Assembly (NCBI GenBank): GCA_944322255.1
Contig: CALUOK010000010.1
Location: 1 to 64,000, forward strand
Reading direction: 5' to 3'
Length of the DNA stretch: 64,000 nt
Origin: Candidatus Methanomethylophilaceae archaeon
Lineage (GTDB): Archaea > Thermoplasmatota > Thermoplasmata > Methanomassiliicoccales > Methanomethylophilaceae
The position numbers and the translations under genes are program-made. The notes beneath the pieces were generated by a model. That model was given only the letters and a program-made list of their open reading frames with translations, was not told the DNA's origin and did no database searches. Of this stretch, positions 1 to 64,000 are shown in pieces. Each line of letters opens with the position of its first letter. Positions within the stretch are counted from its first letter, which is position 1.

Positions 1-73
1 GAATATTCTCTGTCGGATTTCTTCTTTCTCAGCAGGGGTTCACGTCGTTTGGAAGGCCAGACGAAGTGTTCCT

Positions 74-3000
74 ATGATTACGAAATATGAGAAAGCAAAC
101 AGGGGGAAACTCCTTGTTGCCGTACTTGCGATGGCAATCGTTCTCGCAGGTGCAGCTGTCATCTTCAGTGACTCTGAAGTAAATGCTGCAGCTGGCGATG
201 ACGTTCCTGCCGGCACGTACACAGCAAGCGAGTTCCTCGCATATGCCGACACAGACAAGGTCATCGACCTGAGCGGAGACGTCACAATCTCCGATGCTGT
301 CGACCTTACTAGATACACAGTCAACTGTGAAACTTATTCCATCACAGCCAAAGGAAACGTGACCGGCGGTATAATCACCGGTTCCACCGATGCGGAAGCC
401 AACAACTGCATCCTCACGGTCGGAACAGATGGCATAACCATCGACGGCACCACCTTCAAGATCACTGCTGGTTCTGACGGAAGCCTTCCCTATGCGATCA
501 ACACCGCAGAATTCGGCGCCACGGTCAAGGGATGCACGTTCGAGTGCAATGAGAAGTTCGGAGCCATCCACATGAACTCTGATGCCGACAGCGACGTCAC
601 ACTCACCGTCGACGGAGGAGACTTCGGAAACGGACTCATCGTCTACAAGGGAGCTAACCTCGTCGTCAAGTCCGTCGACGTCAAGATCAGCTTCGTCGCT
701 CTGAAGGGCGGCGTCACCGACATCTCCACCAAGAACATCAAGCTCGAGGGATCCGCCAAGATCACAGAGTCCATCATCGGATGGGACAAGAGCACGATTC
801 CCGCGGACATGGAGTCCTACGAGCATGCCTACAACCTCAAGGTCGAGAACGCCATCGACCTCGGAGCCGTCTCCGCTGGAGACGCGGTTCCTGCTGACGA
901 GAAACCCACTCTCGAAATCCTGAACAAGGATGCCACCTACACCGGAGCCACCGGAGTCACTGTGGACAAGGACAACTCCGACAGGACCGGAATCAGCAAC
1001 AACGTCGTCGCCCTCGAGGGAGACATCATCATCGACGGAGAGGCGTACCTCGTAGGAGAGGTCACCATCCCTGCCAACAAGAACGTCATCATCAGGAACG
1101 GCGGAAGCCTCGACCTCGCAAGCAACAACCTCATCCTCAACGGAAAACTCACCATCGAGAACAGGGGAAGCGTCATCGGAACCGTTGGTACCGAGAAGAT
1201 CATCCTGAAGAGCGGCGCCTCCATCGAGAACAACGGTGCCCTTGGAAGCAACGTCCCCGTTTCCGTCTACGCGAACGATGCAGACGGAACAGACGACAGC
1301 TACGCCATGCTCCAGAACGTCGTCGGAGTCAGTTTCGGACTCATCAAGAGCGGTAACGCTACCTCCGGATACACCTACACACTCTCTGTCACAGGAGATG
1401 TGAACAGGGCAACAGGAACTACCTCCAGTGATGACAAGGTCATCACACTCAACAACGTCACCGTCAACGGCGACCTCACCACATCCAAGGACGTCACACT
1501 CGCCGGTGAATTCACCATCGCCAGGAACGGAACCGTCAACGCCGACGGACCCATGACAGCGATTGCCACCCTCCAGTATGGAGCAACCGCCAACATCAAC
1601 GGTGCTTTCAACGGAACCATCAAGGCCCAGGTCGAGGAGGGACTCTCCGCTACTAATGCTGGAGACTCCACTCACACCTATGTCACATCTGACATCACAT
1701 CCACCGGTACTGCCGCCGTGACTGGGTTCACCGTCACCGTCGACAGGACCCAGTACACCGACAACAACGCCGTTTACTACAACCAGAGGGCGTACATCTC
1801 CGGAGACATCGACACCTCCGTCAAAGAGAAGAAAGCTGTCCTCTCCATCTCCGGAAACGTGTTCGTCGCCTCCGGTGTCACCTTCACCACATCCAACTAC
1901 GCGGATATCGCCACCACTGGCATCGGACTCGTCATCGTCGATGGAACCATCGTCACCTCCGCTGACCCTGTATTCAAGTTCGTCGGTGCCTACTACGAGG
2001 TCACCGCCGAGGGCGAGAGGGTTGCCACCGGATACATCACATCCTTCGACGCCGCCATCAAGGCCATCGCGACCGCTGACGACAACGAGATCGCCATCTA
2101 CGGCGACGACGTCACCGCCAACGCCGACGACAAGTTCATGATCGATGTCACCGGAACCTACACCCTTGAGGCCAACCAGGTCGTCTCCTCCGGAAACGAT
2201 GTTGCTGCCCTGAAGATCGCCGAGAGCGGAAAGATCACCGTCAACGACAGCGCAGAGTTCGATGCCGCCGCTATCGCGGCCATCGACGGAATGGTCACCG
2301 TCATGTACGGCGGAGACTGCGAACCCGCTGACAACCTCTACGACGTCAAATCCACCAACGAGGCCGGAGACGTCACCTATGCCGGACTGCAGGTCGTCCT
2401 CAACAACGCCCAGGCCGGGGACGAGATCACCGTCACCGGACAGAACGCCGAGGCCACGACCCTCACCGTCCCCAACGGAGTCACCCTCAACATCGAGGGC
2501 AAGCTGACCGTCCAGAGGTCCGTCACCGTTGCACAGGGCGGAGAGCTCAACCTCGTCAACGGAGGACAGCTGGCCATCGGAGATGCCGACAACAAGCCCA
2601 AGGCCATCGCCGGAACACTTACAGTTAACGGAACCGCGGACATCACCGACGGTACTCTTACGATGACCGGAGGATCCGCTACCGCTGGAGAAGCCAAGGC
2701 GACCGTGTCCTCCACCGGAACTCTCGTGTACCAGGACTCCAACATCACCGGAACCGACAAAACATACGTCCTCAACGGTGCATACTACATCAACGATGAC
2801 AGCAACAAGGTCCTGACGACCGTCTCCAACGCCGTCGCAGGTGCCCTCGAGGCTGACACCATCAACGTCACCGTCATCGGAACCGTCAACGACACCACCG
2901 ACGTCAAGCTCGGAGGAGTCGCACTCACCGTCCAGGGAGCCGCCACACTCGGCAACATCGACGTCGTCGACTCCAAGCTCGAGGTCACCGGTACCCTCAC

Positions 3001-4282
3001 CGCCACCATCGTCGGACAGTACGGAGAGGACGGAGCCACCAGTACCGCATCCATCGTCCTCAACAAGGCGAAGATCACCGGAGTCAACAACACCTCTGCC
3101 ATCAACGCGCAGAACATCAACGAGTGGACCCTGACATACGCCACCATAACCGGCAACGCCACTATCGCCCAGGGAACCGTCGTCGCCAACACAATCACCG
3201 GAGCCCAGGATGACATCGACAAGAACACTGACACCCTGACCATCGCTTCCGGAGCCACTCTCCTGGTCAAGAGTTCCGTTACGATCAGCCAGTACAAGGC
3301 ATTCAACATCGAGGGAACCCTCGATATCGCCAACAATGGCAACCTGACTCTGTCCGATATCGACAAGATGGTCGTCTCCGGAACCATGACAGTCACCGGA
3401 CAGGCGTCCGTCGCCGACATGATCGTGACCGGAACACTCGATGTCACCGACACTGAGACCGCTCAGGGAACCATGAGAGTCACCGGAGCCCTCTCCGTCG
3501 GAGAGGCCGCCGAGAACCTCGGAGCCACCGGAACCGTCAACGGACCTGTGACTCTCGACGGTAACGCATACGTCCTCGCATACCCCGGAACCACCGTCGC
3601 TCTGACGAGCTTCGGAACCGAGGACAGCGTGAAGTCCACCCAGTTCTACATCAACGGCACCCTGTACGTCACCGCCTACACCCTCGGAGACGTCCTGGCC
3701 ATCGGAACCGATACAAGCAACAACAATGGATTCATGGCGGATGTCAAGATTACCGGATTCGTTACCGCTGAGGGCAACACATCCATCATCAACAACCCCG
3801 CCAAGTGGTTCTCCGATGCAGCCATGGAGACCCAGCTCACCGGCAGCACATTCAAAGTCGGAGCAGAGGATGCAGTGTACATCCAGCTGGAGCCCGCCAA
3901 CGCCGGAATCAAGTACTCCGTTGGAACCGGAATCTCGCTGTACGTCGATGGAATCAAGGTTGACTCCTCTTCCGTCGCTGTCCCGATCTCCGTCGGAACC
4001 CACACCGTCACAGCCACCGTCAACCCTGGCTACGCCGGAGAGGTGACCATCACCTTCAACGGACAGGCCGTCACCGGTGGAACCTTTGAGGTCACCCCCG
4101 AGATGGCAGCCGAGACCGCTGCCGACGTCGTACTTTCCGTCACCGGAAACATCACCGTCGACACCGGATCCACCGGATCCTCCGATGATGGAATGGGCCT
4201 CACCGAGATCCTGCTCATCATCCTGGTCATCCTGATTGTCGTCATGGCCATCATGGTCGCCCTCAGGCTGATGAGGAGCTGA
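74..4282 (+). CDS. Large secreted adhesin-like surface protein
   Basis: This 1402-residue protein has an N-terminal signal-type segment (basic residues, then a hydrophobic stretch at about residues 12-30 ending near EVNAAAG). A very long Thr/Gly/Asn/Val-rich body follows, built of short irregular beta-type repeats with recurring VTGTL, TVNG and ITG-like strands, as in beta-helix adhesins. The C-terminus has one hydrophobic segment (about residues 1372-1396) and a short basic tail (LRLMRS), so the protein should be exported and membrane-anchored with the repeat body outside. Such adhesin-like proteins are common in gut methanogens and may bind host or bacterial surfaces. No enzyme domain is visible. 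The first 73 bases upstream show no clear TATA box. Confidence 0.8.
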   Translation: MITKYEKANRGKLLVAVLAMAIVLAGAAVIFSDSEVNAAAGDDVPAGTYTASEFLAYADTDKVIDLSGDVTISDAVDLTRYTVNCETYSITAKGNVTGGIITGSTDAEANNCILTVGTDGITIDGTTFKITAGSDGSLPYAINTAEFGATVKGCTFECNEKFGAIHMNSDADSDVTLTVDGGDFGNGLIVYKGANLVVKSVDVKISFVALKGGVTDISTKNIKLEGSAKITESIIGWDKSTIPADMESYEHAYNLKVENAIDLGAVSAGDAVPADEKPTLEILNKDATYTGATGVTVDKDNSDRTGISNNVVALEGDIIIDGEAYLVGEVTIPANKNVIIRNGGSLDLASNNLILNGKLTIENRGSVIGTVGTEKIILKSGASIENNGALGSNVPVSVYANDADGTDDSYAMLQNVVGVSFGLIKSGNATSGYTYTLSVTGDVNRATGTTSSDDKVITLNNVTVNGDLTTSKDVTLAGEFTIARNGTVNADGPMTAIATLQYGATANINGAFNGTIKAQVEEGLSATNAGDSTHTYVTSDITSTGTAAVTGFTVTVDRTQYTDNNAVYYNQRAYISGDIDTSVKEKKAVLSISGNVFVASGVTFTTSNYADIATTGIGLVIVDGTIVTSADPVFKFVGAYYEVTAEGERVATGYITSFDAAIKAIATADDNEIAIYGDDVTANADDKFMIDVTGTYTLEANQVVSSGNDVAALKIAESGKITVNDSAEFDAAAIAAIDGMVTVMYGGDCEPADNLYDVKSTNEAGDVTYAGLQVVLNNAQAGDEITVTGQNAEATTLTVPNGVTLNIEGKLTVQRSVTVAQGGELNLVNGGQLAIGDADNKPKAIAGTLTVNGTADITDGTLTMTGGSATAGEAKATVSSTGTLVYQDSNITGTDKTYVLNGAYYINDDSNKVLTTVSNAVAGALEADTINVTVIGTVNDTTDVKLGGVALTVQGAATLGNIDVVDSKLEVTGTLTATIVGQYGEDGATSTASIVLNKAKITGVNNTSAINAQNINEWTLTYATITGNATIAQGTVVANTITGAQDDIDKNTDTLTIASGATLLVKSSVTISQYKAFNIEGTLDIANNGNLTLSDIDKMVVSGTMTVTGQASVADMIVTGTLDVTDTETAQGTMRVTGALSVGEAAENLGATGTVNGPVTLDGNAYVLAYPGTTVALTSFGTEDSVKSTQFYINGTLYVTAYTLGDVLAIGTDTSNNNGFMADVKITGFVTAEGNTSIINNPAKWFSDAAMETQLTGSTFKVGAEDAVYIQLEPANAGIKYSVGTGISLYVDGIKVDSSSVAVPISVGTHTVTATVNPGYAGEVTITFNGQAVTGGTFEVTPEMAAETAADVVLSVTGNITVDTGSTGSSDDGMGLTEILLIILVILIVVMAIMVALRLMRS

Positions 4283-4386
4283 AGGCAGTCGAAAACCGAA
4301 AATAAGGGTTAGAACGTCATACGAACGGGAACATCTGCTCGCACGTGAGGGAACGTGAGACCCACATAAACCTGAAGAGAAAACGA

Positions 4387-4414
4387 CCTCCCCTGAGTTA
4401 AGGGGCCGGGGAGG
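4387..4414 (+). terminator. Possible hairpin downstream of the adhesin gene
   Basis: CCTCCCC (4387-4393) can pair with GGGGAGG (4408-4414), and an inner CCCC...GGGG pairing is an alternative. It lies about 105 bases after the adhesin stop and before the recombinase, with only a weak pyrimidine run after it. The role as a terminator is inferred. Confidence 0.3.
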
Positions 4415-4450
4415 CACCTTCCCCCTTCTGACCACCAAATCGTAAGAACC

Positions 4451-5416
4451 GTGCGGACGATACGTCCAACATGCGATTACGCGTCCATGGACCGCAGATT
4501 CGTATCCATAGACATGCGCGAGACCGACGAATGGATAGACCACCTCAGGTCCCTGAACCGCAAGGAGGGCACACTGCAGACGCACCGCAGCAACGTGAAG
4601 CGCTGCCTGATGTTCCTCACCGCCGGGCTCAGGTCCACCTACGCCGAGGACATCGACGAGGACGACATCCAGTACCTGTGGAGGACCCTCCCGGTGAAGG
4701 AGGACGTCCGCAGGGCGTACCTCCGCAGCCTCTCGGCCATGGTGGCCTACCACACCGGCGTGGACATCGTGAAGCGCGCCGACATCCTCCACAACAGGGA
4801 GTCCCGCGAGAGGGTGTTCATCGACGACGACGATTTCAGACGCGCCTACATGGCCGCCGACCCCTTCCAGAGGCTGATCCTCTGCCTGGGGGCGTACATG
4901 GGCCTCAGGCGCTCGGAGATGATGGCCATCCGCGACGACGACATCGACAGGGGCGTGCTGACAGTCCACGGCAAGGGCCACGGCCTGGACGGGCTGGTGG
5001 CATACATGCAGATACCCGCCCCGGTGGAGAGAGCGATAGCGGAGTACCGGGCGTCCATGAGGGGCAAGGGCAGGCGCGGGGACGACCACCTGCTGCAGGC
5101 GGTGGCCAGGGACCACGTGCTCCGCGGCGTCACCCCGTCCAGGATCTCCAACTCCATCACCGACCTGGGCAAGAGCATCGGCGTCAGGATAACAACACAC
5201 TCTCTCAGGAGGTACTTCGCCACCACCCTCTACTACTCCACCGGCTGCGACCTGCAGACTGTAAGGAGATTAATGCGCCACGCCGACGTGTCCACCACCC
5301 TGAGGTGCTACGTGGACGCCTACGACCAGAGGGCGCAGGTGGCCTCGGAGAGGCTGGCCGACCACATCGGCAGGGTGGTCGGCGACGAGGCGGAGGAGGA
5401 CTGCTTCAGCAGATGA
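4451..5416 (+). CDS. Tyrosine recombinase / integrase (XerA-like)
   Basis: A protein of 321 residues from a GTG start at 4451; ATG 4487 is an alternative and neither has a good ribosome site. The N-terminal half is a SAM-like core-binding domain (residues about 20-110). The C-terminal catalytic domain carries the expected residues: Arg in GLRRSE, Lys in the VHGKGHG turn, HSLRR, the His of MRHAD, and the nucleophile Tyr in RCYVDAY near residue 290. The length and the lack of extra domains fit the archaeal XerA/XerD type (chromosome dimer resolution) as well as a small integrase. No att or dif site and no other mobile genes were found around it, so a housekeeping role is at least as likely as an element remnant. 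Confidence 0.8.
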   Translation: MRTIRPTCDYASMDRRFVSIDMRETDEWIDHLRSLNRKEGTLQTHRSNVKRCLMFLTAGLRSTYAEDIDEDDIQYLWRTLPVKEDVRRAYLRSLSAMVAYHTGVDIVKRADILHNRESRERVFIDDDDFRRAYMAADPFQRLILCLGAYMGLRRSEMMAIRDDDIDRGVLTVHGKGHGLDGLVAYMQIPAPVERAIAEYRASMRGKGRRGDDHLLQAVARDHVLRGVTPSRISNSITDLGKSIGVRITTHSLRRYFATTLYYSTGCDLQTVRRLMRHADVSTTLRCYVDAYDQRAQVASERLADHIGRVVGDEAEEDCFSR

Positions 5417-5488
5417 TCCCCTGACGAAGGACATGCCCGTCCCCGGGCTCCTGCGCGGGGACGGGAGAGAACTTTACGATCGGGGCTG

Positions 5489-6115
5489 TCAGAACCTCCT
5501 GACCCCTCTGTACAGGACCCCGTGCTCCCCCGGGATCGTCTCGGCGTCGATGCCGACCTCATCCAGAAGGGACAGCATCCCCTCGTCCCTGACGAGCCTC
5601 ATCCCGTACGTCTGGCACATCTCATCCACGCGGGCATCGTCCCCCGAGCCGTACCTCAGCTCCGAGCCTATGGCCAGCACCCCTCCGGGTGACAGCACCC
5701 TGGATACTTCCTCAAGCCCAGCCCTCAGGTCGGGCCAGAAGAAGTAGGTCTCCATGGCCGTGACCATGTCGAAGGAACCTTCCGCGAACGGCAGCTCGTC
5801 CACGGAAGCCAGGTGCAGCTCCAGTCCGCCGGACTCGTATGTGCCAGCGTTCACATCCATGGTCATCCTCAGGGCGTCCTCGGAGATGTCCACGCCGAAC
5901 AGCATCGCATAGGGATACCTCCCGGCGAGCCTGCTCAGGAACCCTCCTCCGCCGCATCCGACATCCAGGATGGATCCGTCGATGGATTTCGGCAGCCTGT
6001 CCAGGCAGAACGTCCACAGGGGGACGTGGTGGTCGTTCATGGACTCCAGCACCTTCCTGCCGTCGTCGCCCTCCGGCTTCCTGAACTGCGTCCTGAGTGG
6101 GTCGGTGTCCGTCAT
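5489..6115 (-). CDS. Class I SAM-dependent methyltransferase
   Basis: 208 residues from ATG 6115. Motif I is LDVGCGGGGF (about residue 48), an acidic residue ends strand 2 (FGVDIS), and a motif II/III-like stretch is present (FDMVTAMET, then LSPGGVLAIGSE). This is a Methyltransf_11/25-type Rossmann fold, and the substrate cannot be told. A longer reading frame upstream of 6115 is the antisense shadow of the flavoprotein gene and lacks methyltransferase features. It is transcribed divergently from fprA with an 81-base gap, so it may share that promoter region. Confidence 0.7.
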   Translation of the reverse strand: MTDTDPLRTQFRKPEGDDGRKVLESMNDHHVPLWTFCLDRLPKSIDGSILDVGCGGGGFLSRLAGRYPYAMLFGVDISEDALRMTMDVNAGTYESGGLELHLASVDELPFAEGSFDMVTAMETYFFWPDLRAGLEEVSRVLSPGGVLAIGSELRYGSGDDARVDEMCQTYGMRLVRDEGMLSLLDEVGIDAETIPGEHGVLYRGVRRF

Positions 6116-6196
6116 GCCTCCCCCATCCGCGGGAATGTAGATAACAGCCTCGCAGGGGACGCCGTCGTCAACGACGTTAACTATAAACGGGGCCCC

Positions 6197-7423
6197 ATGA
6201 TAACCGACCTCATGGCATACGCGAACGAGAACGCGGTCCCCATCAGGGACGACATCTACTGGATCGGCGGCGACGACCGCACCGCATCCATCTTCGAGGG
6301 CGCCTTCCCCATCCCCGAGGGCGTCTCGTACAACAGCTACCTCATCGTCGACGGCAAGACCTGCCTGCTGGACTCCTGCGACGCCTCCATCGCGGCCAAG
6401 TTCTGGAGGAACCTGCGCACCACCCTTGACGGCAGGCCCCTGGACTACTTCATCGTCAACCACATGGAGCCGGACCACGGCGCCTGCATCACCCAGGTGC
6501 TTGAGACCTGGCCGGATGTGACCGTGGTGGGCAACAGCAAGACCTTCGACATGATGGAGAACTTCTACCACATCCAGCCGAAGAACAGACTCGAGGTCAA
6601 GGAGGGGGACGAGCTCGTCGTCGGCAAGCACGTGCTGCGCTTCGTCTTCGCCGTCATGGTCCACTGGCCGGAGGTCATGTTCACCTACGACGCCACCGAG
6701 AGGATCCTGTTCTCCGCCGACGCCTTCGGCACGTTCAAGACCCTGTCCGGTGCCCTGTACGCCGACGAGACCGACTTCGACAGGGAGTACCTGGACGAGG
6801 CCCGCAGGTACTACTCCAACATCGTCGGGAAGTACGGCAGCAAGGTCCAGGCCGTGTTCAAGAAGCTGGACGGCGTGCCGGTGGACATGATCTGCCCCCT
6901 GCACGGACCGATCTGGAGGAGGGACCTGGGCTACATCATGGGCAAGTACGACCTGTGGAGCAGGTACGAGCCCGAGGAGAAGGGAGTGGTCATAGCGTAC
7001 ACATCCATGTACGGCAACACCGCCTCCGTGGCGGACAGGCTGGCGCTCCTGCTGAAGGAGAGGGGCGTGGCCAACGTCACCATGTACGACGTCACCAGGA
7101 TGCATCCCTCCTACGTGGTGTCAGACGCCTTCAGGTTCACCAACATCGTCCTGGCCGCGCCGACGTACAACAACGCCCTGCACCCCACCATGTCCGCTGT
7201 CATAGAGGACATGGAGAACATGGCCGTGCAGAACAGGCGCTACTCCCTCATCGGCAACGGCTCATGGGCGCCCCAGTCCCCCAGGATCATGGAGGAGCGC
7301 ATGTCCAAGCTGAAGGACATGACCAAGGTCGGGGAGACCTTCGTCGTGAAGTCCTCCATGAGGGACGACCAGCTCCCGGAGCTGGAGAAGCTGGCGGACG
7401 AGATCACCGCCTCCATGCAGTGA
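6197..7423 (+). CDS. fprA: A-type flavoprotein, F420H2 oxidase
   Basis: 408 residues. The N-terminal metallo-beta-lactamase-like domain keeps the di-iron ligands: HMEPDHG, His in FAVMVHWPE, Asp in FSADAFG and His in CPLHGPIW. The C-terminal flavodoxin domain starts near residue 255 with the FMN loop TSMYGNTAS. In methanogens FprA reduces O2 to water with F420H2, so it protects against oxygen. The TATA-like AACTATAAAC at 6178-6187 lies only about 10 bases before ATG 6197 but about 25 before in-frame ATG 6212, so a leaderless message starting at 6212 is possible. A strong terminator follows. Confidence 0.9.
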   Translation: MITDLMAYANENAVPIRDDIYWIGGDDRTASIFEGAFPIPEGVSYNSYLIVDGKTCLLDSCDASIAAKFWRNLRTTLDGRPLDYFIVNHMEPDHGACITQVLETWPDVTVVGNSKTFDMMENFYHIQPKNRLEVKEGDELVVGKHVLRFVFAVMVHWPEVMFTYDATERILFSADAFGTFKTLSGALYADETDFDREYLDEARRYYSNIVGKYGSKVQAVFKKLDGVPVDMICPLHGPIWRRDLGYIMGKYDLWSRYEPEEKGVVIAYTSMYGNTASVADRLALLLKERGVANVTMYDVTRMHPSYVVSDAFRFTNIVLAAPTYNNALHPTMSAVIEDMENMAVQNRRYSLIGNGSWAPQSPRIMEERMSKLKDMTKVGETFVVKSSMRDDQLPELEKLADEITASMQ

Positions 7424-7439
7424 ACCCTCTTCCATTGAA

Positions 7440-7470
7440 GGGGCGGCTCCGGCCGCCCCGATTCCTTTTT
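7440..7470 (+). terminator. Terminator of fprA
   Basis: A perfect 8-bp stem, GGGGCGGC (7440-7447) and GCCGCCCC (7452-7459), has a TCCG loop and is followed by a T run at 7466-7470. Confidence 0.7.
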
Positions 7471-7578
7471 ATTGTCAAACACCCATTGTCCTTTCACAAG
7501 AAACGCGTGCGTGCACGGTATCCAATAGGATGCTGAGACCGTGAAAACGGCCTCGTGTATCCCGGATTGGGAGGAAAC

Positions 7579-7833
7579 ATGGACCTGAGGGGGCTTTTCA
7601 GGAGATCGTCCGACGACCGCTACGAACATTACAGAAAGGCCAAAGCCTACGAGAGGTTCAGAGAGGACATCTCCTCTTTAGAAGGGAAGAGGTACTACGA
7701 CCTCGACGAGGATCAGAGATACAAGGCTAAGTACATGATCATGATGGGTTTCCTGGAATACAGACCCGAGACCGGCATCGGTCAGAGACTCGCCATCACC
7801 AGACGCGGAAGGGAGAAGATGGAGAGGAGATGA
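7579..7833 (+). CDS. Small basic protein, paralogue of the next gene
   Basis: 84 residues from ATG 7579, chosen because GGGAGG lies four bases upstream; a GTG at 7555 in the same frame is less likely. The protein is charged and mostly helical. Its shared core (FREDISSLEGKRYYDLDEDQ, then KYMIMMGFLEYRP and a C-terminal RLAITRRGREKMERR) matches the next gene position by position. The C-terminal part looks like the wing of a small winged-helix protein, but this is a guess. Function unknown. Confidence 0.6.
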   Translation: MDLRGLFRRSSDDRYEHYRKAKAYERFREDISSLEGKRYYDLDEDQRYKAKYMIMMGFLEYRPETGIGQRLAITRRGREKMERR

Positions 7834-7883
7834 TCCGGATCGACCTTGTGCGCATACGTTCTCGAATGGCATGAATCAGGCTC

Positions 7884-8192
7884 ATGAACGATGTAACCGA
7901 GGTGGTCGGCATGGGATCGGGAACATATGGCAGGATGGCAGCGGCTCTGAAGAACTCCGTCACCAGGTTCCAGAGCGATGAGGACGACCCCGATGTGAAG
8001 GCCGGGTACGAGATGTTCAGAAGGGACATATCCTTCATCGAGGGGAAGGACTACTTCGAGCTGGATGAAGTGAACAGGTGCATTGCGAAGTACATGCTCC
8101 GTAACAGGTTCATGAGATACGAACCACCGACAGGGAATGACCGCAGGCTGGTCATCACCAAGCTCGGAAGAAGGATGATGGAGAGGAGATGA
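7884..8192 (+). CDS. Small basic protein, paralogue of the preceding gene
   Basis: 102 residues. Residues 45-102 repeat the layout of the neighbouring 84-residue protein (FRRDISFIEGKDYFELDE, KYMLRNRFMRYEP, RLVITKLGRRMMERR), so the two arose by tandem duplication. The N-terminus is longer and different. No ribosome site is evident before ATG 7884. A DNA-binding or regulatory role is possible from the basic C-terminus, but no family is recognised. Confidence 0.55.
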   Translation: MNDVTEVVGMGSGTYGRMAAALKNSVTRFQSDEDDPDVKAGYEMFRRDISFIEGKDYFELDEVNRCIAKYMLRNRFMRYEPPTGNDRRLVITKLGRRMMERR

Positions 8193-8276
8193 CCATCTGT
8201 CGTGTCCGCCCTCTCATCCGGCTCGTCGTTCGATGCCGGAACAGCACCTTGCCAGTGCTTAGCATCCACATCGCTC

Positions 8277-8297
8277 AGGGCTCCCGTCCGGAGCCCT
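8277..8297. terminator. Hairpin after the small paralogue pair
   Basis: AGGGCTCC (8277-8284) pairs perfectly with GGAGCCCT (8290-8297) around a five-base loop. It sits 85 bases after the stop of the second paralogue and is a plausible terminator for it. The rest of the gap (8193-8513) holds the ramA promoter and a possible broken reading frame on the minus strand, described under findings. Confidence 0.4.
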
Positions 8298-8462
8298 CCC
8301 TCCTGGCCTCCAGCTATCTCCCCAGCAGCAGGTCCACGTCCGGGTCGAACCCGGTGACCGCCGCCCCTGCGGAGTGCGCCGCGGTCCGCTGATCATGAAT
8401 GCGTAATCGCAACCGTCGCAACCTATGAAAAGGTACGGTGCGATATCCCTTTCAAAGTCAAC

Positions 8463-8502
8463 CATATATACGGTTGGACGCGGCGCCAGCCGCCAACAGG
8501 AG
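8463..8502 (+). promoter_or_regulatory. TATA box and ribosome site of ramA
   Basis: CATATATAC (8463-8471) is a good archaeal TATA box, and AGGAG (8498-8502) precedes ATG 8514 by 11 bases. The TATA is flanked by the inverted pair CAACC/GGTTG. Confidence 0.5.
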
Positions 8503-8513
8503 TGAATGCGAGT

Positions 8514-10160
8514 ATGAGATACGGAATAGCGCTGGACATCGGAACCAGCGGAATGCGCTGCCAGCTGCTCGACCTGGACACGGGGGACACCCTGGGGACG
8601 GCCATCACCGAGCGCCACCCCATCCCCGGGATGAACGTCATCGACCACGTCAACTACGCCATGAAGGCGGGGGAGGACGTGGCCAACGGCCTGATCATCG
8701 AGACGGCCAACAACCTGTTCGCCCAGTTCGACGTGGACCTCTCCCAGGTGGAGATCATCGCCGTGTGCGGCAACCCGTTCCAGCTCTCCCTGTTCCAGAA
8801 CATCGAGATCAGGGACCTCGCCTACGCGGGGAAGAACATGGTCAAATCCCTCGGCGTCGTGTCCCCTCCCAGGGACGGGGACATCGTGGACGCCACATCC
8901 CTCGGCCTGAAGGGCATGCCCAGGGCCAAGGTCGTCATCCCCCCGGCGGTCACGCACGAGATCGGAGCCGACGCCATGGCCATGATGCTCATGACCAACA
9001 TCCTGGAGGAGAAGGAGCCCTGCATCGTCGTGGACTACGGCACCAACGCCGAGATGGCCCTGGTCAAGGACGGCAACGTGTACACCGGATCCGCCGCCGC
9101 CGGACCCGCCCTGGAGGGGCAGGAGATCGAGCGCGGGATGCTCGCCGCCCCCGGAGCGCTCAGCGAGATCGAGATCACCGACAGGGGCTGGAGATGCTAC
9201 GTCCTGGACGACACCATCGCCCCCATCGAGGGGGACCTCATCGACCCGCTCACCGGCGAGGTCGTCGAGGAGGGGCCCATGCACGGCAAGGCCGTGGGGA
9301 TCACCGGAACCGGCGTCATCGCCGCCCTGGCCAACGGCCTGAAGCAGGGCATCATCCAGTCCCCCAAGATCAACACCCCCGACGGCCTGCTCCACCTGCA
9401 GGACGGCATCACCATCACCGGCAAGGACGTGGAGGAGGCTGGAAAGGCGATCGGAGCCCTCCGCGCCGGGTTCCTCACGCTTCTGGAGGAGTCGGGCCTG
9501 TGGGTCGACGACGTCCAGAAGGCCTACATGTCCGGGGCCTCCGGACTCTATGTGGACGCCAAGAAGGCCGTCGAGGTCGGAATGGTGACACCCGGCGCCA
9601 GGGAGATCATCCAGTTCGGGAACACATCCATCGCCATGGCCAGGAAGATCATCCTCGGCGAGGTCGACCTGGAGAAGCTCAAGGAGTTCGCCAAGAAGCT
9701 CAGGGCCACCCACTGTATGTTCGCCACCTCCGAGGTGTTCAAGAACATCTACTCCGTGGAGTACTCCCTCTGGTGCAACAGCATGCCCATGGACCAGTAC
9801 AACCCCATGATGGAGCTTTACAACCTGAAGCCCCTGCCTGAGCTCCCCAACCCGGACGACATCAGCGTCACACGCCTGGCGGTCAGGGACCTGCCCGACA
9901 CCGAGAAGTGCAAGGTCAAGATCATCAAGTGCGGAACCGTCGTCTCCGGCATCGTCGAGGGATGCATCGGCTGCAAGAAGTGCATGAAGGAGTGCCCCGA
10001 GCACGCCATCGAGATCGTGCCCGAGGGCGTGTCCCAGTACAGAGCCAAGATCCAGTCCGACAAGTGCGCCGGACTGGCCTGCAGGAGATGCGAGGGCGTC
10101 TGCCCCAAGAAGGTCCTGCACACCATGGACCTGAGGATCGAGCCCTGCGGGTGCCAGTGA
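8514..10160 (+). CDS. ramA: Corrinoid protein reductive activase
   Basis: 548 residues from ATG 8514; an in-frame GTG lies at 8502. The N-terminal ASKHA-type ATPase fold opens with ALDIGTSGMR and continues through VDYGTNAEMAL and GITGTGV. The C-terminus holds two [4Fe-4S] ferredoxin motifs, CIGCKKCMKECP and CAGLACRRCEGVCP. This order and length match RamA of Methanosarcina (about 540 residues), which uses ATP to re-reduce Co(II) corrinoid proteins so they can accept methyl groups again. It should serve the corrinoid proteins encoded at 22.6-23.2 and 28.7-29.3 kb, and others elsewhere. It has its own promoter and terminator. Confidence 0.93.
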   Translation: MRYGIALDIGTSGMRCQLLDLDTGDTLGTAITERHPIPGMNVIDHVNYAMKAGEDVANGLIIETANNLFAQFDVDLSQVEIIAVCGNPFQLSLFQNIEIRDLAYAGKNMVKSLGVVSPPRDGDIVDATSLGLKGMPRAKVVIPPAVTHEIGADAMAMMLMTNILEEKEPCIVVDYGTNAEMALVKDGNVYTGSAAAGPALEGQEIERGMLAAPGALSEIEITDRGWRCYVLDDTIAPIEGDLIDPLTGEVVEEGPMHGKAVGITGTGVIAALANGLKQGIIQSPKINTPDGLLHLQDGITITGKDVEEAGKAIGALRAGFLTLLEESGLWVDDVQKAYMSGASGLYVDAKKAVEVGMVTPGAREIIQFGNTSIAMARKIILGEVDLEKLKEFAKKLRATHCMFATSEVFKNIYSVEYSLWCNSMPMDQYNPMMELYNLKPLPELPNPDDISVTRLAVRDLPDTEKCKVKIIKCGTVVSGIVEGCIGCKKCMKECPEHAIEIVPEGVSQYRAKIQSDKCAGLACRRCEGVCPKKVLHTMDLRIEPCGCQ

Positions 10161-10169
10161 ACATAAAAA

Positions 10170-10194
10170 GCCGGGCATCCGCCCGGCACCTTTT
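10170..10194 (+). terminator. Terminator of ramA
   Basis: GCCGGGC (10170-10176) and GCCCGGC (10181-10187) form a perfect stem with a four-base loop, followed by ACCTTTT, ten bases after the ramA stop. Confidence 0.65.
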
Positions 10195-10229
10195 CAAACC
10201 TGAATTTTACAAGAGGAGGCAGCGGTGGG

Positions 10230-10394
10230 ATGACGGATTTCAGGATCGGCGACCAGGTCAGGGCCGTGTACGGCACCCTCCCGCTGGTCGGCACGGTGGT
10301 CGCGTTCGGCGAGGCCGGAAGGGTCCTCGTGAGGTTCGGAGCGGTCCAGCAGGACTGGTACGATCCCGAGGATCTGGCACTGTTCGAGCCGTGA
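10230..10394 (+). CDS. 54-residue protein, possible SH3-like fold
   Basis: ATG 10230 is preceded by GAGGAGG about eight bases upstream and the frame ends in TGA at 10394. The peptide alternates hydrophobic strands and turns (RIGDQVRAVYG, LVGTVVAFGEAGRVLVRFG, then QQDWYDPEDLALFEP). This is the look of a small beta-barrel such as a KOW/SH3-like domain; the similarity is visual only. Function unknown. It may interact with nucleic acid or a partner protein. Confidence 0.5.
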   Translation: MTDFRIGDQVRAVYGTLPLVGTVVAFGEAGRVLVRFGAVQQDWYDPEDLALFEP

Positions 10395-10403
10395 GCCCCG
10401 GCA

Positions 10404-10901
10404 TCACTTTATCAGGATGCTGGAGACCCCGCGGCACGACTTCAGCATAGGGATGGCCTCGGCGGGGATCTTCCCGTAGACGACCACCAGGAGCACCGCG
10501 GTGTTCTGGTCCCCGGAGTCGTCCACCATCGCCTGCCTGACCGAGACGCCGGCCCTGAACAGGACGTCGGTGATATCCGCCAGTATACCGGGCATGGACG
10601 CGTCCGTGGGGGTGATGACGATGGACGAGCAGCCGATCTCCGGAGCGAGCTCCACCATGGAGAGCGTCGACCTGAGCTTGGAGAACTTAGAGTCCAGCTC
10701 GGGCGTGGACGAGATCCTCTCCAGCGTGGACCTGACCACCCTGCGGTCGACTCCGCAGGCGCGGCCTATGGCCGAGTCGCCCTGCTCTATATCGCCGCAG
10801 TATGCGTGTCCGTCCCTCACGCTGATGCCCTGCTGGAGCAGCAGCTTGGCCACCTTCTCCTGCGAGGGGAATCCCGAGAACGCGTCTCCGAGTAAGTCCA
10901 T
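10404..10901 (-). CDS. Predicted regulator of amino acid metabolism with ACT domain
   Basis: 165 residues from ATG 10901. The N-terminal 75 residues look like a helix-turn-helix region (QEKVAKLLLQQGISV, then AIGRACGVDRRVVRSTLERI). The C-terminal part is an ACT domain (SIVITPTDASMPGILADITD, GVSVRQAMVDDSG), a fold that usually binds amino acids. This matches the archaeal COG2150 type. A TTTATCA box about 25 bases upstream suggests a leaderless message. A 7-bp inverted repeat overlaps the start and may be its own operator. Confidence 0.75.
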   Translation of the reverse strand: MDLLGDAFSGFPSQEKVAKLLLQQGISVRDGHAYCGDIEQGDSAIGRACGVDRRVVRSTLERISSTPELDSKFSKLRSTLSMVELAPEIGCSSIVITPTDASMPGILADITDVLFRAGVSVRQAMVDDSGDQNTAVLLVVVYGKIPAEAIPMLKSCRGVSSILIK

Positions 10902-10919
10902 GCATTCTGCATGAATGCA
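10901..10919. promoter_or_regulatory. Inverted repeat at the start of the ACT regulator gene
   Basis: TGCATTC (10901-10907) and GAATGCA (10913-10919) are separated by five bases and cover the start codon and the presumed transcription start. This is a suitable place for autoregulation; binding is inferred. Confidence 0.4.
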
Positions 10920-11066
10920 GGCACTGATAAACGTTTTCGTACATCGCATCCGATGGAGACGAAGGATCATGATGTTCTGGGACAATGATGGACGGATGGT
11001 TCATCCACACTAAGGTTCTTATTCCGATTCTTAATCTATTTAAATACTAAGTAAGATGCCTGGCAC

Positions 11067-11741
11067 ATGCATCGCTGCCGCATCCTACTTGACAGGGAGA
11101 AGCTCCACAGCGCAGGGCACCCTCCGTGCCACAGCTTCATCCCCATTACCATAGGAGATGACGGCATCTCCGTCAGGATCGTCACCTGCAACATGCAGGA
11201 CGACCACACGGGAAGCAGCCTCATCAGGATCAGCGACGCGACGGACTCCGTGAAGCCGGGGCACTACGAGAACGAGGTCGGCGACTGCTCGATCATCAGG
11301 TCCCGCGCGGGTCAGTACCTGGCGCTTGTCACCAACCGCGCCTGCCCTCTGGCCAAGGTCGTCAGCGGATCCGGGTGCATGCTCACGTCCGCGTACCCCC
11401 GGACCGATTCCCTGATCGAGTGGACCCTCATCGGGCCCACCAGCAAGAAGCTCCACGAGCTTCTGAGGACCATGAGGGAGGGCGGGTACGAGTACGAACT
11501 TCTGTCTAGCGAGGCCGTCAGGGACGTCCCCGTGCTGAGCCCCAAGCAGGACATGTACTTCACCGCCGCATGGGAGGCCGGTTACTACGACATCCCCAAG
11601 CGCATCAGCCTGGACGAGCTGGCCGAGAACCTGGGCTGCTCCAAGTCCACGCTCAACGTCACCCTGCGCACGGCGGAACGTAACGTTTTCGAGCTGTACA
11701 TGTCCACCAACAAGTCCTCGGAGTCGTCCAGCAGGGTCTGA
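11067..11741 (+). CDS. Bacterio-opsin activator-type HTH regulator (HTH_10)
   Basis: 224 residues. The C-terminal 55 residues are a clear HTH_10 domain: LSPKQDMYFTAAWEAGYYD, then RISLDELAENLGCSKST with a following LRTAERNV helix. The N-terminal 150 residues have no recognised fold and contain three cysteines; they may form a ligand- or redox-sensing domain. TATTTAAATAC at 11036-11046 lies about 22 bases before ATG 11067, which suggests a leaderless message. It is just upstream of the palindrome-bearing promoters of the MFS and methyltransferase genes and is a candidate regulator of them. Confidence 0.75.
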   Translation: MHRCRILLDREKLHSAGHPPCHSFIPITIGDDGISVRIVTCNMQDDHTGSSLIRISDATDSVKPGHYENEVGDCSIIRSRAGQYLALVTNRACPLAKVVSGSGCMLTSAYPRTDSLIEWTLIGPTSKKLHELLRTMREGGYEYELLSSEAVRDVPVLSPKQDMYFTAAWEAGYYDIPKRISLDELAENLGCSKSTLNVTLRTAERNVFELYMSTNKSSESSSRV

Positions 11742-11743
11742 CC

Positions 11744-11755
11744 CGAACATGTTCG
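11744..11755. promoter_or_regulatory. Palindrome CGAACATGTTCG upstream of the MFS gene
   Basis: A perfect 12-bp palindrome inside a 15-base block (11741-11755) that is repeated exactly at 13365-13379. It lies about ten bases before the TATA-like CATATAC (11766-11772) of the MFS transporter gene. Confidence 0.5.
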
Positions 11756-11839
11756 CACTTCGGTTCATATACGGATAATCCGATTTTGTCCATAAGTGGT
11801 CCGGGACCTCCCTTTACCGCAAATTCGAGGAGGATTCAT

Positions 11840-13177
11840 ATGACCATTGATCCTGAAAAGAAGAAGAAGATGCTGTCCTACAGGTGGATGATCTTCATCG
11901 TCCTGGCGATTGCTTACTTCTTCGTCTACTTCCACAGAACGACAGGAGGTGCGATCTCCAACGAGCTGCAGGACTTCTTCGGAGTCGGTACTGCTTCAGT
12001 TGCACTTCTCGCTTCCGCGTATCTGTACGCTTACACACTGATGCAGATTCCCAGCGGTATCCTCACTGACAAGTGGGGACCCCGCATGTGCGCCACGATT
12101 TTCGTGTTCCTGATCGCCGTCGGTTCGATCCTGAGCGCCGTGTCCGCCATGGTCGGCAACTTCTCGCTGATGATCGCCGGAAAGTTCATCATCGGTATCG
12201 GTGCCGCGGTCGTCTACATCCCGATCATGAAGGTCCTGGCCGTCTGGTTCAGGAAGAACGAGTTCGCGTCCATGAGCGGAGTTCTGCTCCTGGTCGGAAA
12301 CGTCGGAGGTATCGCCGCCGCCACACCCATGGTCATCATGATGGACAGTCTCGGAATCGAGATGACCTACATCGTCCTGGCCGTCATCACCGCCGTCATC
12401 GCCCTTCTGTGCTGGTTCTTCGTCAGGAACCACCCCTCGGAGAAGGACTGGCCCAGCATCGAGGAGATCGTCTCCGAGGAGACCGGCGAGCCCATCGTCG
12501 AGTCCACATCCGCCAAGATGGGAACCGTCGAGGCCCTGAAGGCCACTTTCTCCAGCGGACGCAAGTTCTGGCCCCTGGCCATCTGGTTCTTCATGATCTA
12601 CGGAACCATCATGCTCTGGCAGGCCTCCCAGGCCGGCGCGTTCTACCAGAACGGATTCGGATTCAGCTCCGGAGACGCCGGACTCATGGTCACCATGGTC
12701 GGAGTCGGAATGGTGTTCGGATGCCCCATCGCTGGAAGACTCTCCGACAAGATCCTGAAGTCCAGGAAGAAGGTCATCATCATCGGAACTCTCATCTACA
12801 CCATCGTCTGGGCAGTCATCTGGCTGACCGCCGGCAACGACGCTGTCAACAGCTTCGCCATCCAGGCCGCCATCAACTTCCTGTTCGGATTCTTCGGAGG
12901 ATTCTTCGTCGTGTCCTACGCCCAGATCAAGGAGCTGTTCCCCATCGCCATGGCCGGAACCTCCACAGCCGCCCTCAACCTGTTCCCCTTCGCCGGTGGA
13001 GCCATCCTGACCACTATCGCTGGATTCATCGTCGTGAACAAGGAGCTGGCCGAGTTCCAGACCCTCTGGATGATCGCGTTCATCCTGATGGTCATCGGAT
13101 GCATCTGCGCCTTCCTCTCCATGGAGAAGGCCGATGTGGAGAAGGCCGAGGCCAAGAAGGCAGCCAAGGAGGAGTGA
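11840..13177 (+). CDS. MFS transporter, organic anion / sugar-phosphate permease type
   Basis: 445 residues with about 12 membrane segments in two groups of six, split by a hydrophilic loop near residues 190-235. The MFS signature loop after helix 2 is visible (GILTDKWGPR), with its second-half counterpart GRLSDKILKSRKK. The opening YRWMIFIVLAIAYFFVYFHR resembles the OPA/ACS branches that carry anions. The ribosome site CGAGGAGG (11826-11833) fixes ATG 11840. The C-terminal tail is Lys/Glu/Ala-rich. The substrate is unknown. The shared palindrome with the next methyltransferase gene hints at uptake of a methyl compound or an associated anion. Confidence 0.8.
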   Translation: MTIDPEKKKKMLSYRWMIFIVLAIAYFFVYFHRTTGGAISNELQDFFGVGTASVALLASAYLYAYTLMQIPSGILTDKWGPRMCATIFVFLIAVGSILSAVSAMVGNFSLMIAGKFIIGIGAAVVYIPIMKVLAVWFRKNEFASMSGVLLLVGNVGGIAAATPMVIMMDSLGIEMTYIVLAVITAVIALLCWFFVRNHPSEKDWPSIEEIVSEETGEPIVESTSAKMGTVEALKATFSSGRKFWPLAIWFFMIYGTIMLWQASQAGAFYQNGFGFSSGDAGLMVTMVGVGMVFGCPIAGRLSDKILKSRKKVIIIGTLIYTIVWAVIWLTAGNDAVNSFAIQAAINFLFGFFGGFFVVSYAQIKELFPIAMAGTSTAALNLFPFAGGAILTTIAGFIVVNKELAEFQTLWMIAFILMVIGCICAFLSMEKADVEKAEAKKAAKEE

Positions 13178-13191
13178 TCCAACTGACCTGC

Positions 13192-13209
13192 GACGGGCCC
13201 GAGCCCGTC
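13192..13209 (+). terminator. Terminator of the MFS gene
   Basis: GACGGGC (13192-13198) and GCCCGTC (13203-13209) form a perfect 7-bp stem with a CCGA loop, followed by a pyrimidine run. Confidence 0.5.
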
Positions 13210-13367
13210 ACTCAAACCCTTTTCCAAAAACCCCTTCACCAGCTTCTCGACCACTGATTCCGATACTCACCGGATCCACCACGTCCGATGTTTCAGCGAC
13301 CATGTTCTTGTAATCAGTAAATTTTATATACTAATTTCATATGACTTGATTATCGTTTATCGACACC

Positions 13368-13379
13368 CGAACATGTTCG
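13368..13379. promoter_or_regulatory. Palindrome CGAACATGTTCG upstream of the mtaA-type gene
   Basis: An exact copy of the palindrome at 11744-11755, within the same 15-base block. It lies in a 427-base gap that also holds a half-site CATGTTC at 13301 and a TATA box TTTTATATAC at 13322-13331. Confidence 0.5.
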
Positions 13380-13465
13380 TGGTTTCCATTATCTATCATT
13401 CTGTTGCATACTGTATACTGCGGTAAAGGGAATCCCACAGGACTCCACTTTAAAACTAGGTACGA

Positions 13466-13550
13466 CCACCCCTGTGTGAGGCGGAAGTAACGGTCCGGTA
13501 TCGGGCCGGAGGACCTCTCCCCCACGACACCGGATGTGCCCCCGGGGTGG
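13466..13550 (+). other. Possible structured leader RNA before the mtaA-type gene
   Basis: CCACCCC (13466-13472) can close onto GGGGTGG (13544-13550), enclosing a hairpin GGTCC (13492-13496)/GGACC (13511-13515). If transcription starts after the TATA at 13322, the leader is about 250 bases, unusually long here. Pairing was judged by eye only. Confidence 0.3.
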
Positions 13551-13604
13551 CATCATGCGTGGACGTGCGCGATCACGTCCGTCCAACAGAGGAGGAACAC
13601 ACAA

Positions 13605-14633
13605 ATGACTATGAGCTGCAGGGACAGGGTGCTGTCCGCTCTCAAGCAGGAGGACCTTGACAGGCCCCCCGTCGCGGTGTTCACAACATGCGACACGATT
13701 GACATGATGAAGGCCTGCGGAGCCTCCTGGCCGGAGGCGCACTCCGACCCGGAGAAAATGGCCACGCTGGCGTGCGCCCAGGCCGACTACTTCGGACTGG
13801 AGTCCGTCAGGGCCGGATTCTGCCTGACCCAGGAGGCCCAGGCGCTGGGATGCCCCATGGACATGGGAGGACCCTCGTCCTCGCCCATGCTGAAGGGCCA
13901 CCCCTACAAGTTCGACCCGATCAACCAGGTCTACGAGTCCCCGGACAACCTCCCGGACATCGACACCTTCCTCAACACCGGAAGGGTGAAGGTGACCCAG
14001 GAGGCCATGGGGATCATGAAGAAGACCCACGGCGAGGACTACATAATCATCGGAGGAAACACCGGACCCTTCACGCTGACCGGACACCTCCTGAACACCG
14101 AGAACCTGGTGTACTCCGTGTTCACAGACCCGGCCCAGGCCGAGAAGTGGGTCTCCGCCGTCGCCCCGTACTGCAAGGCGTACGCCGAGGCCCTGGTCGC
14201 CGCGGGAGCGGACCTCGTCCAGATGTCCGAGCCCTCCGCGTCCACCGACATCCTCGCCCCCGACGACTTCCCGGTCCAGTCCGGAAGGTTCGTCAAGCAG
14301 ACCTTCGACGGCCTCAAGGGATACAGCATCCTGCACATCTGCGGAGACTCCGCACCGATCATCCCCTACATGTTCGACACCGGCGTCACCGGACTGTCCA
14401 TCGAGGAGAAGGTCGACTCGTACAAGGCCGTGGAGATCGCCAACAACAGGGGATGCCTCGTCGGAAACGTCGGATGCGCCTTCCCGCTGTTCAAGGGAAA
14501 GCCCGAGGACGTGGACGCCGCCGCCAAGAAGAGCAGGGATGCCGGATTCAACGTCATCTCCGCCGGATGCGGTGTGCCGATCGGAACCCCGGCCGACAAC
14601 ATACGCGCACTGGTCAAGGCCATCAAGGGCTGA
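13605..14633 (+). CDS. mtaA: Methylcobamide:coenzyme M methyltransferase (MtaA/MtbA type)
   Basis: 342 residues, UroD (TIM-barrel) fold. The zinc-binding residues of MtaA/MtbA are seen as the H-x-C of LHICGDS (about residue 245) and the Cys of SAGCGVP (about residue 323). Other family landmarks are SWPEAHSDPEKMA near residue 40, VGAGADLVQMSEP-like text around residue 205, and GLSIEEKV. It moves the methyl group from a methylated corrinoid protein to coenzyme M, giving methyl-CoM for methyl-coenzyme M reductase. AGAGGAGG lies upstream of ATG 13605. Sequence alone does not separate MtaA (methanol) from MtbA (methylamines). Confidence 0.85.
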   Translation: MTMSCRDRVLSALKQEDLDRPPVAVFTTCDTIDMMKACGASWPEAHSDPEKMATLACAQADYFGLESVRAGFCLTQEAQALGCPMDMGGPSSSPMLKGHPYKFDPINQVYESPDNLPDIDTFLNTGRVKVTQEAMGIMKKTHGEDYIIIGGNTGPFTLTGHLLNTENLVYSVFTDPAQAEKWVSAVAPYCKAYAEALVAAGADLVQMSEPSASTDILAPDDFPVQSGRFVKQTFDGLKGYSILHICGDSAPIIPYMFDTGVTGLSIEEKVDSYKAVEIANNRGCLVGNVGCAFPLFKGKPEDVDAAAKKSRDAGFNVISAGCGVPIGTPADNIRALVKAIKG

Positions 14634-14646
14634 GACATTGCACCAA

Positions 14647-14664
14647 GGGCCTCCGGGCCCCTTT
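14647..14664 (+). terminator. Terminator of the mtaA-type gene
   Basis: GGGCC (14647-14651) pairs with GGCCC (14656-14660) around TCCG, followed by CTTT, shortly after the stop at 14633. Confidence 0.5.
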
Positions 14665-14727
14665 CACATTCAAACTCCTTATAAGCCGCCGCGAAGGGTG
14701 TCCGGCGGCATCACCACCTTTCTGGCA

Positions 14728-14757
14728 CATGTTCTGGTTGGATGGCAACTTATATAC
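14728..14757 (+). promoter_or_regulatory. Promoter of the CxCxC protein gene with a CATGTTC half-site
   Basis: TTATATAC (14750-14757) is a good TATA box. CATGTTC (14728-14734), half of the palindrome found before the two preceding genes, begins 22 bases upstream of it; in the mtaA leader the same half-site begins 23 bases before TTATATAC. Confidence 0.4.
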
Positions 14758-14840
14758 TGTCCCCTGATGGTACGTTCCCATGTAGCCAACGCTCCGCGGT
14801 GACGCGGGGACGTCGACATCGAACCTGAGGAGGAAACATC

Positions 14841-15134
14841 ATGGAATTCGATGAGTACATAGTCGATCTGAACGCGGACTGCAAATGCGGCTGCATGGAT
14901 GCGGGACGCTTCCACAAGATCTACCACTTCCCGAACGACTACGGGGCATCGGTGGTGGGCAACCCCAAGACGCCTGGATTCGCCAAGGAGGGGTACAGGG
15001 CGATGCTGCTGAAGTTCTCCGGACCGGAGACCTACCGCAACATGTTCATCCCCGAGATGGGCACCAACCTCGTCGAGTGCGAGAACTGGTCCGACGTCGT
15101 CAAGACGCTCCAGACCCTCAAGGACCTGGCGTAA
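14841..15134 (+). CDS. Conserved-looking 97-residue protein with CxCxC motif
   Basis: 97 residues with a good ribosome site (GAGGAGG about nine bases before ATG 14841). A cluster ADCKCGCMD lies near residues 13-21 and another Cys near residue 80, so metal binding is possible. The rest is a small mixed alpha/beta protein ending in TAA, one of the few non-TGA stops here. I do not recognise the family. Its promoter shares a half-site with those of the MFS and mtaA-type genes, so it may be co-regulated with methyl transfer. Confidence 0.55.
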   Translation: MEFDEYIVDLNADCKCGCMDAGRFHKIYHFPNDYGASVVGNPKTPGFAKEGYRAMLLKFSGPETYRNMFIPEMGTNLVECENWSDVVKTLQTLKDLA

Positions 15135-15143
15135 ACCCGAAAC

Positions 15144-15173
15144 GACGGTGCCGGAACGTTCTCCGGCATCGTC
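15144..15173 (+). terminator. Terminator of the CxCxC gene
   Basis: An 11-bp stem with one wobble pair, 15144-15154 with 15163-15173, directly after the TAA stop. Confidence 0.5.
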
Positions 15174-15226
15174 ATCTCCTGTAAAACTCCCGGACGCTTC
15201 GGCCGGAACAGAAACGGTGTAAGGTG

Positions 15227-15250
15227 GATGCGGGGGATGGACCCCGCATC
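15227..15250 (-). terminator. Terminator of the cobW-like operon
   Basis: GATGCGGGG (15227-15235) and CCCCGCATC (15242-15250) form a perfect 9-bp stem just past the end of the His-rich gene. Confidence 0.45.
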
Positions 15251-15254
15251 GGTT

Positions 15255-15839
15255 TCACTTCTTCTCGTGGTGGGCGATGCTCTTCTCGGTGTCGTAGAAG
15301 TCGGCGCGGATCGTGTAGTCGATGCCCCACTTCTTGGCGATGTCGGGAAGGACCTCCTTGGTGCAGTCGCGGATGACGTCGTCCCAGATGCCGTGGACGA
15401 TGACGTGCAGGACGAACAGTCCGCCGATGACGGTGTCCCCGGGGATCTGGTCCTGGATGTTCGTCGGCCTGGAGGGGTCCACCATGCTGAACATGATGGT
15501 GTGGTCGTCCACGTTGTCGATCTTGTAGAAGGCCTTGATGTGCCCGATGAGGTCGGCTCCGTGGCGGAAGCAGTCGTCCGCGGACTGCCTCATCATCTCG
15601 TCGATGAATCCCTTGATCGTCTCCTTGGAGAGCTCCTTGTTGTGGATGTCCAGCTCGATGGCGTACTTGCCCAGCTCGTCCACGGCCCTGTGGATCTCCA
15701 GGTGCAGCTTGCTGCCCTCCTCCACCGGGTTCATGTCGTTGTGGGGCATCTTGTCGTCGAGCCCGTCCTGGTCGTGGTCGACCTCGGTGTGGTCGTAGTC
15801 GTGGGCGTAGTCGTCATGGTCGTCATGGTCGTCGTGCAT
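15255..15839 (-). CDS. His/Asp-rich metal-binding partner of the CobW-like GTPase
   Basis: 194 residues from ATG 15839; a GTG at 15845 overlaps the upstream stop as GTGA and could also be the start. The first 35 residues are almost all His, Asp and Tyr (HDDHDDHDD, HDYDHTEVDHDQDG), a likely chelating tail. The rest is a helical domain (about 40-120) followed by a strand-rich part with FVLHVIVHGIWDD. The family is not recognised. The overlap with the GTPase gene implies joint translation and a shared metal-handling task. Confidence 0.6.
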   Translation of the reverse strand: MHDDHDDHDDYAHDYDHTEVDHDQDGLDDKMPHNDMNPVEEGSKLHLEIHRAVDELGKYAIELDIHNKELSKETIKGFIDEMMRQSADDCFRHGADLIGHIKAFYKIDNVDDHTIMFSMVDPSRPTNIQDQIPGDTVIGGLFVLHVIVHGIWDDVIRDCTKEVLPDIAKKWGIDYTIRADFYDTEKSIAHHEKK

Positions 15840-15841
15840 GG

Positions 15842-16519
15842 TCACTCGCCCGCCTGCTTGTTGTACTCCTGCTGGAGCCTGAACTCCTCCATGGACTCGT
15901 CGTACCTGGCGGAGAACTCCTTCTCGATCTTGTCCACCGCGTATTCAACACCCTCGCCGGTGTTGGCCGACATGTGCTGGATGTCCGCCGTGGGGTTCAT
16001 CTCGCGGATGAAGTCCTCGGTCTTCTTGATCTGCTCGGGCGTGGCGAGGTCGACCTTGTTGACGAAGCAGATGTCCGCCTCCCTGATCTGGGTCTCCACC
16101 AGCCTCTTGACCGCCCTGATCAGGAGGTCGATACGGCTGGCGTCCACCAGGGTGATGACGGGCGCGTGCTCGATGTGCACCACGGTCTTGGCCTCGGAGT
16201 ACTCCGCGGCCCTCTTGAGTCCCCAGGGGATGGCTACCCCGGACGGCTCGACGATGACTATGTCGGGGTCGAAGGAGTCGTGCAGCTTGGCAAGGGTCTC
16301 GGCGAAGGACCCGGCGATCTGACAGCAGATGCATCCGCCGGAGATCTCCTTGGCCTTCAGTCCGTGGGCCTCGATGAACCTCGCGTCCACGCTGATGTCA
16401 CCGACGTCGTTGACGACGATGGCGATCTTGTGGCCCCTCTTCACGAGACCGTCTACGATCTTCATCAGAGCTGTTGTTTTCCCGCTCCCGAGGAATCCGG
16501 CTATCTGAGCTATCTTCAT
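15842..16519 (-). CDS. CobW/G3E-family metallochaperone GTPase
   Basis: 225 residues. Walker A is GFLGSGKTT at residues 8-16, the metal site GGCICCQ (CxCC) is near residue 61, an acidic Walker B-like IVIVEPSG follows, and the guanine-specificity motif NKVD lies near residue 154. This is the N-terminal GTPase core of COG0523. The usual C-terminal CobW domain is missing; the separately encoded His-rich protein may take its place. Such GTPases deliver Co, Zn or Ni to target enzymes. The adjacent zinc-dependent methyltransferase and the corrinoid metabolism make zinc or cobalt likely, but this is inference. Confidence 0.8.
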   Translation of the reverse strand: MKIAQIAGFLGSGKTTALMKIVDGLVKRGHKIAIVVNDVGDISVDARFIEAHGLKAKEISGGCICCQIAGSFAETLAKLHDSFDPDIVIVEPSGVAIPWGLKRAAEYSEAKTVVHIEHAPVITLVDASRIDLLIRAVKRLVETQIREADICFVNKVDLATPEQIKKTEDFIREMNPTADIQHMSANTGEGVEYAVDKIEKEFSARYDESMEEFRLQQEYNKQAGE

Positions 16520-16770
16520 GTTGATCGGAAGTTAAAGAGCGTTGAGTCGGTATTTCAATACTCCGAATAATGTCCCAAATGGAACGTTTTGTACAGTCTG
16601 GACGATACCCCGACGGGTTTTCCCCTATGACCGTTAACTTCCGGACCGGTCGGCCCGGCCATCCAGTCATATAAATACATATCTCCGTTACCAATCAGCT
16701 CCAACTCTGACCGTCACCAAAGACCTCCCCCAAAATAATTTTAAACACTATATCATACGAAGGCTCGACC
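16520..16770. other. Intergenic region with two divergent promoters
   Basis: No gene is seen. A CTCTTTAAC box (about 16533-16541, minus strand) suits the cobW-like gene and AATTTTAAAC (16737-16746) suits the chorismate mutase gene. Another AT-rich box lies at 16672-16682 (CATATAAATAC), with no gene assigned to it. Confidence 0.4.
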
Positions 16771-17043
16771 ATGCCTGACACAGCCGAACTCAGAGCACAG
16801 ATCGAGACCATCGACGAGGAGATCATAGACCTCATAGCCACCCGCATGGAGATCAGCGACGAGCTCGCCAAGGCCAAGAAGAAATCCGGCATGGGTTATT
16901 GGGACGATGAGAAGGAGCGCGAGGTCGTCCACAGGTACATGGAGCTCTGCGAGGAGGTCAGCCTCTCCGAGGACGAGGCGAAGCAGATCGCGGAGGTCAT
17001 CCTGCACATCTCCAAGGAGAGGCAGAAGCACTTCTTCGAGTGA
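16771..17043 (+). CDS. Chorismate mutase, AroQ type
   Basis: 90 residues, the normal size of a stand-alone AroQ domain. The three-helix layout is clear: RAQIETIDEEIIDLIATRM, then DELAKAKKKSG with the conserved Lys, DDEKEREVVHR, and a long C-terminal helix. It converts chorismate to prephenate for phenylalanine and tyrosine synthesis. The TATA-like box at 16737-16746 lies about 27 bases upstream, so the message may be leaderless. The sensor kinase gene follows after 38 bases. Confidence 0.85.
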   Translation: MPDTAELRAQIETIDEEIIDLIATRMEISDELAKAKKKSGMGYWDDEKEREVVHRYMELCEEVSLSEDEAKQIAEVILHISKERQKHFFE

Positions 17044-17081
17044 TGCCAAACCATTAACATCCATCGGAACGATACCTTTTC

Positions 17082-18953
17082 ATGTACTGCGTTCTGCTCG
17101 TCAGCAGCGATAGGGAACTGTGTTTCCTGGGCATCAGGTTCTCCCCTATGCTCGACCCCGACATCACGCTGAGGACGGCTGAGGACATCCCGCAGGCCAT
17201 CAACATCATGAAGAGCCTGCCCGTCGACGCGGTCGTCTTCGACCAGGACGAGGTCAACGACATCTCCAAGTTCATAGTCGCCACCGACCGCAACCGCGTG
17301 ACCGCCCCGGTCATTCTCGTCTCGAAGAACCCCACCATGGACCTGCTGAGGGAGGCCATAGACCTGCGCATCGACGGATTCATCCCCAGGAGCGGCCGCG
17401 ACCCCTCCGACTTCTTCGGAGAGGTGAACATGCGCGCCTCCCTCATCGCGGAACGCCGCCGCAACGAGAACTACCGCAGGATCAACGAGAGCAGGATGGA
17501 GGCCCTGGTCAAGATGGCCTCCATGGGCGAGGAGGACTTCCAGACCATCGTCAGGTACGCGCTGGAGAAGAGCGTGGAGCTGACCCACAGCAAGATCGGC
17601 TACGTAGCCCTCTACGAGAGGGAGAGGGGCATGCTGAACATGCTCGCCTGGTCCAGCCAGGCCATGAAGGGCTGCGAGGTCAGTAACTACCCGGTGGAGT
17701 TCGAGCTCAACTCCACGGGGATCTGGGGCGAGCCCATCCGTCTCGGCAAGTCCATCACCATCAACGACTACGAGAACGACCGCAAGAGCATGAAGAAGGG
17801 CACGCCCGCAGGACACGTGAAGCTGGAGAAGCTGCTGATGGTGCCCATCATCGTGGACGGGGAGATCATCGGGACCGCCGGCGTGGGGAACAAGGATTCG
17901 GAGTACACCACCTTCGACGAGACCCAGCTGAACCTGATGATGACCGAGCTGTTCTCCATCTACAAGAGCCGCGAGACCTTCAGGCACGAGATCACCCGCT
18001 CCAACGCCGCCAGGACCCTCATGGAGTCCGGACCCGTCGGGTTCATGTACATCGACTCGGACATGAACATCATCTTCACCAACAGGGTGGCGGCGGACAT
18101 CGTCGGATTCGATGTCAAGGCGAGGCTCCCCCTGCACCTGGACAGCATCGGCACCAGGAACGTGGTCGAGGTCAAGGCGCTGGTCAACTCCGTCCGCCTG
18201 GACCCCGCCGGCAGGACCCTCAGGTCCCACATATCCGGTGACGGCAACACCACCTACGAATGCGCCGCCACCCGCATCAGCGAGGGGAACGACATCATCC
18301 CCGGGTTCATGCTGACATTCACGGACATCACGGACGTGGTCTTCATAGACACCATGAGGCTGAGGGCGATAGAGCACATCAGGGTCCTTGAGGGGCCGGT
18401 GCTCAACACGCTGATCTCCTCCCGCCGCGCCCTGGTCCCGCTGGGCGACATCACCGACGACGCCTACCCCGCCCTTGTTGCTCTGGACAACACCGTCACC
18501 TTCATGGACGACTACAGGAACGTGGGCATTAGCGAGCCGCGGTGGTTCTCCGTGAGGGACCTTGTGGAGAAGGCGGTGAAGGCCGCCGGAGTGGGCAACA
18601 TGCCTCTGGACGTCAGGGCGGACGGCATCAGCATACTGGTGGACCCCGAGTTCCCGGTGGTGTTCAAGAACCTGCTGACGAACTCGGCCAGCCACGGCGG
18701 GGCCAGCGTCAGCGTGTCGATATCGTGCCGCATCAGCCAGGGCAACCTGACCATAACGTACAGCGACAACGGTGTGGGCATACCGGAGTACCTGGAGGAC
18801 CATCTCTTCGATCAGGTCCCCCAGGGGAAGTTCGGGATGTTTCTGATTAAGAACGTCGTGGACTCCAACGGATTCACCATCCGTCATGTCCCGACGGGGA
18901 GCGGCACGTGCTTCGAGATAGGCGTGCCGCCCACCCATTATTCATTGGGATGA
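17082..18953 (+). CDS. Sensor histidine kinase with receiver-like, GAF and PAS domains (copy 1)
   Basis: 623 residues, no membrane segments. Residues 1-115 form a receiver-like domain with an Asp in VVFDQDEV but without the usual acidic pair (VSSDRE). A GAF domain spans about 150-290 (SKIGYVALYERER, WGEPIRLGKSITINDYEND). A PAS-like part follows (GPVGFMYIDSDMNI), then a short helical segment with EHIRVLEGPV as a possible degenerate phospho-acceptor, and a GHKL ATPase (NLLTNSASHGG, YSDNGVGIPE, GKFGMFLIKN). It is a cytosolic sensor. The same architecture recurs at 25482-27359, next to a matching methyltransferase module, so it probably senses a methyl substrate or redox state. Confidence 0.8.
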   Translation: MYCVLLVSSDRELCFLGIRFSPMLDPDITLRTAEDIPQAINIMKSLPVDAVVFDQDEVNDISKFIVATDRNRVTAPVILVSKNPTMDLLREAIDLRIDGFIPRSGRDPSDFFGEVNMRASLIAERRRNENYRRINESRMEALVKMASMGEEDFQTIVRYALEKSVELTHSKIGYVALYERERGMLNMLAWSSQAMKGCEVSNYPVEFELNSTGIWGEPIRLGKSITINDYENDRKSMKKGTPAGHVKLEKLLMVPIIVDGEIIGTAGVGNKDSEYTTFDETQLNLMMTELFSIYKSRETFRHEITRSNAARTLMESGPVGFMYIDSDMNIIFTNRVAADIVGFDVKARLPLHLDSIGTRNVVEVKALVNSVRLDPAGRTLRSHISGDGNTTYECAATRISEGNDIIPGFMLTFTDITDVVFIDTMRLRAIEHIRVLEGPVLNTLISSRRALVPLGDITDDAYPALVALDNTVTFMDDYRNVGISEPRWFSVRDLVEKAVKAAGVGNMPLDVRADGISILVDPEFPVVFKNLLTNSASHGGASVSVSISCRISQGNLTITYSDNGVGIPEYLEDHLFDQVPQGKFGMFLIKNVVDSNGFTIRHVPTGSGTCFEIGVPPTHYSLG

Positions 18954-21029
18954 GGTGAACTGCTTCGGCTTGCCCGCGGCGGTGACCGTCAGCCTGATCT
19001 CCATCAGCACGGAGCTCTCCCCAGCACCGATGGCGTACTTGTGGTCGTCCCTGTCCACGGACACGCTTATGTCCTCGGCTCCGCTGGACTCCACGGATGC
19101 GATGACGGCCTCCCTTCCGATGCGCTCGCTCTCGGAGAGCGCGGTCTGGAGGTTCTCGTACTTGAAGTTCCCCAGCTTGGAGAACACCTCGAACTCGCAG
19201 TCCTCCTCCCCGGCCAGCTCCGGACGGAGCAGGAAGGAGATCGACTCGGACACAGACGATGTGATCGCCCCGATAGCGTTCCCCACATCCGAGTCCTCGG
19301 TGACGTAGACGTCGGTGTCGAACACCTCGCCCACCCAGCGTATGTACACGCCCGCGGGCGCTCCGATACCGATGATGGGCTTGTTGACCTTGATCATGCA
19401 GTTGAAGTCCTTCCCGGGCTTGTGGCGGATGGCCTTCATCAGCATGTCCTCTCCGGCGGGGGTCAGGTTGTAGCTGCCGACCTCTTCGGACATGAGCTCC
19501 TTCATGAGCTCGATGCACAGCTTCTCGCGGATCTTCTGCTTCGCCTCGGTAATGAACTCCTCCGGAGTCACCCCCACCCTACGGGAGAGGTACTCGACTC
19601 CGGCCTTCGAGGCCTCGGCATCGAAGTTGACGTATGTGCCCTCGGCATGCAGCAGGTCGGTGGGGGTCATTCCGATCCTCTGGACCAGTCCGTAGCCCTC
19701 GAGCTTGTGCATGTTGAACGTGAACGGGTGGATGCCCAGGATGTCCCCGGCCTCGTTAAGCGAGTAGGGGCGCTCCTGCAGCAGCGTGAGCAACTTGAGG
19801 TCCGCATCGGACACCATGGACTCGTCCTTGGGCATCTTGAGCGTCCTGAACATCTCGTTGTCCAGAAGGACGTTGTCCTCCCCGAAGGACTCCGGGGTGG
19901 GACGGGTCTGGACTCCGCTGAGCTTCATCATGTGCTCCTTGACGCAGGGCCACTGGGACGCGGCGATGCACAGCGGCACGACCCTCAGCGCGGACAGGAT
20001 TATCCTCCTGCCGTTCACAAGGATGCGGCTGTCGCCCCCGATTCCCGAGGTGGCGATCTCCGCGGCGGTGACACGGGTCCTCTTCCCTCCGATGATCGCA
20101 CCCTCCGGCTCGAGACGGGGCTTCCCGTCCCTGAGGATGCCGATGTCGGTGGTTGTACCTCCCATGTCCATGACGATGGCGTCCTTCTGTCCAGTGAGGT
20201 ACATGGCGCCGATGAGACTGGCCGCCGGTCCGCAGAGGATGGTCTCCACGGGCTTCTCCTTGGCGAGGGCCTCTCCCATCATGGATCCATCCCCCTTGAC
20301 AATCATCAGGGGAGCGTGGATGCCCTTCTCCGCGAGCACCGCCTTGACGGACCTTATGAGGTCGTCGATGACGGGTACAAGCTTGGCGTTCATGATGCAT
20401 GTGGCCGTGCGCTCGTTGAAGCCCAGTCCGGAGGACAGCTCGTGGCCGCAGATCACAGGCACGTCCAGGATCTCCTTGGCGATGGCCTTAACCCTCTTCT
20501 CGTGGTCAGGGTTGCGGACGGCCAGGTATCCGGTGACGGCGACGCCGTCTACCCTGCCCTTGACTGATTCCAGGAACTTCCTGGCGGCGTCCTCGTCGAG
20601 GGGATGGATCTCCTCGCCGTGGAGGTCGTGTCCGCCCTCGACGACGGTGTCGAAGTCCGGGCGGACGGAGAAGTCGTATTCGCTTCCGATGCAGACCAGG
20701 GCGACCCTGCAGCCCTTGCCCTCCACCACCGAGTTCGTGGCGAGGGTGGATGACAGTGACACGACTCCGACCTGCTTCAGCAGTTCGGTGTCGAAATCGA
20801 CAATTGAACCGCGGATACCGATCGACAGGTCCTCGCGGGTGGTCAGAGATTTTGCCTTGCAGAGAATCTTCCCTGATTCGAGGTCCATGACGACGGCGTC
20901 GGTATACGTGCCACCGGTATCGAATCCGAGTCCGATTGTTATGATAACACCTTCTGATGGATGGGATGAATGGGATTGCGGGACTTCGGGCTCCCGCGGA
21001 CCCTCAGGAGGAAAAGATGTAAGTTGCAA
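18942..21029 (-). CDS. Hydantoinase/oxoprolinase (HyuA)-family ATPase
   Basis: 695 residues if the only canonical in-frame start, TTG 21029, is used. Family similarity begins only at GLGFDTGGTYTDAVVMD, about residue 33. No ATG, GTG or TTG lies between, and an ATA codon at 20942 sits five bases after GAAGGTG, so a rare start is possible. The ASKHA ATPase motifs are MDMGGTTTDIG and GIGAPAG. A winged-helix-like insertion lies near residues 420-470 (LLTLLQERPYSLNEAGDILG). It ends 12 bases inside the opposing kinase gene. Its neighbours suggest a role in corrinoid methyl transfer rather than hydantoin use. Confidence 0.7.
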   Translation of the reverse strand: MQLTSFPPEGPREPEVPQSHSSHPSEGVIITIGLGFDTGGTYTDAVVMDLESGKILCKAKSLTTREDLSIGIRGSIVDFDTELLKQVGVVSLSSTLATNSVVEGKGCRVALVCIGSEYDFSVRPDFDTVVEGGHDLHGEEIHPLDEDAARKFLESVKGRVDGVAVTGYLAVRNPDHEKRVKAIAKEILDVPVICGHELSSGLGFNERTATCIMNAKLVPVIDDLIRSVKAVLAEKGIHAPLMIVKGDGSMMGEALAKEKPVETILCGPAASLIGAMYLTGQKDAIVMDMGGTTTDIGILRDGKPRLEPEGAIIGGKRTRVTAAEIATSGIGGDSRILVNGRRIILSALRVVPLCIAASQWPCVKEHMMKLSGVQTRPTPESFGEDNVLLDNEMFRTLKMPKDESMVSDADLKLLTLLQERPYSLNEAGDILGIHPFTFNMHKLEGYGLVQRIGMTPTDLLHAEGTYVNFDAEASKAGVEYLSRRVGVTPEEFITEAKQKIREKLCIELMKELMSEEVGSYNLTPAGEDMLMKAIRHKPGKDFNCMIKVNKPIIGIGAPAGVYIRWVGEVFDTDVYVTEDSDVGNAIGAITSSVSESISFLLRPELAGEEDCEFEVFSKLGNFKYENLQTALSESERIGREAVIASVESSGAEDISVSVDRDDHKYAIGAGESSVLMEIRLTVTAAGKPKQFTSSQ

Positions 21030-21095
21030 CCGCCGGCATGGATTCCTGGGGGGTTTGCAGCCGGCGGGAACTCGTTTGGGGTGGAGGGCTGAAGA

Positions 21096-21413
21096 TCATC
21101 TGTTATTCGAGACGACCCCCAAATCCTTGTTTCTCTGGTCCACGACGCGCGTAATATGATCCGCAAGGGTACGTTCTTGAATCTTATTCTGCACATCGGG
21201 GGACGCTTCGATGAAGAACTCGAGGTCGCACTTGTTGCAACGGACCTTGGGGCAGCCCCTGACAGCCTCCGAACAGCCCTGGCATGCGAAGGTTCTAGCA
21301 TAGACTAGGGAAAACTCGAACCCGCATCTAGGGCATTTCATCTTCCTCACGGATGCGGTCGTGTTGTACGAGAATCCGTGAGCCTTCATGGCGTCAAAGT
21401 AGGTGCTTCCCAT
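21096..21413 (-). CDS. Zinc-ribbon protein linked to the methyltransferase operon
   Basis: 105 residues from ATG 21413 with CAGGAGG upstream. Cys pairs CPRCG (near 25), CQGC (near 45), a CPKVRCNKC block (near 55-63) and a C-terminal charged helix point to two zinc sites. Function unknown. It lies between the HyuA-like gene and the UroD-fold methyltransferase gene in the same orientation; a hairpin in the gap suggests partial uncoupling from the methyltransferase. It may be a regulator or an assembly factor of the module. Confidence 0.6.
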   Translation of the reverse strand: MGSTYFDAMKAHGFSYNTTASVRKMKCPRCGFEFSLVYARTFACQGCSEAVRGCPKVRCNKCDLEFFIEASPDVQNKIQERTLADHITRVVDQRNKDLGVVSNNR

Positions 21414-21434
21414 CTTCAGTCCTCCTGGTAGGGT

Positions 21435-21452
21435 CCCCGCCCGGAGGCGGGG
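21435..21452 (-). terminator. Hairpin between the methyltransferase and zinc-ribbon genes
   Basis: CCCCGCC (21435-21441) and GGCGGGG (21446-21452) form a perfect stem with a CGGA loop. It lies after the methyltransferase stop and just before the ribosome site of the zinc-ribbon gene, so it could end or attenuate the upstream transcript. Confidence 0.45.
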
Positions 21453-21481
21453 TTAAATGTTTTTGTCTAGAGTTTCAGGCT

Positions 21482-22567
21482 TCACATCTTGCCGTACTGG
21501 CTGACAGCAGCCATGACGGCGTCGACGTTCTCCAGCTTGGTCTCGAGGTCGGGCGGGACCTCGCAACCGGAGGAGATGCAGTACCTGGAGTTGAGGCCCT
21601 TCTTGCACAGGGCGGTCTTGACTTCCTGGCACAGGTCGGCGGTGACCTTGGTGATCTGCTCGACGGATCCCCTGACGAACAGCTGGGGGTCGATGTTACC
21701 CATCATCAGGCACTTGTCTCCGTAGCCCTGCTCGATGACCTCGGCTGCGGTGGGGCTGCCGGGGATCAGGGGGTAGTAGGCCATGGAGTACATGTCTACG
21801 CCGAACTTCTTGACCTGGGTGTCCAGGTGGGGCAGGTCAGCGCAGTTGTGGATTCCGAGTCCCATTCCGAGCTCCCTGACCTTGTCGTTGCATGCCTTGG
21901 CGTACTTGTCACCCTCGAACTCCGCGTACTCGGGGTCTCCGAGGCAAGCGTAGTTACCCCAGAGGTAGTCCCAGCAGAATCCCTCGGCTCCGGTCTCAGC
22001 GATCTTCTCGCAGGTCTCGAGGCACAGCTTGGTGGTCTCGCCGAGAGCCTTGTGGACGGGTGCGGGGTCGGAGAACATGTCCATGAAGACCCTCTCCGCT
22101 CCTCCGGCCTGGGTCAGGGTGAGGAGGGGTCCCTCGAGGAACGCGATGTTGAAGGACTTGCCCTTGATCATGGGGGCCAGTCTCCTGTTCATGTCGATCA
22201 GGTCTCCGGTCCTTCCCTTGGTGATGTCGGGGCAGACGATCTTGTCGTAGTCCTCCATGTCGTGGATGATGTGGTCATCGACGAACGGGGTGTTCTCCGT
22301 GTCCATCCTGACGTGGGCTCCGAGTGTGGAGGCGGTGATGGACAGGTCGATCAGGGTGACGGTGTAGGGGAATTTCCAGTGCTCCACTCCCTTGGCGAAA
22401 GACTCAGCGCACAGCTCGGGGTTCGTGGCCCACTCCTTGTACGTGACTTTCTCGGGCATGAGCCTCCTGCACAGAGCGAGTGCGAGGGGGGACGAGGCGA
22501 GCTCGTCGACCGGCTCGTTCTGGATAGCAGCGATGGCCCTCTCGTAGGGTGTCATGGGTGCGACCAT
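21482..22567 (-). CDS. UroD-fold corrinoid methyltransferase (copy 1)
   Basis: 361 residues. It has the UroD/MtaA/MtbA/MtsA/CmuA barrel with the zinc residues in GIHNCADLPHLD (about 240) and SSGCEVPPD (about 335). Its start lies five bases after the corrinoid protein stop, so the two are co-translated and probably act together. It is longer than MtaA-type enzymes and has a characteristic WDYLWGNYACLGD stretch near residue 200. The likely reaction is transfer of a methyl group between a methylated compound, the partner corrinoid and coenzyme M. Methyl sulfide or thiol is the best guess (MtsA/MtsB-like), without proof. Confidence 0.75.
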   Translation of the reverse strand: MVAPMTPYERAIAAIQNEPVDELASSPLALALCRRLMPEKVTYKEWATNPELCAESFAKGVEHWKFPYTVTLIDLSITASTLGAHVRMDTENTPFVDDHIIHDMEDYDKIVCPDITKGRTGDLIDMNRRLAPMIKGKSFNIAFLEGPLLTLTQAGGAERVFMDMFSDPAPVHKALGETTKLCLETCEKIAETGAEGFCWDYLWGNYACLGDPEYAEFEGDKYAKACNDKVRELGMGLGIHNCADLPHLDTQVKKFGVDMYSMAYYPLIPGSPTAAEVIEQGYGDKCLMMGNIDPQLFVRGSVEQITKVTADLCQEVKTALCKKGLNSRYCISSGCEVPPDLETKLENVDAVMAAVSQYGKM

Positions 22568-22572
22568 CTAAA

Positions 22573-23205
22573 TCACTGTCCCTTGAGCCAGTTGACGCAG
22601 TCCTGGGCGTTGTTGTCCCTGTGGTCCGCGCCGATCTCCTCCGCGAAGCTGGGGGATGTGGGTGGTCCGCCGATGGTGACGGTGCAGTTTCCGCGGGTTC
22701 CCTGCTCCTTCAGGAGGTCGATGGTGTTCTTCATGTTGTCCATGGTGGGGGTCATCAGGGTGGACATGCACAGGATGTCGATGCCCTCGTTCTTGACGGT
22801 GTCCGCGATGGTCGCGGGGGGAACGTCCTTTCCGAGGTCGTTTACGATGTATCCGCCAGCGGTCAGCATGGTCTTGACGATGTTCTTTCCGATGTCGTGG
22901 ACATCTCCCTCGACGACACATGTGGCGGCCTTCTTGGCGTCAGCGAGGTCCTCCTTGGGGATGGCGGGCAGAAGCAGGTCGAGTCCGGCGTACATCGCGT
23001 GAGCGGCGACGAGAACCTGGGGCAGGTAGATCTGGTGAGCGGCGTACTTGTCACCGATCACGTTCATTCCCTTAACCAGTCCCTCGTTGATGGCTTCAAC
23101 GGGGTTGACTCCGGCGTCGAGGGCTTTCTGGGCAGCGGCCTTGGAGAGGTCTGCCTTACAGTTGATAACTGCGTTGGCGAGCTCCTCAAAGATCTCTTCA
23201 CTCAT
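22573..23205 (-). CDS. Corrinoid protein of a methyltransferase system (copy 1)
   Basis: 210 residues. An N-terminal helical cap (EEIFEELANAVINCKADLSK) is followed by the B12-binding domain with the cobalt-ligand motif GDVHDIGKNI near residue 103 and the later GGPPTSP loop. This matches MtaC/MtbC/MtsB-type proteins that carry the methyl group on Co(I). GGAGG precedes ATG 23205. A TATA box on the minus strand (23261-23270) lies about 55-65 bases upstream of the start, giving a leader of some 30 bases. The 3' half is nearly identical to the second copy at 28.7 kb. Confidence 0.88.
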   Translation of the reverse strand: MSEEIFEELANAVINCKADLSKAAAQKALDAGVNPVEAINEGLVKGMNVIGDKYAAHQIYLPQVLVAAHAMYAGLDLLLPAIPKEDLADAKKAATCVVEGDVHDIGKNIVKTMLTAGGYIVNDLGKDVPPATIADTVKNEGIDILCMSTLMTPTMDNMKNTIDLLKEQGTRGNCTVTIGGPPTSPSFAEEIGADHRDNNAQDCVNWLKGQ

Positions 23206-23545
23206 TATGTTTCCTCCAGTTTGTGGCCTTTTTGAGGCTGAGAATGATATTTGCGGAGTGAATATAAAAAGCATCCATGTGGTTGGTTCATATATCCATC
23301 GAAGATTCGATTAAGAACCAATTTTTTGGTAGGAAGTATTTAAGGGAATTCCGGTTCATTTCGTTAACATCGTTTAATTTTGGTAGATGAGCGGGAGCCA
23401 CTGCCGAGAAAACACAGCGATTTCTATTGCATATCAACAATTTGTAAAGTCTTTGTATATAATTCTTTCCTATGTTATATCCATATTCTCAAAATCCACC
23501 GTACCTCTTATGTAGATTGGAGCCAATCTCCAGACGGTGTGAGCC
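23206..23545. other. AT-rich divergent promoter region
   Basis: No gene is seen in these 340 bases. A minus-strand TATA at 23261-23270 serves the corrinoid operon. Several AT-rich boxes (for example 23456-23464, TATATAATT) lie on the plus side before the small cysteine protein gene. Confidence 0.4.
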
Positions 23546-23887
23546 ATGAGTTCAACGGTTATTGTCAAGATGAACACCTGCAGCAAGACGCACAAGGTCA
23601 CGGTATCCATGCGTGACGACGGGAACCTGGATGTGAACATCCAGACAGATTGCAAGAACGTCCAGTACTACGCGGACCACCTCAAGCTCATCACCATCGA
23701 TGACGCCACCAACTTCGCCGGGAGCAAGATCGTCGATCCCGACATACGCGGCCCCCTCTCCGCGCCCTGCCTCTGCCCCAACGCCGTCTTCGACGCCGCC
23801 TGGATCGAGCTCGGGATGCTGGCCCAGGGACTCTGCAAGAAGGTCCACGGCAACGAGCTCATCCTGGACAAGTTCGACGAGGCCTGA
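23546..23887 (+). CDS. Small cysteine-bearing conserved-looking protein
   Basis: 113 residues with strands at the N-terminus (STVIVKMNTCSKTHKVTVSM), a Cys at about 31, and a C-terminal CLCPNAVFDAAWIE stretch with further Cys near 96. It resembles small CxC-bearing proteins often found beside methanogen methyltransferases (DUF6951-like); this link is from memory and weak. No clear ribosome site precedes ATG 23546. It lies between the corrinoid operon and the lar genes, divergent from the former. Confidence 0.5.
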   Translation: MSSTVIVKMNTCSKTHKVTVSMRDDGNLDVNIQTDCKNVQYYADHLKLITIDDATNFAGSKIVDPDIRGPLSAPCLCPNAVFDAAWIELGMLAQGLCKKVHGNELILDKFDEA

Positions 23888-23926
23888 CCCTCCCCTTTAT
23901 CTATATTATACTAGAGATACAGGGGC

Positions 23927-24670
23927 ATGGAACTCCGCGAGTACTTCTCGTCCAACCCGTCGGTCGCCGTCGGACTCTCCGGCGGCGCCGACTCCGCCTT
24001 CCTTCTGTGGGCTGCGGCGAGGTACGCGGAGAAGGCGATCCCCTACTTCGCCAGGACCCCCTTCGGATACCCGGAGGACATCCTGTACGCCAGAGATGTT
24101 TGCGGGATGCTCGGCCTGGACCTCCGCGTCGTGGACGTGGACCTGCAGGACGATCCCGACATCATGTCCAACGGCCCAGACAGATGCTACTACTGCAAGA
24201 GGCGCATCTTCGGCGCCATCGCCGAGGCCACTGAGACGGACGGATTGAAGATTGTGGTCGACGGCACCAACGCCTCGGACGACGTCGGCGACCGCCCCGG
24301 GTACCGCGCTCTCCGGGAGCTTGGCGTCCAGTCCCCCCTGAGGATGTGCGGCATCACCAAGGACGACGTCCGTAGGATGTCCCGGGAGGCGGGCCTCCCC
24401 ACGTGGGACAGGCCGTCCAACTCCTGCCTGGCCACCAGGATGGTCACCGGATTCCCGATAGACCTGGAGGTCCTGTGGAGGGCGCACGAAGCGGAGGAGG
24501 CCCTGCGCGACATCGGGTACTCTGACCACAGGGTCCGCACCGACGGCAGGACGGCCACCGTCGTGCTCAGGAAGGACCAGATGCCGACGGACGGATCCGA
24601 GAGGAAGAGGATAACGGACATAGTCTCGGGGTTCATGGGGGAGACCGAGATAGACGAGAAGACCAGGTGA
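23927..24670 (+). CDS. larE: Pyridinium-3,5-biscarboxylate mononucleotide sulfurtransferase
   Basis: 247 residues. The ATP pyrophosphatase loop GLSGGADS is at residues 16-23, with RCYYCKR near 86 and the sacrificial-Cys region SNSCLATRM near 165. LarE donates sulfur to convert the biscarboxylate nucleotide to the bis-thiocarboxylate, the ligand of the nickel-pincer cofactor first found in lactate racemase. The presence of both the single catalytic Cys and a CxxC leaves open sacrificial or iron-sulfur chemistry. larB follows after four bases, so they form an operon; larC lies 32 kb away. Confidence 0.85.
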   Translation: MELREYFSSNPSVAVGLSGGADSAFLLWAAARYAEKAIPYFARTPFGYPEDILYARDVCGMLGLDLRVVDVDLQDDPDIMSNGPDRCYYCKRRIFGAIAEATETDGLKIVVDGTNASDDVGDRPGYRALRELGVQSPLRMCGITKDDVRRMSREAGLPTWDRPSNSCLATRMVTGFPIDLEVLWRAHEAEEALRDIGYSDHRVRTDGRTATVVLRKDQMPTDGSERKRITDIVSGFMGETEIDEKTR

Positions 24671-24674
24671 GGAC

Positions 24675-25454
24675 ATGGACCAGGATGACATCAGGAAGGT
24701 TCTGGAGGACGTGGCGTCCGGAAGGGAGACTGTGGACGGCGCCGTGCTGAGACTGAAGACGGAGCCGTTCGAGGACCTCGGATACGCCAAGATAGACCAC
24801 CACCGCGGGCTCCGCCAGGGGGTCACGGAGGTCATATTCGGCGCCGGGAAGAACCCCGAGCAGATCGTCGGCATCGCCGGAAGGATGCTGGAGCACGGGG
24901 AGAGGTGCATCATAATCACACGCCTCACCCCGGAGAAGGCGGAGGCCGTTTCCGGTTCGATTCCCCTCACCTACGACCCCACCAGCGGCATCGGCCTGGC
25001 CGGGAAGGTGCCGGAGAGACACGACCTGGGGAAGATCACAGTGATCACAGCCGGCACCAGCGACATCCCCGTGGCCGAAGAGGCGGCCCTCACAGCCGAG
25101 GCCCTGGGCAACAACGTGGTCAGGGTCTACGACGCCGGAGTCTCCGGGATCCACAGGCTTCTGGCCCATAAGGAGGACATCATGACGTCCAAGGCGATCG
25201 TCGCCGTCGCGGGAATGGAGGGTGCTCTGGCCAGCGTGGTCGGGGGAATGGCCGACTGCCCGGTCATCGCCGTCCCCACCAGCGTGGGCTACGGAGCATC
25301 TTTCGGAGGCCTGGCGGCCCTTCTGGCGATGCTGAACTCATGCGCCAGCGGGATCAGCGTGGTGAACATCGACAACGGATTCGGCGCCGGGTACCTGGCC
25401 AGCATGATCAACAAGGCGTCATGCCATCCCAGCGACAACAGGACCGAACCTTAA
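24675..25454 (+). CDS. larB: Pyridinium-3,5-biscarboxylate mononucleotide synthase
   Basis: 259 residues, PurE/AIR-carboxylase-like. The N-terminal RLKTEPFEDLGYAKIDHHR and GVTEVIFGAGKN, the central TAGTSDIPVAEEAA and the C-terminal SVGYGASFGGLAALLAMLNS are hallmarks of LarB. It carboxylates and hydrolyses nicotinate adenine dinucleotide to start nickel-pincer cofactor synthesis. It lies four bases after larE, ends in TAA, and the second sensor kinase gene follows after 27 bases, so kinase expression may depend on this operon. Confidence 0.88.
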   Translation: MDQDDIRKVLEDVASGRETVDGAVLRLKTEPFEDLGYAKIDHHRGLRQGVTEVIFGAGKNPEQIVGIAGRMLEHGERCIIITRLTPEKAEAVSGSIPLTYDPTSGIGLAGKVPERHDLGKITVITAGTSDIPVAEEAALTAEALGNNVVRVYDAGVSGIHRLLAHKEDIMTSKAIVAVAGMEGALASVVGGMADCPVIAVPTSVGYGASFGGLAALLAMLNSCASGISVVNIDNGFGAGYLASMINKASCHPSDNRTEP

Positions 25455-25481
25455 TGTCGTCCGAACACATGGAGTCCCAGC

Positions 25482-27359
25482 ATGTATGAGATCCTCCTGA
25501 TCAGCGCCGACAGGGGCTTCACCAACCTGGCGCTGAAGTTCATCCCGCACATCAACGGGAGCATCCAGGTGTCGACGGCCACCAACGTGAAGGACGGCGT
25601 CGCCTTCCTGGAGAGGGAGGACTACACAGACCTGGTGGTCATCGACCACGACGTCTCCGTGGACGTCTTCGACCTCATGAACTCCATGGGGAGGATCTCG
25701 TCCGGACTGCCGATCATCCTGCTCTCCCGGAACCCCTCCGCGGAACTGCTCTCCGACGCCCTGAACTCCCAGGTGGACTTCTTCCTGACCCGCGGGGGCA
25801 GGGAGCCGATGGAGTTCTTCACCGAACTGGACCAGAAGATAGTCATGGCCGCCGAGAGGCAGCGCAACGAGGTCCAGCGCAGGATCAACGAGAAGCGCAT
25901 GGAGGCCCTGGTGCAGATGGCAAAGATGAGCGACCAGGAGTTCCAGAGGGTGGTCCACTACGCGGTGGACAAGAGCATCGAGCTGACCAAGAGCAAGATC
26001 GGATACGTGTCGCTCTACGACAAGGAATCCAGGATCCTCAGGATGATGGCCTGGTCCGTGAGCGCCATGAAGAACTGCGCCGTCGGCAGCTTCTCCTTCG
26101 AGTTCAGCCTGGACAGCACCGGGATCTGGGGGGAGCCGATCCGCAGCGGCAAGACCGTCATCGTCAACGACTACGAGAACGACCCCCGGCTCATGAAGAA
26201 GGGCCTCCCCGTGGGGCACGTCCCGCTCAAGAAGCTGCTCATGGTGCCCATATACCTGAACGGCGAGCTGATCGGCACCGCCGGCGTCGGCAACAAGGAG
26301 AGGGACTACACCTGGTTCGACGAGGTCCAGGTCATGAGGCTCATGGAGGAGATGTTCTCCATCCACTCCAAACTTGAGGAGTTCAAGAGGAACCGCGGCC
26401 AGGTCAGCGTCATAAGGGACCTCCTGGACTCGGGGCCGTACGGCTTTATGTTCATCACCCCGGACCTGAACGTCGTCATCCTGAACAGGTTCGGCGCGGA
26501 GGTCCTGGGATGCGACCCCGTGATGACCTCCTTCGTCCCCCTGAACGACATCAGGACCCCTGCGGCGGACATCATACGCGCCGCCATCAACTCCTCCCGC
26601 CTCTACTCCAGGGACGAGACCGTCAGGATCCCTGTCTCCGACGACGAGAGGGACAGGACGTTCCAGGCCACGGTCATGAACATGATCTCCTCCGACAGGC
26701 AGAACCCGGGGTTCGCCGTCACCATGGTGGACGTCACCGACCTGCAGAACAAGGACGACCTGATCAGCCGTGCTGTGGATCACATCAGGATCGTCGAGGG
26801 GCCTGTCAACAGGTACGCCCTCAGGCTGGTCCAGAGGATGCTGGCCTCGCCGGAGTGCACAGGTGAGCTGCGCGAGCAGGCGCTCCGTCTGAGGGAGAGC
26901 GTCGACTTCATTCGCGACTTCCGCTACGTCGGGGTCAAGCAACCCGTCTGGATGGACATGGGGGAGGTCGTCACCAGGGCGCTCAAGACCGTCGACACCC
27001 CGGACATCGAGGTGAGCACCAGGGTGGACGGCATCAGGATATACGCCGACCCGGCCTTCCCGGCCGTCCTCAGGCACCTGATATCCAACACGGTCGAACA
27101 TGCGGGCGGTGCGTCCAGGATCGACATCGGATTCAAGATACACGGAGGGAACCTGACCCTCGTCTACACCGACGACGGTTGCGGCATCCCGGAGGAAATC
27201 CGCGAGAGGATCTTCGACGGCGCGGACGAGGGGTGGTTCGGCCTCTTCCTGATAAGCCACATCTGCCAGGCGTCGGGGTTCGGGGTGGCATGCCCCGAGA
27301 CGTCCCGCGGCAGCAGGTTCGAGATAACCGTCCCGGCCTCAAAGTACACGATGGAGTGA
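25482..27359 (+). CDS. Sensor histidine kinase with receiver-like, GAF and PAS domains (copy 2)
   Basis: 625 residues, a full-length paralogue of the kinase at 17082. It opens with the same MYxxLLxSxDR pattern. The receiver-like domain has Asp in VVIDHDVS but lacks the acidic pair. The GAF domain (SKIGYVSLYDKES, WGEPIRSGKTVIVNDYEND) is strongly conserved between copies. A PAS-like region, a DHIRIVEGPV segment and the ATPase boxes (HLISNTVEHAGG, YTDDGCGIPEE, GWFGLFLISH) follow. It converges on the second methyltransferase/corrinoid pair, mirroring copy 1. No cognate response regulator with an output domain is nearby. Confidence 0.8.
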   Translation: MYEILLISADRGFTNLALKFIPHINGSIQVSTATNVKDGVAFLEREDYTDLVVIDHDVSVDVFDLMNSMGRISSGLPIILLSRNPSAELLSDALNSQVDFFLTRGGREPMEFFTELDQKIVMAAERQRNEVQRRINEKRMEALVQMAKMSDQEFQRVVHYAVDKSIELTKSKIGYVSLYDKESRILRMMAWSVSAMKNCAVGSFSFEFSLDSTGIWGEPIRSGKTVIVNDYENDPRLMKKGLPVGHVPLKKLLMVPIYLNGELIGTAGVGNKERDYTWFDEVQVMRLMEEMFSIHSKLEEFKRNRGQVSVIRDLLDSGPYGFMFITPDLNVVILNRFGAEVLGCDPVMTSFVPLNDIRTPAADIIRAAINSSRLYSRDETVRIPVSDDERDRTFQATVMNMISSDRQNPGFAVTMVDVTDLQNKDDLISRAVDHIRIVEGPVNRYALRLVQRMLASPECTGELREQALRLRESVDFIRDFRYVGVKQPVWMDMGEVVTRALKTVDTPDIEVSTRVDGIRIYADPAFPAVLRHLISNTVEHAGGASRIDIGFKIHGGNLTLVYTDDGCGIPEEIRERIFDGADEGWFGLFLISHICQASGFGVACPETSRGSRFEITVPASKYTME

Positions 27360-27432
27360 TCCACCGGCACGCTCTGAGAAGGATGCGGGTTTTCTAGGAT
27401 GGGCACCCGCGGGCCCGAGGAGGAAATAGACG

Positions 27433-27455
27433 AAGGCCTGCTGACAGGCCTTTGC
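27433..27455 (+). terminator. Hairpin after kinase copy 2
   Basis: AAGGCCTG (27433-27440) and CAGGCCTT (27445-27452) form a perfect 8-bp stem with a CTGA loop followed by TTG, about 75 bases after the kinase stop. The remaining gap to 27588 shows nothing else. Confidence 0.45.
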
Positions 27456-27588
27456 CCGGTGCACCCCCGGCATACGGGGATGAGCGTGAACGATGAGGGG
27501 ACCGGCCCGGACGCTTCGGGAGCTGCATCCGTTCAACCGGCCCCGGTGACCCCCGCCCGACCGACGGACGGGGTAAGGGGGTTCAGCG

Positions 27589-28677
27589 TCACTGTCCGGC
27601 GCCGAACTTGTGGACGGCGTCCATGACAGCGGTGACGTTGTCGATGTGGCACTCGAGATCGGGAGGGACCTCGCATCCGGAGGACACGCAGAAGTGCGTG
27701 TTCAGTCCGCGCTTGCACAGGGCGGTCTTGGCCTCCTGGCACAGGTTCATGGTGGTCTCGTAGACCTGCTCGTAGGTGTTCCTCATGAACATCTGCGGGT
27801 CGATGTTGCCGAAGATGGTGCACTTGTCGGCGTACCCGTCCTCGATGACCTTGGTCATGTTGGGGGAGGCCTCGGCCAGGGGGTAGTAGGCGAGAGAGTA
27901 CACGTCGACGCCGAACTTGTTGATCTGGGTGTCCAGATGGGGCATGTCGGCGCAGTTGTGGATTCCCAGTCCGAGCCCGTTCCTGCGGGTGGCCTCGTTG
28001 GTGGCCTTGGCGTACTTGTCGCCCTCGAACTCGGCGTACTCTTTGTCTCCCAGAACGGTATAGTTGCCCCAGAGGTAGTCCCAGCACATTCCCTGGACTC
28101 CGGCCTCGGCGATCTTGTCGACGGCGTCGCAGCACATCTTGGTGGTCTGCTCGAGGGCCCTGTGGACGGGTGCGGGGTCGGTGAACATGTCCATGAACAG
28201 CCTCTCGGCACCGGCGGACTGGGACAGGGTGAGGAGGGGTCCCTCCAGGAAGGCGATGACGAAGGACTTGTCCTTCAGTCCCTCGACGACCTTGTGGTTC
28301 ATCCTGATCAGGTGTCCTGTCCTGCCCTGGGTGACGTCGGGGGCCTGGATCTTGTCGTAGTCCTCCATGTCGTGGATGATGTGTCCGTCGACGAAGGGTG
28401 TGTTCTCCTTGTCCATCCTGACGTTGGCGCCCAGGTCGTGGGCGGTGACGGACAGATCCTCCAGGGTGACGGTGAAGGGGAACTTCCACTTGTTGAATCC
28501 CTCGATGTAGGACTGTGCGCACAGGTTGGAGTCGGTGGCCCACTGCTTGTAGGTGACGGTTCCGGGGAGGAGCCTCCTCTGGAGACCGCAGACAAGGGGG
28601 TAGGCGGCGTACTCGTCGACGGGCTCGTTGTTGAGAGTCGCGATGGCCCTCTCGTAGGGTGTCATGGGTGCGACCAT
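27589..28677 (-). CDS. UroD-fold corrinoid methyltransferase (copy 2)
   Basis: 362 residues, paralogue of the enzyme at 21482 along its whole length, starting with the same MVAPMTPYERAIA. The zinc residues are kept in GIHNCADMPHLD and SSGCEVPPD. Differences cluster in the N-terminal 60 residues and around 245-275, which may reflect a different substrate. It is coupled to its own corrinoid gene with the same five-base spacer. Expected role: methyl transfer between a methylated compound, that corrinoid protein and coenzyme M. The substrate is not known. Confidence 0.75.
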   Translation of the reverse strand: MVAPMTPYERAIATLNNEPVDEYAAYPLVCGLQRRLLPGTVTYKQWATDSNLCAQSYIEGFNKWKFPFTVTLEDLSVTAHDLGANVRMDKENTPFVDGHIIHDMEDYDKIQAPDVTQGRTGHLIRMNHKVVEGLKDKSFVIAFLEGPLLTLSQSAGAERLFMDMFTDPAPVHRALEQTTKMCCDAVDKIAEAGVQGMCWDYLWGNYTVLGDKEYAEFEGDKYAKATNEATRRNGLGLGIHNCADMPHLDTQINKFGVDVYSLAYYPLAEASPNMTKVIEDGYADKCTIFGNIDPQMFMRNTYEQVYETTMNLCQEAKTALCKRGLNTHFCVSSGCEVPPDLECHIDNVTAVMDAVHKFGAGQ

Positions 28678-28682
28678 CGATC

Positions 28683-29318
28683 TCACTGTCCCTTCAGCCA
28701 GTTGACGCAGTCCTGGGCGTTGTTGTCCCTGTGGTCGGCTCCGATCTCCTCGGCGAAGGACGGGGAGGTGGGTGGTCCGCCGATGGTGACGGTGCAGTTT
28801 CCGCGGGTTCCCTGCTCCTTCAGGAGGTCGATGGTGTTCTTCATGTTGTCCATGGTGGGCGTCATGAGGGTGGAGAGACACAGGATGTCGATGCCCTCGC
28901 CCTTGACGGTCTCGGCGATCTTGGAGGGAGCGACGTCCTTTCCGAGGTCGTTGACGATGTATCCTCCGGCGGTCAGCATGGTCTTGACGATGTTCTTTCC
29001 GATGTCGTGGACATCTCCCTCGACGACGGCCGTGGCGGCCTTCTTGGCATCGGCCAGATCCTCCTTGGGGATGGCGGGAAGCAGGAGATCGAGTCCGGCG
29101 TACATCGCATGGGCTGCGACGAGGACCTGGGGCAGGTAGATCTGGTGGGCGGCGTACTTGTCGCCGATCACGTTCATTCCCTTGACCAGTCCCTCGTTGA
29201 TGGCGTCGACGGGGTTGATTCCCTCGGCCAGGACTTTCTCGGCTGCGGCTTTGGAGAGGTCCGCCTTGCAGTTGATGACCGCGTTGGCGAGCTCCTCAAA
29301 GATCTCCTCTTTGGACAT
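28683..29318 (-). CDS. Corrinoid protein of a methyltransferase system (copy 2)
   Basis: 211 residues with the same helical cap and B12 motif (GDVHDIGKNI) as copy 1. The N-terminal cap and the 145-160 region differ, while the last 45 residues are identical. AAAGGAG precedes ATG 29318. A minus-strand TTTAAATAATT box at 29371-29380 lies about 55 bases upstream. It should be a substrate of the downstream UroD-fold methyltransferase and of RamA. Confidence 0.88.
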   Translation of the reverse strand: MSKEEIFEELANAVINCKADLSKAAAEKVLAEGINPVDAINEGLVKGMNVIGDKYAAHQIYLPQVLVAAHAMYAGLDLLLPAIPKEDLADAKKAATAVVEGDVHDIGKNIVKTMLTAGGYIVNDLGKDVAPSKIAETVKGEGIDILCLSTLMTPTMDNMKNTIDLLKEQGTRGNCTVTIGGPPTSPSFAEEIGADHRDNNAQDCVNWLKGQ

Positions 29319-29666
29319 TATTTCACTCCTTTGCCTGCTTTCGCAGGTCTGAGAATGCTATTTCCGTCGAAATTATTTAAACAATAATTATGGATGGATG
29401 ATAAAGCCATATATTTTTCTATATTCTACCAATTTCATAGTAATTTATTATTTAAAGAAAGGGAGTTTAATCAGATGTTAAACAATCTAAATTGTAGAAC
29501 ATTTTCGAAAACAATCGTTAAGTTCCCTTGATTTACCGCTTCGGCCAGTTCATAATATAAATAGATACCGATTGGTCGAAATCAACCACGAGGACACACA
29601 GGACCCTTCGGACCCACCCTTTAATTATATGACAGGGAATCACGACCGCATCAGAGGGACAAACCC
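29319..29666. other. AT-rich divergent promoter region
   Basis: No gene is found in these 348 bases. The minus-strand TATA at 29371-29380 serves the corrinoid operon; TTAATTATAT (29621-29630) serves asd. A further strong box, CATAATATAAATAG (29550-29563), has no assigned gene and could drive an unannotated short RNA or be an upstream asd promoter. Confidence 0.4.
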
Positions 29667-30731
29667 ATGAGCAAGATCAGTGTAGCCGTCCTCGGAGCGA
29701 CAGGGATGATCGGACAGAGGTTCATCCAGATGCTCGAGGACCACCCGTATTTCGAAATCGAGGGGCTCTACGCCTCCGAGAGGTCCAACGGAAAGAAGCT
29801 GTCCGAGGTCCTGAAGGTCAGGGACCACGTCTACCTGGACGACACCATGGACAGGACCATCGAGACCATGGACATCTCCAAGATCTCCAAGAACTGCAGG
29901 ATCGCGTTCAGCGGCATCCCCTCCGACCTGGCCGGACCCACCGAGTCCCAGCTCGCCGAGGCCGGAGTCGCGGTATTCACCAACGCCGGAAGCCACAGGA
30001 TGGACCCCCACGTCCCCATCCTCATCCCCGAGGTCAACCCCGACCAGTTCGAGGCCGTGAAGGACCAGCCCACTTACAACAGCACCGGCGGCTACATCGT
30101 CACCAACGCCAACTGCTCCTCCACCGGCATCGCCGCGCCCCTCAAGGCCATCGACGACGCCTTCGGACTGAAGCAGGTGTTCGTCTCCACCTATCAGGCC
30201 CTGTCCGGCGCCGGATACCCCGGAGTCCCCTCCCTCGACGCCGTCGGCAACGTCGTCCCGTTCATCAGCCACGAGGAGGAGAAGATGGAGTCCGAGCTGG
30301 CCAAGATGCTCGGCACCTACGAGAGGGGAGAGTTCAGGTACGCCCCCTTCAAGGTCATGGCCAACTGCGCCAGGGTCCCCGTCGTGGACGGACACCTGGA
30401 GTCCCTCGTCCTGGACATGGAGCAGCAGCCCTCCCTCGAGGAGCTGGAGAGGTGCCTGTCCGGATTCCGCGGCGAGCCCCAGGAGCTCAACCTGCCCTCC
30501 GCGCCCGTTCAGCCCATCATCGTCCGCCACGAAGACAACAGGCCCCAGCCGGTCTTCGATGCCATGGCCGGAAGGCCCGAGCGCGCCAGGGGAATGGCCG
30601 TGACCGTCGGAAGGCTCAGACAGAGCAACGGCTACTACAAGGCCTTCGCCATGTCCCACAACACCCTCCGCGGCGGAGCCGGCGGATCGGTTCTCAACGC
30701 CGAGCTCGCCAAGGCCAAGGGCATCCTCTGA
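29667..30731 (+). CDS. asd: Aspartate-semialdehyde dehydrogenase, archaeal type
   Basis: 354 residues. The NADP-binding loop GATGMIGQRF is at residues 10-19, the catalytic Cys is in NANCSSTG (about 150), and the later ASADH residues include GYPGVPSLD and the His of RVPVVDGH (about 240). It reduces aspartyl phosphate to the semialdehyde for lysine, threonine and methionine. The length and the YxxLSGAGYPG region fit the archaeal/fungal branch. It stands alone between its promoter and a terminator. Confidence 0.92.
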   Translation: MSKISVAVLGATGMIGQRFIQMLEDHPYFEIEGLYASERSNGKKLSEVLKVRDHVYLDDTMDRTIETMDISKISKNCRIAFSGIPSDLAGPTESQLAEAGVAVFTNAGSHRMDPHVPILIPEVNPDQFEAVKDQPTYNSTGGYIVTNANCSSTGIAAPLKAIDDAFGLKQVFVSTYQALSGAGYPGVPSLDAVGNVVPFISHEEEKMESELAKMLGTYERGEFRYAPFKVMANCARVPVVDGHLESLVLDMEQQPSLEELERCLSGFRGEPQELNLPSAPVQPIIVRHEDNRPQPVFDAMAGRPERARGMAVTVGRLRQSNGYYKAFAMSHNTLRGGAGGSVLNAELAKAKGIL

Positions 30732-30742
30732 GGATCAAAACC

Positions 30743-30767
30743 CCGGGGCGACGCCCCGGACCTTTTT
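30743..30767 (+). terminator. Terminator of asd
   Basis: CCGGGGC (30743-30749) and GCCCCGG (30753-30759) form a perfect stem with a GAC loop, followed by a five-T run. Confidence 0.7.
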
Positions 30768-30853
30768 CTATCAATAATAAGAAAGTCGACCCCTGTACCC
30801 CATGGCGGTATGGGTTATCCTTATTAACATTGGATATATTGTCCAACTTGCTC

Positions 30854-31717
30854 ATGTCAACCATCAAGAAAGCCATACTCGTCACCAGCTTCGGCACGAC
30901 GTACAACGAGAACCGCGCCAAGACAATCGACGCCCTTGAGTCGCTCGTGCAGGAGCGCTTCCCCGACTGGGAGGTGAGGAGGGCGTTCACCAGCAAGATG
31001 GTCATAAAAAGGCTGAAGGAACGCGACGGCACCGTCATAGACTACGTGTCGGAGGCGATGGACAAACTTTCCCGGGAGGGCTTCCAGGAGGTGGTCGTCC
31101 AGCCCACCCACATCGTCAACGGGAAGGAGTACGACGACGTGGTCAGGATCGTGGACGGGCACGTCGGAGACATCCGCTCCCTCAAGATGAGCAGACCGCT
31201 CCTCACATCCAGCGAGGACTACGACAAGGTCGTCAAGGTGGTGGAGGACACCCTCATCCCCAAGCTCTCGGAGAAGGGCGCCCTGGTGCTCATGGGCCAC
31301 GGCTCCACCCACTACGCCAACGCGTCGTACTGCCAGCTGCAGATGAAGTTCTGGTCCGCGGGGCACCGCAACGTCTTCGTCACCACCGTCGAGGGCTACC
31401 CCGAGTTCGACGAGACGCTGGAGTTCATGAGGGACGGCGACTACGAGGACGTGCTCGTGTACCCGCTGATGCTCGTCGCGGGCGACCACGCCAACAACGA
31501 CATGGCCGGGGACGAGGACGACTCGCTGAAGTCGGTGCTCACGGCAGCCGGCTACAACGTCAGCTGCATCATAAGGGGGATGGGCGAGTGCCCCCACTTC
31601 AGGGAGCTGTTCCTGGAACACATCACCGACGCCGTGAGGAAGTCAGAGGTCGAGTGCCAGGACGGCGGCTGCGGTGCGCCTGTTGGGAAGCCCGAAGTGC
31701 TTGTGGATCATCTGTGA
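30854..31717 (+). CDS. cbiK: Sirohydrochlorin cobaltochelatase, anaerobic type
   Basis: 287 residues from ATG 30854. It opens with KAILVTSFGTTYNENRAKT, has the central LVLMGHGSTHYAN with the metal-binding His and a second His in LMLVAGDHANNDM. This is the larger CbiK form rather than the short archaeal CbiX. It inserts Co(II) into sirohydrochlorin in early corrinoid synthesis, which fits the corrinoid methyltransferases here. A GGATATATTG box lies about 22 bases upstream, implying a leaderless message. The last 75 bases overlap the opposing gene. Confidence 0.88.
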   Translation: MSTIKKAILVTSFGTTYNENRAKTIDALESLVQERFPDWEVRRAFTSKMVIKRLKERDGTVIDYVSEAMDKLSREGFQEVVVQPTHIVNGKEYDDVVRIVDGHVGDIRSLKMSRPLLTSSEDYDKVVKVVEDTLIPKLSEKGALVLMGHGSTHYANASYCQLQMKFWSAGHRNVFVTTVEGYPEFDETLEFMRDGDYEDVLVYPLMLVAGDHANNDMAGDEDDSLKSVLTAAGYNVSCIIRGMGECPHFRELFLEHITDAVRKSEVECQDGGCGAPVGKPEVLVDHL

Positions 31718-32182
31718 GCTCGAGGTGCACGGGTACCACAGGATGGAGTTCATCCCCTCCGGGATCCAGTCCCCCCTGCCGCGGTACGGGATCGAGAGCA
31801 TCTCCATGGTGGGCGTGCCCTCCATCGACGCGTCGGTGTACATCACGAAGTCGTCGGAGATGAAGGCCACGTTGTCCATCTTCGCGTAGTCCGGGATCTC
31901 GGCCCTGGGTATGTTGTGGCCGATGATGTTCTCCTTGGAGTCGCGCATGTTCATGGTCCTCACGTTAGGGTGCCAGAACCGCTCGTCCTCGACGACCACG
32001 AGCCTAGTGTTGCGGCCCATGCAGTCCCTCATCCCGGTGCTCACCACCGGCATGGTCCCCATGACCGCGGTGACTGTGCGCTCCTCCGCCACCACCTTGT
32101 CGAAGAGCTCGTCGGGGAAGACGTCGACGTAGACCACGCCGGCCTCGGCGCGGAGCCCCTCCATGACCTCGTCCAGATCCAT
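31643..32182 (-). CDS. Protein of unknown function, 179 residues
   Basis: The frame runs from ATG 32182 and its 3' end overlaps cbiK by 75 bases on the other strand. It is alpha/beta in character (GVVYVDVFPDELFDKVVAEE, RTVTAVMGTMPVVS, RLVVVEDERFW) with single Cys residues and no recognised motif; there is no signal or membrane segment. Composition and codon use look like a real gene. A rather similar fold may occur in phosphatase or ligase families, but I cannot place it. It is divergent from the SMR pair. Confidence 0.5.
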   Translation of the reverse strand: MDLDEVMEGLRAEAGVVYVDVFPDELFDKVVAEERTVTAVMGTMPVVSTGMRDCMGRNTRLVVVEDERFWHPNVRTMNMRDSKENIIGHNIPRAEIPDYAKMDNVAFISDDFVMYTDASMEGTPTMEMLSIPYRGRGDWIPEGMNSILWYPCTSSSQMIHKHFGLPNRRTAAAVLALDL

Positions 32183-32235
32183 GCGTACTCGAACGATTCT
32201 CAAAGTAGATAAACAAGGGCCCCTTCCTCCGTGGC

Positions 32236-32571
32236 ATGATCGACGCCGCGCTGCTCTGGGTCATAGTGGGTGGGTTCCTTGAGCCCGTCTGGGTCGTGGG
32301 ACTGAAGAGGTACAACGACACCCGCAACCTCGCCTGGGGCGCGTTCGCGGTCGTCTTCATGATCGTCAGCCCCTGCTGCCTGGCCTTCGCCATGGAGTCC
32401 ATCTCCGTCGGCGTGGCGTACTCCATCTGGACCGGCATCGGTGCGGTGATGACGGTCATCGCCGGCGTCGTGCTGTACAAGGATAAGATAGACCGCATGA
32501 AGGCCCTCTTCATATTCCTGATCATAGTCGGCGTGGTCGGTCTCGAGATGTCGTCGGAGGTGGTGCTGTGA
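32236..32571 (+). CDS. Small multidrug resistance (SMR) subunit 1
   Basis: 111 residues with four membrane helices. The conserved Glu of helix 1 is in GGFLEPVWVVGLK (residue 15). Helix 3 has the GVAYSIWTGIG packing motif. SMR proteins export guanidinium or small cations in exchange for protons. Its stop overlaps the GTG start of the next gene by four bases, so the two subunits are made together and probably form a heterodimer. Gdx-type residues (Trp and Lys after the Glu) favour guanidinium-like substrates; no guanidine riboswitch is visible upstream. Confidence 0.8.
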   Translation: MIDAALLWVIVGGFLEPVWVVGLKRYNDTRNLAWGAFAVVFMIVSPCCLAFAMESISVGVAYSIWTGIGAVMTVIAGVVLYKDKIDRMKALFIFLIIVGVVGLEMSSEVVL

Positions 32572-32906
32572 ACACCGCCTGGCTCTGGGTCCTCCTGGGA
32601 GGTGTCTTCGAGACCGGATGGGCGGCCGGGATGAAGATGTCCCAGCAGTTCACCGACATCCCCTGGACCATCGCCACGCTGATCATGATCGTCATCAGCA
32701 CCCTGCTCCTGAACAAGGGACTGAAGTCCGGGCTGCCCATGGGCCCCTGCTACGCCGTGTGGGTGGGGATCGGGGCCATCGGATCCATCATCGTCGGCCT
32801 GGTGGCCTTCGGGGAGACCCTCAACATCCTCGGCTGGGCCTTCCTGGCGGTGGTGGTCGTGGGTGTCCTCGGCCTCAACATGATCACCGAGTCCGACGGC
32901 GAGTGA
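32568..32906 (+). CDS. Small multidrug resistance (SMR) subunit 2
   Basis: 112 residues from a GTG start at 32568 inside the preceding stop. Four helices with the conserved Glu in GGVFETGWAAGMK and CYAVWVGIGAIGS in helix 3. It differs clearly from subunit 1, as in paired SMR systems such as EbrAB or YkkCD where the two subunits insert in opposite directions. Positive charges in the loops were not counted rigorously, so topology is not assigned. Confidence 0.8.
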   Translation: MNTAWLWVLLGGVFETGWAAGMKMSQQFTDIPWTIATLIMIVISTLLLNKGLKSGLPMGPCYAVWVGIGAIGSIIVGLVAFGETLNILGWAFLAVVVVGVLGLNMITESDGE

Positions 32907-32969
32907 CGGCCCGCGCGCGCCCGAACGTATTTCTATTGCGCGTTTATACGACTCAGTCAGAGGACTCAA

Positions 32970-33833
32970 ATGACGCTCAAATTCGGGGTACCCAACAAAG
33001 GACGTTTGAACGAGAGGACCGTGGAACTGCTCACCAAGGCCGGAATCGACCTCGGCGAGGACGTGGGACGCAGGCTGTACATCAAGGCCAGGAACCAGGA
33101 CATCGAGGTCCTGTTCGTCAGGGCCCAGGACATCCCGGAGTTCGTCGCCACCGGCGCCATCGACATCGGGATCACCGGCCAGGACCAGGTCGCCGAATCC
33201 GGATACGAGCTGATCGAGGCGCTTCCGCTCAGGTTCGGGTACTGCCACATGGCCGTCGCAGTCCCGGAGGCTTGCGGGATCAAGGACGCCTCGGAGGTCG
33301 CCGACGGATGCAGGATCGCCACCTCCTACCCCAACATCGCCAGGCGCTACTTCGAGTCCATCGGCAAGGACGTGAACATCATCGTCGTCACCGGAGCCGC
33401 GGAGATCATGCCCTACCTCGGGATCTCCGACTACATCGTCGACCTCGTTTCCACCGGGTCCACCCTCAAGATGAACAGGATGATCGAGGCCGGCAGGATC
33501 CTGGACTCCCAGGCAGCCGTCTTCACCTCCGAGTCCGCCAGGGCCAGGTACGGGGAGCAGATCGACGAGATCGTCAGCTCCATCGAGAGCGTCATCGAGG
33601 CCGAGAACAAGAGGTACATCATGGCCGACGTCCCCAGGTCCCAGCTGAAGGAGGTCGAGCGCATCATCCCCGGCATCGGAGGGCCCACCGTCCTGGACAT
33701 CGCCGGCAACGCGGACTTCGTCGCCGTACACGCGGTCATCGACTGCGACAAGACCTTCCACGCCATCGCCGAGCTCAAGAAGATCGGCGCCAAGGGCATC
33801 CTCACCACACCCATCGAGAGGCTGGTGAACTGA
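32970..33833 (+). CDS. hisG: ATP phosphoribosyltransferase, long form
   Basis: 287 residues. PRPP-site and family motifs: KFGVPNKGRL at the start, GAIDIGITGQD near 65, and DLVSTGSTLKMN near 155. The extra C-terminal domain (about 215-287, ending in KGILTTPIERL) marks the long, self-regulated form that binds histidine and needs no HisZ. It catalyses the first step of histidine synthesis. A CGTTTATACG box (32940-32949) lies about 20-30 bases upstream. It heads hisG-hisC-hisH-hisA. Confidence 0.92.
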   Translation: MTLKFGVPNKGRLNERTVELLTKAGIDLGEDVGRRLYIKARNQDIEVLFVRAQDIPEFVATGAIDIGITGQDQVAESGYELIEALPLRFGYCHMAVAVPEACGIKDASEVADGCRIATSYPNIARRYFESIGKDVNIIVVTGAAEIMPYLGISDYIVDLVSTGSTLKMNRMIEAGRILDSQAAVFTSESARARYGEQIDEIVSSIESVIEAENKRYIMADVPRSQLKEVERIIPGIGGPTVLDIAGNADFVAVHAVIDCDKTFHAIAELKKIGAKGILTTPIERLVN

Positions 33834-33834
33834 G

Positions 33835-34899
33835 ATGGAGCTCGACAGGGGCATAATGAGGGAGACCACCAGGGACTTCCAGACATACTACAGCCCGAAG
33901 CTCCACGGCGAGATCAGACTGGACACGAACACCAACGTCCTCGGGTCCAACCCCGCGGCGGAGAGGTACCTGAAGGAGAACAGGTGGGACCTGAACGGCT
34001 ACCCCGACACCTACTCCAGGAACCTCCGCGAGGCACTGGGCGAGCTCTACGGCCTGGACCCCGAGTGCATCATCGCCGGCAACGGGTCCGACGAGATGAT
34101 CGACGTCATCTTCAAGACGTTCACCAACTGGGGCGACAACAGCGTCGTCCCCGTCCCGTCGTACTCGCTCTACGACTACTTCGTCAAGATGAACGGCGGC
34201 AGGGCCATCCCCGTGGACCTCACCGAGGACTTCCAGCTGGACGTGGACTCCATGGTCAGGCAGGAGAACGCCAAGGTCACCATCGTCCCGTCCCCCAACA
34301 ACCCCACCGGGAACTGCTTCAGGCAGAAGGACCTGGAGGACCTCATCGCCAGGTTCCCCGGGATCGTCGTGATGGACGAGGCCTACACGGAGTACGCCGG
34401 CGAGGACAGGGGGTTCATATCCAAGGTCGAGGAGTTCGACAACCTGGTGGTCACCAGGACCTTCTCCAAAGTGTACGCCATGGCGGCCCTCCGCGTGGGG
34501 TACATGACCGCCAACAGGAAGCTCACAGACATGATGATGAGCGTCAAGATCCCGTACTCGCTGAACACAGTCAGCGAGGGTGCGGCGGTCGCCGCCATCA
34601 AAGACCAGGACTTCGTCAGGAGGAGCGTCCAGATGGTCAGGGAGCAGAGGCCCAAGCTGGAGGCCGGGCTCAGGAAGCTGGGCTTCGAGCCGTTCCCCTC
34701 CGACTCCAACTTCATACTAGCCAGGTCCCCCATCGACCACGCCGCGCTGGTGGAGGGGCTCAAGAAGAGGGGCATCCTGATCCGCGACTTCGGATCCAAG
34801 CGCAGGACCGAGAACTGCGTCAGGCCCACCGTGGGGACCGAGGAGCTCAACAGGCTGCTTCTGGAGAACGCCGCCGAGGTGATCGACGAATGCCACTGA
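33835..34899 (+). CDS. hisC: Histidinol-phosphate aminotransferase
   Basis: 354 residues, one base after hisG. PLP fold type I: NGSDEMID near 82, SPNNPTGN near 145, MDEAYTEYAG near 180 and the PLP-lysine region RTFSKVYAMAALRVGY near 205. It transaminates imidazole-acetol phosphate to histidinol phosphate. Its end overlaps the start of hisH by ten bases, so the two are translationally coupled. Confidence 0.92.
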   Translation: MELDRGIMRETTRDFQTYYSPKLHGEIRLDTNTNVLGSNPAAERYLKENRWDLNGYPDTYSRNLREALGELYGLDPECIIAGNGSDEMIDVIFKTFTNWGDNSVVPVPSYSLYDYFVKMNGGRAIPVDLTEDFQLDVDSMVRQENAKVTIVPSPNNPTGNCFRQKDLEDLIARFPGIVVMDEAYTEYAGEDRGFISKVEEFDNLVVTRTFSKVYAMAALRVGYMTANRKLTDMMMSVKIPYSLNTVSEGAAVAAIKDQDFVRRSVQMVREQRPKLEAGLRKLGFEPFPSDSNFILARSPIDHAALVEGLKKRGILIRDFGSKRRTENCVRPTVGTEELNRLLLENAAEVIDECH

Positions 34900-35492
34900 A
34901 CATCACTCTTACCGACTACGGCGTCGGGAACCTGTACTCCATCCGCAGGTCGCTTGAGAACTGCGGGGCGGAGGTCACCGTCGTCAGGGACATGAAGGAG
35001 GTCCTGGACGCGGAGTGCGTGGTGTTCCCCGGAGTGGGGGCCTTCGACAAGACCATGGAGAAGCTCCAGCCCTACAGGGAGGACATCAGGGAGAAGCTGC
35101 TCTCCGGAACACCCGCCCTGGGAATATGCATCGGCATGCAGATCATGTACAACTCCAGCGCCGAGGGCACCACCCCCGGGCTCGGGGTCTTCGACGGGGA
35201 CGTGGTCCCGCTGGTCGGGAAGGTCATCCCCCACATGGGATGGAACCAGGTCGTCTCGGACGACCCCCTCATGGACGGCGTCGGCGACAGGAACTTCTAC
35301 TTCGCCCACTCGTTCCGCGGGAACCCCTCGGAGGACATCACCATAGGGACCACCGAGTACGAGGGCACCGAGATCCCCACGTTCTTCAGGAAGGCAAACA
35401 CCTATGGAACACAGTTCCACCCCGAGAAGAGCAGCACCTCCGGGATGGCGGTGCTCAGGAACTTCATCTCGTTCGCGGAGTCGGTACTGTGA
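34890..35492 (+). CDS. hisH: Imidazole glycerol phosphate synthase, glutaminase subunit
   Basis: 200 residues. Class I glutamine amidotransferase: nucleophile Cys in GICIGMQIM (about 75), then TQFHPEKSS with the catalytic His and Glu (about 178). It supplies ammonia to HisF, which is encoded 2 kb downstream in the second his operon. It starts inside hisC and its stop overlaps the GTG of hisA by four bases. Confidence 0.92.
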   Translation: MPLNITLTDYGVGNLYSIRRSLENCGAEVTVVRDMKEVLDAECVVFPGVGAFDKTMEKLQPYREDIREKLLSGTPALGICIGMQIMYNSSAEGTTPGLGVFDGDVVPLVGKVIPHMGWNQVVSDDPLMDGVGDRNFYFAHSFRGNPSEDITIGTTEYEGTEIPTFFRKANTYGTQFHPEKSSTSGMAVLRNFISFAESVL

Positions 35493-36202
35493 TCGTCATA
35501 CCGGCAGTCGACGTCCTCGACCATCAGGTCGTACAGCTCGTCGGGGGAGTCCCCGGGAGCCAGCAGATCGTGATGCCCGACCCCGTGAAGGTCGCCGAGA
35601 TGTGGGTGTCCAAGGGCGCGCCCTACCTGCACCTCGTGGACCTGGACGGGGCCTTCGGGAAGGAGAGCAACGTCCCGGTGTTCAAGAGGATCATTGCGGA
35701 GTTCAACGTCCCGGCGGAGGTCGGCGGAGGCATCAGGTCTGCGGAGACCGTGGACGAGCTGGTGGCAGCCGGTGCGGACCGCGTGGTCGTCGGCACCAAG
35801 GCCGTGAAGGAGCCCGAGTGGCTGGAGGAGATGGCCGACAGGCACCCCGGGAAGATAGTCCTGTCCATGGACACCAAGGGCGGGCGCATCGCCATCAAGG
35901 GATGGCAGGAGTCGGCGCAGATCACCGTGGACGACATGTTCGAGCGCATCAGGGACCTGCCGCTGGCGGGCGTCCTCAACACCAACGTGGACGTCGAGGG
36001 ACAGAGGAAGGGCATAGACGAGGCGCAGGCCAGGGACTTCATCTCCCGCTGCCCGTGCAAGGTCATCGCGTCCGGAGGGGTCACCTCCAGGAGGGACGCG
36101 GAGATCCTGTCCGAGGCCGGGGCCGAGGGGGCCGTGGTGGGACTCGCCATGTACACCGGCGTCATCAGCCCCTGGGAGTGGGACACGCCCTGGAGGGCCT
36201 GA
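35489..36202 (+). CDS. hisA: ProFAR isomerase
   Basis: 237 residues from GTG 35489 (GTGA overlap with hisH). A (beta/alpha)8 barrel with PAVDVLDHQVVQL carrying the first catalytic Asp, EVGGGIRS near 72, the second Asp in SMDTKGG near 127, and ASGGVTS near 195. It isomerises ProFAR to PRFAR. It is the last gene of the hisGCHA operon; a strong dyad follows in the gap. Confidence 0.9.
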   Translation: MIVIPAVDVLDHQVVQLVGGVPGSQQIVMPDPVKVAEMWVSKGAPYLHLVDLDGAFGKESNVPVFKRIIAEFNVPAEVGGGIRSAETVDELVAAGADRVVVGTKAVKEPEWLEEMADRHPGKIVLSMDTKGGRIAIKGWQESAQITVDDMFERIRDLPLAGVLNTNVDVEGQRKGIDEAQARDFISRCPCKVIASGGVTSRRDAEILSEAGAEGAVVGLAMYTGVISPWEWDTPWRA

Positions 36203-36227
36203 ACCGGCCGAATCTAAGAATCTTTTA

Positions 36228-36259
36228 TATCAGATGATATCGCAAAATATCATCTGATA
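36228..36259. repeat. 13-bp perfect inverted repeat between hisA and the HTH gene
   Basis: TATCAGATGATAT (36228-36240) and ATATCATCTGATA (36247-36259) enclose CGCAAA. A further 10-bp palindrome, TATCATGATA, follows at 36262-36271. It could end the hisGCHA transcript or be an operator; there is no long T run after it. Confidence 0.55.
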
Positions 36260-36387
36260 ATTATCATGATATTGATCGTGACATTGATGTGATGTTAATG
36301 ACATGATGCGGGTCCGCCGACCCGGATACGATTTTTCGGCAATCCTAACGGCGTTACTTTTAATTCGAGTAATCCAATCCCCGCCGC

Positions 36388-36792
36388 ATGAAGATGCCCT
36401 GCGAACTCATCGTCACCCACATCCTGCCCACGGCGAGGGGAGCCCTCGCCAAGGAACTCGTGCACAACCACGGGATGACCCAGGTCCAGGTGGCGAACCT
36501 CTTCGGCGTCACCAGCGCCGCGGTGTCCCAGTACATCAAGGGACTGAGGGGCGGGAACAACCTCATCGACAAGAGCGCCTACCGCGAGGACTTCTACAAG
36601 ATGATCGCGGACAAGGCCGACGCCGTCGCCGGGGGCAAGGACCTCACGCTGGCACTTTGCGAGATCTGCACCTTCGTCAAGGAGAGCGGACTGCTCAAGG
36701 CCCTCTACGTCTACGAGGGGTACAGCGGTGAGCTCGGGGTCTGCATGGAATGCCCCAAGACCACCATCACCATCCCCGAGGGACTGGTCTGA
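36388..36792 (+). CDS. HTH transcriptional regulator inside the his cluster (COG2522-like)
   Basis: 134 residues. The N-terminal half carries a helix-turn-helix (MTQVQVANLFGVTSAAVSQYIKGLRG). The C-terminal part has cysteines in ALCEICTFVKES and GVCMECPKT, suggesting a metal or cluster site. This layout matches the archaeal COG2522 regulators. A CTTTTAATTC box about 25 bases before ATG 36388 implies a leaderless message. Its place between the two his operons, near two dyads, makes it a candidate histidine regulator. Confidence 0.7.
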   Translation: MKMPCELIVTHILPTARGALAKELVHNHGMTQVQVANLFGVTSAAVSQYIKGLRGGNNLIDKSAYREDFYKMIADKADAVAGGKDLTLALCEICTFVKESGLLKALYVYEGYSGELGVCMECPKTTITIPEGLV

Positions 36793-36846
36793 GCGTCGCG
36801 GGCGCGCGCGTTTTATCTATTGGCTCGACCTACTCGGGACGTTAAC

Positions 36847-37395
36847 ATGACCGCCAGGACGTCCTCTTTAGAGCGCAGCACCAGGGAGACCAGGATCTCC
36901 GTCGACCTCGACATCGACGGAACCGGGAAGTTCGATGTCACCTGCGACATCCAGTTCCTGAAGCACATGACCGAGACTCTGGCCAGGTACGCCAGCTTCG
37001 ACCTGGTCCTTAGCGCCGAGGGCGACAACGACCACCACATCATCGAGGACACCGCCATCACCCTCGGGAAGGCCCTGAGGCAGGCCATGGGCGACGCGCC
37101 CATCGAGAGGATGGCCACCGCCGTAGTCCCCATGGACGACGCGCTGGTGATGTCCTCCCTGGACCTGGTGGACCGCCCCTACGCGGACATCGACCTTCCG
37201 GACCCCCTGTACATCCACTTCATGAGGAGCTTCGCCATGGCCGCCGGCATGACCCTGCACATCGTGCAGATCCGCGGCTTCGACGAGCACCACCTGGTGG
37301 AGGCCGGGTTCAAGGCAACGGGGAAGGCACTGGCCCAGGCGCTGAGGGTTCGCGAGACCGAGCTCAGCACCAAGGACCGCGAGATCATTGCGTGA
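36847..37395 (+). CDS. hisB: Imidazoleglycerol-phosphate dehydratase
   Basis: 182 residues from ATG 36847; the frame is open 27 bases further but the TATA-like TTTTATCTA (36811-36819) argues for this start. Metal-binding repeats are [12 protein letters not shown] (about 60) and [17 protein letters not shown] (about 150), with FLKHMTETL near 40. Single-domain archaeal HisB without the phosphatase half. It heads the second his operon, hisB-hisF-hisIE-PHP. Confidence 0.92.
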
Positions 37396-37399
37396 TAAC

Positions 37400-38152
37400 A
37401 TGCTGACCAAGAGAATCATACCCTGTCTGGACGTGAAGGACGGGAAGGTCGTCAAGGGGATCAACTTCAAGGGGCTCCGCGACGTCGGATACCCGCCGGA
37501 GTTGGCCGCCGCCTACGAGAAGCAGGGCGCCGACGAGATCACGTTCCTGGACATCACCGCGTCGCTGGAGACCAGGCAGACCATGCTGGACATAGTCTCG
37601 GAGACGGCGGGCAAGCTTTTCGTCCCCCTGACCGTCGGAGGCGGCATCAGGAGCGTCTCCGACATGAGGGACGCCCTCAACGCCGGAGCGGACAAGGTGT
37701 CCGTGAACTCCGCCGCCGTGAAGGACCCGTCCATCATCTCCGAGTGCGCCGAGAGCTTCGGCAGGCAGTGCGTGGTCGTGGCCATAGACGGCAAGAGGGT
37801 GGACGACCACTGGGAGGTCTTCACCCACGGGGGCACCAAGCCCACCGGGATCGACGCCGTCGAATGGGCGAAGAAGGCCGAGGACCTGGGCGCCGGCGAG
37901 ATCCTGCTGACGTCCATGGACGCCGACGGCGTCAAGACCGGGTACGACATCCCGCTGACGGCCGCCGTGGCCGACGAGGTCAGCATACCCGTCATCGCGT
38001 CCGGGGGATGCGGCTCCAAGGAGCACATCTACGACGTGTTCGCGCAGACGAACGCCTCCGCCGCGCTGGCGGCATCAATATTCCATTACAACGAGTGCAC
38101 CGTCGGAGAGGTCAAGGAGTACCTCAGGGACAGGGGGATCGTGGTCAGATGA
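37400..38152 (+). CDS. hisF: Imidazole glycerol phosphate synthase, cyclase subunit
   Basis: 250 residues from ATG 37400, five bases after hisB. Barrel motifs: [14 protein letters not shown] with the first catalytic Asp, [15 protein letters not shown] near 80, the second Asp in [10 protein letters not shown] near 173 and ASGGCGS near 200. With HisH it makes imidazole glycerol phosphate and AICAR. Its stop overlaps the hisIE start (ATGA). Confidence 0.93.
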
Positions 38153-38754
38153 ACGACCTGAAATACGACGACAAGGGACTTATCCCCGTTGTGGTCCAGG
38201 ACTGGATCACCAACGAGGTGCTCATGGTCGCATGGGCGAACGAGGAGGCTGTTGCCAAGATGGAGGAGACCGGGTACACCCACTTCTGGTCCAGGAGCAG
38301 GCAGAAGCTCTGGAAGAAGGGGGAGGAGTCCGGACACCTCCAGAAGATCAAGTCCATCCAGAAGGACTGCGACGCCGACACCCTGCTGGTCAGGGTGGAG
38401 CAAGTCGGCGGCATCGCCTGCCACCTCGGCAACCCCTCGTGCTTCGCGGAGACCGTCTACGGCAGCACCGAGGAGACCATGGCCATCATCCCCGACCTCA
38501 GGCGCGTCCTGAAGGACAGGCACGAGAACCCCGAGGACGGGAGCTACACCTGCAAGCTCTACAACAACGAGACCAAGATGTGCAAGAAGATCGTGGAGGA
38601 GGCCACCGAGTTCGTCCTGGCCATCAAGGACAGGAACGAGGACGAGATGTGCTGCGAGCTGGCCGACCTGATCTACCACACCATGGTCGCTGTGGAGAAG
38701 ATGGGAGTGCCCATGGAGAAGGTCTACAAGGAACTGTGGGAGAGGTCCCAATGA
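38149..38754 (+). CDS. hisI: Phosphoribosyl-AMP cyclohydrolase / phosphoribosyl-ATP pyrophosphatase fusion
   Basis: 201 residues, a HisI-HisE fusion. HisI part (1-105): [37 protein letters not shown] and HLGNPSCF hold the zinc cysteines and histidine. HisE part (about 115-201): [17 protein letters not shown] and [15 protein letters not shown], the MazG-like acidic helices. The fusion is common in bacteria and less so in archaea. It overlaps both neighbours by four bases. Confidence 0.92.
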
Positions 38755-39401
38755 GAGCGGACCTGCACACCCACACCGTGTTCAGCGACGGCGAGCTCAT
38801 ACCCGCCGAGCTGGTGAGGAGGGCCATGGTCCTCGGGCACGACGTCATCGCCATCACCGACCACGTGGACATGACAAACGTGGAGTTCGTGGCGTCCAAC
38901 GTGGCCAAGGCCGTGGAGCTCTGCGAGGACTACATCCGCGTGATTCCCGGGGTGGAGATCACCCACGTCCCGCCTTCCAAGATCGACAAGGTCGCCATGA
39001 TGGCCAGGAAGGCCGGCGCCCAGTGGGTCGTCGTGCACGGGGAGACCGTCACCGAGCCCGTGGCTCCGGGAACCAACCGCGCCTCGGTCGAGAGTTCCGA
39101 GGTCGACGTTCTGGCCCATCCCGGGTTCATCACCCTGGAGGAGGCCCAGATCGCCAAGGACAACGGCGTCCTGCTGGAGGTGTCCGGCCGCGCCGGCCAC
39201 AACATCACCAACGGACATGTGGTAAACATGGCCAGGGCCGTCGGCGCCGACATGGTGGTGGACTCCGACACCCACGCCCCGGAGAACCTGATGGACGACG
39301 CGGCGGCCAGGACCGTGGCGTTCGGCGCGGGGATGACAAAGGAGGAGGCCGAGAAGGCCCTCTACGTCACGCCCTACGAGGCCGTCAGGCACATCGCCTG
39401 A
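38751..39401 (+). CDS. PHP-domain phosphoesterase, possible histidinol-phosphatase
   Basis: 216 residues. The metal-binding pattern starts with [15 protein letters not shown] and continues with [23 protein letters not shown] and [12 protein letters not shown] proteins of this size include histidinol-phosphatases. Its start inside the hisIE stop places it in the his operon, where a phosphatase is otherwise missing, so that role is likely but not proven. An alternative is a general phosphoesterase (YcdX-like). Confidence 0.7.
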
Positions 39402-39439
39402 AACCATTCACAACCCCCTTCCAATGTTATAGGGAACGT

Positions 39440-39498
39440 ATTTCCGATATTGAAGGAAATCAATTTCCAATATTATCGGAAATATGATTCCGATATTG
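39440..39498. repeat. Cluster of direct and inverted TTCCGATATTG repeats
   Basis: ATTTCCGATATTG (39440-39452), its near-inverse CAATATTATCGGAAAT (39468-39483) and ATTCCGATATTG (39487-39498), with a perfect GGAAAT/ATTTCC dyad at 39455-39468. The cluster is upstream of the mtnP promoter (TATA near 39545) and downstream of the PHP gene. Confidence 0.55.
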
Positions 39499-39575
39499 TA
39501 GGATTTTTCAACGGCGTTACAACACAAATCTGCGAAAAGGCTATCTAATTATAGAACGGCCCCATTCCATCACCC

Positions 39576-40352
39576 ATGCCCAAGATCGCTATCATCGGCG
39601 GCACCGGGATCTACAACCCGGACACCTTCGAGACCATCGAGGAGGTCTTCCCCGACACACCCTACGGGAAACCCTCCGACCCCATCCTCATCGGAAGGAT
39701 CAACGGAGTGGAGGTCGCGTTCCTCTACCGCCACGGCAAGCAGCACCAGCACCCCCCGACCAACGTCCCCTACAGGGCCAACATGTGGGCTCTGAAGGAG
39801 CTCGGATGCAAATACGTCATCTCCGCCTGCGCCGTCGGATCCCTGCAGGAGCAGTTCGCCCCCGGAGACCTGGTCATCGCGGACCAGTTCATCGACTTCA
39901 CCAAGAGGAGGGACTACACCTACTTCGACGACAGGGCGGTCCACATCTCCATCGCCGACCCGTTCTGCCCCCACCTCAACGCAGTCTTCGCGGAGACCGC
40001 GGAGGAGATGGGCATCAGGTACCACAAGGGGGGAACCTACCTGTGCATCGAGGGACCCAGGTTCTCCACCAGGGCCGAGAGCGCCATGTTCAGGCAGTTC
40101 GCCGACATCATCGGCATGACCGTCGTCCCCGAGTGCCAGCTGGCCAGGGAGCTGGGCCTGTGCTACTGCAGCCTCGCCACCATCACCGACTACGACGTGT
40201 GGAAGGACGAACCGGTGGACATCGCCATGGTCAACAAGACCATGTCCGAGTGCCTGGCCAAGGTCCTGACGCTCCTGGAGAAGGGGCTTCCGAAGATCAC
40301 CGACTCCTGCGAGACCTGCATCGAGGCCGCGAAGGGAGCCGGAGCCCTCTGA
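39576..40352 (+). CDS. mtnP: S-methyl-5'-thioadenosine phosphorylase
   Basis: 258 residues. Phosphate-binding GGTGIY at the start, YRHGKQHQHPPTNVPYRAN near 50, and IEGPRFSTRAES near 150 are typical of MTAP/PNP family 2. It splits methylthioadenosine into adenine and methylthioribose-1-phosphate. CTAATTATAG (39546-39555) lies about 25 bases before ATG 39576. A GCGGGG/CCCCGC hairpin follows the stop. Confidence 0.88.
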   Translation: MPKIAIIGGTGIYNPDTFETIEEVFPDTPYGKPSDPILIGRINGVEVAFLYRHGKQHQHPPTNVPYRANMWALKELGCKYVISACAVGSLQEQFAPGDLVIADQFIDFTKRRDYTYFDDRAVHISIADPFCPHLNAVFAETAEEMGIRYHKGGTYLCIEGPRFSTRAESAMFRQFADIIGMTVVPECQLARELGLCYCSLATITDYDVWKDEPVDIAMVNKTMSECLAKVLTLLEKGLPKITDSCETCIEAAKGAGAL

Positions 40353-40364
40353 AACCGTCACAAC

Positions 40365-40380
40365 GCGGGGGAGACCCCGC
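40365..40380 (+). terminator. Hairpin after mtnP
   Basis: GCGGGG (40365-40370) pairs with CCCCGC (40375-40380) around GAGA; a pyrimidine stretch follows. Confidence 0.45.
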
Positions 40381-40393
40381 GCCCTTACTTTCC

Positions 40394-40825
40394 ATGCTCA
40401 TCTTCGCCTACGGCACCCTTGTCCTCCCGATCATCAGGGACAGGGTCCTCGGACACCCCGTCGACACCGCCGATGCCGTCCTCCACGGATACTCCAAGGT
40501 CTGCGGATGGGACTACCTGACCCTTGTGCCCTCCGACGGGTCTGTCACCGGAGTGGTCTTCGAGGCCGACGGGGAGGACGTCCCCCGCATGGACGAATGG
40601 GAGGAGGTCCCGGTGTACTCGCTGGTCCCCGTGACCGTGGAGACCCCGTCAGGGACCGTCGAAGCCCACACGTACATCATGGGGGAGCCGCCTGAGCACT
40701 ACGAGACCGTGGACGACTCCTGCCTGGCGGCCATACCGCTGACCGACATCATCGCCGACCTGGAGCGCATCATGGGCCCTCCGGGGAACTACGCAGCCGG
40801 ACGGGACGTTGGACAGCAACGTTAA
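40394..40825 (+). CDS. Gamma-glutamylcyclotransferase-like protein
   Basis: 143 residues with the family opening FAYGTL at residues 4-9 and a barrel-like core (VTGVVFEADGEDVPRMDEWE, where the Asp/Glu cluster can hold the catalytic Glu; then YSLVPVTVETPSGTVEAHTYI). GGCT-like proteins cleave gamma-glutamyl groups or amines; the exact substrate is unknown. It ends in TAA 28 bases before the aminopeptidase gene. Confidence 0.7.
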   Translation: MLIFAYGTLVLPIIRDRVLGHPVDTADAVLHGYSKVCGWDYLTLVPSDGSVTGVVFEADGEDVPRMDEWEEVPVYSLVPVTVETPSGTVEAHTYIMGEPPEHYETVDDSCLAAIPLTDIIADLERIMGPPGNYAAGRDVGQQR

Positions 40826-40852
40826 TGTACGAGTGCAAACACTGTTCGCGTC

Positions 40853-42265
40853 ATGGTAAAGAAAACTAAGGGCCAGACGCTGGCCGACGAGATCCTCTCC
40901 AAACCCCAGAGCCTCCCCGAGAAGGACCACAAGATCCTGGGGAAGGCGGAGGAGTTCTGCGAGGGATACAAGGCGTTCCTCGCCAACAAGACCGAGCGCG
41001 AGGTCGTCGACTACGTGCTCCCCATCCTGGCGGAGCACGGCTACACAGAGTACGTCCGCGGCACGAAGTACAAGACGGGCGCCAAGTTCTACAAGGTCAA
41101 CCGCGGCAAGACCATCATGATGTGCACCAAGGGGAGGAAGCCCGTCTCCGAGGGTGTCCGCGTGACGGTCGCCCACATCGACAGCCCCAGGCTGGACTTC
41201 AAGCCCCACCCGCTGTTCCAGGACGCGGACATGGCCTTCTTCAAGACCCACTACTACGGGGGCATCAAGAAGTACCAGTGGACCACCATCCCCCTGTCCA
41301 TCAGGGGAGTCGTCCACACCTCCGACGGCAGGACCGTGAAGATCAGGATCGGCGAGGAGGAGGACGAGCCCTCGTTCCTCATCACCGACCTGCTCCCCCA
41401 CCTGGCCCAGAACCAGATGAGGAAGAACGCCTCCGAGGTCGTGGAGGGCGAGCAGCTGAACCTCCTGCTGGGATCCTGGCCCTATGACGACGACAAGGTC
41501 AAGGACAAGGTCAAGCTGGCCGTCATGCAGATCCTCAACGAGAAGTACGGCATCAGGGAGTGCGACTTCGAGACCGCCGAGCTCTGCGCCGTCCCCGCCT
41601 TCAAGGCCAGGGACATGGGCTTCGACAGGTCCATGATCGCCGGGTACGGGCAGGACGACAGCTCCTGCGCCTACGCCGAGTTCATGGCCGAGCTGGACGT
41701 GAAGGACCCCGAGTACACCACCATGACCATCTTCGCCGACAAGGAGGAGACCGGGTCCGACGGCGTCACCGGCATGAGGTCGTTCTTCTTCAGGGATTTC
41801 CTGGAGGACCTGGCCCAGGACGAGGGCTGCGAGGTCAGGCACGTGCTGCAGAACTCCGTCTGCCTCTCGTGCGACGTGAGCGCGGCGTTCGACCCCGCCT
41901 ACCCGGACGTGCAGGAGAGGAACAACTGCTGCTACCTGAACCACGGGCCCTGTATCGCCAAGTACGACGGGGCCAGGGGCAAGTACAGCACCAACGACGC
42001 CTCCGCCGAGATGATGGACTACATCATCGGCATCTTCAGGGACGCGGACGTCACCTGGCAGATCGGAGAGCTCGGAAAGATCGACCTGGGAGGCGGAGGG
42101 ACCATCGCCTCCGAGATCTCCGTCCACAACATCGACACAGTGGACATCGGGGTGCCCGTGCTCAGCATGCACGCCCCCATTGAGGTCACCGCCAAGGCCG
42201 ACGTGTACATGCTCTACAAGGCGGTCCTCGCCCTGTACCAGTCCAAGAAGCCCAAGGACTTCTGA
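40853..42265 (+). CDS. M18-family aspartyl/leucyl aminopeptidase
   Basis: 470 residues. The dinuclear zinc site of clan MH is visible in order: VAHIDSPRLD (His and Asp, about 103), GQDDSS (bridging Asp, about 267), DKEETGSDG (catalytic Glu pair, about 297), CDVSAAFDP (Asp, about 343) and LSMHAPIE (His, about 441). It removes N-terminal residues from peptides in the cytosol. The LysR gene ends one base away on the other strand. Confidence 0.88.
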   Translation: MVKKTKGQTLADEILSKPQSLPEKDHKILGKAEEFCEGYKAFLANKTEREVVDYVLPILAEHGYTEYVRGTKYKTGAKFYKVNRGKTIMMCTKGRKPVSEGVRVTVAHIDSPRLDFKPHPLFQDADMAFFKTHYYGGIKKYQWTTIPLSIRGVVHTSDGRTVKIRIGEEEDEPSFLITDLLPHLAQNQMRKNASEVVEGEQLNLLLGSWPYDDDKVKDKVKLAVMQILNEKYGIRECDFETAELCAVPAFKARDMGFDRSMIAGYGQDDSSCAYAEFMAELDVKDPEYTTMTIFADKEETGSDGVTGMRSFFFRDFLEDLAQDEGCEVRHVLQNSVCLSCDVSAAFDPAYPDVQERNNCCYLNHGPCIAKYDGARGKYSTNDASAEMMDYIIGIFRDADVTWQIGELGKIDLGGGGTIASEISVHNIDTVDIGVPVLSMHAPIEVTAKADVYMLYKAVLALYQSKKPKDF

Positions 42266-43171
42266 TCACACCGCTTCCGTCGGGCCCCTCCCGACGGAGG
42301 CGAAAACCCCTTTGACCTCGTCCAGGAAGATCTTCTGCGCCTTTCCCTGCACGCCGCCCTTCTTCCACACCAGGGAAAGCCCCACCTCCAACGGGGGGTC
42401 CAGAGGCAGGAACCTCAGTCCGCTGTCGCCGCCGGTTCCCACGATGCCCTCCAGGCACATGGCGGAGCCCAACCCCTCGGAGACCATCAGCGACGCGTTG
42501 TAGAGCAGGTTGTACGTGGCCCTGACATCCAGTTTGGAGACGTCTGAGCCCAGCCATCCGGAGATCCCGTTCAGGGCCATCGACTGCTGCGACACGATGA
42601 GGGGCCTCCCCAGCACGTCCTCGGGACGGGCGCATGGGGCGTCGGCGATGGGATCGTCGTCCCTGACCATGAGTCCCCACCTGTCGACCACCGGGAACGA
42701 GATGAAGTCGTACCGGCCCTTGTCCACCGGCTCCACCAGCACCCCGAAGTCTATCAGCCCGTGATCGAGCCTGTCGGTCACGTCGTCCGCGTTGCCGCTG
42801 TGCACCCTGAAATCTATGCCGGGATGCCTCCCGCGGACGGCGGCCATGGCCCTGGCGACGAGTCTGAACGCGTCCGTCTCGCCTCCTCCTATGCTCACGG
42901 TGCCGCTGACGTCCCTGTCCGACGCCAGCTCCGACTTCGCCGTCTCCGCCAGCGCCAGGATCTCCTCGGCCCTCCTGCGGAGGAGGATGCCCTCCTCGGT
43001 GAGCTCGACCCTGCGGCTACCGCGGACCATGAGGGTCACCCCCAGCTCCCTCTCCAGGGCTGAGATCTGTCTCGAGAGGTTCGGCTGGCTGAGATGCAGG
43101 CTCTCCGCGGCCGCCGATATGCTGCCCTCCTCCGCGATGGCCAGGAAATAGCGCAGAGACTTCAGGTCCAT
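42266..43171 (-). CDS. LysR-family transcriptional regulator
   Basis: 301 residues. The N-terminal winged helix is classical: MDLKSLRYFLAIAEEGSISAAAESLHLSQPNLSRQISALE in segments, followed by the effector domain (GTVSIGGGETDAF, LIDFGVLVEP). The start at 43171 puts the HTH at residues 15-40; a longer frame to 43198 has no support. It is divergent from the acetyltransferase gene over an 85-base AT-rich gap and so may control it. LysR proteins are mostly bacterial, which suggests transfer. Confidence 0.88.
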   Translation of the reverse strand: MDLKSLRYFLAIAEEGSISAAAESLHLSQPNLSRQISALERELGVTLMVRGSRRVELTEEGILLRRRAEEILALAETAKSELASDRDVSGTVSIGGGETDAFRLVARAMAAVRGRHPGIDFRVHSGNADDVTDRLDHGLIDFGVLVEPVDKGRYDFISFPVVDRWGLMVRDDDPIADAPCARPEDVLGRPLIVSQQSMALNGISGWLGSDVSKLDVRATYNLLYNASLMVSEGLGSAMCLEGIVGTGGDSGLRFLPLDPPLEVGLSLVWKKGGVQGKAQKIFLDEVKGVFASVGRGPTEAV

Positions 43172-43256
43172 GTGGTCACATCCATAACAAAAAAGCATAT
43201 CAATCCATTACATATAAAAATTCTATATAGTTCATAGGGATGACAAACCGATCGAC

Positions 43257-43859
43257 ATGACATACGACAGCTACGAAGAGGACATGGAGAGCCTCCAGAG
43301 GCTTCTTCATGAAGGCAAAAGGGTGGAGGGACACTCGCCGGAGCACAGGGCCATGACCGAGGCCGCCTACGAGTCCAGGAGGATCCTGATGGACCTCAAC
43401 TGCACGTTCCATACCCACGACGAGATCGTCGAGCTGTTCTCACGTCTGACCGGGAAGCCCGTGGACCCGTCGTTCGGGCTCTTTCCGCCGTTCTACTCCG
43501 AGTTCGGGAAGAACATCACGGTGGGAAGGAACGTGTTCATCAACGCCGGATGCCAGCTCCAGGACCACGGGGGAATCACCCTCGAGGACGGGGTGCTGGT
43601 CGGCCACAACACAGTCATCGCGACGCTCAACCACGACCAGGACTACAGGCACCGCGCATCGCTGCTCCCTGCACCCGTGAGGATCTGCAGAGACGTGTGG
43701 ATCGGCGCCGGATGCGTCATCTGCCCGGGTGTGACCATCGGGGAGCACTCCATCGTGGCCGCCGGGGCCGTTGTGACGAAGGACGTGCCTCCCGACGTTA
43801 TCGTGGGAGGCGTTCCGGCGAAGGTCATCAAGAAGCTCCCCGATGGAGGGAACCGATGA
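43257..43859 (+). CDS. Sugar O-acetyltransferase (maltose/galactoside type)
   Basis: 200 residues. An N-terminal helical cap (MAC domain) precedes the left-handed beta helix with hexapeptide repeats: [26 protein letters not shown], the catalytic-region His in [24 protein letters not shown] and VVTKDVP. It acetylates a sugar with acetyl-CoA. It is divergent from the LysR gene and overlaps the next gene by four bases. Confidence 0.85.
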
Positions 43860-44410
43860 AGGTCGGAAGCACCCTGGGCGCGGTCGTCATCGTCGCGACC
43901 GTCTGCATCGCATACGTGGCGCTGTCCCCGATCATGGACGACCCCGTCGTCCCGAACGGAGGGCAGAATGAGGATGCCGATCAGGGACAGGGGGATGACG
44001 TCTTGGATTCAGCGACAAGCGTTCTCATGACTGCGAGCGGACACACGTTCACGATCGTTCTGGAGGACAACGAGACAGCGGCCTCCTTCGTCGAGATGCT
44101 CCCGTTGACTGTGAGCATGTCCGAACTTAACGGGAACGAGAAGTATCATTACCTGCCTGAGGAACTGCCGAGGGACGACATCAGACCAGGTACCATCCAT
44201 GCAGGAGACATCATGCTCTACGGCGGCGACTGCCTGGTCGTGTTCTACGAGACGTTCAGGACCTCGTACGGATACACCCCTGTCGGACACATCTCCGACA
44301 CCGAGGGACTCGCCGAGGCCCTTGGAGATGGGAGAGTGGATGTGTCGTTCTCCCTATCACAGACGCCTTCCGCACACCCGGCAGAACGAATCGTCGGGAT
44401 CCAGAGGTGA
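43856..44410 (+). CDS. Exported cyclophilin-like fold protein
   Basis: 184 residues. One hydrophobic segment at the N-terminus (about 6-25) is a signal or anchor, followed by an Asp/Gly/Gln-rich linker (30-50). The domain at 55-170 matches the cyclophilin-like fold of small bacterial proteins: [18 protein letters not shown]-type start, [11 protein letters not shown], then [18 protein letters not shown] and YTPVGHISD. The true cyclophilin catalytic residues are not evident. Its last 54 bases overlap the opposing zinc-ribbon gene. Confidence 0.7.
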
Positions 44411-44614
44411 GCCGCACTCCGGACAGAACCCTCCCTGGACGCTGGGATCGTCCGAATCCCGGTCCTGCCCGAAGCCGAACCCGAATATCCCGGGGAAGAA
44501 CAGGAAGAAGGCCAGGAACGGGAAGCCGAAGTAGAACCCCAGCACAGCTATCGCCACGGATGCGGCGGACACGCCGATCAGGATCCAACGTGCGTTGCGC
44601 CTGATGAAGCCCAT
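44357..44614 (-). CDS. Membrane protein with C-terminal zinc ribbon (third of three)
   Basis: 85 residues: two hydrophobic segments (about 8-25 and 27-48), a polar linker and a C-terminal ribbon [19 protein letters not shown]. It starts two bases after the stop of the preceding paralogue, so the three are one operon. The layout (short membrane part, linker, zinc ribbon) is shared by all three. Role unknown. Confidence 0.65.
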   Translation of the reverse strand: MGFIRRNARWILIGVSAASVAIAVLGFYFGFPFLAFFLFFPGIFGFGFGQDRDSDDPSVQGGFCPECGSPLDPDDSFCRVCGRRL

Positions 44615-44616
44615 GC

Positions 44617-44964
44617 TCACAACCTCTTCCCGCAGACACCGCAGAACGTGTCCCCCGGCGACAGAGGGGAACCGCAGTTGGCGCAGTACCCGCTGCCGGT
44701 GCCGGTCATGACCTCGGGCTCCATGTTCAGAGGCGCCTCCCTCTCGGGCATGGGCGCGGGCATATCGGATGCCACGGGCCCGACAGGAGCGGAACCGCTG
44801 CGGGACAGCACAATCGCCCCTCCCGCCATTACGAACATCCCCACGAACACCATGACGATGCCGATGGGACCGTAGCGCACGATGACCATGACCGAGGAGA
44901 AGAACAGCGCGATCCCCAGGATCATGACCAGGATCCCCGCCAGCATGCGGGCCCTCGGACCCAT
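44617..44964 (-). CDS. Membrane protein with C-terminal zinc ribbon (second of three)
   Basis: 115 residues from ATG 44964, which overlaps the upstream stop as TGATG. Two membrane segments (about 5-25 and 30-50), a Pro/Glu-rich linker and a C-terminal ribbon CANCGSPLSPGDTFCGVCG. A GTG at 44982 is in frame but the overlap favours the ATG. Function unknown. Confidence 0.65.
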   Translation of the reverse strand: MGPRARMLAGILVMILGIALFFSSVMVIVRYGPIGIVMVFVGMFVMAGGAIVLSRSGSAPVGPVASDMPAPMPEREAPLNMEPEVMTGTGSGYCANCGSPLSPGDTFCGVCGKRL

Positions 44965-45293
44965 CAAAGCCGCCTCCCGCACACCCCGCAGAACTGGAAG
45001 CCCTCTTGGAGCGGGGAGCCGCAGTACGGGCAGAACCCGTTGGAACCGCCGTCGTGCTCAGCCGGCCCGATGCCACTGTCCGACAGGTTCCTGGCCGGAT
45101 CCTCGGGAATGTTCCCCGGACCCCTGTATGCGGGTTTCCTGAAGAGGGAGTACAGACCCAGCAGGATGACCACGATCCCGGCCAGCGTGAACAGAAAACC
45201 GATCGGGGACGGGATGGAGAGCGTGGACGTCACCCATATGACGCCGAATATGATGTAGAATGCGGCCATCAGGCCCCTGCCTATGTTTGCCAT
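44964..45293 (-). CDS. Membrane protein with C-terminal zinc ribbon (first of three)
   Basis: 109 residues: two hydrophobic segments (about 8-25 and 32-50), a linker of about 35 residues and a C-terminal ribbon CPYCGSPLQEGFQFCGVCG. It is the promoter-proximal gene of three paralogues, probably the source of the duplications. The ribbon should face the cytosol if the N-terminus is inside. Function unknown. Confidence 0.65.
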   Translation of the reverse strand: MANIGRGLMAAFYIIFGVIWVTSTLSIPSPIGFLFTLAGIVVILLGLYSLFRKPAYRGPGNIPEDPARNLSDSGIGPAEHDGGSNGFCPYCGSPLQEGFQFCGVCGRRL

Positions 45294-45374
45294 GTCATCC
45301 CTTCATGCGGACCATGGACTCCCACGTATATGAATATCGGGCAGATTTTTAGTTCGTACATCCATCCAGGCCCC

Positions 45375-46469
45375 ATGACCGACATGGGCGCTTCTGAACT
45401 CAGGGAGCTTGCGACCAGATACCGCGAGGGCGACGGGGTCGAGAAGGATCCCGTCAAGGCTGCGGAACTTCTCGGAAAAGCATCGGCCCTCGGGGACCCC
45501 CAGGCCGCTTCCTCCCTCGGATACATGCTCATGGTCGGAGAGGGCGTCCCCATGGACATGGCGGAGGCCGAGCGCCAGCTCAGGAGGGCCGCCTCGGGGG
45601 GCGTGACCGCCGCGATGTGCAACCTCGGCGTGATCCTGTCCGAATCCGACCCGGAGGAGTCCCTGGGATGGTTCGAGAGGGCGGCCGACCTCGGCAACCT
45701 GAAGGCCGTCAGGAACCTCGCGGCCTCGTACTCCTCCGGATGCGGGGCGAGTCTCGACAAGGCCCGTGCCGCGGAGTACTACCGCAGGGCGGCGGACATG
45801 GGCGACGTTGACTCCATGTGCGTCCTGGCGTCCATGCTCCGCAACGGCGACGGCGTCCCCATTGACAAGGCCGGCGCCGCGGACCTGTACCGCAGGGCGG
45901 CCGACCTCGGCGACCCCGACGCGCAGTACGACCTAGCATTCATGCTGGACTCCGGAGAGGGCATCCCCCAGGACCGCGAGGAGGCCGAGAGGCTGTTCAC
46001 GCTGTCAGCCAAGCAGGGCGACACCGACGCCTGCCTGTGCATCGGAGGGATACTGTACGAGCGCGGGGACTACGCCGGGGCAGAGGGGCACTTCATGACC
46101 GCCGCCCTGAAGGGAGACGTCAAGGCAGCCTACAACCTGGGCCTGATGTACTCGGAGGGCTCGCTGGGCGAGCCGGACATGGACAAGGCGGAGGAGTGGT
46201 TCGAGTCGGCGGCCTCGGAGGGGTTCGCCTACGCGCAGACCAGCCTCGCCGGGATCCTGTACTCCAGAGGTGACGTGGACGGCGCGGCCGGATGGTACCG
46301 GAAGGCCGCCGAGCAGGGCGAGCCCACGGCGATGTACAACCTGGGCGCCTTCGGCGTGTCCGGGATGATAAGGATGGACGAGAGGGAGGCCATGGACCTG
46401 CTGGTGAGGGCGGCGTCCGCCGGCGTGGAGGAGGCCCGCGTCCTGCTTTCGAGGATCACCAGCGGATGA
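45375..46469 (+). CDS. Sel1-like (TPR) repeat protein
   Basis: 364 residues made of about nine Sel1 repeats, seen as recurring A(x)LGxMLxxGxGVPxDxxxAxxxxRxAADxGD units from residue 5 to the end. No signal peptide or catalytic domain. Sel1 arrays form superhelices that hold protein partners, often in signalling or stress. The start ATG 45375 follows an AT-rich stretch with CGTATATGAATATCG (45325-45339). The end overlaps the opposing HAD gene by 14 bases. Confidence 0.85.
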   Translation: MTDMGASELRELATRYREGDGVEKDPVKAAELLGKASALGDPQAASSLGYMLMVGEGVPMDMAEAERQLRRAASGGVTAAMCNLGVILSESDPEESLGWFERAADLGNLKAVRNLAASYSSGCGASLDKARAAEYYRRAADMGDVDSMCVLASMLRNGDGVPIDKAGAADLYRRAADLGDPDAQYDLAFMLDSGEGIPQDREEAERLFTLSAKQGDTDACLCIGGILYERGDYAGAEGHFMTAALKGDVKAAYNLGLMYSEGSLGEPDMDKAEEWFESAASEGFAYAQTSLAGILYSRGDVDGAAGWYRKAAEQGEPTAMYNLGAFGVSGMIRMDEREAMDLLVRAASAGVEEARVLLSRITSG

Positions 46470-47091
46470 CCTCTTCCAGGGACTCGATCCTATAGGTGCA
46501 GTCGACGCCGTCGTATCCTCCCAGGCCGTTGTGGCGGTCCACTATGGCGCAGTCTATCCCGACCGCGGCGGACGCCAGGGCGTCGTTCGGACTGTCCCCG
46601 ATGTAGAGGGTCTCCTCCGCCGGGACGTCGAAGCGGGACATTCCCAGGAGTATCGGGTCGGGATTGGGCTTGTGGAGCTCGGTGTCGTCGAAACCCACCA
46701 CGGTCTCCGGATACCCCTCCATCCCGTTGGCCCTCAGCAGGTTGACGATCTTGTAGGACTTCTTCCCGGACACGATGCCTATGCGCTTCCCCTCGGACTT
46801 CAGGAACTCCAGCACGCCGCGGGTCTCCGGGAACGGAGGGGCGCCGAGGTAGGCGTCCGAGTTGACAATGCGCATGAACTCGTCGTAGTAGGAGTCGTAC
46901 CTGGTGCGGTCCTCGCCGCAGTACCTGTCGTAGACCTGGTCCAGCGACAGCCCCAGGCACTCGGCGAAGCGGTCGTCGTTGTACTCCACGCCCAGCATCG
47001 GCAGTGAAGCCTTCAGGATGGCCTCGATGCCGCACCTGGTGTCAAACAGCGTGTTGTCGAAGTCGAACAGGTAGAGGGTGTACTCCTTCAT
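46456..47091 (-). CDS. HAD-family phosphatase (phosphoglycolate-phosphatase like)
   Basis: 211 residues. HAD motifs: FDFDNTLFD (residues 9-17), IVSGKK (about 108), the motif III Lys in LHKPNPDP and GDSPNDALAS (about 170). A helical cap lies between motifs I and II, as in subfamily I. It dephosphorylates a small metabolite such as phosphoglycolate. Its start overlaps the UbiE-type gene stop by four bases, so it belongs to the menA-ubiE operon and could remove a phosphate from an intermediate there. Confidence 0.75.
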   Translation of the reverse strand: MKEYTLYLFDFDNTLFDTRCGIEAILKASLPMLGVEYNDDRFAECLGLSLDQVYDRYCGEDRTRYDSYYDEFMRIVNSDAYLGAPPFPETRGVLEFLKSEGKRIGIVSGKKSYKIVNLLRANGMEGYPETVVGFDDTELHKPNPDPILLGMSRFDVPAEETLYIGDSPNDALASAAVGIDCAIVDRHNGLGGYDGVDCTYRIESLEEVIRW

Positions 47092-47837
47092 CTCGTACCC
47101 ACGTAGATGTTGACGGCCCCGAAGCTCTTCACATAGAACCTGGCGTCCTCGAAGCCGGCCTTCCTGAAGATCTTGACCATGTCCTCGCCGTACGGGAACC
47201 CCTCGATGGAGCAGGTGAGCCACTCGTAGGCCGACTGCCTGCCGTCGATGGACTTGCCCTTGTCGTACTTGCGGCCGTAGCGCTTGACCCTCTTCATGTA
47301 GATGTTGTAGAAGAAGCGGACCACGGAGTTCTTGGGCTTGGAGAGCTCGGCCACCACCACCTTCCCTCCGGGGGCGAGGACGCGGTGCATCTCGCAGACC
47401 GCCTTCTGGATGTCGCAGACGTTCCTGAGCATGTATCCGGATGTGACCAGGTCGAAGGACCCGTCAGGGAACTGAAGGTCCAGGGCGTCCCCGACCTGCC
47501 AGTCGATCTTGACCGGAAGACCGAGATCCTTCTCCTTCCTCTCGGCGAGCTCCAGCATCCTGGGGGTGATGTCGACGCCGACCACGGTGGATCCCTCCCC
47601 GGCCGTCCTGGCCACGTGGAACGCGATCTCCCCGGTACCGGTTCCGACATCGAGGCACCTCTTGCCCTTTATGTCGCCGGCCTTCCTCATCATGAACTTG
47701 TGCCAGCCCTGCACCATGTGCATGCTCATGATCTCGTTCATCTCGTCGTAGTAGTCCGCGATCTCGGTGAAGACATCCTTGATGTACTCCTCCTTGCCCT
47801 CGAACTGGACGCCTTTCTTGAGCTCTTCCTCTGCCAT
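47088..47837 (-). CDS. UbiE/MenG-type C-methyltransferase
   Basis: 249 residues. SAM motif I LDVGTGTGEIAFH (about 63), motif II-like FDLVTSGYMLRNV (about 122) and the family post-motif APGGKVVVAELSKP (about 150) match demethylmenaquinone/ubiquinone methyltransferases. The N-terminal FTEIADYYDEMNEIMSMHM is also typical. It methylates a prenylated quinone-like ring. It lies one base after menA. Methanogens do not make menaquinone, so the product may be another redox lipid. Confidence 0.8.
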   Translation of the reverse strand: MAEEELKKGVQFEGKEEYIKDVFTEIADYYDEMNEIMSMHMVQGWHKFMMRKAGDIKGKRCLDVGTGTGEIAFHVARTAGEGSTVVGVDITPRMLELAERKEKDLGLPVKIDWQVGDALDLQFPDGSFDLVTSGYMLRNVCDIQKAVCEMHRVLAPGGKVVVAELSKPKNSVVRFFYNIYMKRVKRYGRKYDKGKSIDGRQSAYEWLTCSIEGFPYGEDMVKIFRKAGFEDARFYVKSFGAVNIYVGTR

Positions 47838-47838
47838 T

Positions 47839-48765
47839 TCAGATCACCGGAATGAGATAGTAACTTATAATGTAGCCCAGAACCAGCAGCACGCCGAAGT
47901 GCCAGTTGTGCCTGAACGCCATCGGCACCAGCATGAAGCTGGCATGCGGGTCGGTCGGAGCCTTCCTGGAGTTCTTGATGAGTCCCCACGCGTTGTACAG
48001 CGCAACGAACGCCAGTGCGCATCCCCAGGGCGCCACGCCTGCGGCCATTAGGGCTAGCAGGATCGGGTAGGACACCAGGTTCATGAACAGGTAGAGGCGC
48101 AGGCTGGACCCGTAGCTGAGATGGCCGCAGAGCGTCCCCACGCCCGCCTTCTTGTCCTCATGGTAGTCCCTGGTCTCGTTGCCGGTCAGGACGCCCGTTA
48201 TCATGAACGCGTTGGGCAGCGAGATGAGCAGCACCTCCCATGAGAAGATGTCGCCGGTCAGGACGTAGTACGTGCCCAGTGGCATCAGCAGTCCCATCAT
48301 TAGGAACACGGACGGCTGCCCCAGGCCGTAGTACTTGTAAGCCGGACCGATGGTATACATGCCGGCTCCGGCGACGCCCAGGAGACCGTAGATGACGATC
48401 CCCCATCCGACGTGCCAGATGAACACCAGGCCGATGACGCATGTGGCCAGCAGGCAAAACATTCCGGCAAGGAGGACGTGCTTAGGCTTCAGGACGCCCG
48501 TCACGAGCTCGGGCGAGCGCGTCTCGTTCTCGACGGTGTCGGTGCCCTTGGAGAAGTCGCCGTAGGTGTTGAGGAGGTTCGACGCCGACTGCAGGAGGAT
48601 CCCGCCGATCAGGACGAGCACGAGAAGCACCCACTCCAGAGCCCCGAACGCCTGGTGATGGTAGGCCAGGGCACCGCCTATGAGCACCGGGACCACCGCG
48701 CCGTGGAGCGTCCACGGTCTGAACGCGTTGTACCAGCCGGCCTTGACCGGCTTCACACCTGCCAT
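47839..48765 (-). CDS. UbiA-family prenyltransferase (MenA-like)
   Basis: 308 residues with about eight or nine membrane helices. The first prenyl-diphosphate site is SASNLLNTYGDFSKGTD (NxxxDxxxGxD, about residue 60) and the second is GNETRDYHEDKKAG (about 195). The RPWTLHGAVVPVL opening is MenA-like. It attaches a polyprenyl chain to an aromatic ring in the membrane. It forms an operon with the UbiE-type methyltransferase and HAD phosphatase. Confidence 0.82.
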   Translation of the reverse strand: MAGVKPVKAGWYNAFRPWTLHGAVVPVLIGGALAYHHQAFGALEWVLLVLVLIGGILLQSASNLLNTYGDFSKGTDTVENETRSPELVTGVLKPKHVLLAGMFCLLATCVIGLVFIWHVGWGIVIYGLLGVAGAGMYTIGPAYKYYGLGQPSVFLMMGLLMPLGTYYVLTGDIFSWEVLLISLPNAFMITGVLTGNETRDYHEDKKAGVGTLCGHLSYGSSLRLYLFMNLVSYPILLALMAAGVAPWGCALAFVALYNAWGLIKNSRKAPTDPHASFMLVPMAFRHNWHFGVLLVLGYIISYYLIPVI

Positions 48766-48917
48766 GATGGGTGATGCCCGTTAACGTATTAAAAGAGGAC
48801 ACGGCGAAGGCCCGGTCACCCGAACCATCACGTCTGGCACATCGCCGTCCCGCGACACGCCGACTGGAGTGGACGGGATGATGGGGGTGGGTGGAACCCG
48901 CCCCCGTGGTTTGAGAA

Positions 48918-50831
48918 TCACTGCCCGAACAGCCTGAACACCCTGTCGGAGTACCCGAGCATGTCGTCCAGGGGCATGCCGGCGATGAGGACGGCCTGGT
49001 CGTACATGATCTCGGCCATCTCCTTCGCCCTCTCCCTGTCCTCGGCGTAGGCCTTCTTCAGCGCCGCGTAGGCGGGATGGTCCACGTTGACCTCCAGCAC
49101 GCGCTTCGCCCTGATTCCGCGGTTCTCGTCGCCGGGGATGGACGCGAAGTACTTCTCCATCTCCAGGGAGACGTCGCCCTCGGTGCTGAGGCACACGGCG
49201 TGGGTCTTGAGCGTCCTGGACACCCTGACGTCGACGACTCTGTCACCCAGGGTCTCCTTGACGAAGTCCAGGACCTCCCTCTCGGACTCCTGCCTCTCGT
49301 CGGAGGCCTTCTTCTCGTCCTCGGACTCCAGGCCCAGGTCGCCTCCGGACACGTCGCAGAACTCCTTGCCGTCGTACTCCCTCAGGGTCTTGACGGCGAA
49401 CTCGTCCATGTCCTCGCCGAACAGGAGGATATCGTAGCCCTTGGCCCTGACCTGCTCGGTCTGGGGGACCTGCTTGGCCCTGGCCACCGATTCCGCCGCG
49501 GCGTAGTAGATCTTCGGCTGGTCCTCGGGCATTGCGTCCCTGTACTCCCTGAGCGTGACCAGCTTGTCCTTGTCGAAGGACTGGAACAGGACCAGGTCCT
49601 TCAACAGGTCGGCCTTCATGCCGTAGTCCTGGATGATGCCGTACTTGATCTGGGCGCCGAAGTGTCCGAAGAACTCCTCGTAGGTCTCCCTCTCCTCCTC
49701 CAGCAGCCTGGTCAGCTCGGCCTTGATCTTCTTCTCCAGGTTGGACCTGATCGTCGCCAGCTGCCTGTCGTGCTGGAGCATCTCCCTGGAGATGTTCAGG
49801 GACAGGTCGGGGGAGTCGACGACACCCTTCACGAACCTGAAGCAGTCGGGGAGCAGGTCCTTGCACTTGTCCATGATGAGCACGCCGGAGGAGTACAGCT
49901 CCAGGCCGGGCTCGTAGTCCCTGCTGTAGAAGTTGAACGGAGCGACCTTGGGGATGAAGAGCATGGCGCGGTAGCTGACCAGCCCCTCGGCGTTGACCCT
50001 GATCACGGACACGGGGTCCTCCCAGTCGCGGAACTTCTCCTTGTAGAACTTCTTGCAGTCCTCGTCGGAGACCTCGTCCCTCCCGCGCTGCCATATGGGG
50101 ACCATGCTGTTGACGACCTCGTCCCTGACCGATGTCACCCAGTCCTTCTTGGGCTCGCCGTTCTCGTCCTTCTCCCCGGTCTCCACGTAGTCCTCGTGCT
50201 CCACCATCATGTGGATGGGCCAGCGGACGTAGTCGGAGTACTTCTTCACCAGGTCCCTGAGCCTGTAGGAGTCCAGGTACTCGGAGTACTGCTCGTTCTC
50301 GTCGTCGGGCCTGAGGTGCATGATCACGTCGGTTCCCCAGGAGTCCTTCTCGCACTCCTTGATGGTGTACCCGTCGGCGCCCTCGCTGGTCCACTCCCAC
50401 GCCTGGTCCTGGCCGTAGGCCTTCGACCTGACGGTAACCTTGTCGGAAACCAGGAAGGCGGAGTAGAACCCCACTCCGAACTGGCCGATGATGTCCACGT
50501 CGGCGTTCTCCTCCATCTCCTTCTTGAAGTCCAGGGACCCGCTGTGGGCGATGACCCCCAGGTTGGCGTCCATGTCCTCCTTGGTCATCCCGATCCCGTT
50601 GTCGGATACGGTGATGGTGCGGGCGTCCTTGTCGTAGGAGACGTCGATCCTAAAGTCCTCCCTGGCGACGTTCACGCCGGAGTCGGAGATCGACCTGTAG
50701 TGGAGCTTGTCTATGGCATCGGACGCGTTGGATATGATCTCCCTCAGGAAGATCTCCCTGTGGGTGTAGATCGAGTTGATCATCAGGTTGAGAAGCTGCT
50801 TGGATTCCGCTTTGAACTGTTTCTTTGCCAT
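48918..50831 (-). CDS. htpG: Hsp90-family chaperone HtpG
   Basis: 637 residues from ATG 50831; a longer frame to 50867 has no homology. The GHKL ATPase domain is full: LREIISNASDAIDKL, VSDNGIGMTKED, GQFGVGFYSAFLV. The middle domain (SLNISREMLQHDRQL, with the catalytic Arg) and the C-terminal dimerisation domain follow. Length matches bacterial HtpG (about 620-640). Hsp90 is rare in archaea, so this gene was probably acquired from bacteria. A TATA-like ATTTTATAG (near 50905, minus) and a leader hairpin precede it. Confidence 0.92.
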   Translation of the reverse strand: MAKKQFKAESKQLLNLMINSIYTHREIFLREIISNASDAIDKLHYRSISDSGVNVAREDFRIDVSYDKDARTITVSDNGIGMTKEDMDANLGVIAHSGSLDFKKEMEENADVDIIGQFGVGFYSAFLVSDKVTVRSKAYGQDQAWEWTSEGADGYTIKECEKDSWGTDVIMHLRPDDENEQYSEYLDSYRLRDLVKKYSDYVRWPIHMMVEHEDYVETGEKDENGEPKKDWVTSVRDEVVNSMVPIWQRGRDEVSDEDCKKFYKEKFRDWEDPVSVIRVNAEGLVSYRAMLFIPKVAPFNFYSRDYEPGLELYSSGVLIMDKCKDLLPDCFRFVKGVVDSPDLSLNISREMLQHDRQLATIRSNLEKKIKAELTRLLEEERETYEEFFGHFGAQIKYGIIQDYGMKADLLKDLVLFQSFDKDKLVTLREYRDAMPEDQPKIYYAAAESVARAKQVPQTEQVRAKGYDILLFGEDMDEFAVKTLREYDGKEFCDVSGGDLGLESEDEKKASDERQESEREVLDFVKETLGDRVVDVRVSRTLKTHAVCLSTEGDVSLEMEKYFASIPGDENRGIRAKRVLEVNVDHPAYAALKKAYAEDRERAKEMAEIMYDQAVLIAGMPLDDMLGYSDRVFRLFGQ

Positions 50832-50855
50832 CCTATCGCCTTCGATTGTGATGAC

Positions 50856-50873
50856 TCCCCGTTTCACCGGGGA
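50856..50873 (-). promoter_or_regulatory. Hairpin in the htpG leader
   Basis: TCCCCG (50856-50861) pairs with CGGGGA (50868-50873) in the presumed 5' leader, 25 bases before the start codon. It could affect translation, but it does not obviously cover the ribosome site. Confidence 0.35.
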
Positions 50874-51093
50874 TTAGTTGAGCGTTCTACTGTCAGAACT
50901 TCTATAAAATACATTCTATCAAACTCCCCGATGTCGGCGGACGGACGCCGGTGTTACCCGGACACGTTTCTTGCCATCCGGGTGGCACCGGATCCGGAGA
51001 CGTGGCAACGGGGTGTTACGGTTCGACGATTGTTATACACCCTACGGTGGCGGAAAAGAAACCTTTAATACCCGCCTCCCGGAGTATGGTCCC

Positions 51094-51999
51094 ATGAACG
51101 GTGTGGCGTCCAAGGCGGTGGCGTTCGCGGTGCTGGCGGCGGTGTTCTACGCGATAAGTTCGCCCGTGTCGAAGATCCTCCTGGAGGACGTCTCGCCGTA
51201 CCTGATGGCCGCGCTGCTCTACCTGGGCGCCGGGATCGGCATGATGGTCGTCCGCTCCGCGTCCCCGTCGATGAGGGCGGAGGAGCGGGAGCTCACGCGT
51301 TCGGACACCCCCTTCATCGTGGCGATGGTCGTCCTGGACATAGCCGCGCCCATCCTCCTGATGTACGGACTGCTCAACTCCCCGGCGTCGTCGGTGTCGC
51401 TGCTGAACAACTTCGAGATAGTGGCCACGACACTGATCGCGCTGCTGGTGTTCGGGGAGAACGTGTCCCCGAGGACCTGGGCAGCCATAGCCCTCATCAC
51501 ACTGTCGGCCATCATCCTGTCCACGGCCGGGACCGGGGAGATGTCGTTCTCGGTCGGGTCTCTGGCGGTGGTGCTCGCATGCGTCTGCTGGGGGATCGAG
51601 AACAACTGCACGCGCAGGCTGTCTGACTCCGGCCCGCTGAGGATCGTCGTGATAAAGGGGATCTTCTCGGGACTCGGGTCGCTGGTCATCGCCCTGTTCA
51701 TGGGCATGGGCTCCCCCACCCTCGCGGAGGTCGCCGGTGCGCTGCTCCTCGGGTTCGTGTCCTACGGCATGAGCCTGTTCTTCTACATCTCCGCCCAGGG
51801 CAGGCTGGGAGCCGCCAAGGTCAGCGCGTACTACGCCATGGCCCCGTTCATAGGGGCGTTCCTGTCCCTCCTCCTTCTGGACGAGCCGCTCACCGAGATG
51901 TTCGCCCTGGCGCTGGCGATCATGGCGGTCGGGGTCGCGGTGCTCACGCTGGAGTCCCTCAGGGGCGGGGCCCAGGACTCGGAAGCCGAGGCCGCTTGA
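51094..51999 (+). CDS. EamA/DMT-family transporter
   Basis: 301 residues with ten membrane segments in two EamA halves (first half about 5-145, second about 155-295). Typical features are FYAISSPVSKILL in helix 1, ALLVFGENVSPRTWAAIALI in the first half and LSLLLLDEPLTEMFALALAIM in the second. It probably exports a metabolite or amino acid. An ACCTTTAATAC box (51061-51071) lies about 25 bases upstream, suggesting a leaderless message. Confidence 0.82.
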   Translation: MNGVASKAVAFAVLAAVFYAISSPVSKILLEDVSPYLMAALLYLGAGIGMMVVRSASPSMRAEERELTRSDTPFIVAMVVLDIAAPILLMYGLLNSPASSVSLLNNFEIVATTLIALLVFGENVSPRTWAAIALITLSAIILSTAGTGEMSFSVGSLAVVLACVCWGIENNCTRRLSDSGPLRIVVIKGIFSGLGSLVIALFMGMGSPTLAEVAGALLLGFVSYGMSLFFYISAQGRLGAAKVSAYYAMAPFIGAFLSLLLLDEPLTEMFALALAIMAVGVAVLTLESLRGGAQDSEAEAA

Positions 52000-52052
52000 A
52001 ACCCGTCCCGGACCCGCGACATGATTATATCGTCACAACCCCAGACATCCTC

Positions 52053-52469
52053 ATGAGCAGGTATCCCAAGTACCTCCGGATGGTCGTCGCCTACATGGTC
52101 GCGCTCATCCTGGGATCCACCTTCGCGACCATGCATTTCTGCGGCATGAGCGCCACGGACTCGTTCTACTTCGTGGTGCAGACCCTGTGGACCGTGGGAT
52201 ACGGCGACGTCGTGCCAGCGGGGGCGGAAGGCAGGCTGATCGCCATCGCCGTCATGCTCTTCGGGACCGTCGGCATAACCTCGGCCCTCGGTGTGGTGGG
52301 CGGCATGATCCTGGACAAGCACTCCCAGCGCCACGCCACGCTGGAGAGGGAGGTCGAGGAGAAAAGCAGGAGGAACCTGGAGGCCCTGTACAGGTGGGGC
52401 GAGGGGAGGGGCCTGTCCAGGGAGGCCATAGACCGCGCTCTGGAGGAGATAAGGGATGAACAAAGATGA
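52053..52469 (+). CDS. Two-helix potassium channel subunit 1
   Basis: 138 residues: membrane helix 1 (about 10-30), pore loop with the selectivity filter TVGYGD (about 47-52), helix 2 (about 62-85) and a charged C-terminal tail with a short coiled coil and a SHOCT-like end (EALYRWGEGRGLSREAIDRALEEI). It is a minimal K+ pore without an RCK domain. GATTATATCG (52022-52031) lies about 25 bases upstream. It overlaps the second channel gene by 14 bases. Confidence 0.85.
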   Translation: MSRYPKYLRMVVAYMVALILGSTFATMHFCGMSATDSFYFVVQTLWTVGYGDVVPAGAEGRLIAIAVMLFGTVGITSALGVVGGMILDKHSQRHATLEREVEEKSRRNLEALYRWGEGRGLSREAIDRALEEIRDEQR

Positions 52470-52818
52470 CTGGATGGTGGTCTACGCCCTGGCGGCCTTC
52501 GCCGGGATCCTCGCGTTCGGCACTATCATGTACTCCTGGCTGGAGGGCTGGGGTCTGTTGGACTCGCTGTACTTCACCCTGTTCACAGCTCTGACGATAG
52601 GCTTCGGGGACATAGCGCCGTCTCCGGAGAACCGCCTGTTCACCGCATTCTTCATTCTGGTGTGCACGACGATAGCGCTGGCGTGCGTCGCCGTCATAGG
52701 CAACTGGATAGTCTCCAGGATACAGCACCGCTCCGCCCAGCGCAGGACCAGGCTCAGCGACGAGCGGGTCAGGCTCGTGAAGAGGAGGTTCGGGGACGAC
52801 TACGGCGGGTCAAGGTGA
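52456..52818 (+). CDS. Two-helix potassium channel subunit 2
   Basis: 120 residues: helix 1 (about 8-28), pore loop with the filter TIGFGD (about 47-52), helix 2 (about 62-85) and a basic tail rich in Arg. The filter variant GFG in place of GYG is seen in other K+ channels. The 14-base overlap with subunit 1 suggests that the two form a mixed tetramer. The last nine bases overlap the opposing flavoprotein gene. Confidence 0.83.
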   Translation: MNKDDWMVVYALAAFAGILAFGTIMYSWLEGWGLLDSLYFTLFTALTIGFGDIAPSPENRLFTAFFILVCTTIALACVAVIGNWIVSRIQHRSAQRRTRLSDERVRLVKRRFGDDYGGSR

Positions 52819-53457
52819 CCCGCACTTCCCGGCCAGCCTCGCACCGAGCGCCCTGGCGGCCTCCCTATCCTTGGGGAACTGCTCCTCCCTCTGGAGGCGC
52901 TTGGACTCCATGTCGAAGATCTGGTGCTCGTACCTGTCGTAGTCGGGGTACTGCCAGGTGTTGTAGCAGTACAGCTCCTCGGGCTCGTGCCCCAGGTTCC
53001 TCCTCATGAAGCGCCTGAAGCGGTTGATGTCGATGCCGAAGTGCTCCAGCTGGGCCTCGGTGATGTTCATGGTGTAGATGAACGCCGGGAGGACTGGGTG
53101 CCTGCAGAAAGTCGGACCGTTGCCGTAGGAGACGTAGGGGAAGAGGAGCCTCTCGAGGAAGGCGTCCGTCATCGCCGACAGCCCGTTGAAGTAGATCGGT
53201 GACCCGATGACCACGACGTCGGCCTCCCTGACGGCCTCCAGGACAGGGGTGAGACCGTCCCTCATGGCGCATCTGTGATCCTCCAGACCGATGCGCTTGC
53301 AGGCGAAGCAGCTGGTGCAGCCCTTGAAGTCCAGGTCGTAGAGGTCGTACATCTCGGTCTCCGCCCCCGCTTCGGAGGCTCCGTCCAGAGCATCCCCGAT
53401 CAGGGTGGCCGTGTTCCAGTTCCTGCGCGGGCTGCCGTTGATGCCGATGACCTTCAT
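52810..53457 (-). CDS. Iron-sulfur flavoprotein / NADPH-dependent FMN reductase
   Basis: 215 residues from ATG 53457. The flavodoxin-like start GINGSPRRNWNTATL binds FMN phosphate; the compact cysteine cluster CTSCFACKRIGLEDHRC (about 50-66) matches the [4Fe-4S] site of Isf; VVIGSPIYFNGLS follows. Isf proteins pass electrons from ferredoxin and can reduce O2 or peroxide, fitting an oxygen-defence role like FprA. The physiological partner is not known. Confidence 0.8.
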   Translation of the reverse strand: MKVIGINGSPRRNWNTATLIGDALDGASEAGAETEMYDLYDLDFKGCTSCFACKRIGLEDHRCAMRDGLTPVLEAVREADVVVIGSPIYFNGLSAMTDAFLERLLFPYVSYGNGPTFCRHPVLPAFIYTMNITEAQLEHFGIDINRFRRFMRRNLGHEPEELYCYNTWQYPDYDRYEHQIFDMESKRLQREEQFPKDREAARALGARLAGKCGSP

Positions 53458-53505
53458 GACCACATGTTGTGGCTGGAACTATTCAAATCTTTCACTGCCG
53501 TGACG

Positions 53506-55494
53506 TCAGATCCCGCCGAACGGCCTGGTCCCCCTGCAGTTCGGATAATCCCAGCAGCCGTAGAACCTCTTCCCGTTGTGCTCCACGATCCTCACCGGAC
53601 CGAAGCACTCCGGACAGAACGGTGTGGATTTCGACAGCACAGGGCTCTGTCCCAACAGTTCCGTCACGAAAGGCGACCTGGCCGACTGGGCGTAGTGGTC
53701 CTCGTCGGTACGGTTAACGATGAACAGCCTCCTCCTGGCCCTGGTCATGGCCACGTAGAACACCCTCCGCTCCTCGGCGAACGCTATGCCCTCGTCCCTC
53801 CTCTCGAAGAGGTCGGAGAGCTCGTCGGAGACGGTGCTCGGGAACCCTCCGCGGTCCCTGTCGGCCAGGACGAACACGTTGTCCGCCTCCAGGCCCTTGG
53901 AGGAGTGCGCGGTCAGGAACCTCAGCGGCCTCACGTCCACCCAGTCCCCGGCGTCCTCGTCCCATCTGCGGTACACGATGTCCACCGAGCCGGACTGGTT
54001 CTGGCCGCCCAGCGAGAACCTGAACTGGCCGTTCCCGTAGCCGAGCGCGTAGACGTCCGCCCTGGTCCTGCCTATGACGAACACCGACTCCCCGGGATCG
54101 ATGAAGTCCAGGCGGTTGGCTATCGCCTTCGGGATGTCCCGGTCGCTGTTCACGGGCAGAAGCTGGGCCGACCTGAACGGGGGGTCCCTGAAGCCCCTGA
54201 CCTCCTTCCTCTGCTGCATCGGGTTGGCCGACACGAACCTGCCGGAGAGGTCCACGATGGTCTGAGGGCAGCGGTAGGTGGTCTCAATCCTCGAGACGGA
54301 CACGGCCCCGAACCCCTTCCAGACCTCCCCGAAGTCGTAGAACTGCCAGACGTCCCCTCCGCTGAACGAGTATATGCTCTGCCAGTCGTCGCCGACGCAG
54401 AACAGCCTGAACCCTGTCCTGGCGCGTATGGCCCGGAGCAGCCAGACCAGCGCCGGGGAGACGTCCTGGTACTCGTCCACCAGCACGTGTGTGTATCTCT
54501 TCCCGAACGGGCCTCCGGCGCGGACCAGCTCCGTGGCCTGTATGACCATGTCGTCGTAGTCGGCCATGTCCCCCTGCATGCACATCAGGTTGTACATGTC
54601 CCAGACGCGGTCCAGCAGGAACAGCTTCTCCTCCACCCTGGGGCGGGTCTTGGTGTCGTTGCGGCCGTTGGCCCTGCGGAGGTCCGCCATGGTGGTCCTG
54701 GTGGACTTGCATCTGGATATGAGCGCCCCCATGGCCTCCGGCAGCCTGTCCCCCCAGGCCCGGATGACCTCTGCGGCCAGGTCGTTGGGGTTGAGCCTCT
54801 CGCACTGGAAGTTGTGGCGCTGGAGGTACTCCCATGCCTCCGAGGTGTCCTTGGCGGCCTTCTTCACGACGTCGTCGTCGGAGTAGACGGTGAACCTGTG
54901 GCCCCTCCCGTCCTCCGCGGACACCGAGGCGGGCTTTGTCTCCCTGTCGGAGACCACCGGCTTCTCGTAGGTGCACCGGATCCCGCACTCGAACAGCACG
55001 TCCGCGAAGACCCTGAGGCCGCGGTTCCTTATGCTGAGCCCGCACAGGGACATGTCGGAGTAGCCGACCGTGCGCAGGCCCTCCACGTACAGGAGCAGGG
55101 CCCTGGCGAACCTGCGGTCCTCCTCGGCCATGTCGTACATTATCCTGCCCAGGAGCTGCGCCCGGTCCCTCCCGACGCAGGGCCTCCTGCGGAGGATCCT
55201 GTTCCCCAGGGCGTGGATGGTCATCACGTCCCCTCCGAAGGCTCCCCCGAACTCGGAGTCCACGGCCCTGCGGAGGTCGGAGACGGTGTTGTTGGTCAGT
55301 GATATCAGAAGTATGCCGCGCGGATCCACCCCGGAATCCACCAGATGGCGGACCTTGCCGACCAGCGTGGTGGTCTTGCCGGTCCCTGCGGCGGCGATAA
55401 CGAGCTGCGTGTCCGCATCGTCCATGACCGCCGCCAGCTGCTGCGGGTCGAGGGGATGCCCCCTCACGACTATCCCAGGACTCGCACCGGCCAT
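53506..55494 (-). CDS. UvrD/Rep-family helicase with C-terminal zinc finger
   Basis: 662 residues from ATG 55494. Superfamily 1 motifs: DPQQLAAVMDD (Q motif), AAAGTGKTTTL (Walker A, about 29), VDEYQDVSP (motif II), GDDWQSIYSF (motif III), TTYRCP (motif IV), LTAHSSKGLEADNVF (motif V) and YVAMTRARRRL (motif VI). The last 45 residues form a topoisomerase-type four-Cys finger, CPECFGPV to CWDYPNC. It unwinds DNA in repair or replication restart. It starts 22 bases after the DUF234 ATPase gene. Confidence 0.88.
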   Translation of the reverse strand: MAGASPGIVVRGHPLDPQQLAAVMDDADTQLVIAAAGTGKTTTLVGKVRHLVDSGVDPRGILLISLTNNTVSDLRRAVDSEFGGAFGGDVMTIHALGNRILRRRPCVGRDRAQLLGRIMYDMAEEDRRFARALLLYVEGLRTVGYSDMSLCGLSIRNRGLRVFADVLFECGIRCTYEKPVVSDRETKPASVSAEDGRGHRFTVYSDDDVVKKAAKDTSEAWEYLQRHNFQCERLNPNDLAAEVIRAWGDRLPEAMGALISRCKSTRTTMADLRRANGRNDTKTRPRVEEKLFLLDRVWDMYNLMCMQGDMADYDDMVIQATELVRAGGPFGKRYTHVLVDEYQDVSPALVWLLRAIRARTGFRLFCVGDDWQSIYSFSGGDVWQFYDFGEVWKGFGAVSVSRIETTYRCPQTIVDLSGRFVSANPMQQRKEVRGFRDPPFRSAQLLPVNSDRDIPKAIANRLDFIDPGESVFVIGRTRADVYALGYGNGQFRFSLGGQNQSGSVDIVYRRWDEDAGDWVDVRPLRFLTAHSSKGLEADNVFVLADRDRGGFPSTVSDELSDLFERRDEGIAFAEERRVFYVAMTRARRRLFIVNRTDEDHYAQSARSPFVTELLGQSPVLSKSTPFCPECFGPVRIVEHNGKRFYGCWDYPNCRGTRPFGGI

Positions 55495-55516
55495 GCGCAC
55501 CACATCGGGACGTCGG

Positions 55517-56977
55517 TCAATAGGATTGCGGTGGGAGTCCGACCCCCTGTTCCGCCCATGCCGCCAGCTCCGGCATTCCGACAAGCTCCAGCCTTATGCC
55601 GGGCTCATCCCTTGCGAAATCCTCCAGCTCCGGGGTGAATCCCGAACGGGAGAACATGACGTACCTCTTGTTCGCGCCCCCTTTCCTGATCGCTTCTCCG
55701 CGCTGCTCCAGGAGACGGAACTCCCTCATCCCGGACAGCCTGCCGGTGAACTTGCACTCACACAGCAGCAGGTCCACGTGGTCCCCCTCGGAGACCTCTG
55801 CGACGATGTCCACATCGACGTCCTCCGTCACCATCCTGCCGTCATCATCCCTGACGGGCTTGCCGTCCTTCACTACCGGCACGGTCCCCCACCATCTTCC
55901 GACCCAGCGGCATGCGTTGTTCGATACGATGTACTGCCTGCAGACGTCCTCGAACCTGTTCCCGTAGAAGGTCTGTATGTATCCCCTCAGCGCCTGGTAC
56001 AGGCTGCGGCTGTCTGAGATCTCCAGGGTCATCTCACCCTGGGAGAGGACGTCGTAGTGGAACCTGACGAAACCATCGGATATGACGTAGGCGAACCTCT
56101 TGGCGTTGTGGTACGGTGAGTCCCTGCGCACGATGCCGATCAGCTCCAGATTGGACAGCGCCTTCAGGCACGTGGTGCGGTCGACATCGCTGGATTCGGA
56201 GATGGTCTTCAGATCGGTCTTCCCACCGCTGATCGAGCCGAGGATAGAGATGTACAGCTCCTTCGGCTTGAGCTCCATCGCCACCAGGTTCTCCACCTCC
56301 TCCCTCAGCACGCCCACGGGACTGAGGATCGCATTCTCTATGGCGCCCTCCACGGTCCTTCCGGCCATGACCTCATGGTATGCAGGGATTCCGGACGCTA
56401 TGCAGTACATGCGGATACGGTCCTCCTCGGACAGACCCTCATGGAACCTCCTGGCATCCCTGTACGGCAGCGGCTCCAGCCTCATCTGCGCCACGAACCT
56501 CCTGAACAGCGGGGCGTCGCCATCGTTGAGATGCTTCCCCATGGCGCTTATGGACGACCCGCAGAGGATGAGGAAGAGGTTGTTCCTCTCGAGCTCGTGA
56601 TCCACGAAGACCTGCAACAGGGCGGGTGCCTCCTCACACACGTCGACCAGCCTCGGGAACTCATCGATGACCACCACGGTCCTCTCCGCCGAGGACAACC
56701 TTGTCAGGGAATCAAGGAAGGTCTGCACATCGATGATCCCCTCCGGATCGGTCTCCGGAAATGCCGACAGGGCCGAGCGAAAACCCTGGAGCGTACGTTC
56801 CCTGTTGATTCCCATCGCGGTCAGGTACACATGCCTCTTTCCCTTGCAGAACTCCCTCAGAAGCCTGCTCTTCCCGGTTCTGCGTCTTCCGTAGACCGCA
56901 CATGTGCACACATAATCGGACGCGAACAGCTCCTCGAGCTGCTCCATCTCCCTGACACGTCCTATGAACTCGCCCAT
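55517..56977 (-). CDS. Archaeal AAA ATPase with DUF234 nuclease-like domain
   Basis: 486 residues. The N-terminal STAND-type ATPase has FIGRVREMEQLEEL, Walker A YGRRRTGKSRLL (about 30) and Walker B TVVVIDEFPRL (about 100). A winged-helix part (about 245-310) is followed by the C-terminal DUF234 region, PD-(D/E)XK-like, with VDIVAEVSEGDHVDLLLCECK. Such proteins are widespread in archaea; the substrate is unknown, and a toxin or mobile-DNA role has been proposed. TATATATC about 20-25 bases upstream suggests a leaderless message. Confidence 0.82.
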   Translation of the reverse strand: MGEFIGRVREMEQLEELFASDYVCTCAVYGRRRTGKSRLLREFCKGKRHVYLTAMGINRERTLQGFRSALSAFPETDPEGIIDVQTFLDSLTRLSSAERTVVVIDEFPRLVDVCEEAPALLQVFVDHELERNNLFLILCGSSISAMGKHLNDGDAPLFRRFVAQMRLEPLPYRDARRFHEGLSEEDRIRMYCIASGIPAYHEVMAGRTVEGAIENAILSPVGVLREEVENLVAMELKPKELYISILGSISGGKTDLKTISESSDVDRTTCLKALSNLELIGIVRRDSPYHNAKRFAYVISDGFVRFHYDVLSQGEMTLEISDSRSLYQALRGYIQTFYGNRFEDVCRQYIVSNNACRWVGRWWGTVPVVKDGKPVRDDDGRMVTEDVDVDIVAEVSEGDHVDLLLCECKFTGRLSGMREFRLLEQRGEAIRKGGANKRYVMFSRSGFTPELEDFARDEPGIRLELVGMPELAAWAEQGVGLPPQSY

Positions 56978-57030
56978 GAGATATGATTGTCATATTGATA
57001 TATAACAGTGTTTTACGTTCATTCTCAATA

Positions 57031-57051
57031 ATGACAGCAAATCGCTGTCAT
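57031..57051. promoter_or_regulatory. 8-bp inverted repeat upstream of the DUF234 ATPase gene
   Basis: ATGACAGC (57031-57038) and GCTGTCAT (57044-57051) are separated by AAATC. A shorter dyad ATATGA/TCATAT (56981-56995) lies next to the start codon. The gap between the ATPase start and the larC stop is 149 bases, so the repeat may be an operator or the larC terminator. Confidence 0.45.
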
Positions 57052-57126
57052 AGTGCGAAATCACAAGTGTATGCTGGCACATATGATGATGACCGAAAAC
57101 GCCTGGCTGATAATCCCGGAACGGAC

Positions 57127-58383
57127 TCACCGACGGGACCTGATGGAGGCCACCACGGTCTCGTACGCGTCCCTGTAGGGGATGCCTTTCCCCCTGCAGA
57201 TCGCCGCGAGGGACTCGTACTCCGGATGGGCCTTCTCGATGCCGTCCACTGTGCAGACCTTCACCTTCACCGTGCCGATGGGTGTGTCGACCTCCTCGAT
57301 CCTGCGGTCCATGATCGTGCGGTCCATCACCGACCTGCGGATGCCTACGGTGGAGGTCTCCTCGAAGACGATCCTCTCCATACGCTCCCTGTCCGCCTCC
57401 GTGCAGATCACGGTCAGCATGTACGCAGGACGGCCCTTCTTCATGAAAACGGGGGTGTAGTGCGCGTCCCTGGCGCCCTCGAGCATGAGCCTCTCGGCCG
57501 CATAGCCCATGACCTCCCCGGTGCAGTCGTCCACGTTGCACTCGAGCTTGACGACCGTGTCCGTCTCCGGCGCGGGCACGATGAGCATCGCCCTGAGGAT
57601 GCCGGACCTCTCCGACTCCCTCTTCCCGGCGCCCATGCCGATCCTGTCGATACCGAACGTCCTCGGGACGTCGCGGGTCCTGACCGCGGCCTCGAAAGCC
57701 GCTCCGGTGGGAGTGACGTACTCGCCATGCGAGGATGTGATCCTGAGCGGGAGGGAGTGGGCCTCCGCGATGTTGGCGACGGCGGGCGCCGGCACCGGGA
57801 TCACACCATGCTGGCACCTGATGCATCCGGTCCCCTCATAGAGTTCCGAGAAGCACACGTCGGAGACGCCGAGGCTGTCGATGCAGACCCCCAGGGACAC
57901 AACGTCCACTATGGAGTCCACCGCCCCGACCTCGTGGAAGTGGACCTGCTCCACCGGAACCCCATGCGCCTTCGCCTCGGCTGCACCGATGATCTCGAAA
58001 ATCCTCCTGGAGACCGACTTCGCGCCGTCGGTCATGTCGGCGTCGTCTATGATCCCCAGGATCTCCGGCAGACCCCTGTGGCAGTGATGGTGGTGCTCAT
58101 GATGGTCATGATGATGTCCGTCGTGGTCGTGACCATGCTCATGGCCGTACAGGTACTCCGAGTCGTGGTCGTGGTTGTCCTCGTCGAGGATGACGTTGAA
58201 GTCGCACACGTCCAGACCTGACTTCGAGACGCGGGTGACCTCTGTCCTGAACCCCTCGAGGTCTAGGGACGACAGCGCCCTGTCCAGTGCTGCCCTGTCC
58301 GCACCCAAGTCTAGCATGGCGGCCACGGCCATGTCCCCGCTGATCCCGGAGTAGCATTCGAAGTAGAGCGTCCTTCCGTCCAT
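57127..58383 (-). CDS. larC: Nickel-pincer cofactor nickel-insertion protein
   Basis: 418 residues from ATG 58383. It opens with YFECYSGISGDMAVAAMLDLG, has a His/Asp-rich metal loop near residues 70-100 (runs such as DGHHHDHHEHHHHCH), then VHFHEVGAVDSIVDVV and the C-terminal domain with KLECNVDDCTGEVMG. LarC inserts nickel into the pincer nucleotide using CTP. In lactobacilli it is split by a programmed frameshift (LarC1/C2); here it is one open frame. TTGTTATAAG (about 58411-58420) is a minus-strand TATA. Confidence 0.88.
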   Translation of the reverse strand: MDGRTLYFECYSGISGDMAVAAMLDLGADRAALDRALSSLDLEGFRTEVTRVSKSGLDVCDFNVILDEDNHDHDSEYLYGHEHGHDHDGHHHDHHEHHHHCHRGLPEILGIIDDADMTDGAKSVSRRIFEIIGAAEAKAHGVPVEQVHFHEVGAVDSIVDVVSLGVCIDSLGVSDVCFSELYEGTGCIRCQHGVIPVPAPAVANIAEAHSLPLRITSSHGEYVTPTGAAFEAAVRTRDVPRTFGIDRIGMGAGKRESERSGILRAMLIVPAPETDTVVKLECNVDDCTGEVMGYAAERLMLEGARDAHYTPVFMKKGRPAYMLTVICTEADRERMERIVFEETSTVGIRRSVMDRTIMDRRIEEVDTPIGTVKVKVCTVDGIEKAHPEYESLAAICRGKGIPYRDAYETVVASIRSRR

Positions 58384-58475
58384 GTGATCGTCTCCCCATC
58401 GTCGCGCGCTTATAACAATGGCGCGACACCGCGACCATGGGTGCGCAGTATTTAGAGTTGACTCCAGATTCATGT

Positions 58476-59600
58476 TCAAAGGTACTTCTCGAACATGTCC
58501 GCCACATCCCTCAGATGCTCGCGTATGGGCAGATGCTGGGGACAGCTGGCCTCGCATCTCCCGCATCCGATGCAGTCGGACGCCTTCCCGTGCCTCCCGA
58601 CCAGGTTCATGTAGTAGAACCTCTGAGGGGGCAGACCCTTGCTGGGAGCGTTGACGGCGTCGTTGTAGATCGAGAAGTACTCCGGGATCGCTATGGCCTT
58701 GGGGCAGTCGTCCACGCAGTACCTGCATCCGGTGCAGGGGACGGCCACGGAGGCGTTGATGATGCCTATCGCCTTTCCAAGGACCTCCATCTCACGTTCG
58801 TCCAGTGGCCTGAAGTCTCTCATGGTGCGGATGTTGTCCCTCATCTGGTCCGGATCGGTCATCCCCGAGAGGACGGTCTCCACGCATCCGAGACCTCCGA
58901 CGAACCTCATCGCCCAGGATGCCGGCGACATCCCGGGAGCGGCCTCCGCGAACATCGCCTCCACCTCCGGCGGGACCTTCGCCAGCGCCCCGCCCTTGAC
59001 CGGCTCCATGACGATGACCGGTATGCCACGGGACTCGCAGACCTCGCAGCACCTGCGGGCCTGGGTGTCCGGGTTGTCCCAGTCCAGGTAGTTCACCTGG
59101 AGCTGCACGAAGTCTGTGTGGTCGCCGTGGGCGTCCAGCACCCTCTCCAGGAATTCGGCGTCGTCGTGGATCGAGAAGCCCAGCCTGCGGATGCGCCCCT
59201 CTTCCCTCATCCTCATGAGGAAGTCGAAGGTGTGCAGCCTCTCGGCGGTCGGGTAGTAGCTCCTGCATATGTTGTGCAGCAGGTAGCAGTCGAAGTACTC
59301 CACGCCGCAGTTGGAAAGCTGCTCCCTGAAGATGGCCTCCTGCTGCTCCTCGGACTCCAGGAGCTTCATGGGCATCTTGGTGGCCAGTCTGAAGCTGCTC
59401 CTCGGATGCCTCTCGACCAGGGCCTCCCTGATCGCCCTCTCGCTGGAGTTAGCGTGGTAGTAGTACGCCGTGTCGAAGTAGTCGAAACCCGCGTCCAGGA
59501 ACTCGTCGACCATTACCTTCAGCGTGTCCATGTCGATGCTGGTCTGGTCGTCGGGGTCCCTCAGGGGGAGGCGCATCAGTCCGAATCCGAGGTCTGCCAT
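58476..59600 (-). CDS. Aldo/keto reductase with C-terminal ferredoxin domain
   Basis: 374 residues. The barrel has the catalytic tetrad region DAGFDYFDTAYYYH (Asp, Tyr about 41-48), LATKMP (Lys) and YLLHNI (His). The last 100 residues carry CTGCRYCVDDCP and CIGCGRCEASCP, two [4Fe-4S] sites. This fusion occurs in anaerobes and probably couples reduction to ferredoxin; the substrate is unknown. An AAATAATC box (about 59620) lies about 25 bases upstream. A tandem repeat lies beyond the promoter. Confidence 0.85.
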   Translation of the reverse strand: MADLGFGLMRLPLRDPDDQTSIDMDTLKVMVDEFLDAGFDYFDTAYYYHANSSERAIREALVERHPRSSFRLATKMPMKLLESEEQQEAIFREQLSNCGVEYFDCYLLHNICRSYYPTAERLHTFDFLMRMREEGRIRRLGFSIHDDAEFLERVLDAHGDHTDFVQLQVNYLDWDNPDTQARRCCEVCESRGIPVIVMEPVKGGALAKVPPEVEAMFAEAAPGMSPASWAMRFVGGLGCVETVLSGMTDPDQMRDNIRTMRDFRPLDEREMEVLGKAIGIINASVAVPCTGCRYCVDDCPKAIAIPEYFSIYNDAVNAPSKGLPPQRFYYMNLVGRHGKASDCIGCGRCEASCPQHLPIREHLRDVADMFEKYL

Positions 59601-59651
59601 GGCAGATACTATCGGTATCGATTATTTGGCGTTGTCCATAGAAGAAACGAC

Positions 59652-59771
59652 ATGAGTGCTAAACTTAAGTCACAACTTATGTTCCAACTTATGTTCCAAC
59701 TTATGTTCCTACTTATGTTGCTACTTATGCCAGAACCGAGCCCCAAAGCAGAGGATATGCCTTCCCGATGA
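59652..59771 (+). CDS. Possible 39-residue hydrophobic peptide encoded by a tandem repeat
   Basis: A frame from ATG 59652 to TGA 59771 has a charged start (MSAKLKSQ) followed by repeats of QLMF/LLM, giving a single hydrophobic helix, then a polar tail. TTATTT near 59621-59630 lies about 25 bases before the ATG, compatible with a leaderless message. Low complexity makes it weak evidence for a real gene. Confidence 0.25.
   Translation: MSAKLKSQLMFQLMFQLMFLLMLLLMPEPSPKAEDMPSR
59673..59732. repeat. 12-bp tandem repeat, about five copies
   Basis: CAACTTATGTTC at 59673-59684 is repeated exactly at 59685-59696 and 59697-59708, then as CTACTTATGTTG (59709-59720) and CTACTTATGCCA (59721-59732). The array lies between the QueG-like gene end and the aldo/keto reductase promoter. 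Confidence 0.85.
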
Positions 59772-59773
59772 GG

Positions 59774-60538
59774 TCACGCCGAGGGATCCCTGAACGAGCA
59801 GGGCATGCCCACGACGCATTTCCCGCAGACGTCCTCGCCGAAGACGTCCTTGTTGCTGAAGCACCTCTCCCCGCAGGCGTCGCGGTCGAACCCGGAATCC
59901 CCCAGAGCATGGATCGGGCATGCGCACATGCAGGCCCCGCATGAGCCGTCCAGTCTGCGGAGGCACCTCTCCCCCTCCACCGGCGCGTCGTGGTCGCACG
60001 GAACGTCTGTGACCACGGAGAAGAACCTGCCGCAGCAGCCGACATCGGTTATCAGCATGTTGTTCATCCCGAACGTCCCCAGACCGGCGATGCGGGCCAC
60101 GTGCCTCTGGGACCAGGCGCTGTACGTGCCGTCCACGATTACCCCGGCATCCACAGGCACGGCGGCCGAGAAGCCCATGGCCCGGACCTCGGACACGATG
60201 TGCTCGTTGAGCTCTGCGGCCATGTCGTTGGTGACGCGGTACGCGTCGACCCATGCACCGGACGGCGAGTCCCCGCCCTCGTTGTCCTCTGCAATGTAAC
60301 GGACGAACGGGAGGAAGTACGAGACCACCGTCACCGCGCCGGGAAGGTAGTCCTGCGGCACCCTGTGGCCGCGATGGGCCGTGACGTCCAGCTCGCGGAA
60401 CATCGGGGAGTCGGCATCGGCCAGGCCCACCAGGGGCTTCCCCCAGATCCGCGCGATGCCGGTCCTGCGGCAGTACCCGTCAATGAAATCCGAGATCCAC
60501 GAACGGACCGTCTCCCTGAAACCGTCCAAAACGGTCAC
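59774..60538 (-). CDS. QueG-like Fe-S protein (copy 2)
   Basis: 254 residues from GTG 60538, which overlaps the upstream stop as GTGA. The N-terminal half resembles COG1600 proteins (GKPLVGLADADSP, GAVTVVSYFLPF). The C-terminal part holds CGRFFSVVTD, CLRRLDGSCGACMCACPIHAL and a last Cys-rich end CGKCVVGMPCSF, so two iron-sulfur sites. COG1600 includes epoxyqueuosine reductase QueG, but the cobalamin-binding features are not certain. A dehalogenase- or reductase-like role is possible. Paralogue of the next gene. Confidence 0.7.
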   Translation of the reverse strand: MTVLDGFRETVRSWISDFIDGYCRRTGIARIWGKPLVGLADADSPMFRELDVTAHRGHRVPQDYLPGAVTVVSYFLPFVRYIAEDNEGGDSPSGAWVDAYRVTNDMAAELNEHIVSEVRAMGFSAAVPVDAGVIVDGTYSAWSQRHVARIAGLGTFGMNNMLITDVGCCGRFFSVVTDVPCDHDAPVEGERCLRRLDGSCGACMCACPIHALGDSGFDRDACGERCFSNKDVFGEDVCGKCVVGMPCSFRDPSA

Positions 60539-61293
60539 CTCGAGGGATCCCTGAAGGAGCAGGGCATGCCCACGATGCACTTGCTGCAGACGTTCAACCC
60601 TCCGTACCTGGCGCGGGCGGCGTCGCCGTTCCTGTCGCAGGCCCAGCGGTCGAACCCGCCGGGGGTGATGGCATGGACCCTGCACTTCTGCATGCAGACC
60701 CCGCAGGACCCGTCGCGCCTGAAGGAGCAGCGCTCCACCTCGGGCACTGGGTCCGGCTCCACGTCCAGGTTCGTGACCACTGAGAAGAACCTGCCGCAGC
60801 TGCCGGAGGAGGTGATGAGCATGTTGTTGATCCCCCAGGTGCCCATGCCGCAGATGTGCGCCACGTGCCTCTGGGACCATCTGCTGACTATGTCCCCCTC
60901 GATGCGGGACCCGTCGGGGACCTCCGCCTCGTAGTCGTAGGCACGGATGTCGGTGGCGACCTCGTCGGCCAGCTCCATGGCAATGCTGTTGGTCAGGGCT
61001 ACGGTGTACGCGAACTCGGGCGACGCCAGGTCGCCGGAGATGTTGCTGCGGGCCACGTCCTTGGTGAACGGAAGATAGTAGGAGACGACGGTCGTCGCCC
61101 CGGGAAGGATGTCCTCGGGCAGGTAGTGCTCTGGATGCACCACCGTCCTCAGCTCCTGGAACCTGGGCGAGCGGGCGTCACCGAACCCGACGATCGGCTC
61201 GCCCCACACCGGGTCCAGCTCGTTGTCCCTGCAGAACCTGTCCAGATACCTCTCGATGGTCTCCACCAGCATCTCCCTGACGTCGAAGTCCAT
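60535..61293 (-). CDS. QueG-like Fe-S protein (copy 1)
   Basis: 252 residues, from ATG 61293. The same plan as its neighbour: GEPIVGFGDARSP, GATTVVSYYLPF, a central WSQRHVAHICGMGTWGINN, then CGRFFSVVTN, CSFRRDGSCGVCMQKCRVHAI and CSKCIVGMPCSF. The eight or so conserved Cys can hold two [4Fe-4S] clusters. It overlaps its paralogue by four bases and both end in nearly the same residues (RDPS), indicating tandem duplication. Substrate unknown. Confidence 0.7.
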   Translation of the reverse strand: MDFDVREMLVETIERYLDRFCRDNELDPVWGEPIVGFGDARSPRFQELRTVVHPEHYLPEDILPGATTVVSYYLPFTKDVARSNISGDLASPEFAYTVALTNSIAMELADEVATDIRAYDYEAEVPDGSRIEGDIVSRWSQRHVAHICGMGTWGINNMLITSSGSCGRFFSVVTNLDVEPDPVPEVERCSFRRDGSCGVCMQKCRVHAITPGGFDRWACDRNGDAARARYGGLNVCSKCIVGMPCSFRDPSR

Positions 61294-61436
61294 GGGACCG
61301 GACCAAAGGAGGACGGTTCAAAAACATATCGGATGGGACGACGCGGGCCAGCATCCCGGAGGACGTACCGGGGATGTCGGTAAGATGGTTATAGAAAGGA
61401 AGCCGCCGCCCCGATGATGGACGGCGGCGTTCGGGA

Positions 61437-62534
61437 TCACAGGACGCCCATGTCGGTGAGCTTCTCCGGCAGGTACGTGTCCGTCACGTAGTCGAGACCG
61501 TACTTGGCCAGAGCCTGCTGCTCGGACTTCTTGCCCATGCCCAGCATGGCCTGGATCTCGTTGACCCAGAACTCGTCGGTAAACCTGGGGTCGGAGAGCT
61601 CGGCGTTGAGGGCCCCGACGTCCTTGTCGTTGAGCTTGTCGGTGGGCAGGTCGTAGTTCAGGATGTCCGACGCGGTCACTCCGATGAACTGGGCGGTGGG
61701 GGTGGCCAGGTACTCGGAGATGTGGGCGGTCTTGATGGCGCCGTAGGCCACGGAGGCGTAGATCCTGAATGACCAGGGGTCCCCGTCGGTGAAGACGGTG
61801 ACCGGCAGGTTGTGCTCCTCGTTCATCCTCTTGATGAGGCGCCTGGTGGACCTGGCGGGCTGTCCGGACAGGTGGACCAGGACGCAGTCGTACTTCTCGG
61901 GGAAGCCGTTCTCGATCAGCCTGGCGTACATACCTCCTGTCTCGATGGCCATCACGAACTTCGCGTTCCCGGGATCGATCTGGAAGGTGTCCTCCTCGAC
62001 CTTGTACGGGACGGCGAACCCGGCCTCGGACACGTCGTCCACGCAGTTCATGGTCTTCATGCCCTTCTTGGTCATGGTGGTGAAGTTGACGTCGCCGTAC
62101 ACGTGGGCGCCGGACTCCTCCGGGCGGAGCTTGAAGTCCTCCCTCATGCAGTGGGTGATGGTCTCCAGGTCCTCCGCCAGCAGGTTGCTCTCGTCCTGGG
62201 AGTGGAACTTGGCGTTGTTCCATCCCTCGGAGATGTAGTACATCTCCCTCAGGGTCGAGGACTTGTTCTCGCGGATCATCTCGTTGATGAAGTCGGCCGT
62301 GTACACGGTCCTGAGCATCATGACCGCCCCGTTCACGGTCTTTGCCGAACGGGAGGTCTTGAGGTCGCCGTACTTCCACACGTTGTGCTGCGGGTCGAAC
62401 TCGATGTTCCTCTTGGACCTGAGGGGGAGCTCCATGGTGGGTATCTGCCCATCGTCCAGCTGGTCGTAGATCCTCTCCACGACGCCGGTGAGGCTCTCCT
62501 GCGCGAGCTGCTGTCTGTTCTCATTCGTCGTCAA
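61437..62534 (-). CDS. top6A: DNA topoisomerase VI subunit A
   Basis: 365 residues from a TTG start at 62534, with GGAGG nine bases upstream and a 14-base overlap with the subunit B stop. The catalytic Tyr is in TLREMYYISE (about 98-99) in the winged-helix part; the Toprim domain has FVMAIETGGM (Glu) and VTVFTDGDPW (Asp-x-Asp). Spo11-like subunit A cuts DNA while subunit B drives strand passage with ATP, relaxing and decatenating the chromosome. Confidence 0.92.
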   Translation of the reverse strand: MTTNENRQQLAQESLTGVVERIYDQLDDGQIPTMELPLRSKRNIEFDPQHNVWKYGDLKTSRSAKTVNGAVMMLRTVYTADFINEMIRENKSSTLREMYYISEGWNNAKFHSQDESNLLAEDLETITHCMREDFKLRPEESGAHVYGDVNFTTMTKKGMKTMNCVDDVSEAGFAVPYKVEEDTFQIDPGNAKFVMAIETGGMYARLIENGFPEKYDCVLVHLSGQPARSTRRLIKRMNEEHNLPVTVFTDGDPWSFRIYASVAYGAIKTAHISEYLATPTAQFIGVTASDILNYDLPTDKLNDKDVGALNAELSDPRFTDEFWVNEIQAMLGMGKKSEQQALAKYGLDYVTDTYLPEKLTDMGVL

Positions 62535-64000
62535 GGTCTTCAGCCTCCGTGGTCTCCTCTTCCTCGTCTTCGACGTAGTCCTCCTCGTCGGTCTGGGTGA
62601 TCTCCATGCCCTTTATGCCCCAGTCCCCCGGGAGCATGTCGGCGCCCATGACCATCGCCGGGTTCAGCCCGGAGAAGTAGATGTCGTCGGCGTCGAAGGT
62701 GTCCGCCATGTCCCCCTTCAGCTCGAAGCTCACCTGGATGTGCTTCGACGGCTGCAGGTCGGTGACCTCCCAGTTGGCCTTCCCCTCGTCGTTCATGTCG
62801 ATGAACATGGGGTTGGAGAACAGGGTGAGGTTGACGGCCTCCCTGGGCAGCTGGGCATGGAGCCTGAAGCTGCGGGGGAGGTTTGTGTAGTTGTATACCG
62901 TGTATGTGACGTCGCGGGTCTTCTTGTCCACCTTCTTCACGGAGGGCTCCACCCAGACGACGTTCATGATCCTGGTTATGGTCATGTCCAGGTTGGGCAC
63001 CGGCCTGTTCAGGTGGGCCGCGGCCTTCTGCGCCATGTCGGGCAGGATCTCCTGGACGATCTCGAACTTGGCGTGGGTCTTCTTCTTCCTCTCCAGCTTG
63101 TTGAGGTGGGACTTCAGGTTCCTGGCGCACAGCCTGAGGGCCAGCCCGATCTCGCTCTGGAGCTCCGGGAACGAGGCGATGGCCTCCTTGCCCTCGGACG
63201 TAAACGGAACCTTGGTGGACGCCACGTGGACCAGGATGATGGCCGGTCCGAAGGGTATGCCCTTGCCTCCCCTCTGCTCCAGGCCGTACCTCCTCCAGTC
63301 CATCTCGGAGATGGCCTTGGTGATGGCGCAGGCTCCCTGCTGGTACAGCAGCGGGACGCGGTTGGCGAACCTGAGGATCTGCACCTGGCTGTCCGAGGGG
63401 ATGTCCCCTCCGTAGACGATCCCCGCCTCCACGATGAACGGGTTGCCGTTCACCGCCTTGGGGGAGCGGGTGACGGGGGTGGCGTAGTAGTCGGGCCTGA
63501 GGCCGTCCAGCACGTGCATCAGACCCTTCTTGATCAGCGTGTCGCCGATCGGCGAGAGGCAGTCGGTGGGGGGCGCCATGATCTTCACCGTCTTGATGGC
63601 GGCGAGGATGGCGATCGCGTCCTCCCTGGTGATCTTCTCCGGCTTCTTGTCGCCGTCGACCTTCGACTTCTCGAGGATCTCGGTGGCCAGCCTGTCGGTT
63701 ATCCTGGAGAAGTCGTTCTTGAGGAACGCCCTGACGGTCTTCTGGGCGGAGTTGGATGCGTACTTGAGGATGTCCCCTATCTCCATGCCCTCGGGGTGGG
63801 GCTTGATCTCCTTCGGCTTGGGGGGCATTATGTCGGTGGCCCTCTCGAACACGTACTTGGTGCCGTCCGGGTCGTGGAACGTGATCTCCGCATGGGGGTT
63901 GACGATGGCGGTGTCCTTCAGGTACTCGAACACGGACTGCTTCCCGGTGATGTACCTGCCCTTGATGGTGTACTCGATCTTGGTCCCGTGCTCCTTGCCC
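62521..64000 (-). CDS. top6B: DNA topoisomerase VI subunit B (N-terminal part outside the window)
   Basis: The C-terminal 493 residues are present; the frame is open to the window edge, so the start lies beyond 64000. Visible parts are the end of the GHKL domain/H2TH region (AQKTVRAFLKND), the transducer domain (VPLLYQQGACAITKAI, GIPFGPAIILVHVAST) and a C-terminal domain (LHAQLPREAVNLTLF). The tail is very acidic. It forms an operon with top6A by overlap. Confidence 0.9.
   Translation of the reverse strand, partial: GKEHGTKIEYTIKGRYITGKQSVFEYLKDTAIVNPHAEITFHDPDGTKYVFERATDIMPPKPKEIKPHPEGMEIGDILKYASNSAQKTVRAFLKNDFSRITDRLATEILEKSKVDGDKKPEKITREDAIAILAAIKTVKIMAPPTDCLSPIGDTLIKKGLMHVLDGLRPDYYATPVTRSPKAVNGNPFIVEAGIVYGGDIPSDSQVQILRFANRVPLLYQQGACAITKAISEMDWRRYGLEQRGGKGIPFGPAIILVHVASTKVPFTSEGKEAIASFPELQSEIGLALRLCARNLKSHLNKLERKKKTHAKFEIVQEILPDMAQKAAAHLNRPVPNLDMTITRIMNVVWVEPSVKKVDKKTRDVTYTVYNYTNLPRSFRLHAQLPREAVNLTLFSNPMFIDMNDEGKANWEVTDLQPSKHIQVSFELKGDMADTFDADDIYFSGLNPAMVMGADMLPGDWGIKGMEITQTDEEDYVEDEEEETTEAEDLDDE

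Follow-up and report, generated by a model that had tools for sequence, protein, structure and literature searches.

A conserved MenA-UbiE gene pair in Methanomethylophilaceae and the possible completion of a menaquinone-type lipid from a scavenged naphthoate

Does the Fpo-like complex of the Methanomassiliicoccales work with a membrane-soluble electron carrier, and if so, which enzymes make it? The question is raised by a locus in the window, that is, the whole stretch of 64,000 nucleotides analysed here from a Candidatus Methanomethylophilaceae archaeon, where genes for a MenA-like prenyltransferase, a UbiE-like methyltransferase and a HAD phosphatase had been proposed to form an overlapping operon for an uncharacterised prenylated redox lipid. 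The premise that no membrane electron carrier is known in this order is correct, but these genes had been pointed out before: ubiA and ubiE were listed in 2014 for an unidentified "liposoluble electron transporter" by Borrel et al. (PMC4153887). The carrier "X" of that study is likewise linked to Fpo, and its ubiA and ubiE genes, which are of the same kind, have neighbouring accession numbers in "Ca. M. alvus" as well as in "Ca. M. intestinalis"; ispA is called a GGPP synthase there, and the study apparently mentions neither a reductase, nor a transporter, nor a deficit in head-group genes.

The three genes were confirmed as a single minus-strand unit at the positions originally predicted (Table 1), and the profiles bear out their assignments, with 109.6 bits for the prenyltransferase against UbiA PF01040 (cut-off 34.2), 199 bits for the methyltransferase against PF01209 (cut-off 20.1) and 118.6 bits for the hydrolase against HAD_2 (cut-off 23.8). 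The third-position GC of 0.86 for MenA, 0.92 for UbiE and 0.91 for HAD is usual for coding frames. The proposed overlap holds for UbiE and HAD, which share 4 nt, but not for MenA, whose stop codon is separated from the UbiE start by 1 nt. As the order MenA-UbiE is kept at 60 of the 62 Methanomethylophilaceae loci with sufficient flank, the pair is a trait of the family and not a product of chance neighbourhood. The HAD gene is present at 17 of 60 family loci; this patchy occurrence led us to drop the hydrolase as a pathway member, and it is probably a lineage-specific passenger outside the core.

Table 1. Genes of the minus-strand unit and the evidence for their assignment
Feature	Position in window	Strand	Basis
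MenA-type (1,4-dihydroxy-2-naphthoate) polyprenyltransferase, UbiA superfamily, 308 aa	47839..48765	-	TIGR00751, UBIAD1 match, tree
UbiE/MenG-type C-methyltransferase, 249 aa	47088..47837	-	TIGR01934, PF01209
HAD-superfamily hydrolase, 211 aa	46456..47091	-	PF13419

With 105.4 bits the prenyltransferase exceeds the curated cut-off of TIGR00751 menA (102.15), while the PRK06080-type equivalog cut-offs are not reached (at best 148.1 versus 264 bits), so that it appears to be at most a divergent member of the MenA (DHNA polyprenyltransferase) group. Both Asp-rich motifs are kept, NTYGDFSKGTD and GNETRDYHEDKKAGVGTL, and their residues N63, N66, D70 and D76 as well as N196, R199, D200 and D204 are invariant in 14 sequences. 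In the tree, the window protein joins E. coli MenA (support 98/97), with a clostridial MenA-like protein as its sister (100/96). UBIAD1 was the sole match in a search of PDB sequences (E 6.4e-28) and also the best match in the fold comparison (TM 0.73, 27% identity), and the two proteins have the motifs TYxDFSKGxD and NxxRDxxxD in common. UBIAD1 is the menaquinone-4 synthase, an animal enzyme that acts on menadione and GGPP, unlike the archaeal setting found here. The window protein is thus MenA-type as judged from its sequence, and the use of DHNA and a decarboxylation are putative.

The methyltransferase scores 206 bits against TIGR01934 MenG/UbiE (cut-off 158.35), narrowly misses the equivalog cut-off of NF001244 (206.8 versus 216 bits) and carries the SAM motif LDVGTGTGE. 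It has 76-96% identity to 11 sequences of the same genus and is better conserved than MenA. The pair resembles the final section of classical menaquinone synthesis, where MenA and MenG/UbiE are likewise two adjacent enzymes with profiles over cut-off and Asp-rich motifs kept. It differs in that it occurs in a methanogenic archaeon of an order in which MenD was not found over its cut-off, and in that the strict equivalog cut-offs of PRK06080 and PRK00216 are not reached.

If the last two steps of menaquinone biosynthesis are encoded, the earlier ones should be looked for, and a check for futalosine pathway genes had been recommended in the original prediction. The markers searched were MqnA/D and MenD. 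MqnA/MqnD (PF02621) was over the cut-off in none of 60 relatives and not in the window's genome, with the control positive in 4 of 14 genomes. MenD (TIGR00173) likewise gave only weak matches and none over the cut-off in the 60 relatives, with the control over the cut-off in 7; these weak matches are probably relatives among the ThDP enzymes, acetolactate synthase for example. De novo menaquinone synthesis by the futalosine or the classical route was rejected on the missing MqnA/D and MenD markers. Within these markers the pattern is that of quinone-precursor salvage, with late enzymes present and early ones not, and the genome appears unable to build the quinone ring while carrying the two finishing enzymes of menaquinone. 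UbiD occurs in one copy per genome; since UbiD homologues of archaea act in the archaeal mevalonate route, a lone UbiD was set aside as quinone evidence, and only the second UbiD present in four genomes of another family of the same order (f6) is MqnL-like.

A salvaged precursor needs a way into the cell. By Pfam assignment, a gene for a sodium/bile-acid-type (SBF) transporter lies within 1.3 kb of MenA at 52 of 61 family loci, and this transporter is a candidate precursor importer in most of the Methanomethylophilaceae. The window has no SBF gene adjoining MenA, and in the roughly 59% of its genome that was covered the sole SBF protein found is a distant one (24-26%). A counterpart of the late futalosine enzymes MqnP and MqnL with UbiE occurs in f6, where one module comprises an SsuA/NMT1-type binding protein, an ABC ATPase, an ABC permease fused to an MqnP-like UbiA prenyltransferase, UbiE, and an MqnL that reaches 625.5 bits against TIGR03701 (cut-off 495.9). 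The fusion to a permease sets this module apart from the late futalosine pathway, as does the fact that MqnA/D were not found in the f6 genomes either. A module of this type was not found in the window's genome.

The proposed link between Fpo and redox-lipid genes is supported by the Fpo operon of the same genome, which adjoins genes for a prenyl tail. Order-wide, fpo is followed by a long-chain-type E-polyprenyl synthase (IDS) and a geranylgeranyl-reductase-type enzyme (GGR); the linkage is present in all complete fpo stretches examined in the order but one, in which the synthase comes some 7 kb later. The fpo-linked IDS has Ala at residue -5, like E. coli IspB, unlike the GGPP synthase of the mevalonate cluster in the same genome, which has Phe there. 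Three family members (G083, G189 and G313) jointly lack type A MenA and UbiE though they retain Fpo. As G083, whose only UbiA-family gene is the DGGGP synthase, keeps fpo-IDS-GGR, the tail genes must have some role independent of MenA.

The late genes and the adjoining transporter in most relatives suggest a redox lipid that is completed from a bacterial ring precursor, and we regard it as an even call that a menaquinone-type lipid is finished here from a scavenged naphthoate. A soluble head-group precursor, most simply 1,4-dihydroxy-2-naphthoate (DHNA), would be taken from neighbouring bacteria instead of being made by the cell, and in most of the family it would enter through the SBF-type transporter adjoining MenA. 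MenA would then join a long polyprenyl diphosphate, probably supplied by the IDS downstream of the Fpo operon, to this dihydroxynaphthoate-type head group, and UbiE would methylate the ring. The adjacent GGR may saturate the tail, and we infer that the lipid would be reduced by Fpo.

Several points count against a menaquinone at this position. HdrE and cytochromes are reportedly missing from the Methanomassiliicoccales, which leaves no known oxidase for the quinol. The potential of CoM-S-S-CoB is about -140 mV. With -80 mV (PMC5244752), menaquinone is a poor donor for it, and in the usual model Fpo and HdrD form a direct complex that needs no carrier (PMC7374477, PMC10804542). The lack of an SBF gene adjoining MenA in the species of the window and the retention of fpo-IDS-GGR in G083, which has no MenA, likewise speak against the salvage reading.

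Precedents for such a salvage are known from bacteria in gut and host settings that likewise keep late genes and miss early ones. Gut bacteria including Prevotella have menA and ubiE, with DHNA as a likely growth factor (PMC5738691), Streptococcus agalactiae has menA alone (PMC6030563), and gut microbes with only menAG, including lactobacilli, are predicted DHNA importers whose transporters are listed as unidentified (PMC4746308). These scavengers possess known quinol-using reductases or oxidases, whereas for the methanogen none is known on the oxidase side, and in its family a candidate importer adjoins the genes at most loci.

The same enzymes could also make a menaquinone-like product from a head group that is formed in the cell by an unrecognised route with non-orthologous early enzymes. 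The search for early steps covered only MqnA/D and MenD, and the pair is kept in samples from the rumen, from horse and from termite and in some that apparently do not come from a gut, where a steady supply of DHNA is not assured. We think that this is unlikely, as the family-wide neighbourhood survey shows no recognised head-group enzyme with the pair, but a transporter, and as the f6 module couples late enzymes with an importer.

It seems likewise improbable that the pair makes a prenylated aromatic without respiratory function, such as an antioxidant or membrane component, while the Fpo-like complex feeds HdrD directly. The direct coupling is the usual model, as cited above, and the three genomes that keep Fpo without the pair indicate that the pair is not essential for Fpo. 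Against this stand the strong conservation of the pair, the prenyl-tail genes behind fpo across the order and the existence of the parallel MqnP-UbiE-MqnL module.

Far more doubtful is the idea that Fpo and HdrD are linked by a prenylated phenazine resembling methanophenazine, or by some other aromatic of low potential, even though heterodisulfide reduction fits a low-potential carrier only. Methanophenazine is ether-linked, while MenA forms C-C bonds and UbiE methylates carbon, and this chemistry argues against such a product. A UbiA-type enzyme, Mpz10, does prenylate a phenazine (PMC4044012), and UbiA and UbiE transcripts of M. barkeri are up where abundant methanophenazine is expected (PMC6315138), but Mpz10 shares only 18.6% identity with MenA and does not cluster with it. 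The two polyprenyl synthases of the genome score 110.1 and 108.8 bits against the Methanosarcina-type geranylfarnesyl synthase model NF040627 (cut-off 600), so that neither qualifies as a methanophenazine tail synthase. A new or methanophenazine-like lipid, as originally envisaged, is therefore not required by enzymes that are menaquinone finishers. That the prenyltransferase is instead a DGGGP synthase or a side branch of it, and the operon unrelated to redox lipids, can be practically dismissed although the enzyme belongs to the UbiA superfamily and archaea need a DGGGP synthase: the genome has a separate one (L001 551-1411, PRK12882 216 bits), none of the DGGGP synthase models matches the window protein at E<0.01, the AU test rejects their joining in the tree (p-AU 0.022), which is the grouping that would have refuted the original prediction, and the fold is more distant (6m31, TM 0.57), so that the assignment as a quinone-type prenyltransferase stands.

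Returning to the salvage of a naphthoate, we tentatively consider a wider and more doubtful proposal, in which the order would run part of its membrane electron transport on menaquinone with a bacterial ring and an Fpo-linked tail, so that its energy metabolism would depend on bacterial quinone precursors, using two parallel salvage modules, the SBF importer with MenA-UbiE in Methanomethylophilaceae and the ABC permease-MqnP fusion with UbiE and MqnL in the other family. No published claim of salvage for the Methanomassiliicoccales was found in the literature, subscription papers being covered through reviews only. Apparently new are the absence of the early genes MqnA/D and MenD in 60 relatives, the SBF transporter adjoining MenA, the parallel importer module of f6 and the order-wide polyprenyl synthase and prenyl reductase behind fpo. 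A carrier that possibly serves the Fpo-like complex was postulated in 2014, its identity is still lacking in the literature found, and the gene evidence makes the question experimentally testable. The SBF and ABC-type importers are candidates for quinone-precursor uptake, a gap named before (PMC4746308). If the salvage is real, one of the major methanogen groups of rumen and gut would rely on quinone precursors of bacterial origin, which might help to explain weak growth in pure culture and would have a bearing on methane control.

Here the last two steps of the classical menaquinone route are kept, namely a MenA-type prenyltransferase and a UbiE-type methyltransferase, while the tested early markers MqnA, MqnD and MenD are missing. 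The check for futalosine pathway genes that accompanied the original prediction was negative: MqnA and MqnD passed their cut-offs in none of 60 relatives and had no match in the window's genome. MenD was over cut-off in 0 of the 60 relatives as well, and its weak profile matches are read as related ThDP enzymes. Thus neither of the two known menaquinone routes is represented by its tested marker genes. The pair could serve a salvage in which a quinone head group is taken up from neighbouring bacteria and finished by MenA and UbiE. Use of supplied 1,4-dihydroxy-2-naphthoate (DHNA) has been shown or suggested for bacteria with menA and menG/ubiE alone (PMC5738691, PMC6030563, PMC4746308), and their DHNA transporters have been noted as unidentified (PMC4746308). 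No published account of salvage by late menaquinone genes in methanogens was found in the open-licence literature. The proposal of an uncharacterised redox lipid is itself not new, because Borrel et al. (2014) listed ispA, ubiA and ubiE for a "liposoluble electron transporter" of unspecified nature (PMC4153887).

The window's MenA and UbiE pass the curated cut-offs of the models in the table but do not reach those of narrower equivalog models, and are therefore regarded as divergent members. The overlapping operon of MenA, UbiE and HAD genes that had been described holds for UbiE and HAD, which share 4 nt, and has to be amended for MenA and UbiE, which are separated by a 1-nt gap. The gene htpG lies 5' of the pair. 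The end of the HAD gene overlaps by 14 nt with a convergent gene (45375-46469), in which Sel1-like repeats were recognized by eye. Also read by eye were two similar gene pairs at 21482-23205 and 27589-29318, each encoding one protein that begins with MVAPMTPYERAIA and a second, smaller one with EEIFEELANAVINCKADLSKAA near its start; they resemble duplicates of genes for a methyltransferase and a corrinoid protein.

Features of the window and of the compared genomes (L, contigs or loci; L001, L003, L037 and L277 belong to the window's genome, which comprises 1.88 Mb and is 96% complete)
Feature	Location	Strand	Remarks
MenA-type prenyltransferase	window 48765-47839	-	308 aa; TIGR00751 menA and PF01040 above curated cut-offs
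UbiE-type methyltransferase	window 47837-47088	-	249 aa; TIGR01934 MenG/UbiE and PF01209 above curated cut-offs
HAD hydrolase	window 47091-46456	-	211 aa; PF13419 above curated cut-off
DGGGP-synthase-like gene	L001 551-1411		PRK12882 216 bits
Third UbiA-family gene, divergent	L003 1381-2388		PurP-like and radical SAM genes adjoin
Fpo operon	L037 1822-11895
E-polyprenyl diphosphate synthase	L037 12058-12981		directly 3' of Fpo operon
Geranylgeranyl-reductase-family protein	L037 12986-14077		TIGR02032 186 bits, cut-off 158.8
Subclade synthase	L227 13009-13959
Subclade synthase	L228 6983-7930
Subclade synthase	L159 9116-10075
Subclade synthase	L197 7585-8544
Subclade synthase	L199 7533-8492
Distant SBF protein	L277 9197-10147		24-26% identity
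f6 cluster, G046	L189 7773-15159		other copies on L188, L190, L191

On the question of which PRENYLTRANSFERASE, the window's genome contains three UbiA-family genes, the window gene included. In a 73-row tree the latter falls into a fully supported family clade within the MenA half, and the DGGGP synthases, the archaeal membrane-lipid enzymes, form a separate clade. A bootstrapped 36-row tree gives the family MenA clade a clostridial MenA-like protein as its sister (100/96) and places it in a group with E. coli MenA (98/97); forcing this clade to join DGGGP synthase comes at a cost of 21.3 log units (p-AU 0.022). A sequence search of the PDB returned UBIAD1 as the sole match (E 6.4e-28), and the predicted structure (mean pLDDT 81.9) has UBIAD1 as its best fold match (TM 0.73), compared with TM 0.57 for the DGGGP synthase 6m31. 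The concern raised beforehand, that the prenyltransferase could group with DGGGP synthases, is thus not borne out by the trees and the UBIAD1 matches. The kinship to the clostridial protein, one such row in the tree, hints that window-type MenA may have been gained from bacteria. The third gene represents a further UbiA-family clade present in several families of the order, and a genome of family f2 (G036) has yet another prenyltransferase (L160 517-1470; PRK12871 408 bits, cut-off 281).

Window-type MenA (identity at least 55%) was present in all 36 Methanomethylophilaceae genomes examined, the window's own included, and in 23 of 26 in a wider draw. Among 68 loci in named genomes, 67 were archaeal (Methanomethylophilaceae, Methanomassiliicoccaceae, Thermoplasmata or archaea without a finer name) and one was clostridial. 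UbiE comes after MenA at 60 of the 62 loci that could be tested, and at L368, one of the two others, only about 0.7 kb of sequence lies beyond MenA; the HAD gene is next in line at 17 of 60 loci. Three genomes (G083, G189, G313) lack both window-type MenA and a matching UbiE, as expected for one functional unit. Both trees place a second MenA clade in other families of the order, and UbiE adjoins a MenA-like gene in G040, G049, G058 and G059.

Genes for a lipid tail, a polyprenyl synthase and a prenyl reductase, lie behind the operon of the membrane complex Fpo. This order is kept in every complete fpo stretch examined across five families of the order, except in G131, where the synthase is located about 7 kb further along; two genomes from a different family of the class did not show it. 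The fpo-linked synthase has Ala five residues before the first DDxxD, as does the E. coli octaprenyl synthase. The window's genome encodes a second synthase in its mevalonate cluster, with Phe at this position, which usually indicates a C20 product. Because of this Ala in place of Phe, the fpo-linked enzyme probably produces a chain of C30 or more. In G007 and G030 it lacks both DDxxD motifs (HDRID or HDMID; QEDLLD or RNDLED), and a second synthase elsewhere in the genome has them intact, suggesting a two-subunit long-chain synthase. This combination marks a subclade of the genus, and several other genomes of the genus contain similarly divergent extra synthases.

The salvage explanation is at its weakest where the membrane chain is concerned. 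G083 keeps the fpo-synthase-reductase order without window-type MenA and UbiE, and its sole UbiA-family gene is the DGGGP synthase; the tail genes must therefore have another use, at least in that genome. The potential of heterodisulfide is about -140 mV, and menaquinone, being more positive, would donate electrons to it poorly. Reported values are -80 mV for menaquinone and -165 mV for methanophenazine (PMC5244752). The order lacks HdrE (PMC10804542) and reportedly also cytochrome genes (PMC5011839, PMC7374477), and the usual model has Fpo and HdrD in a direct complex (PMC7374477, PMC10804542).

For salvage itself, candidate importers were found. When the surroundings of 21 family loci were compared, one gene recurred some 1 kb upstream of MenA; two copies of it match the sodium/bile-acid symporter family (SBF; PF01758, 35-38 bits, cut-off 24.3). 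In a larger set of 61 loci, 52 have this gene no more than 1.3 kb from MenA, 47 of them in divergent orientation. The window has no SBF gene beside MenA, and a search of 1.11 Mb of its genome gave only one distant SBF protein. A parallel module occurs in four genomes of f6, another family of the order (G043, G046, G055, G057), with an SsuA/NMT1-type binding protein, an ABC ATPase, a fusion protein (541-553 aa) in which an ABC permease domain precedes a UbiA domain, UbiE and UbiD. The domain scan covered G046 and, for the binding protein, G055 as well. UbiD matches the menaquinone-biosynthesis decarboxylase model TIGR03701 (MqnL step; 625.5 bits, cut-off 495.9), and the UbiA domain passes TIGR01475 (277, cut-off 180.8) and resembles MqnP below the MqnP cut-offs; MqnA/D were not over cut-off in these four genomes. 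Judged from gene content, this is how salvage of 1,4-dihydroxy-6-naphthoate would look, with late futalosine enzymes and an importer but no MqnA/D. That a single order combines two unrelated candidate importers with two distinct late quinone routes is the strongest argument for the proposed salvage of quinone head groups by these archaea.
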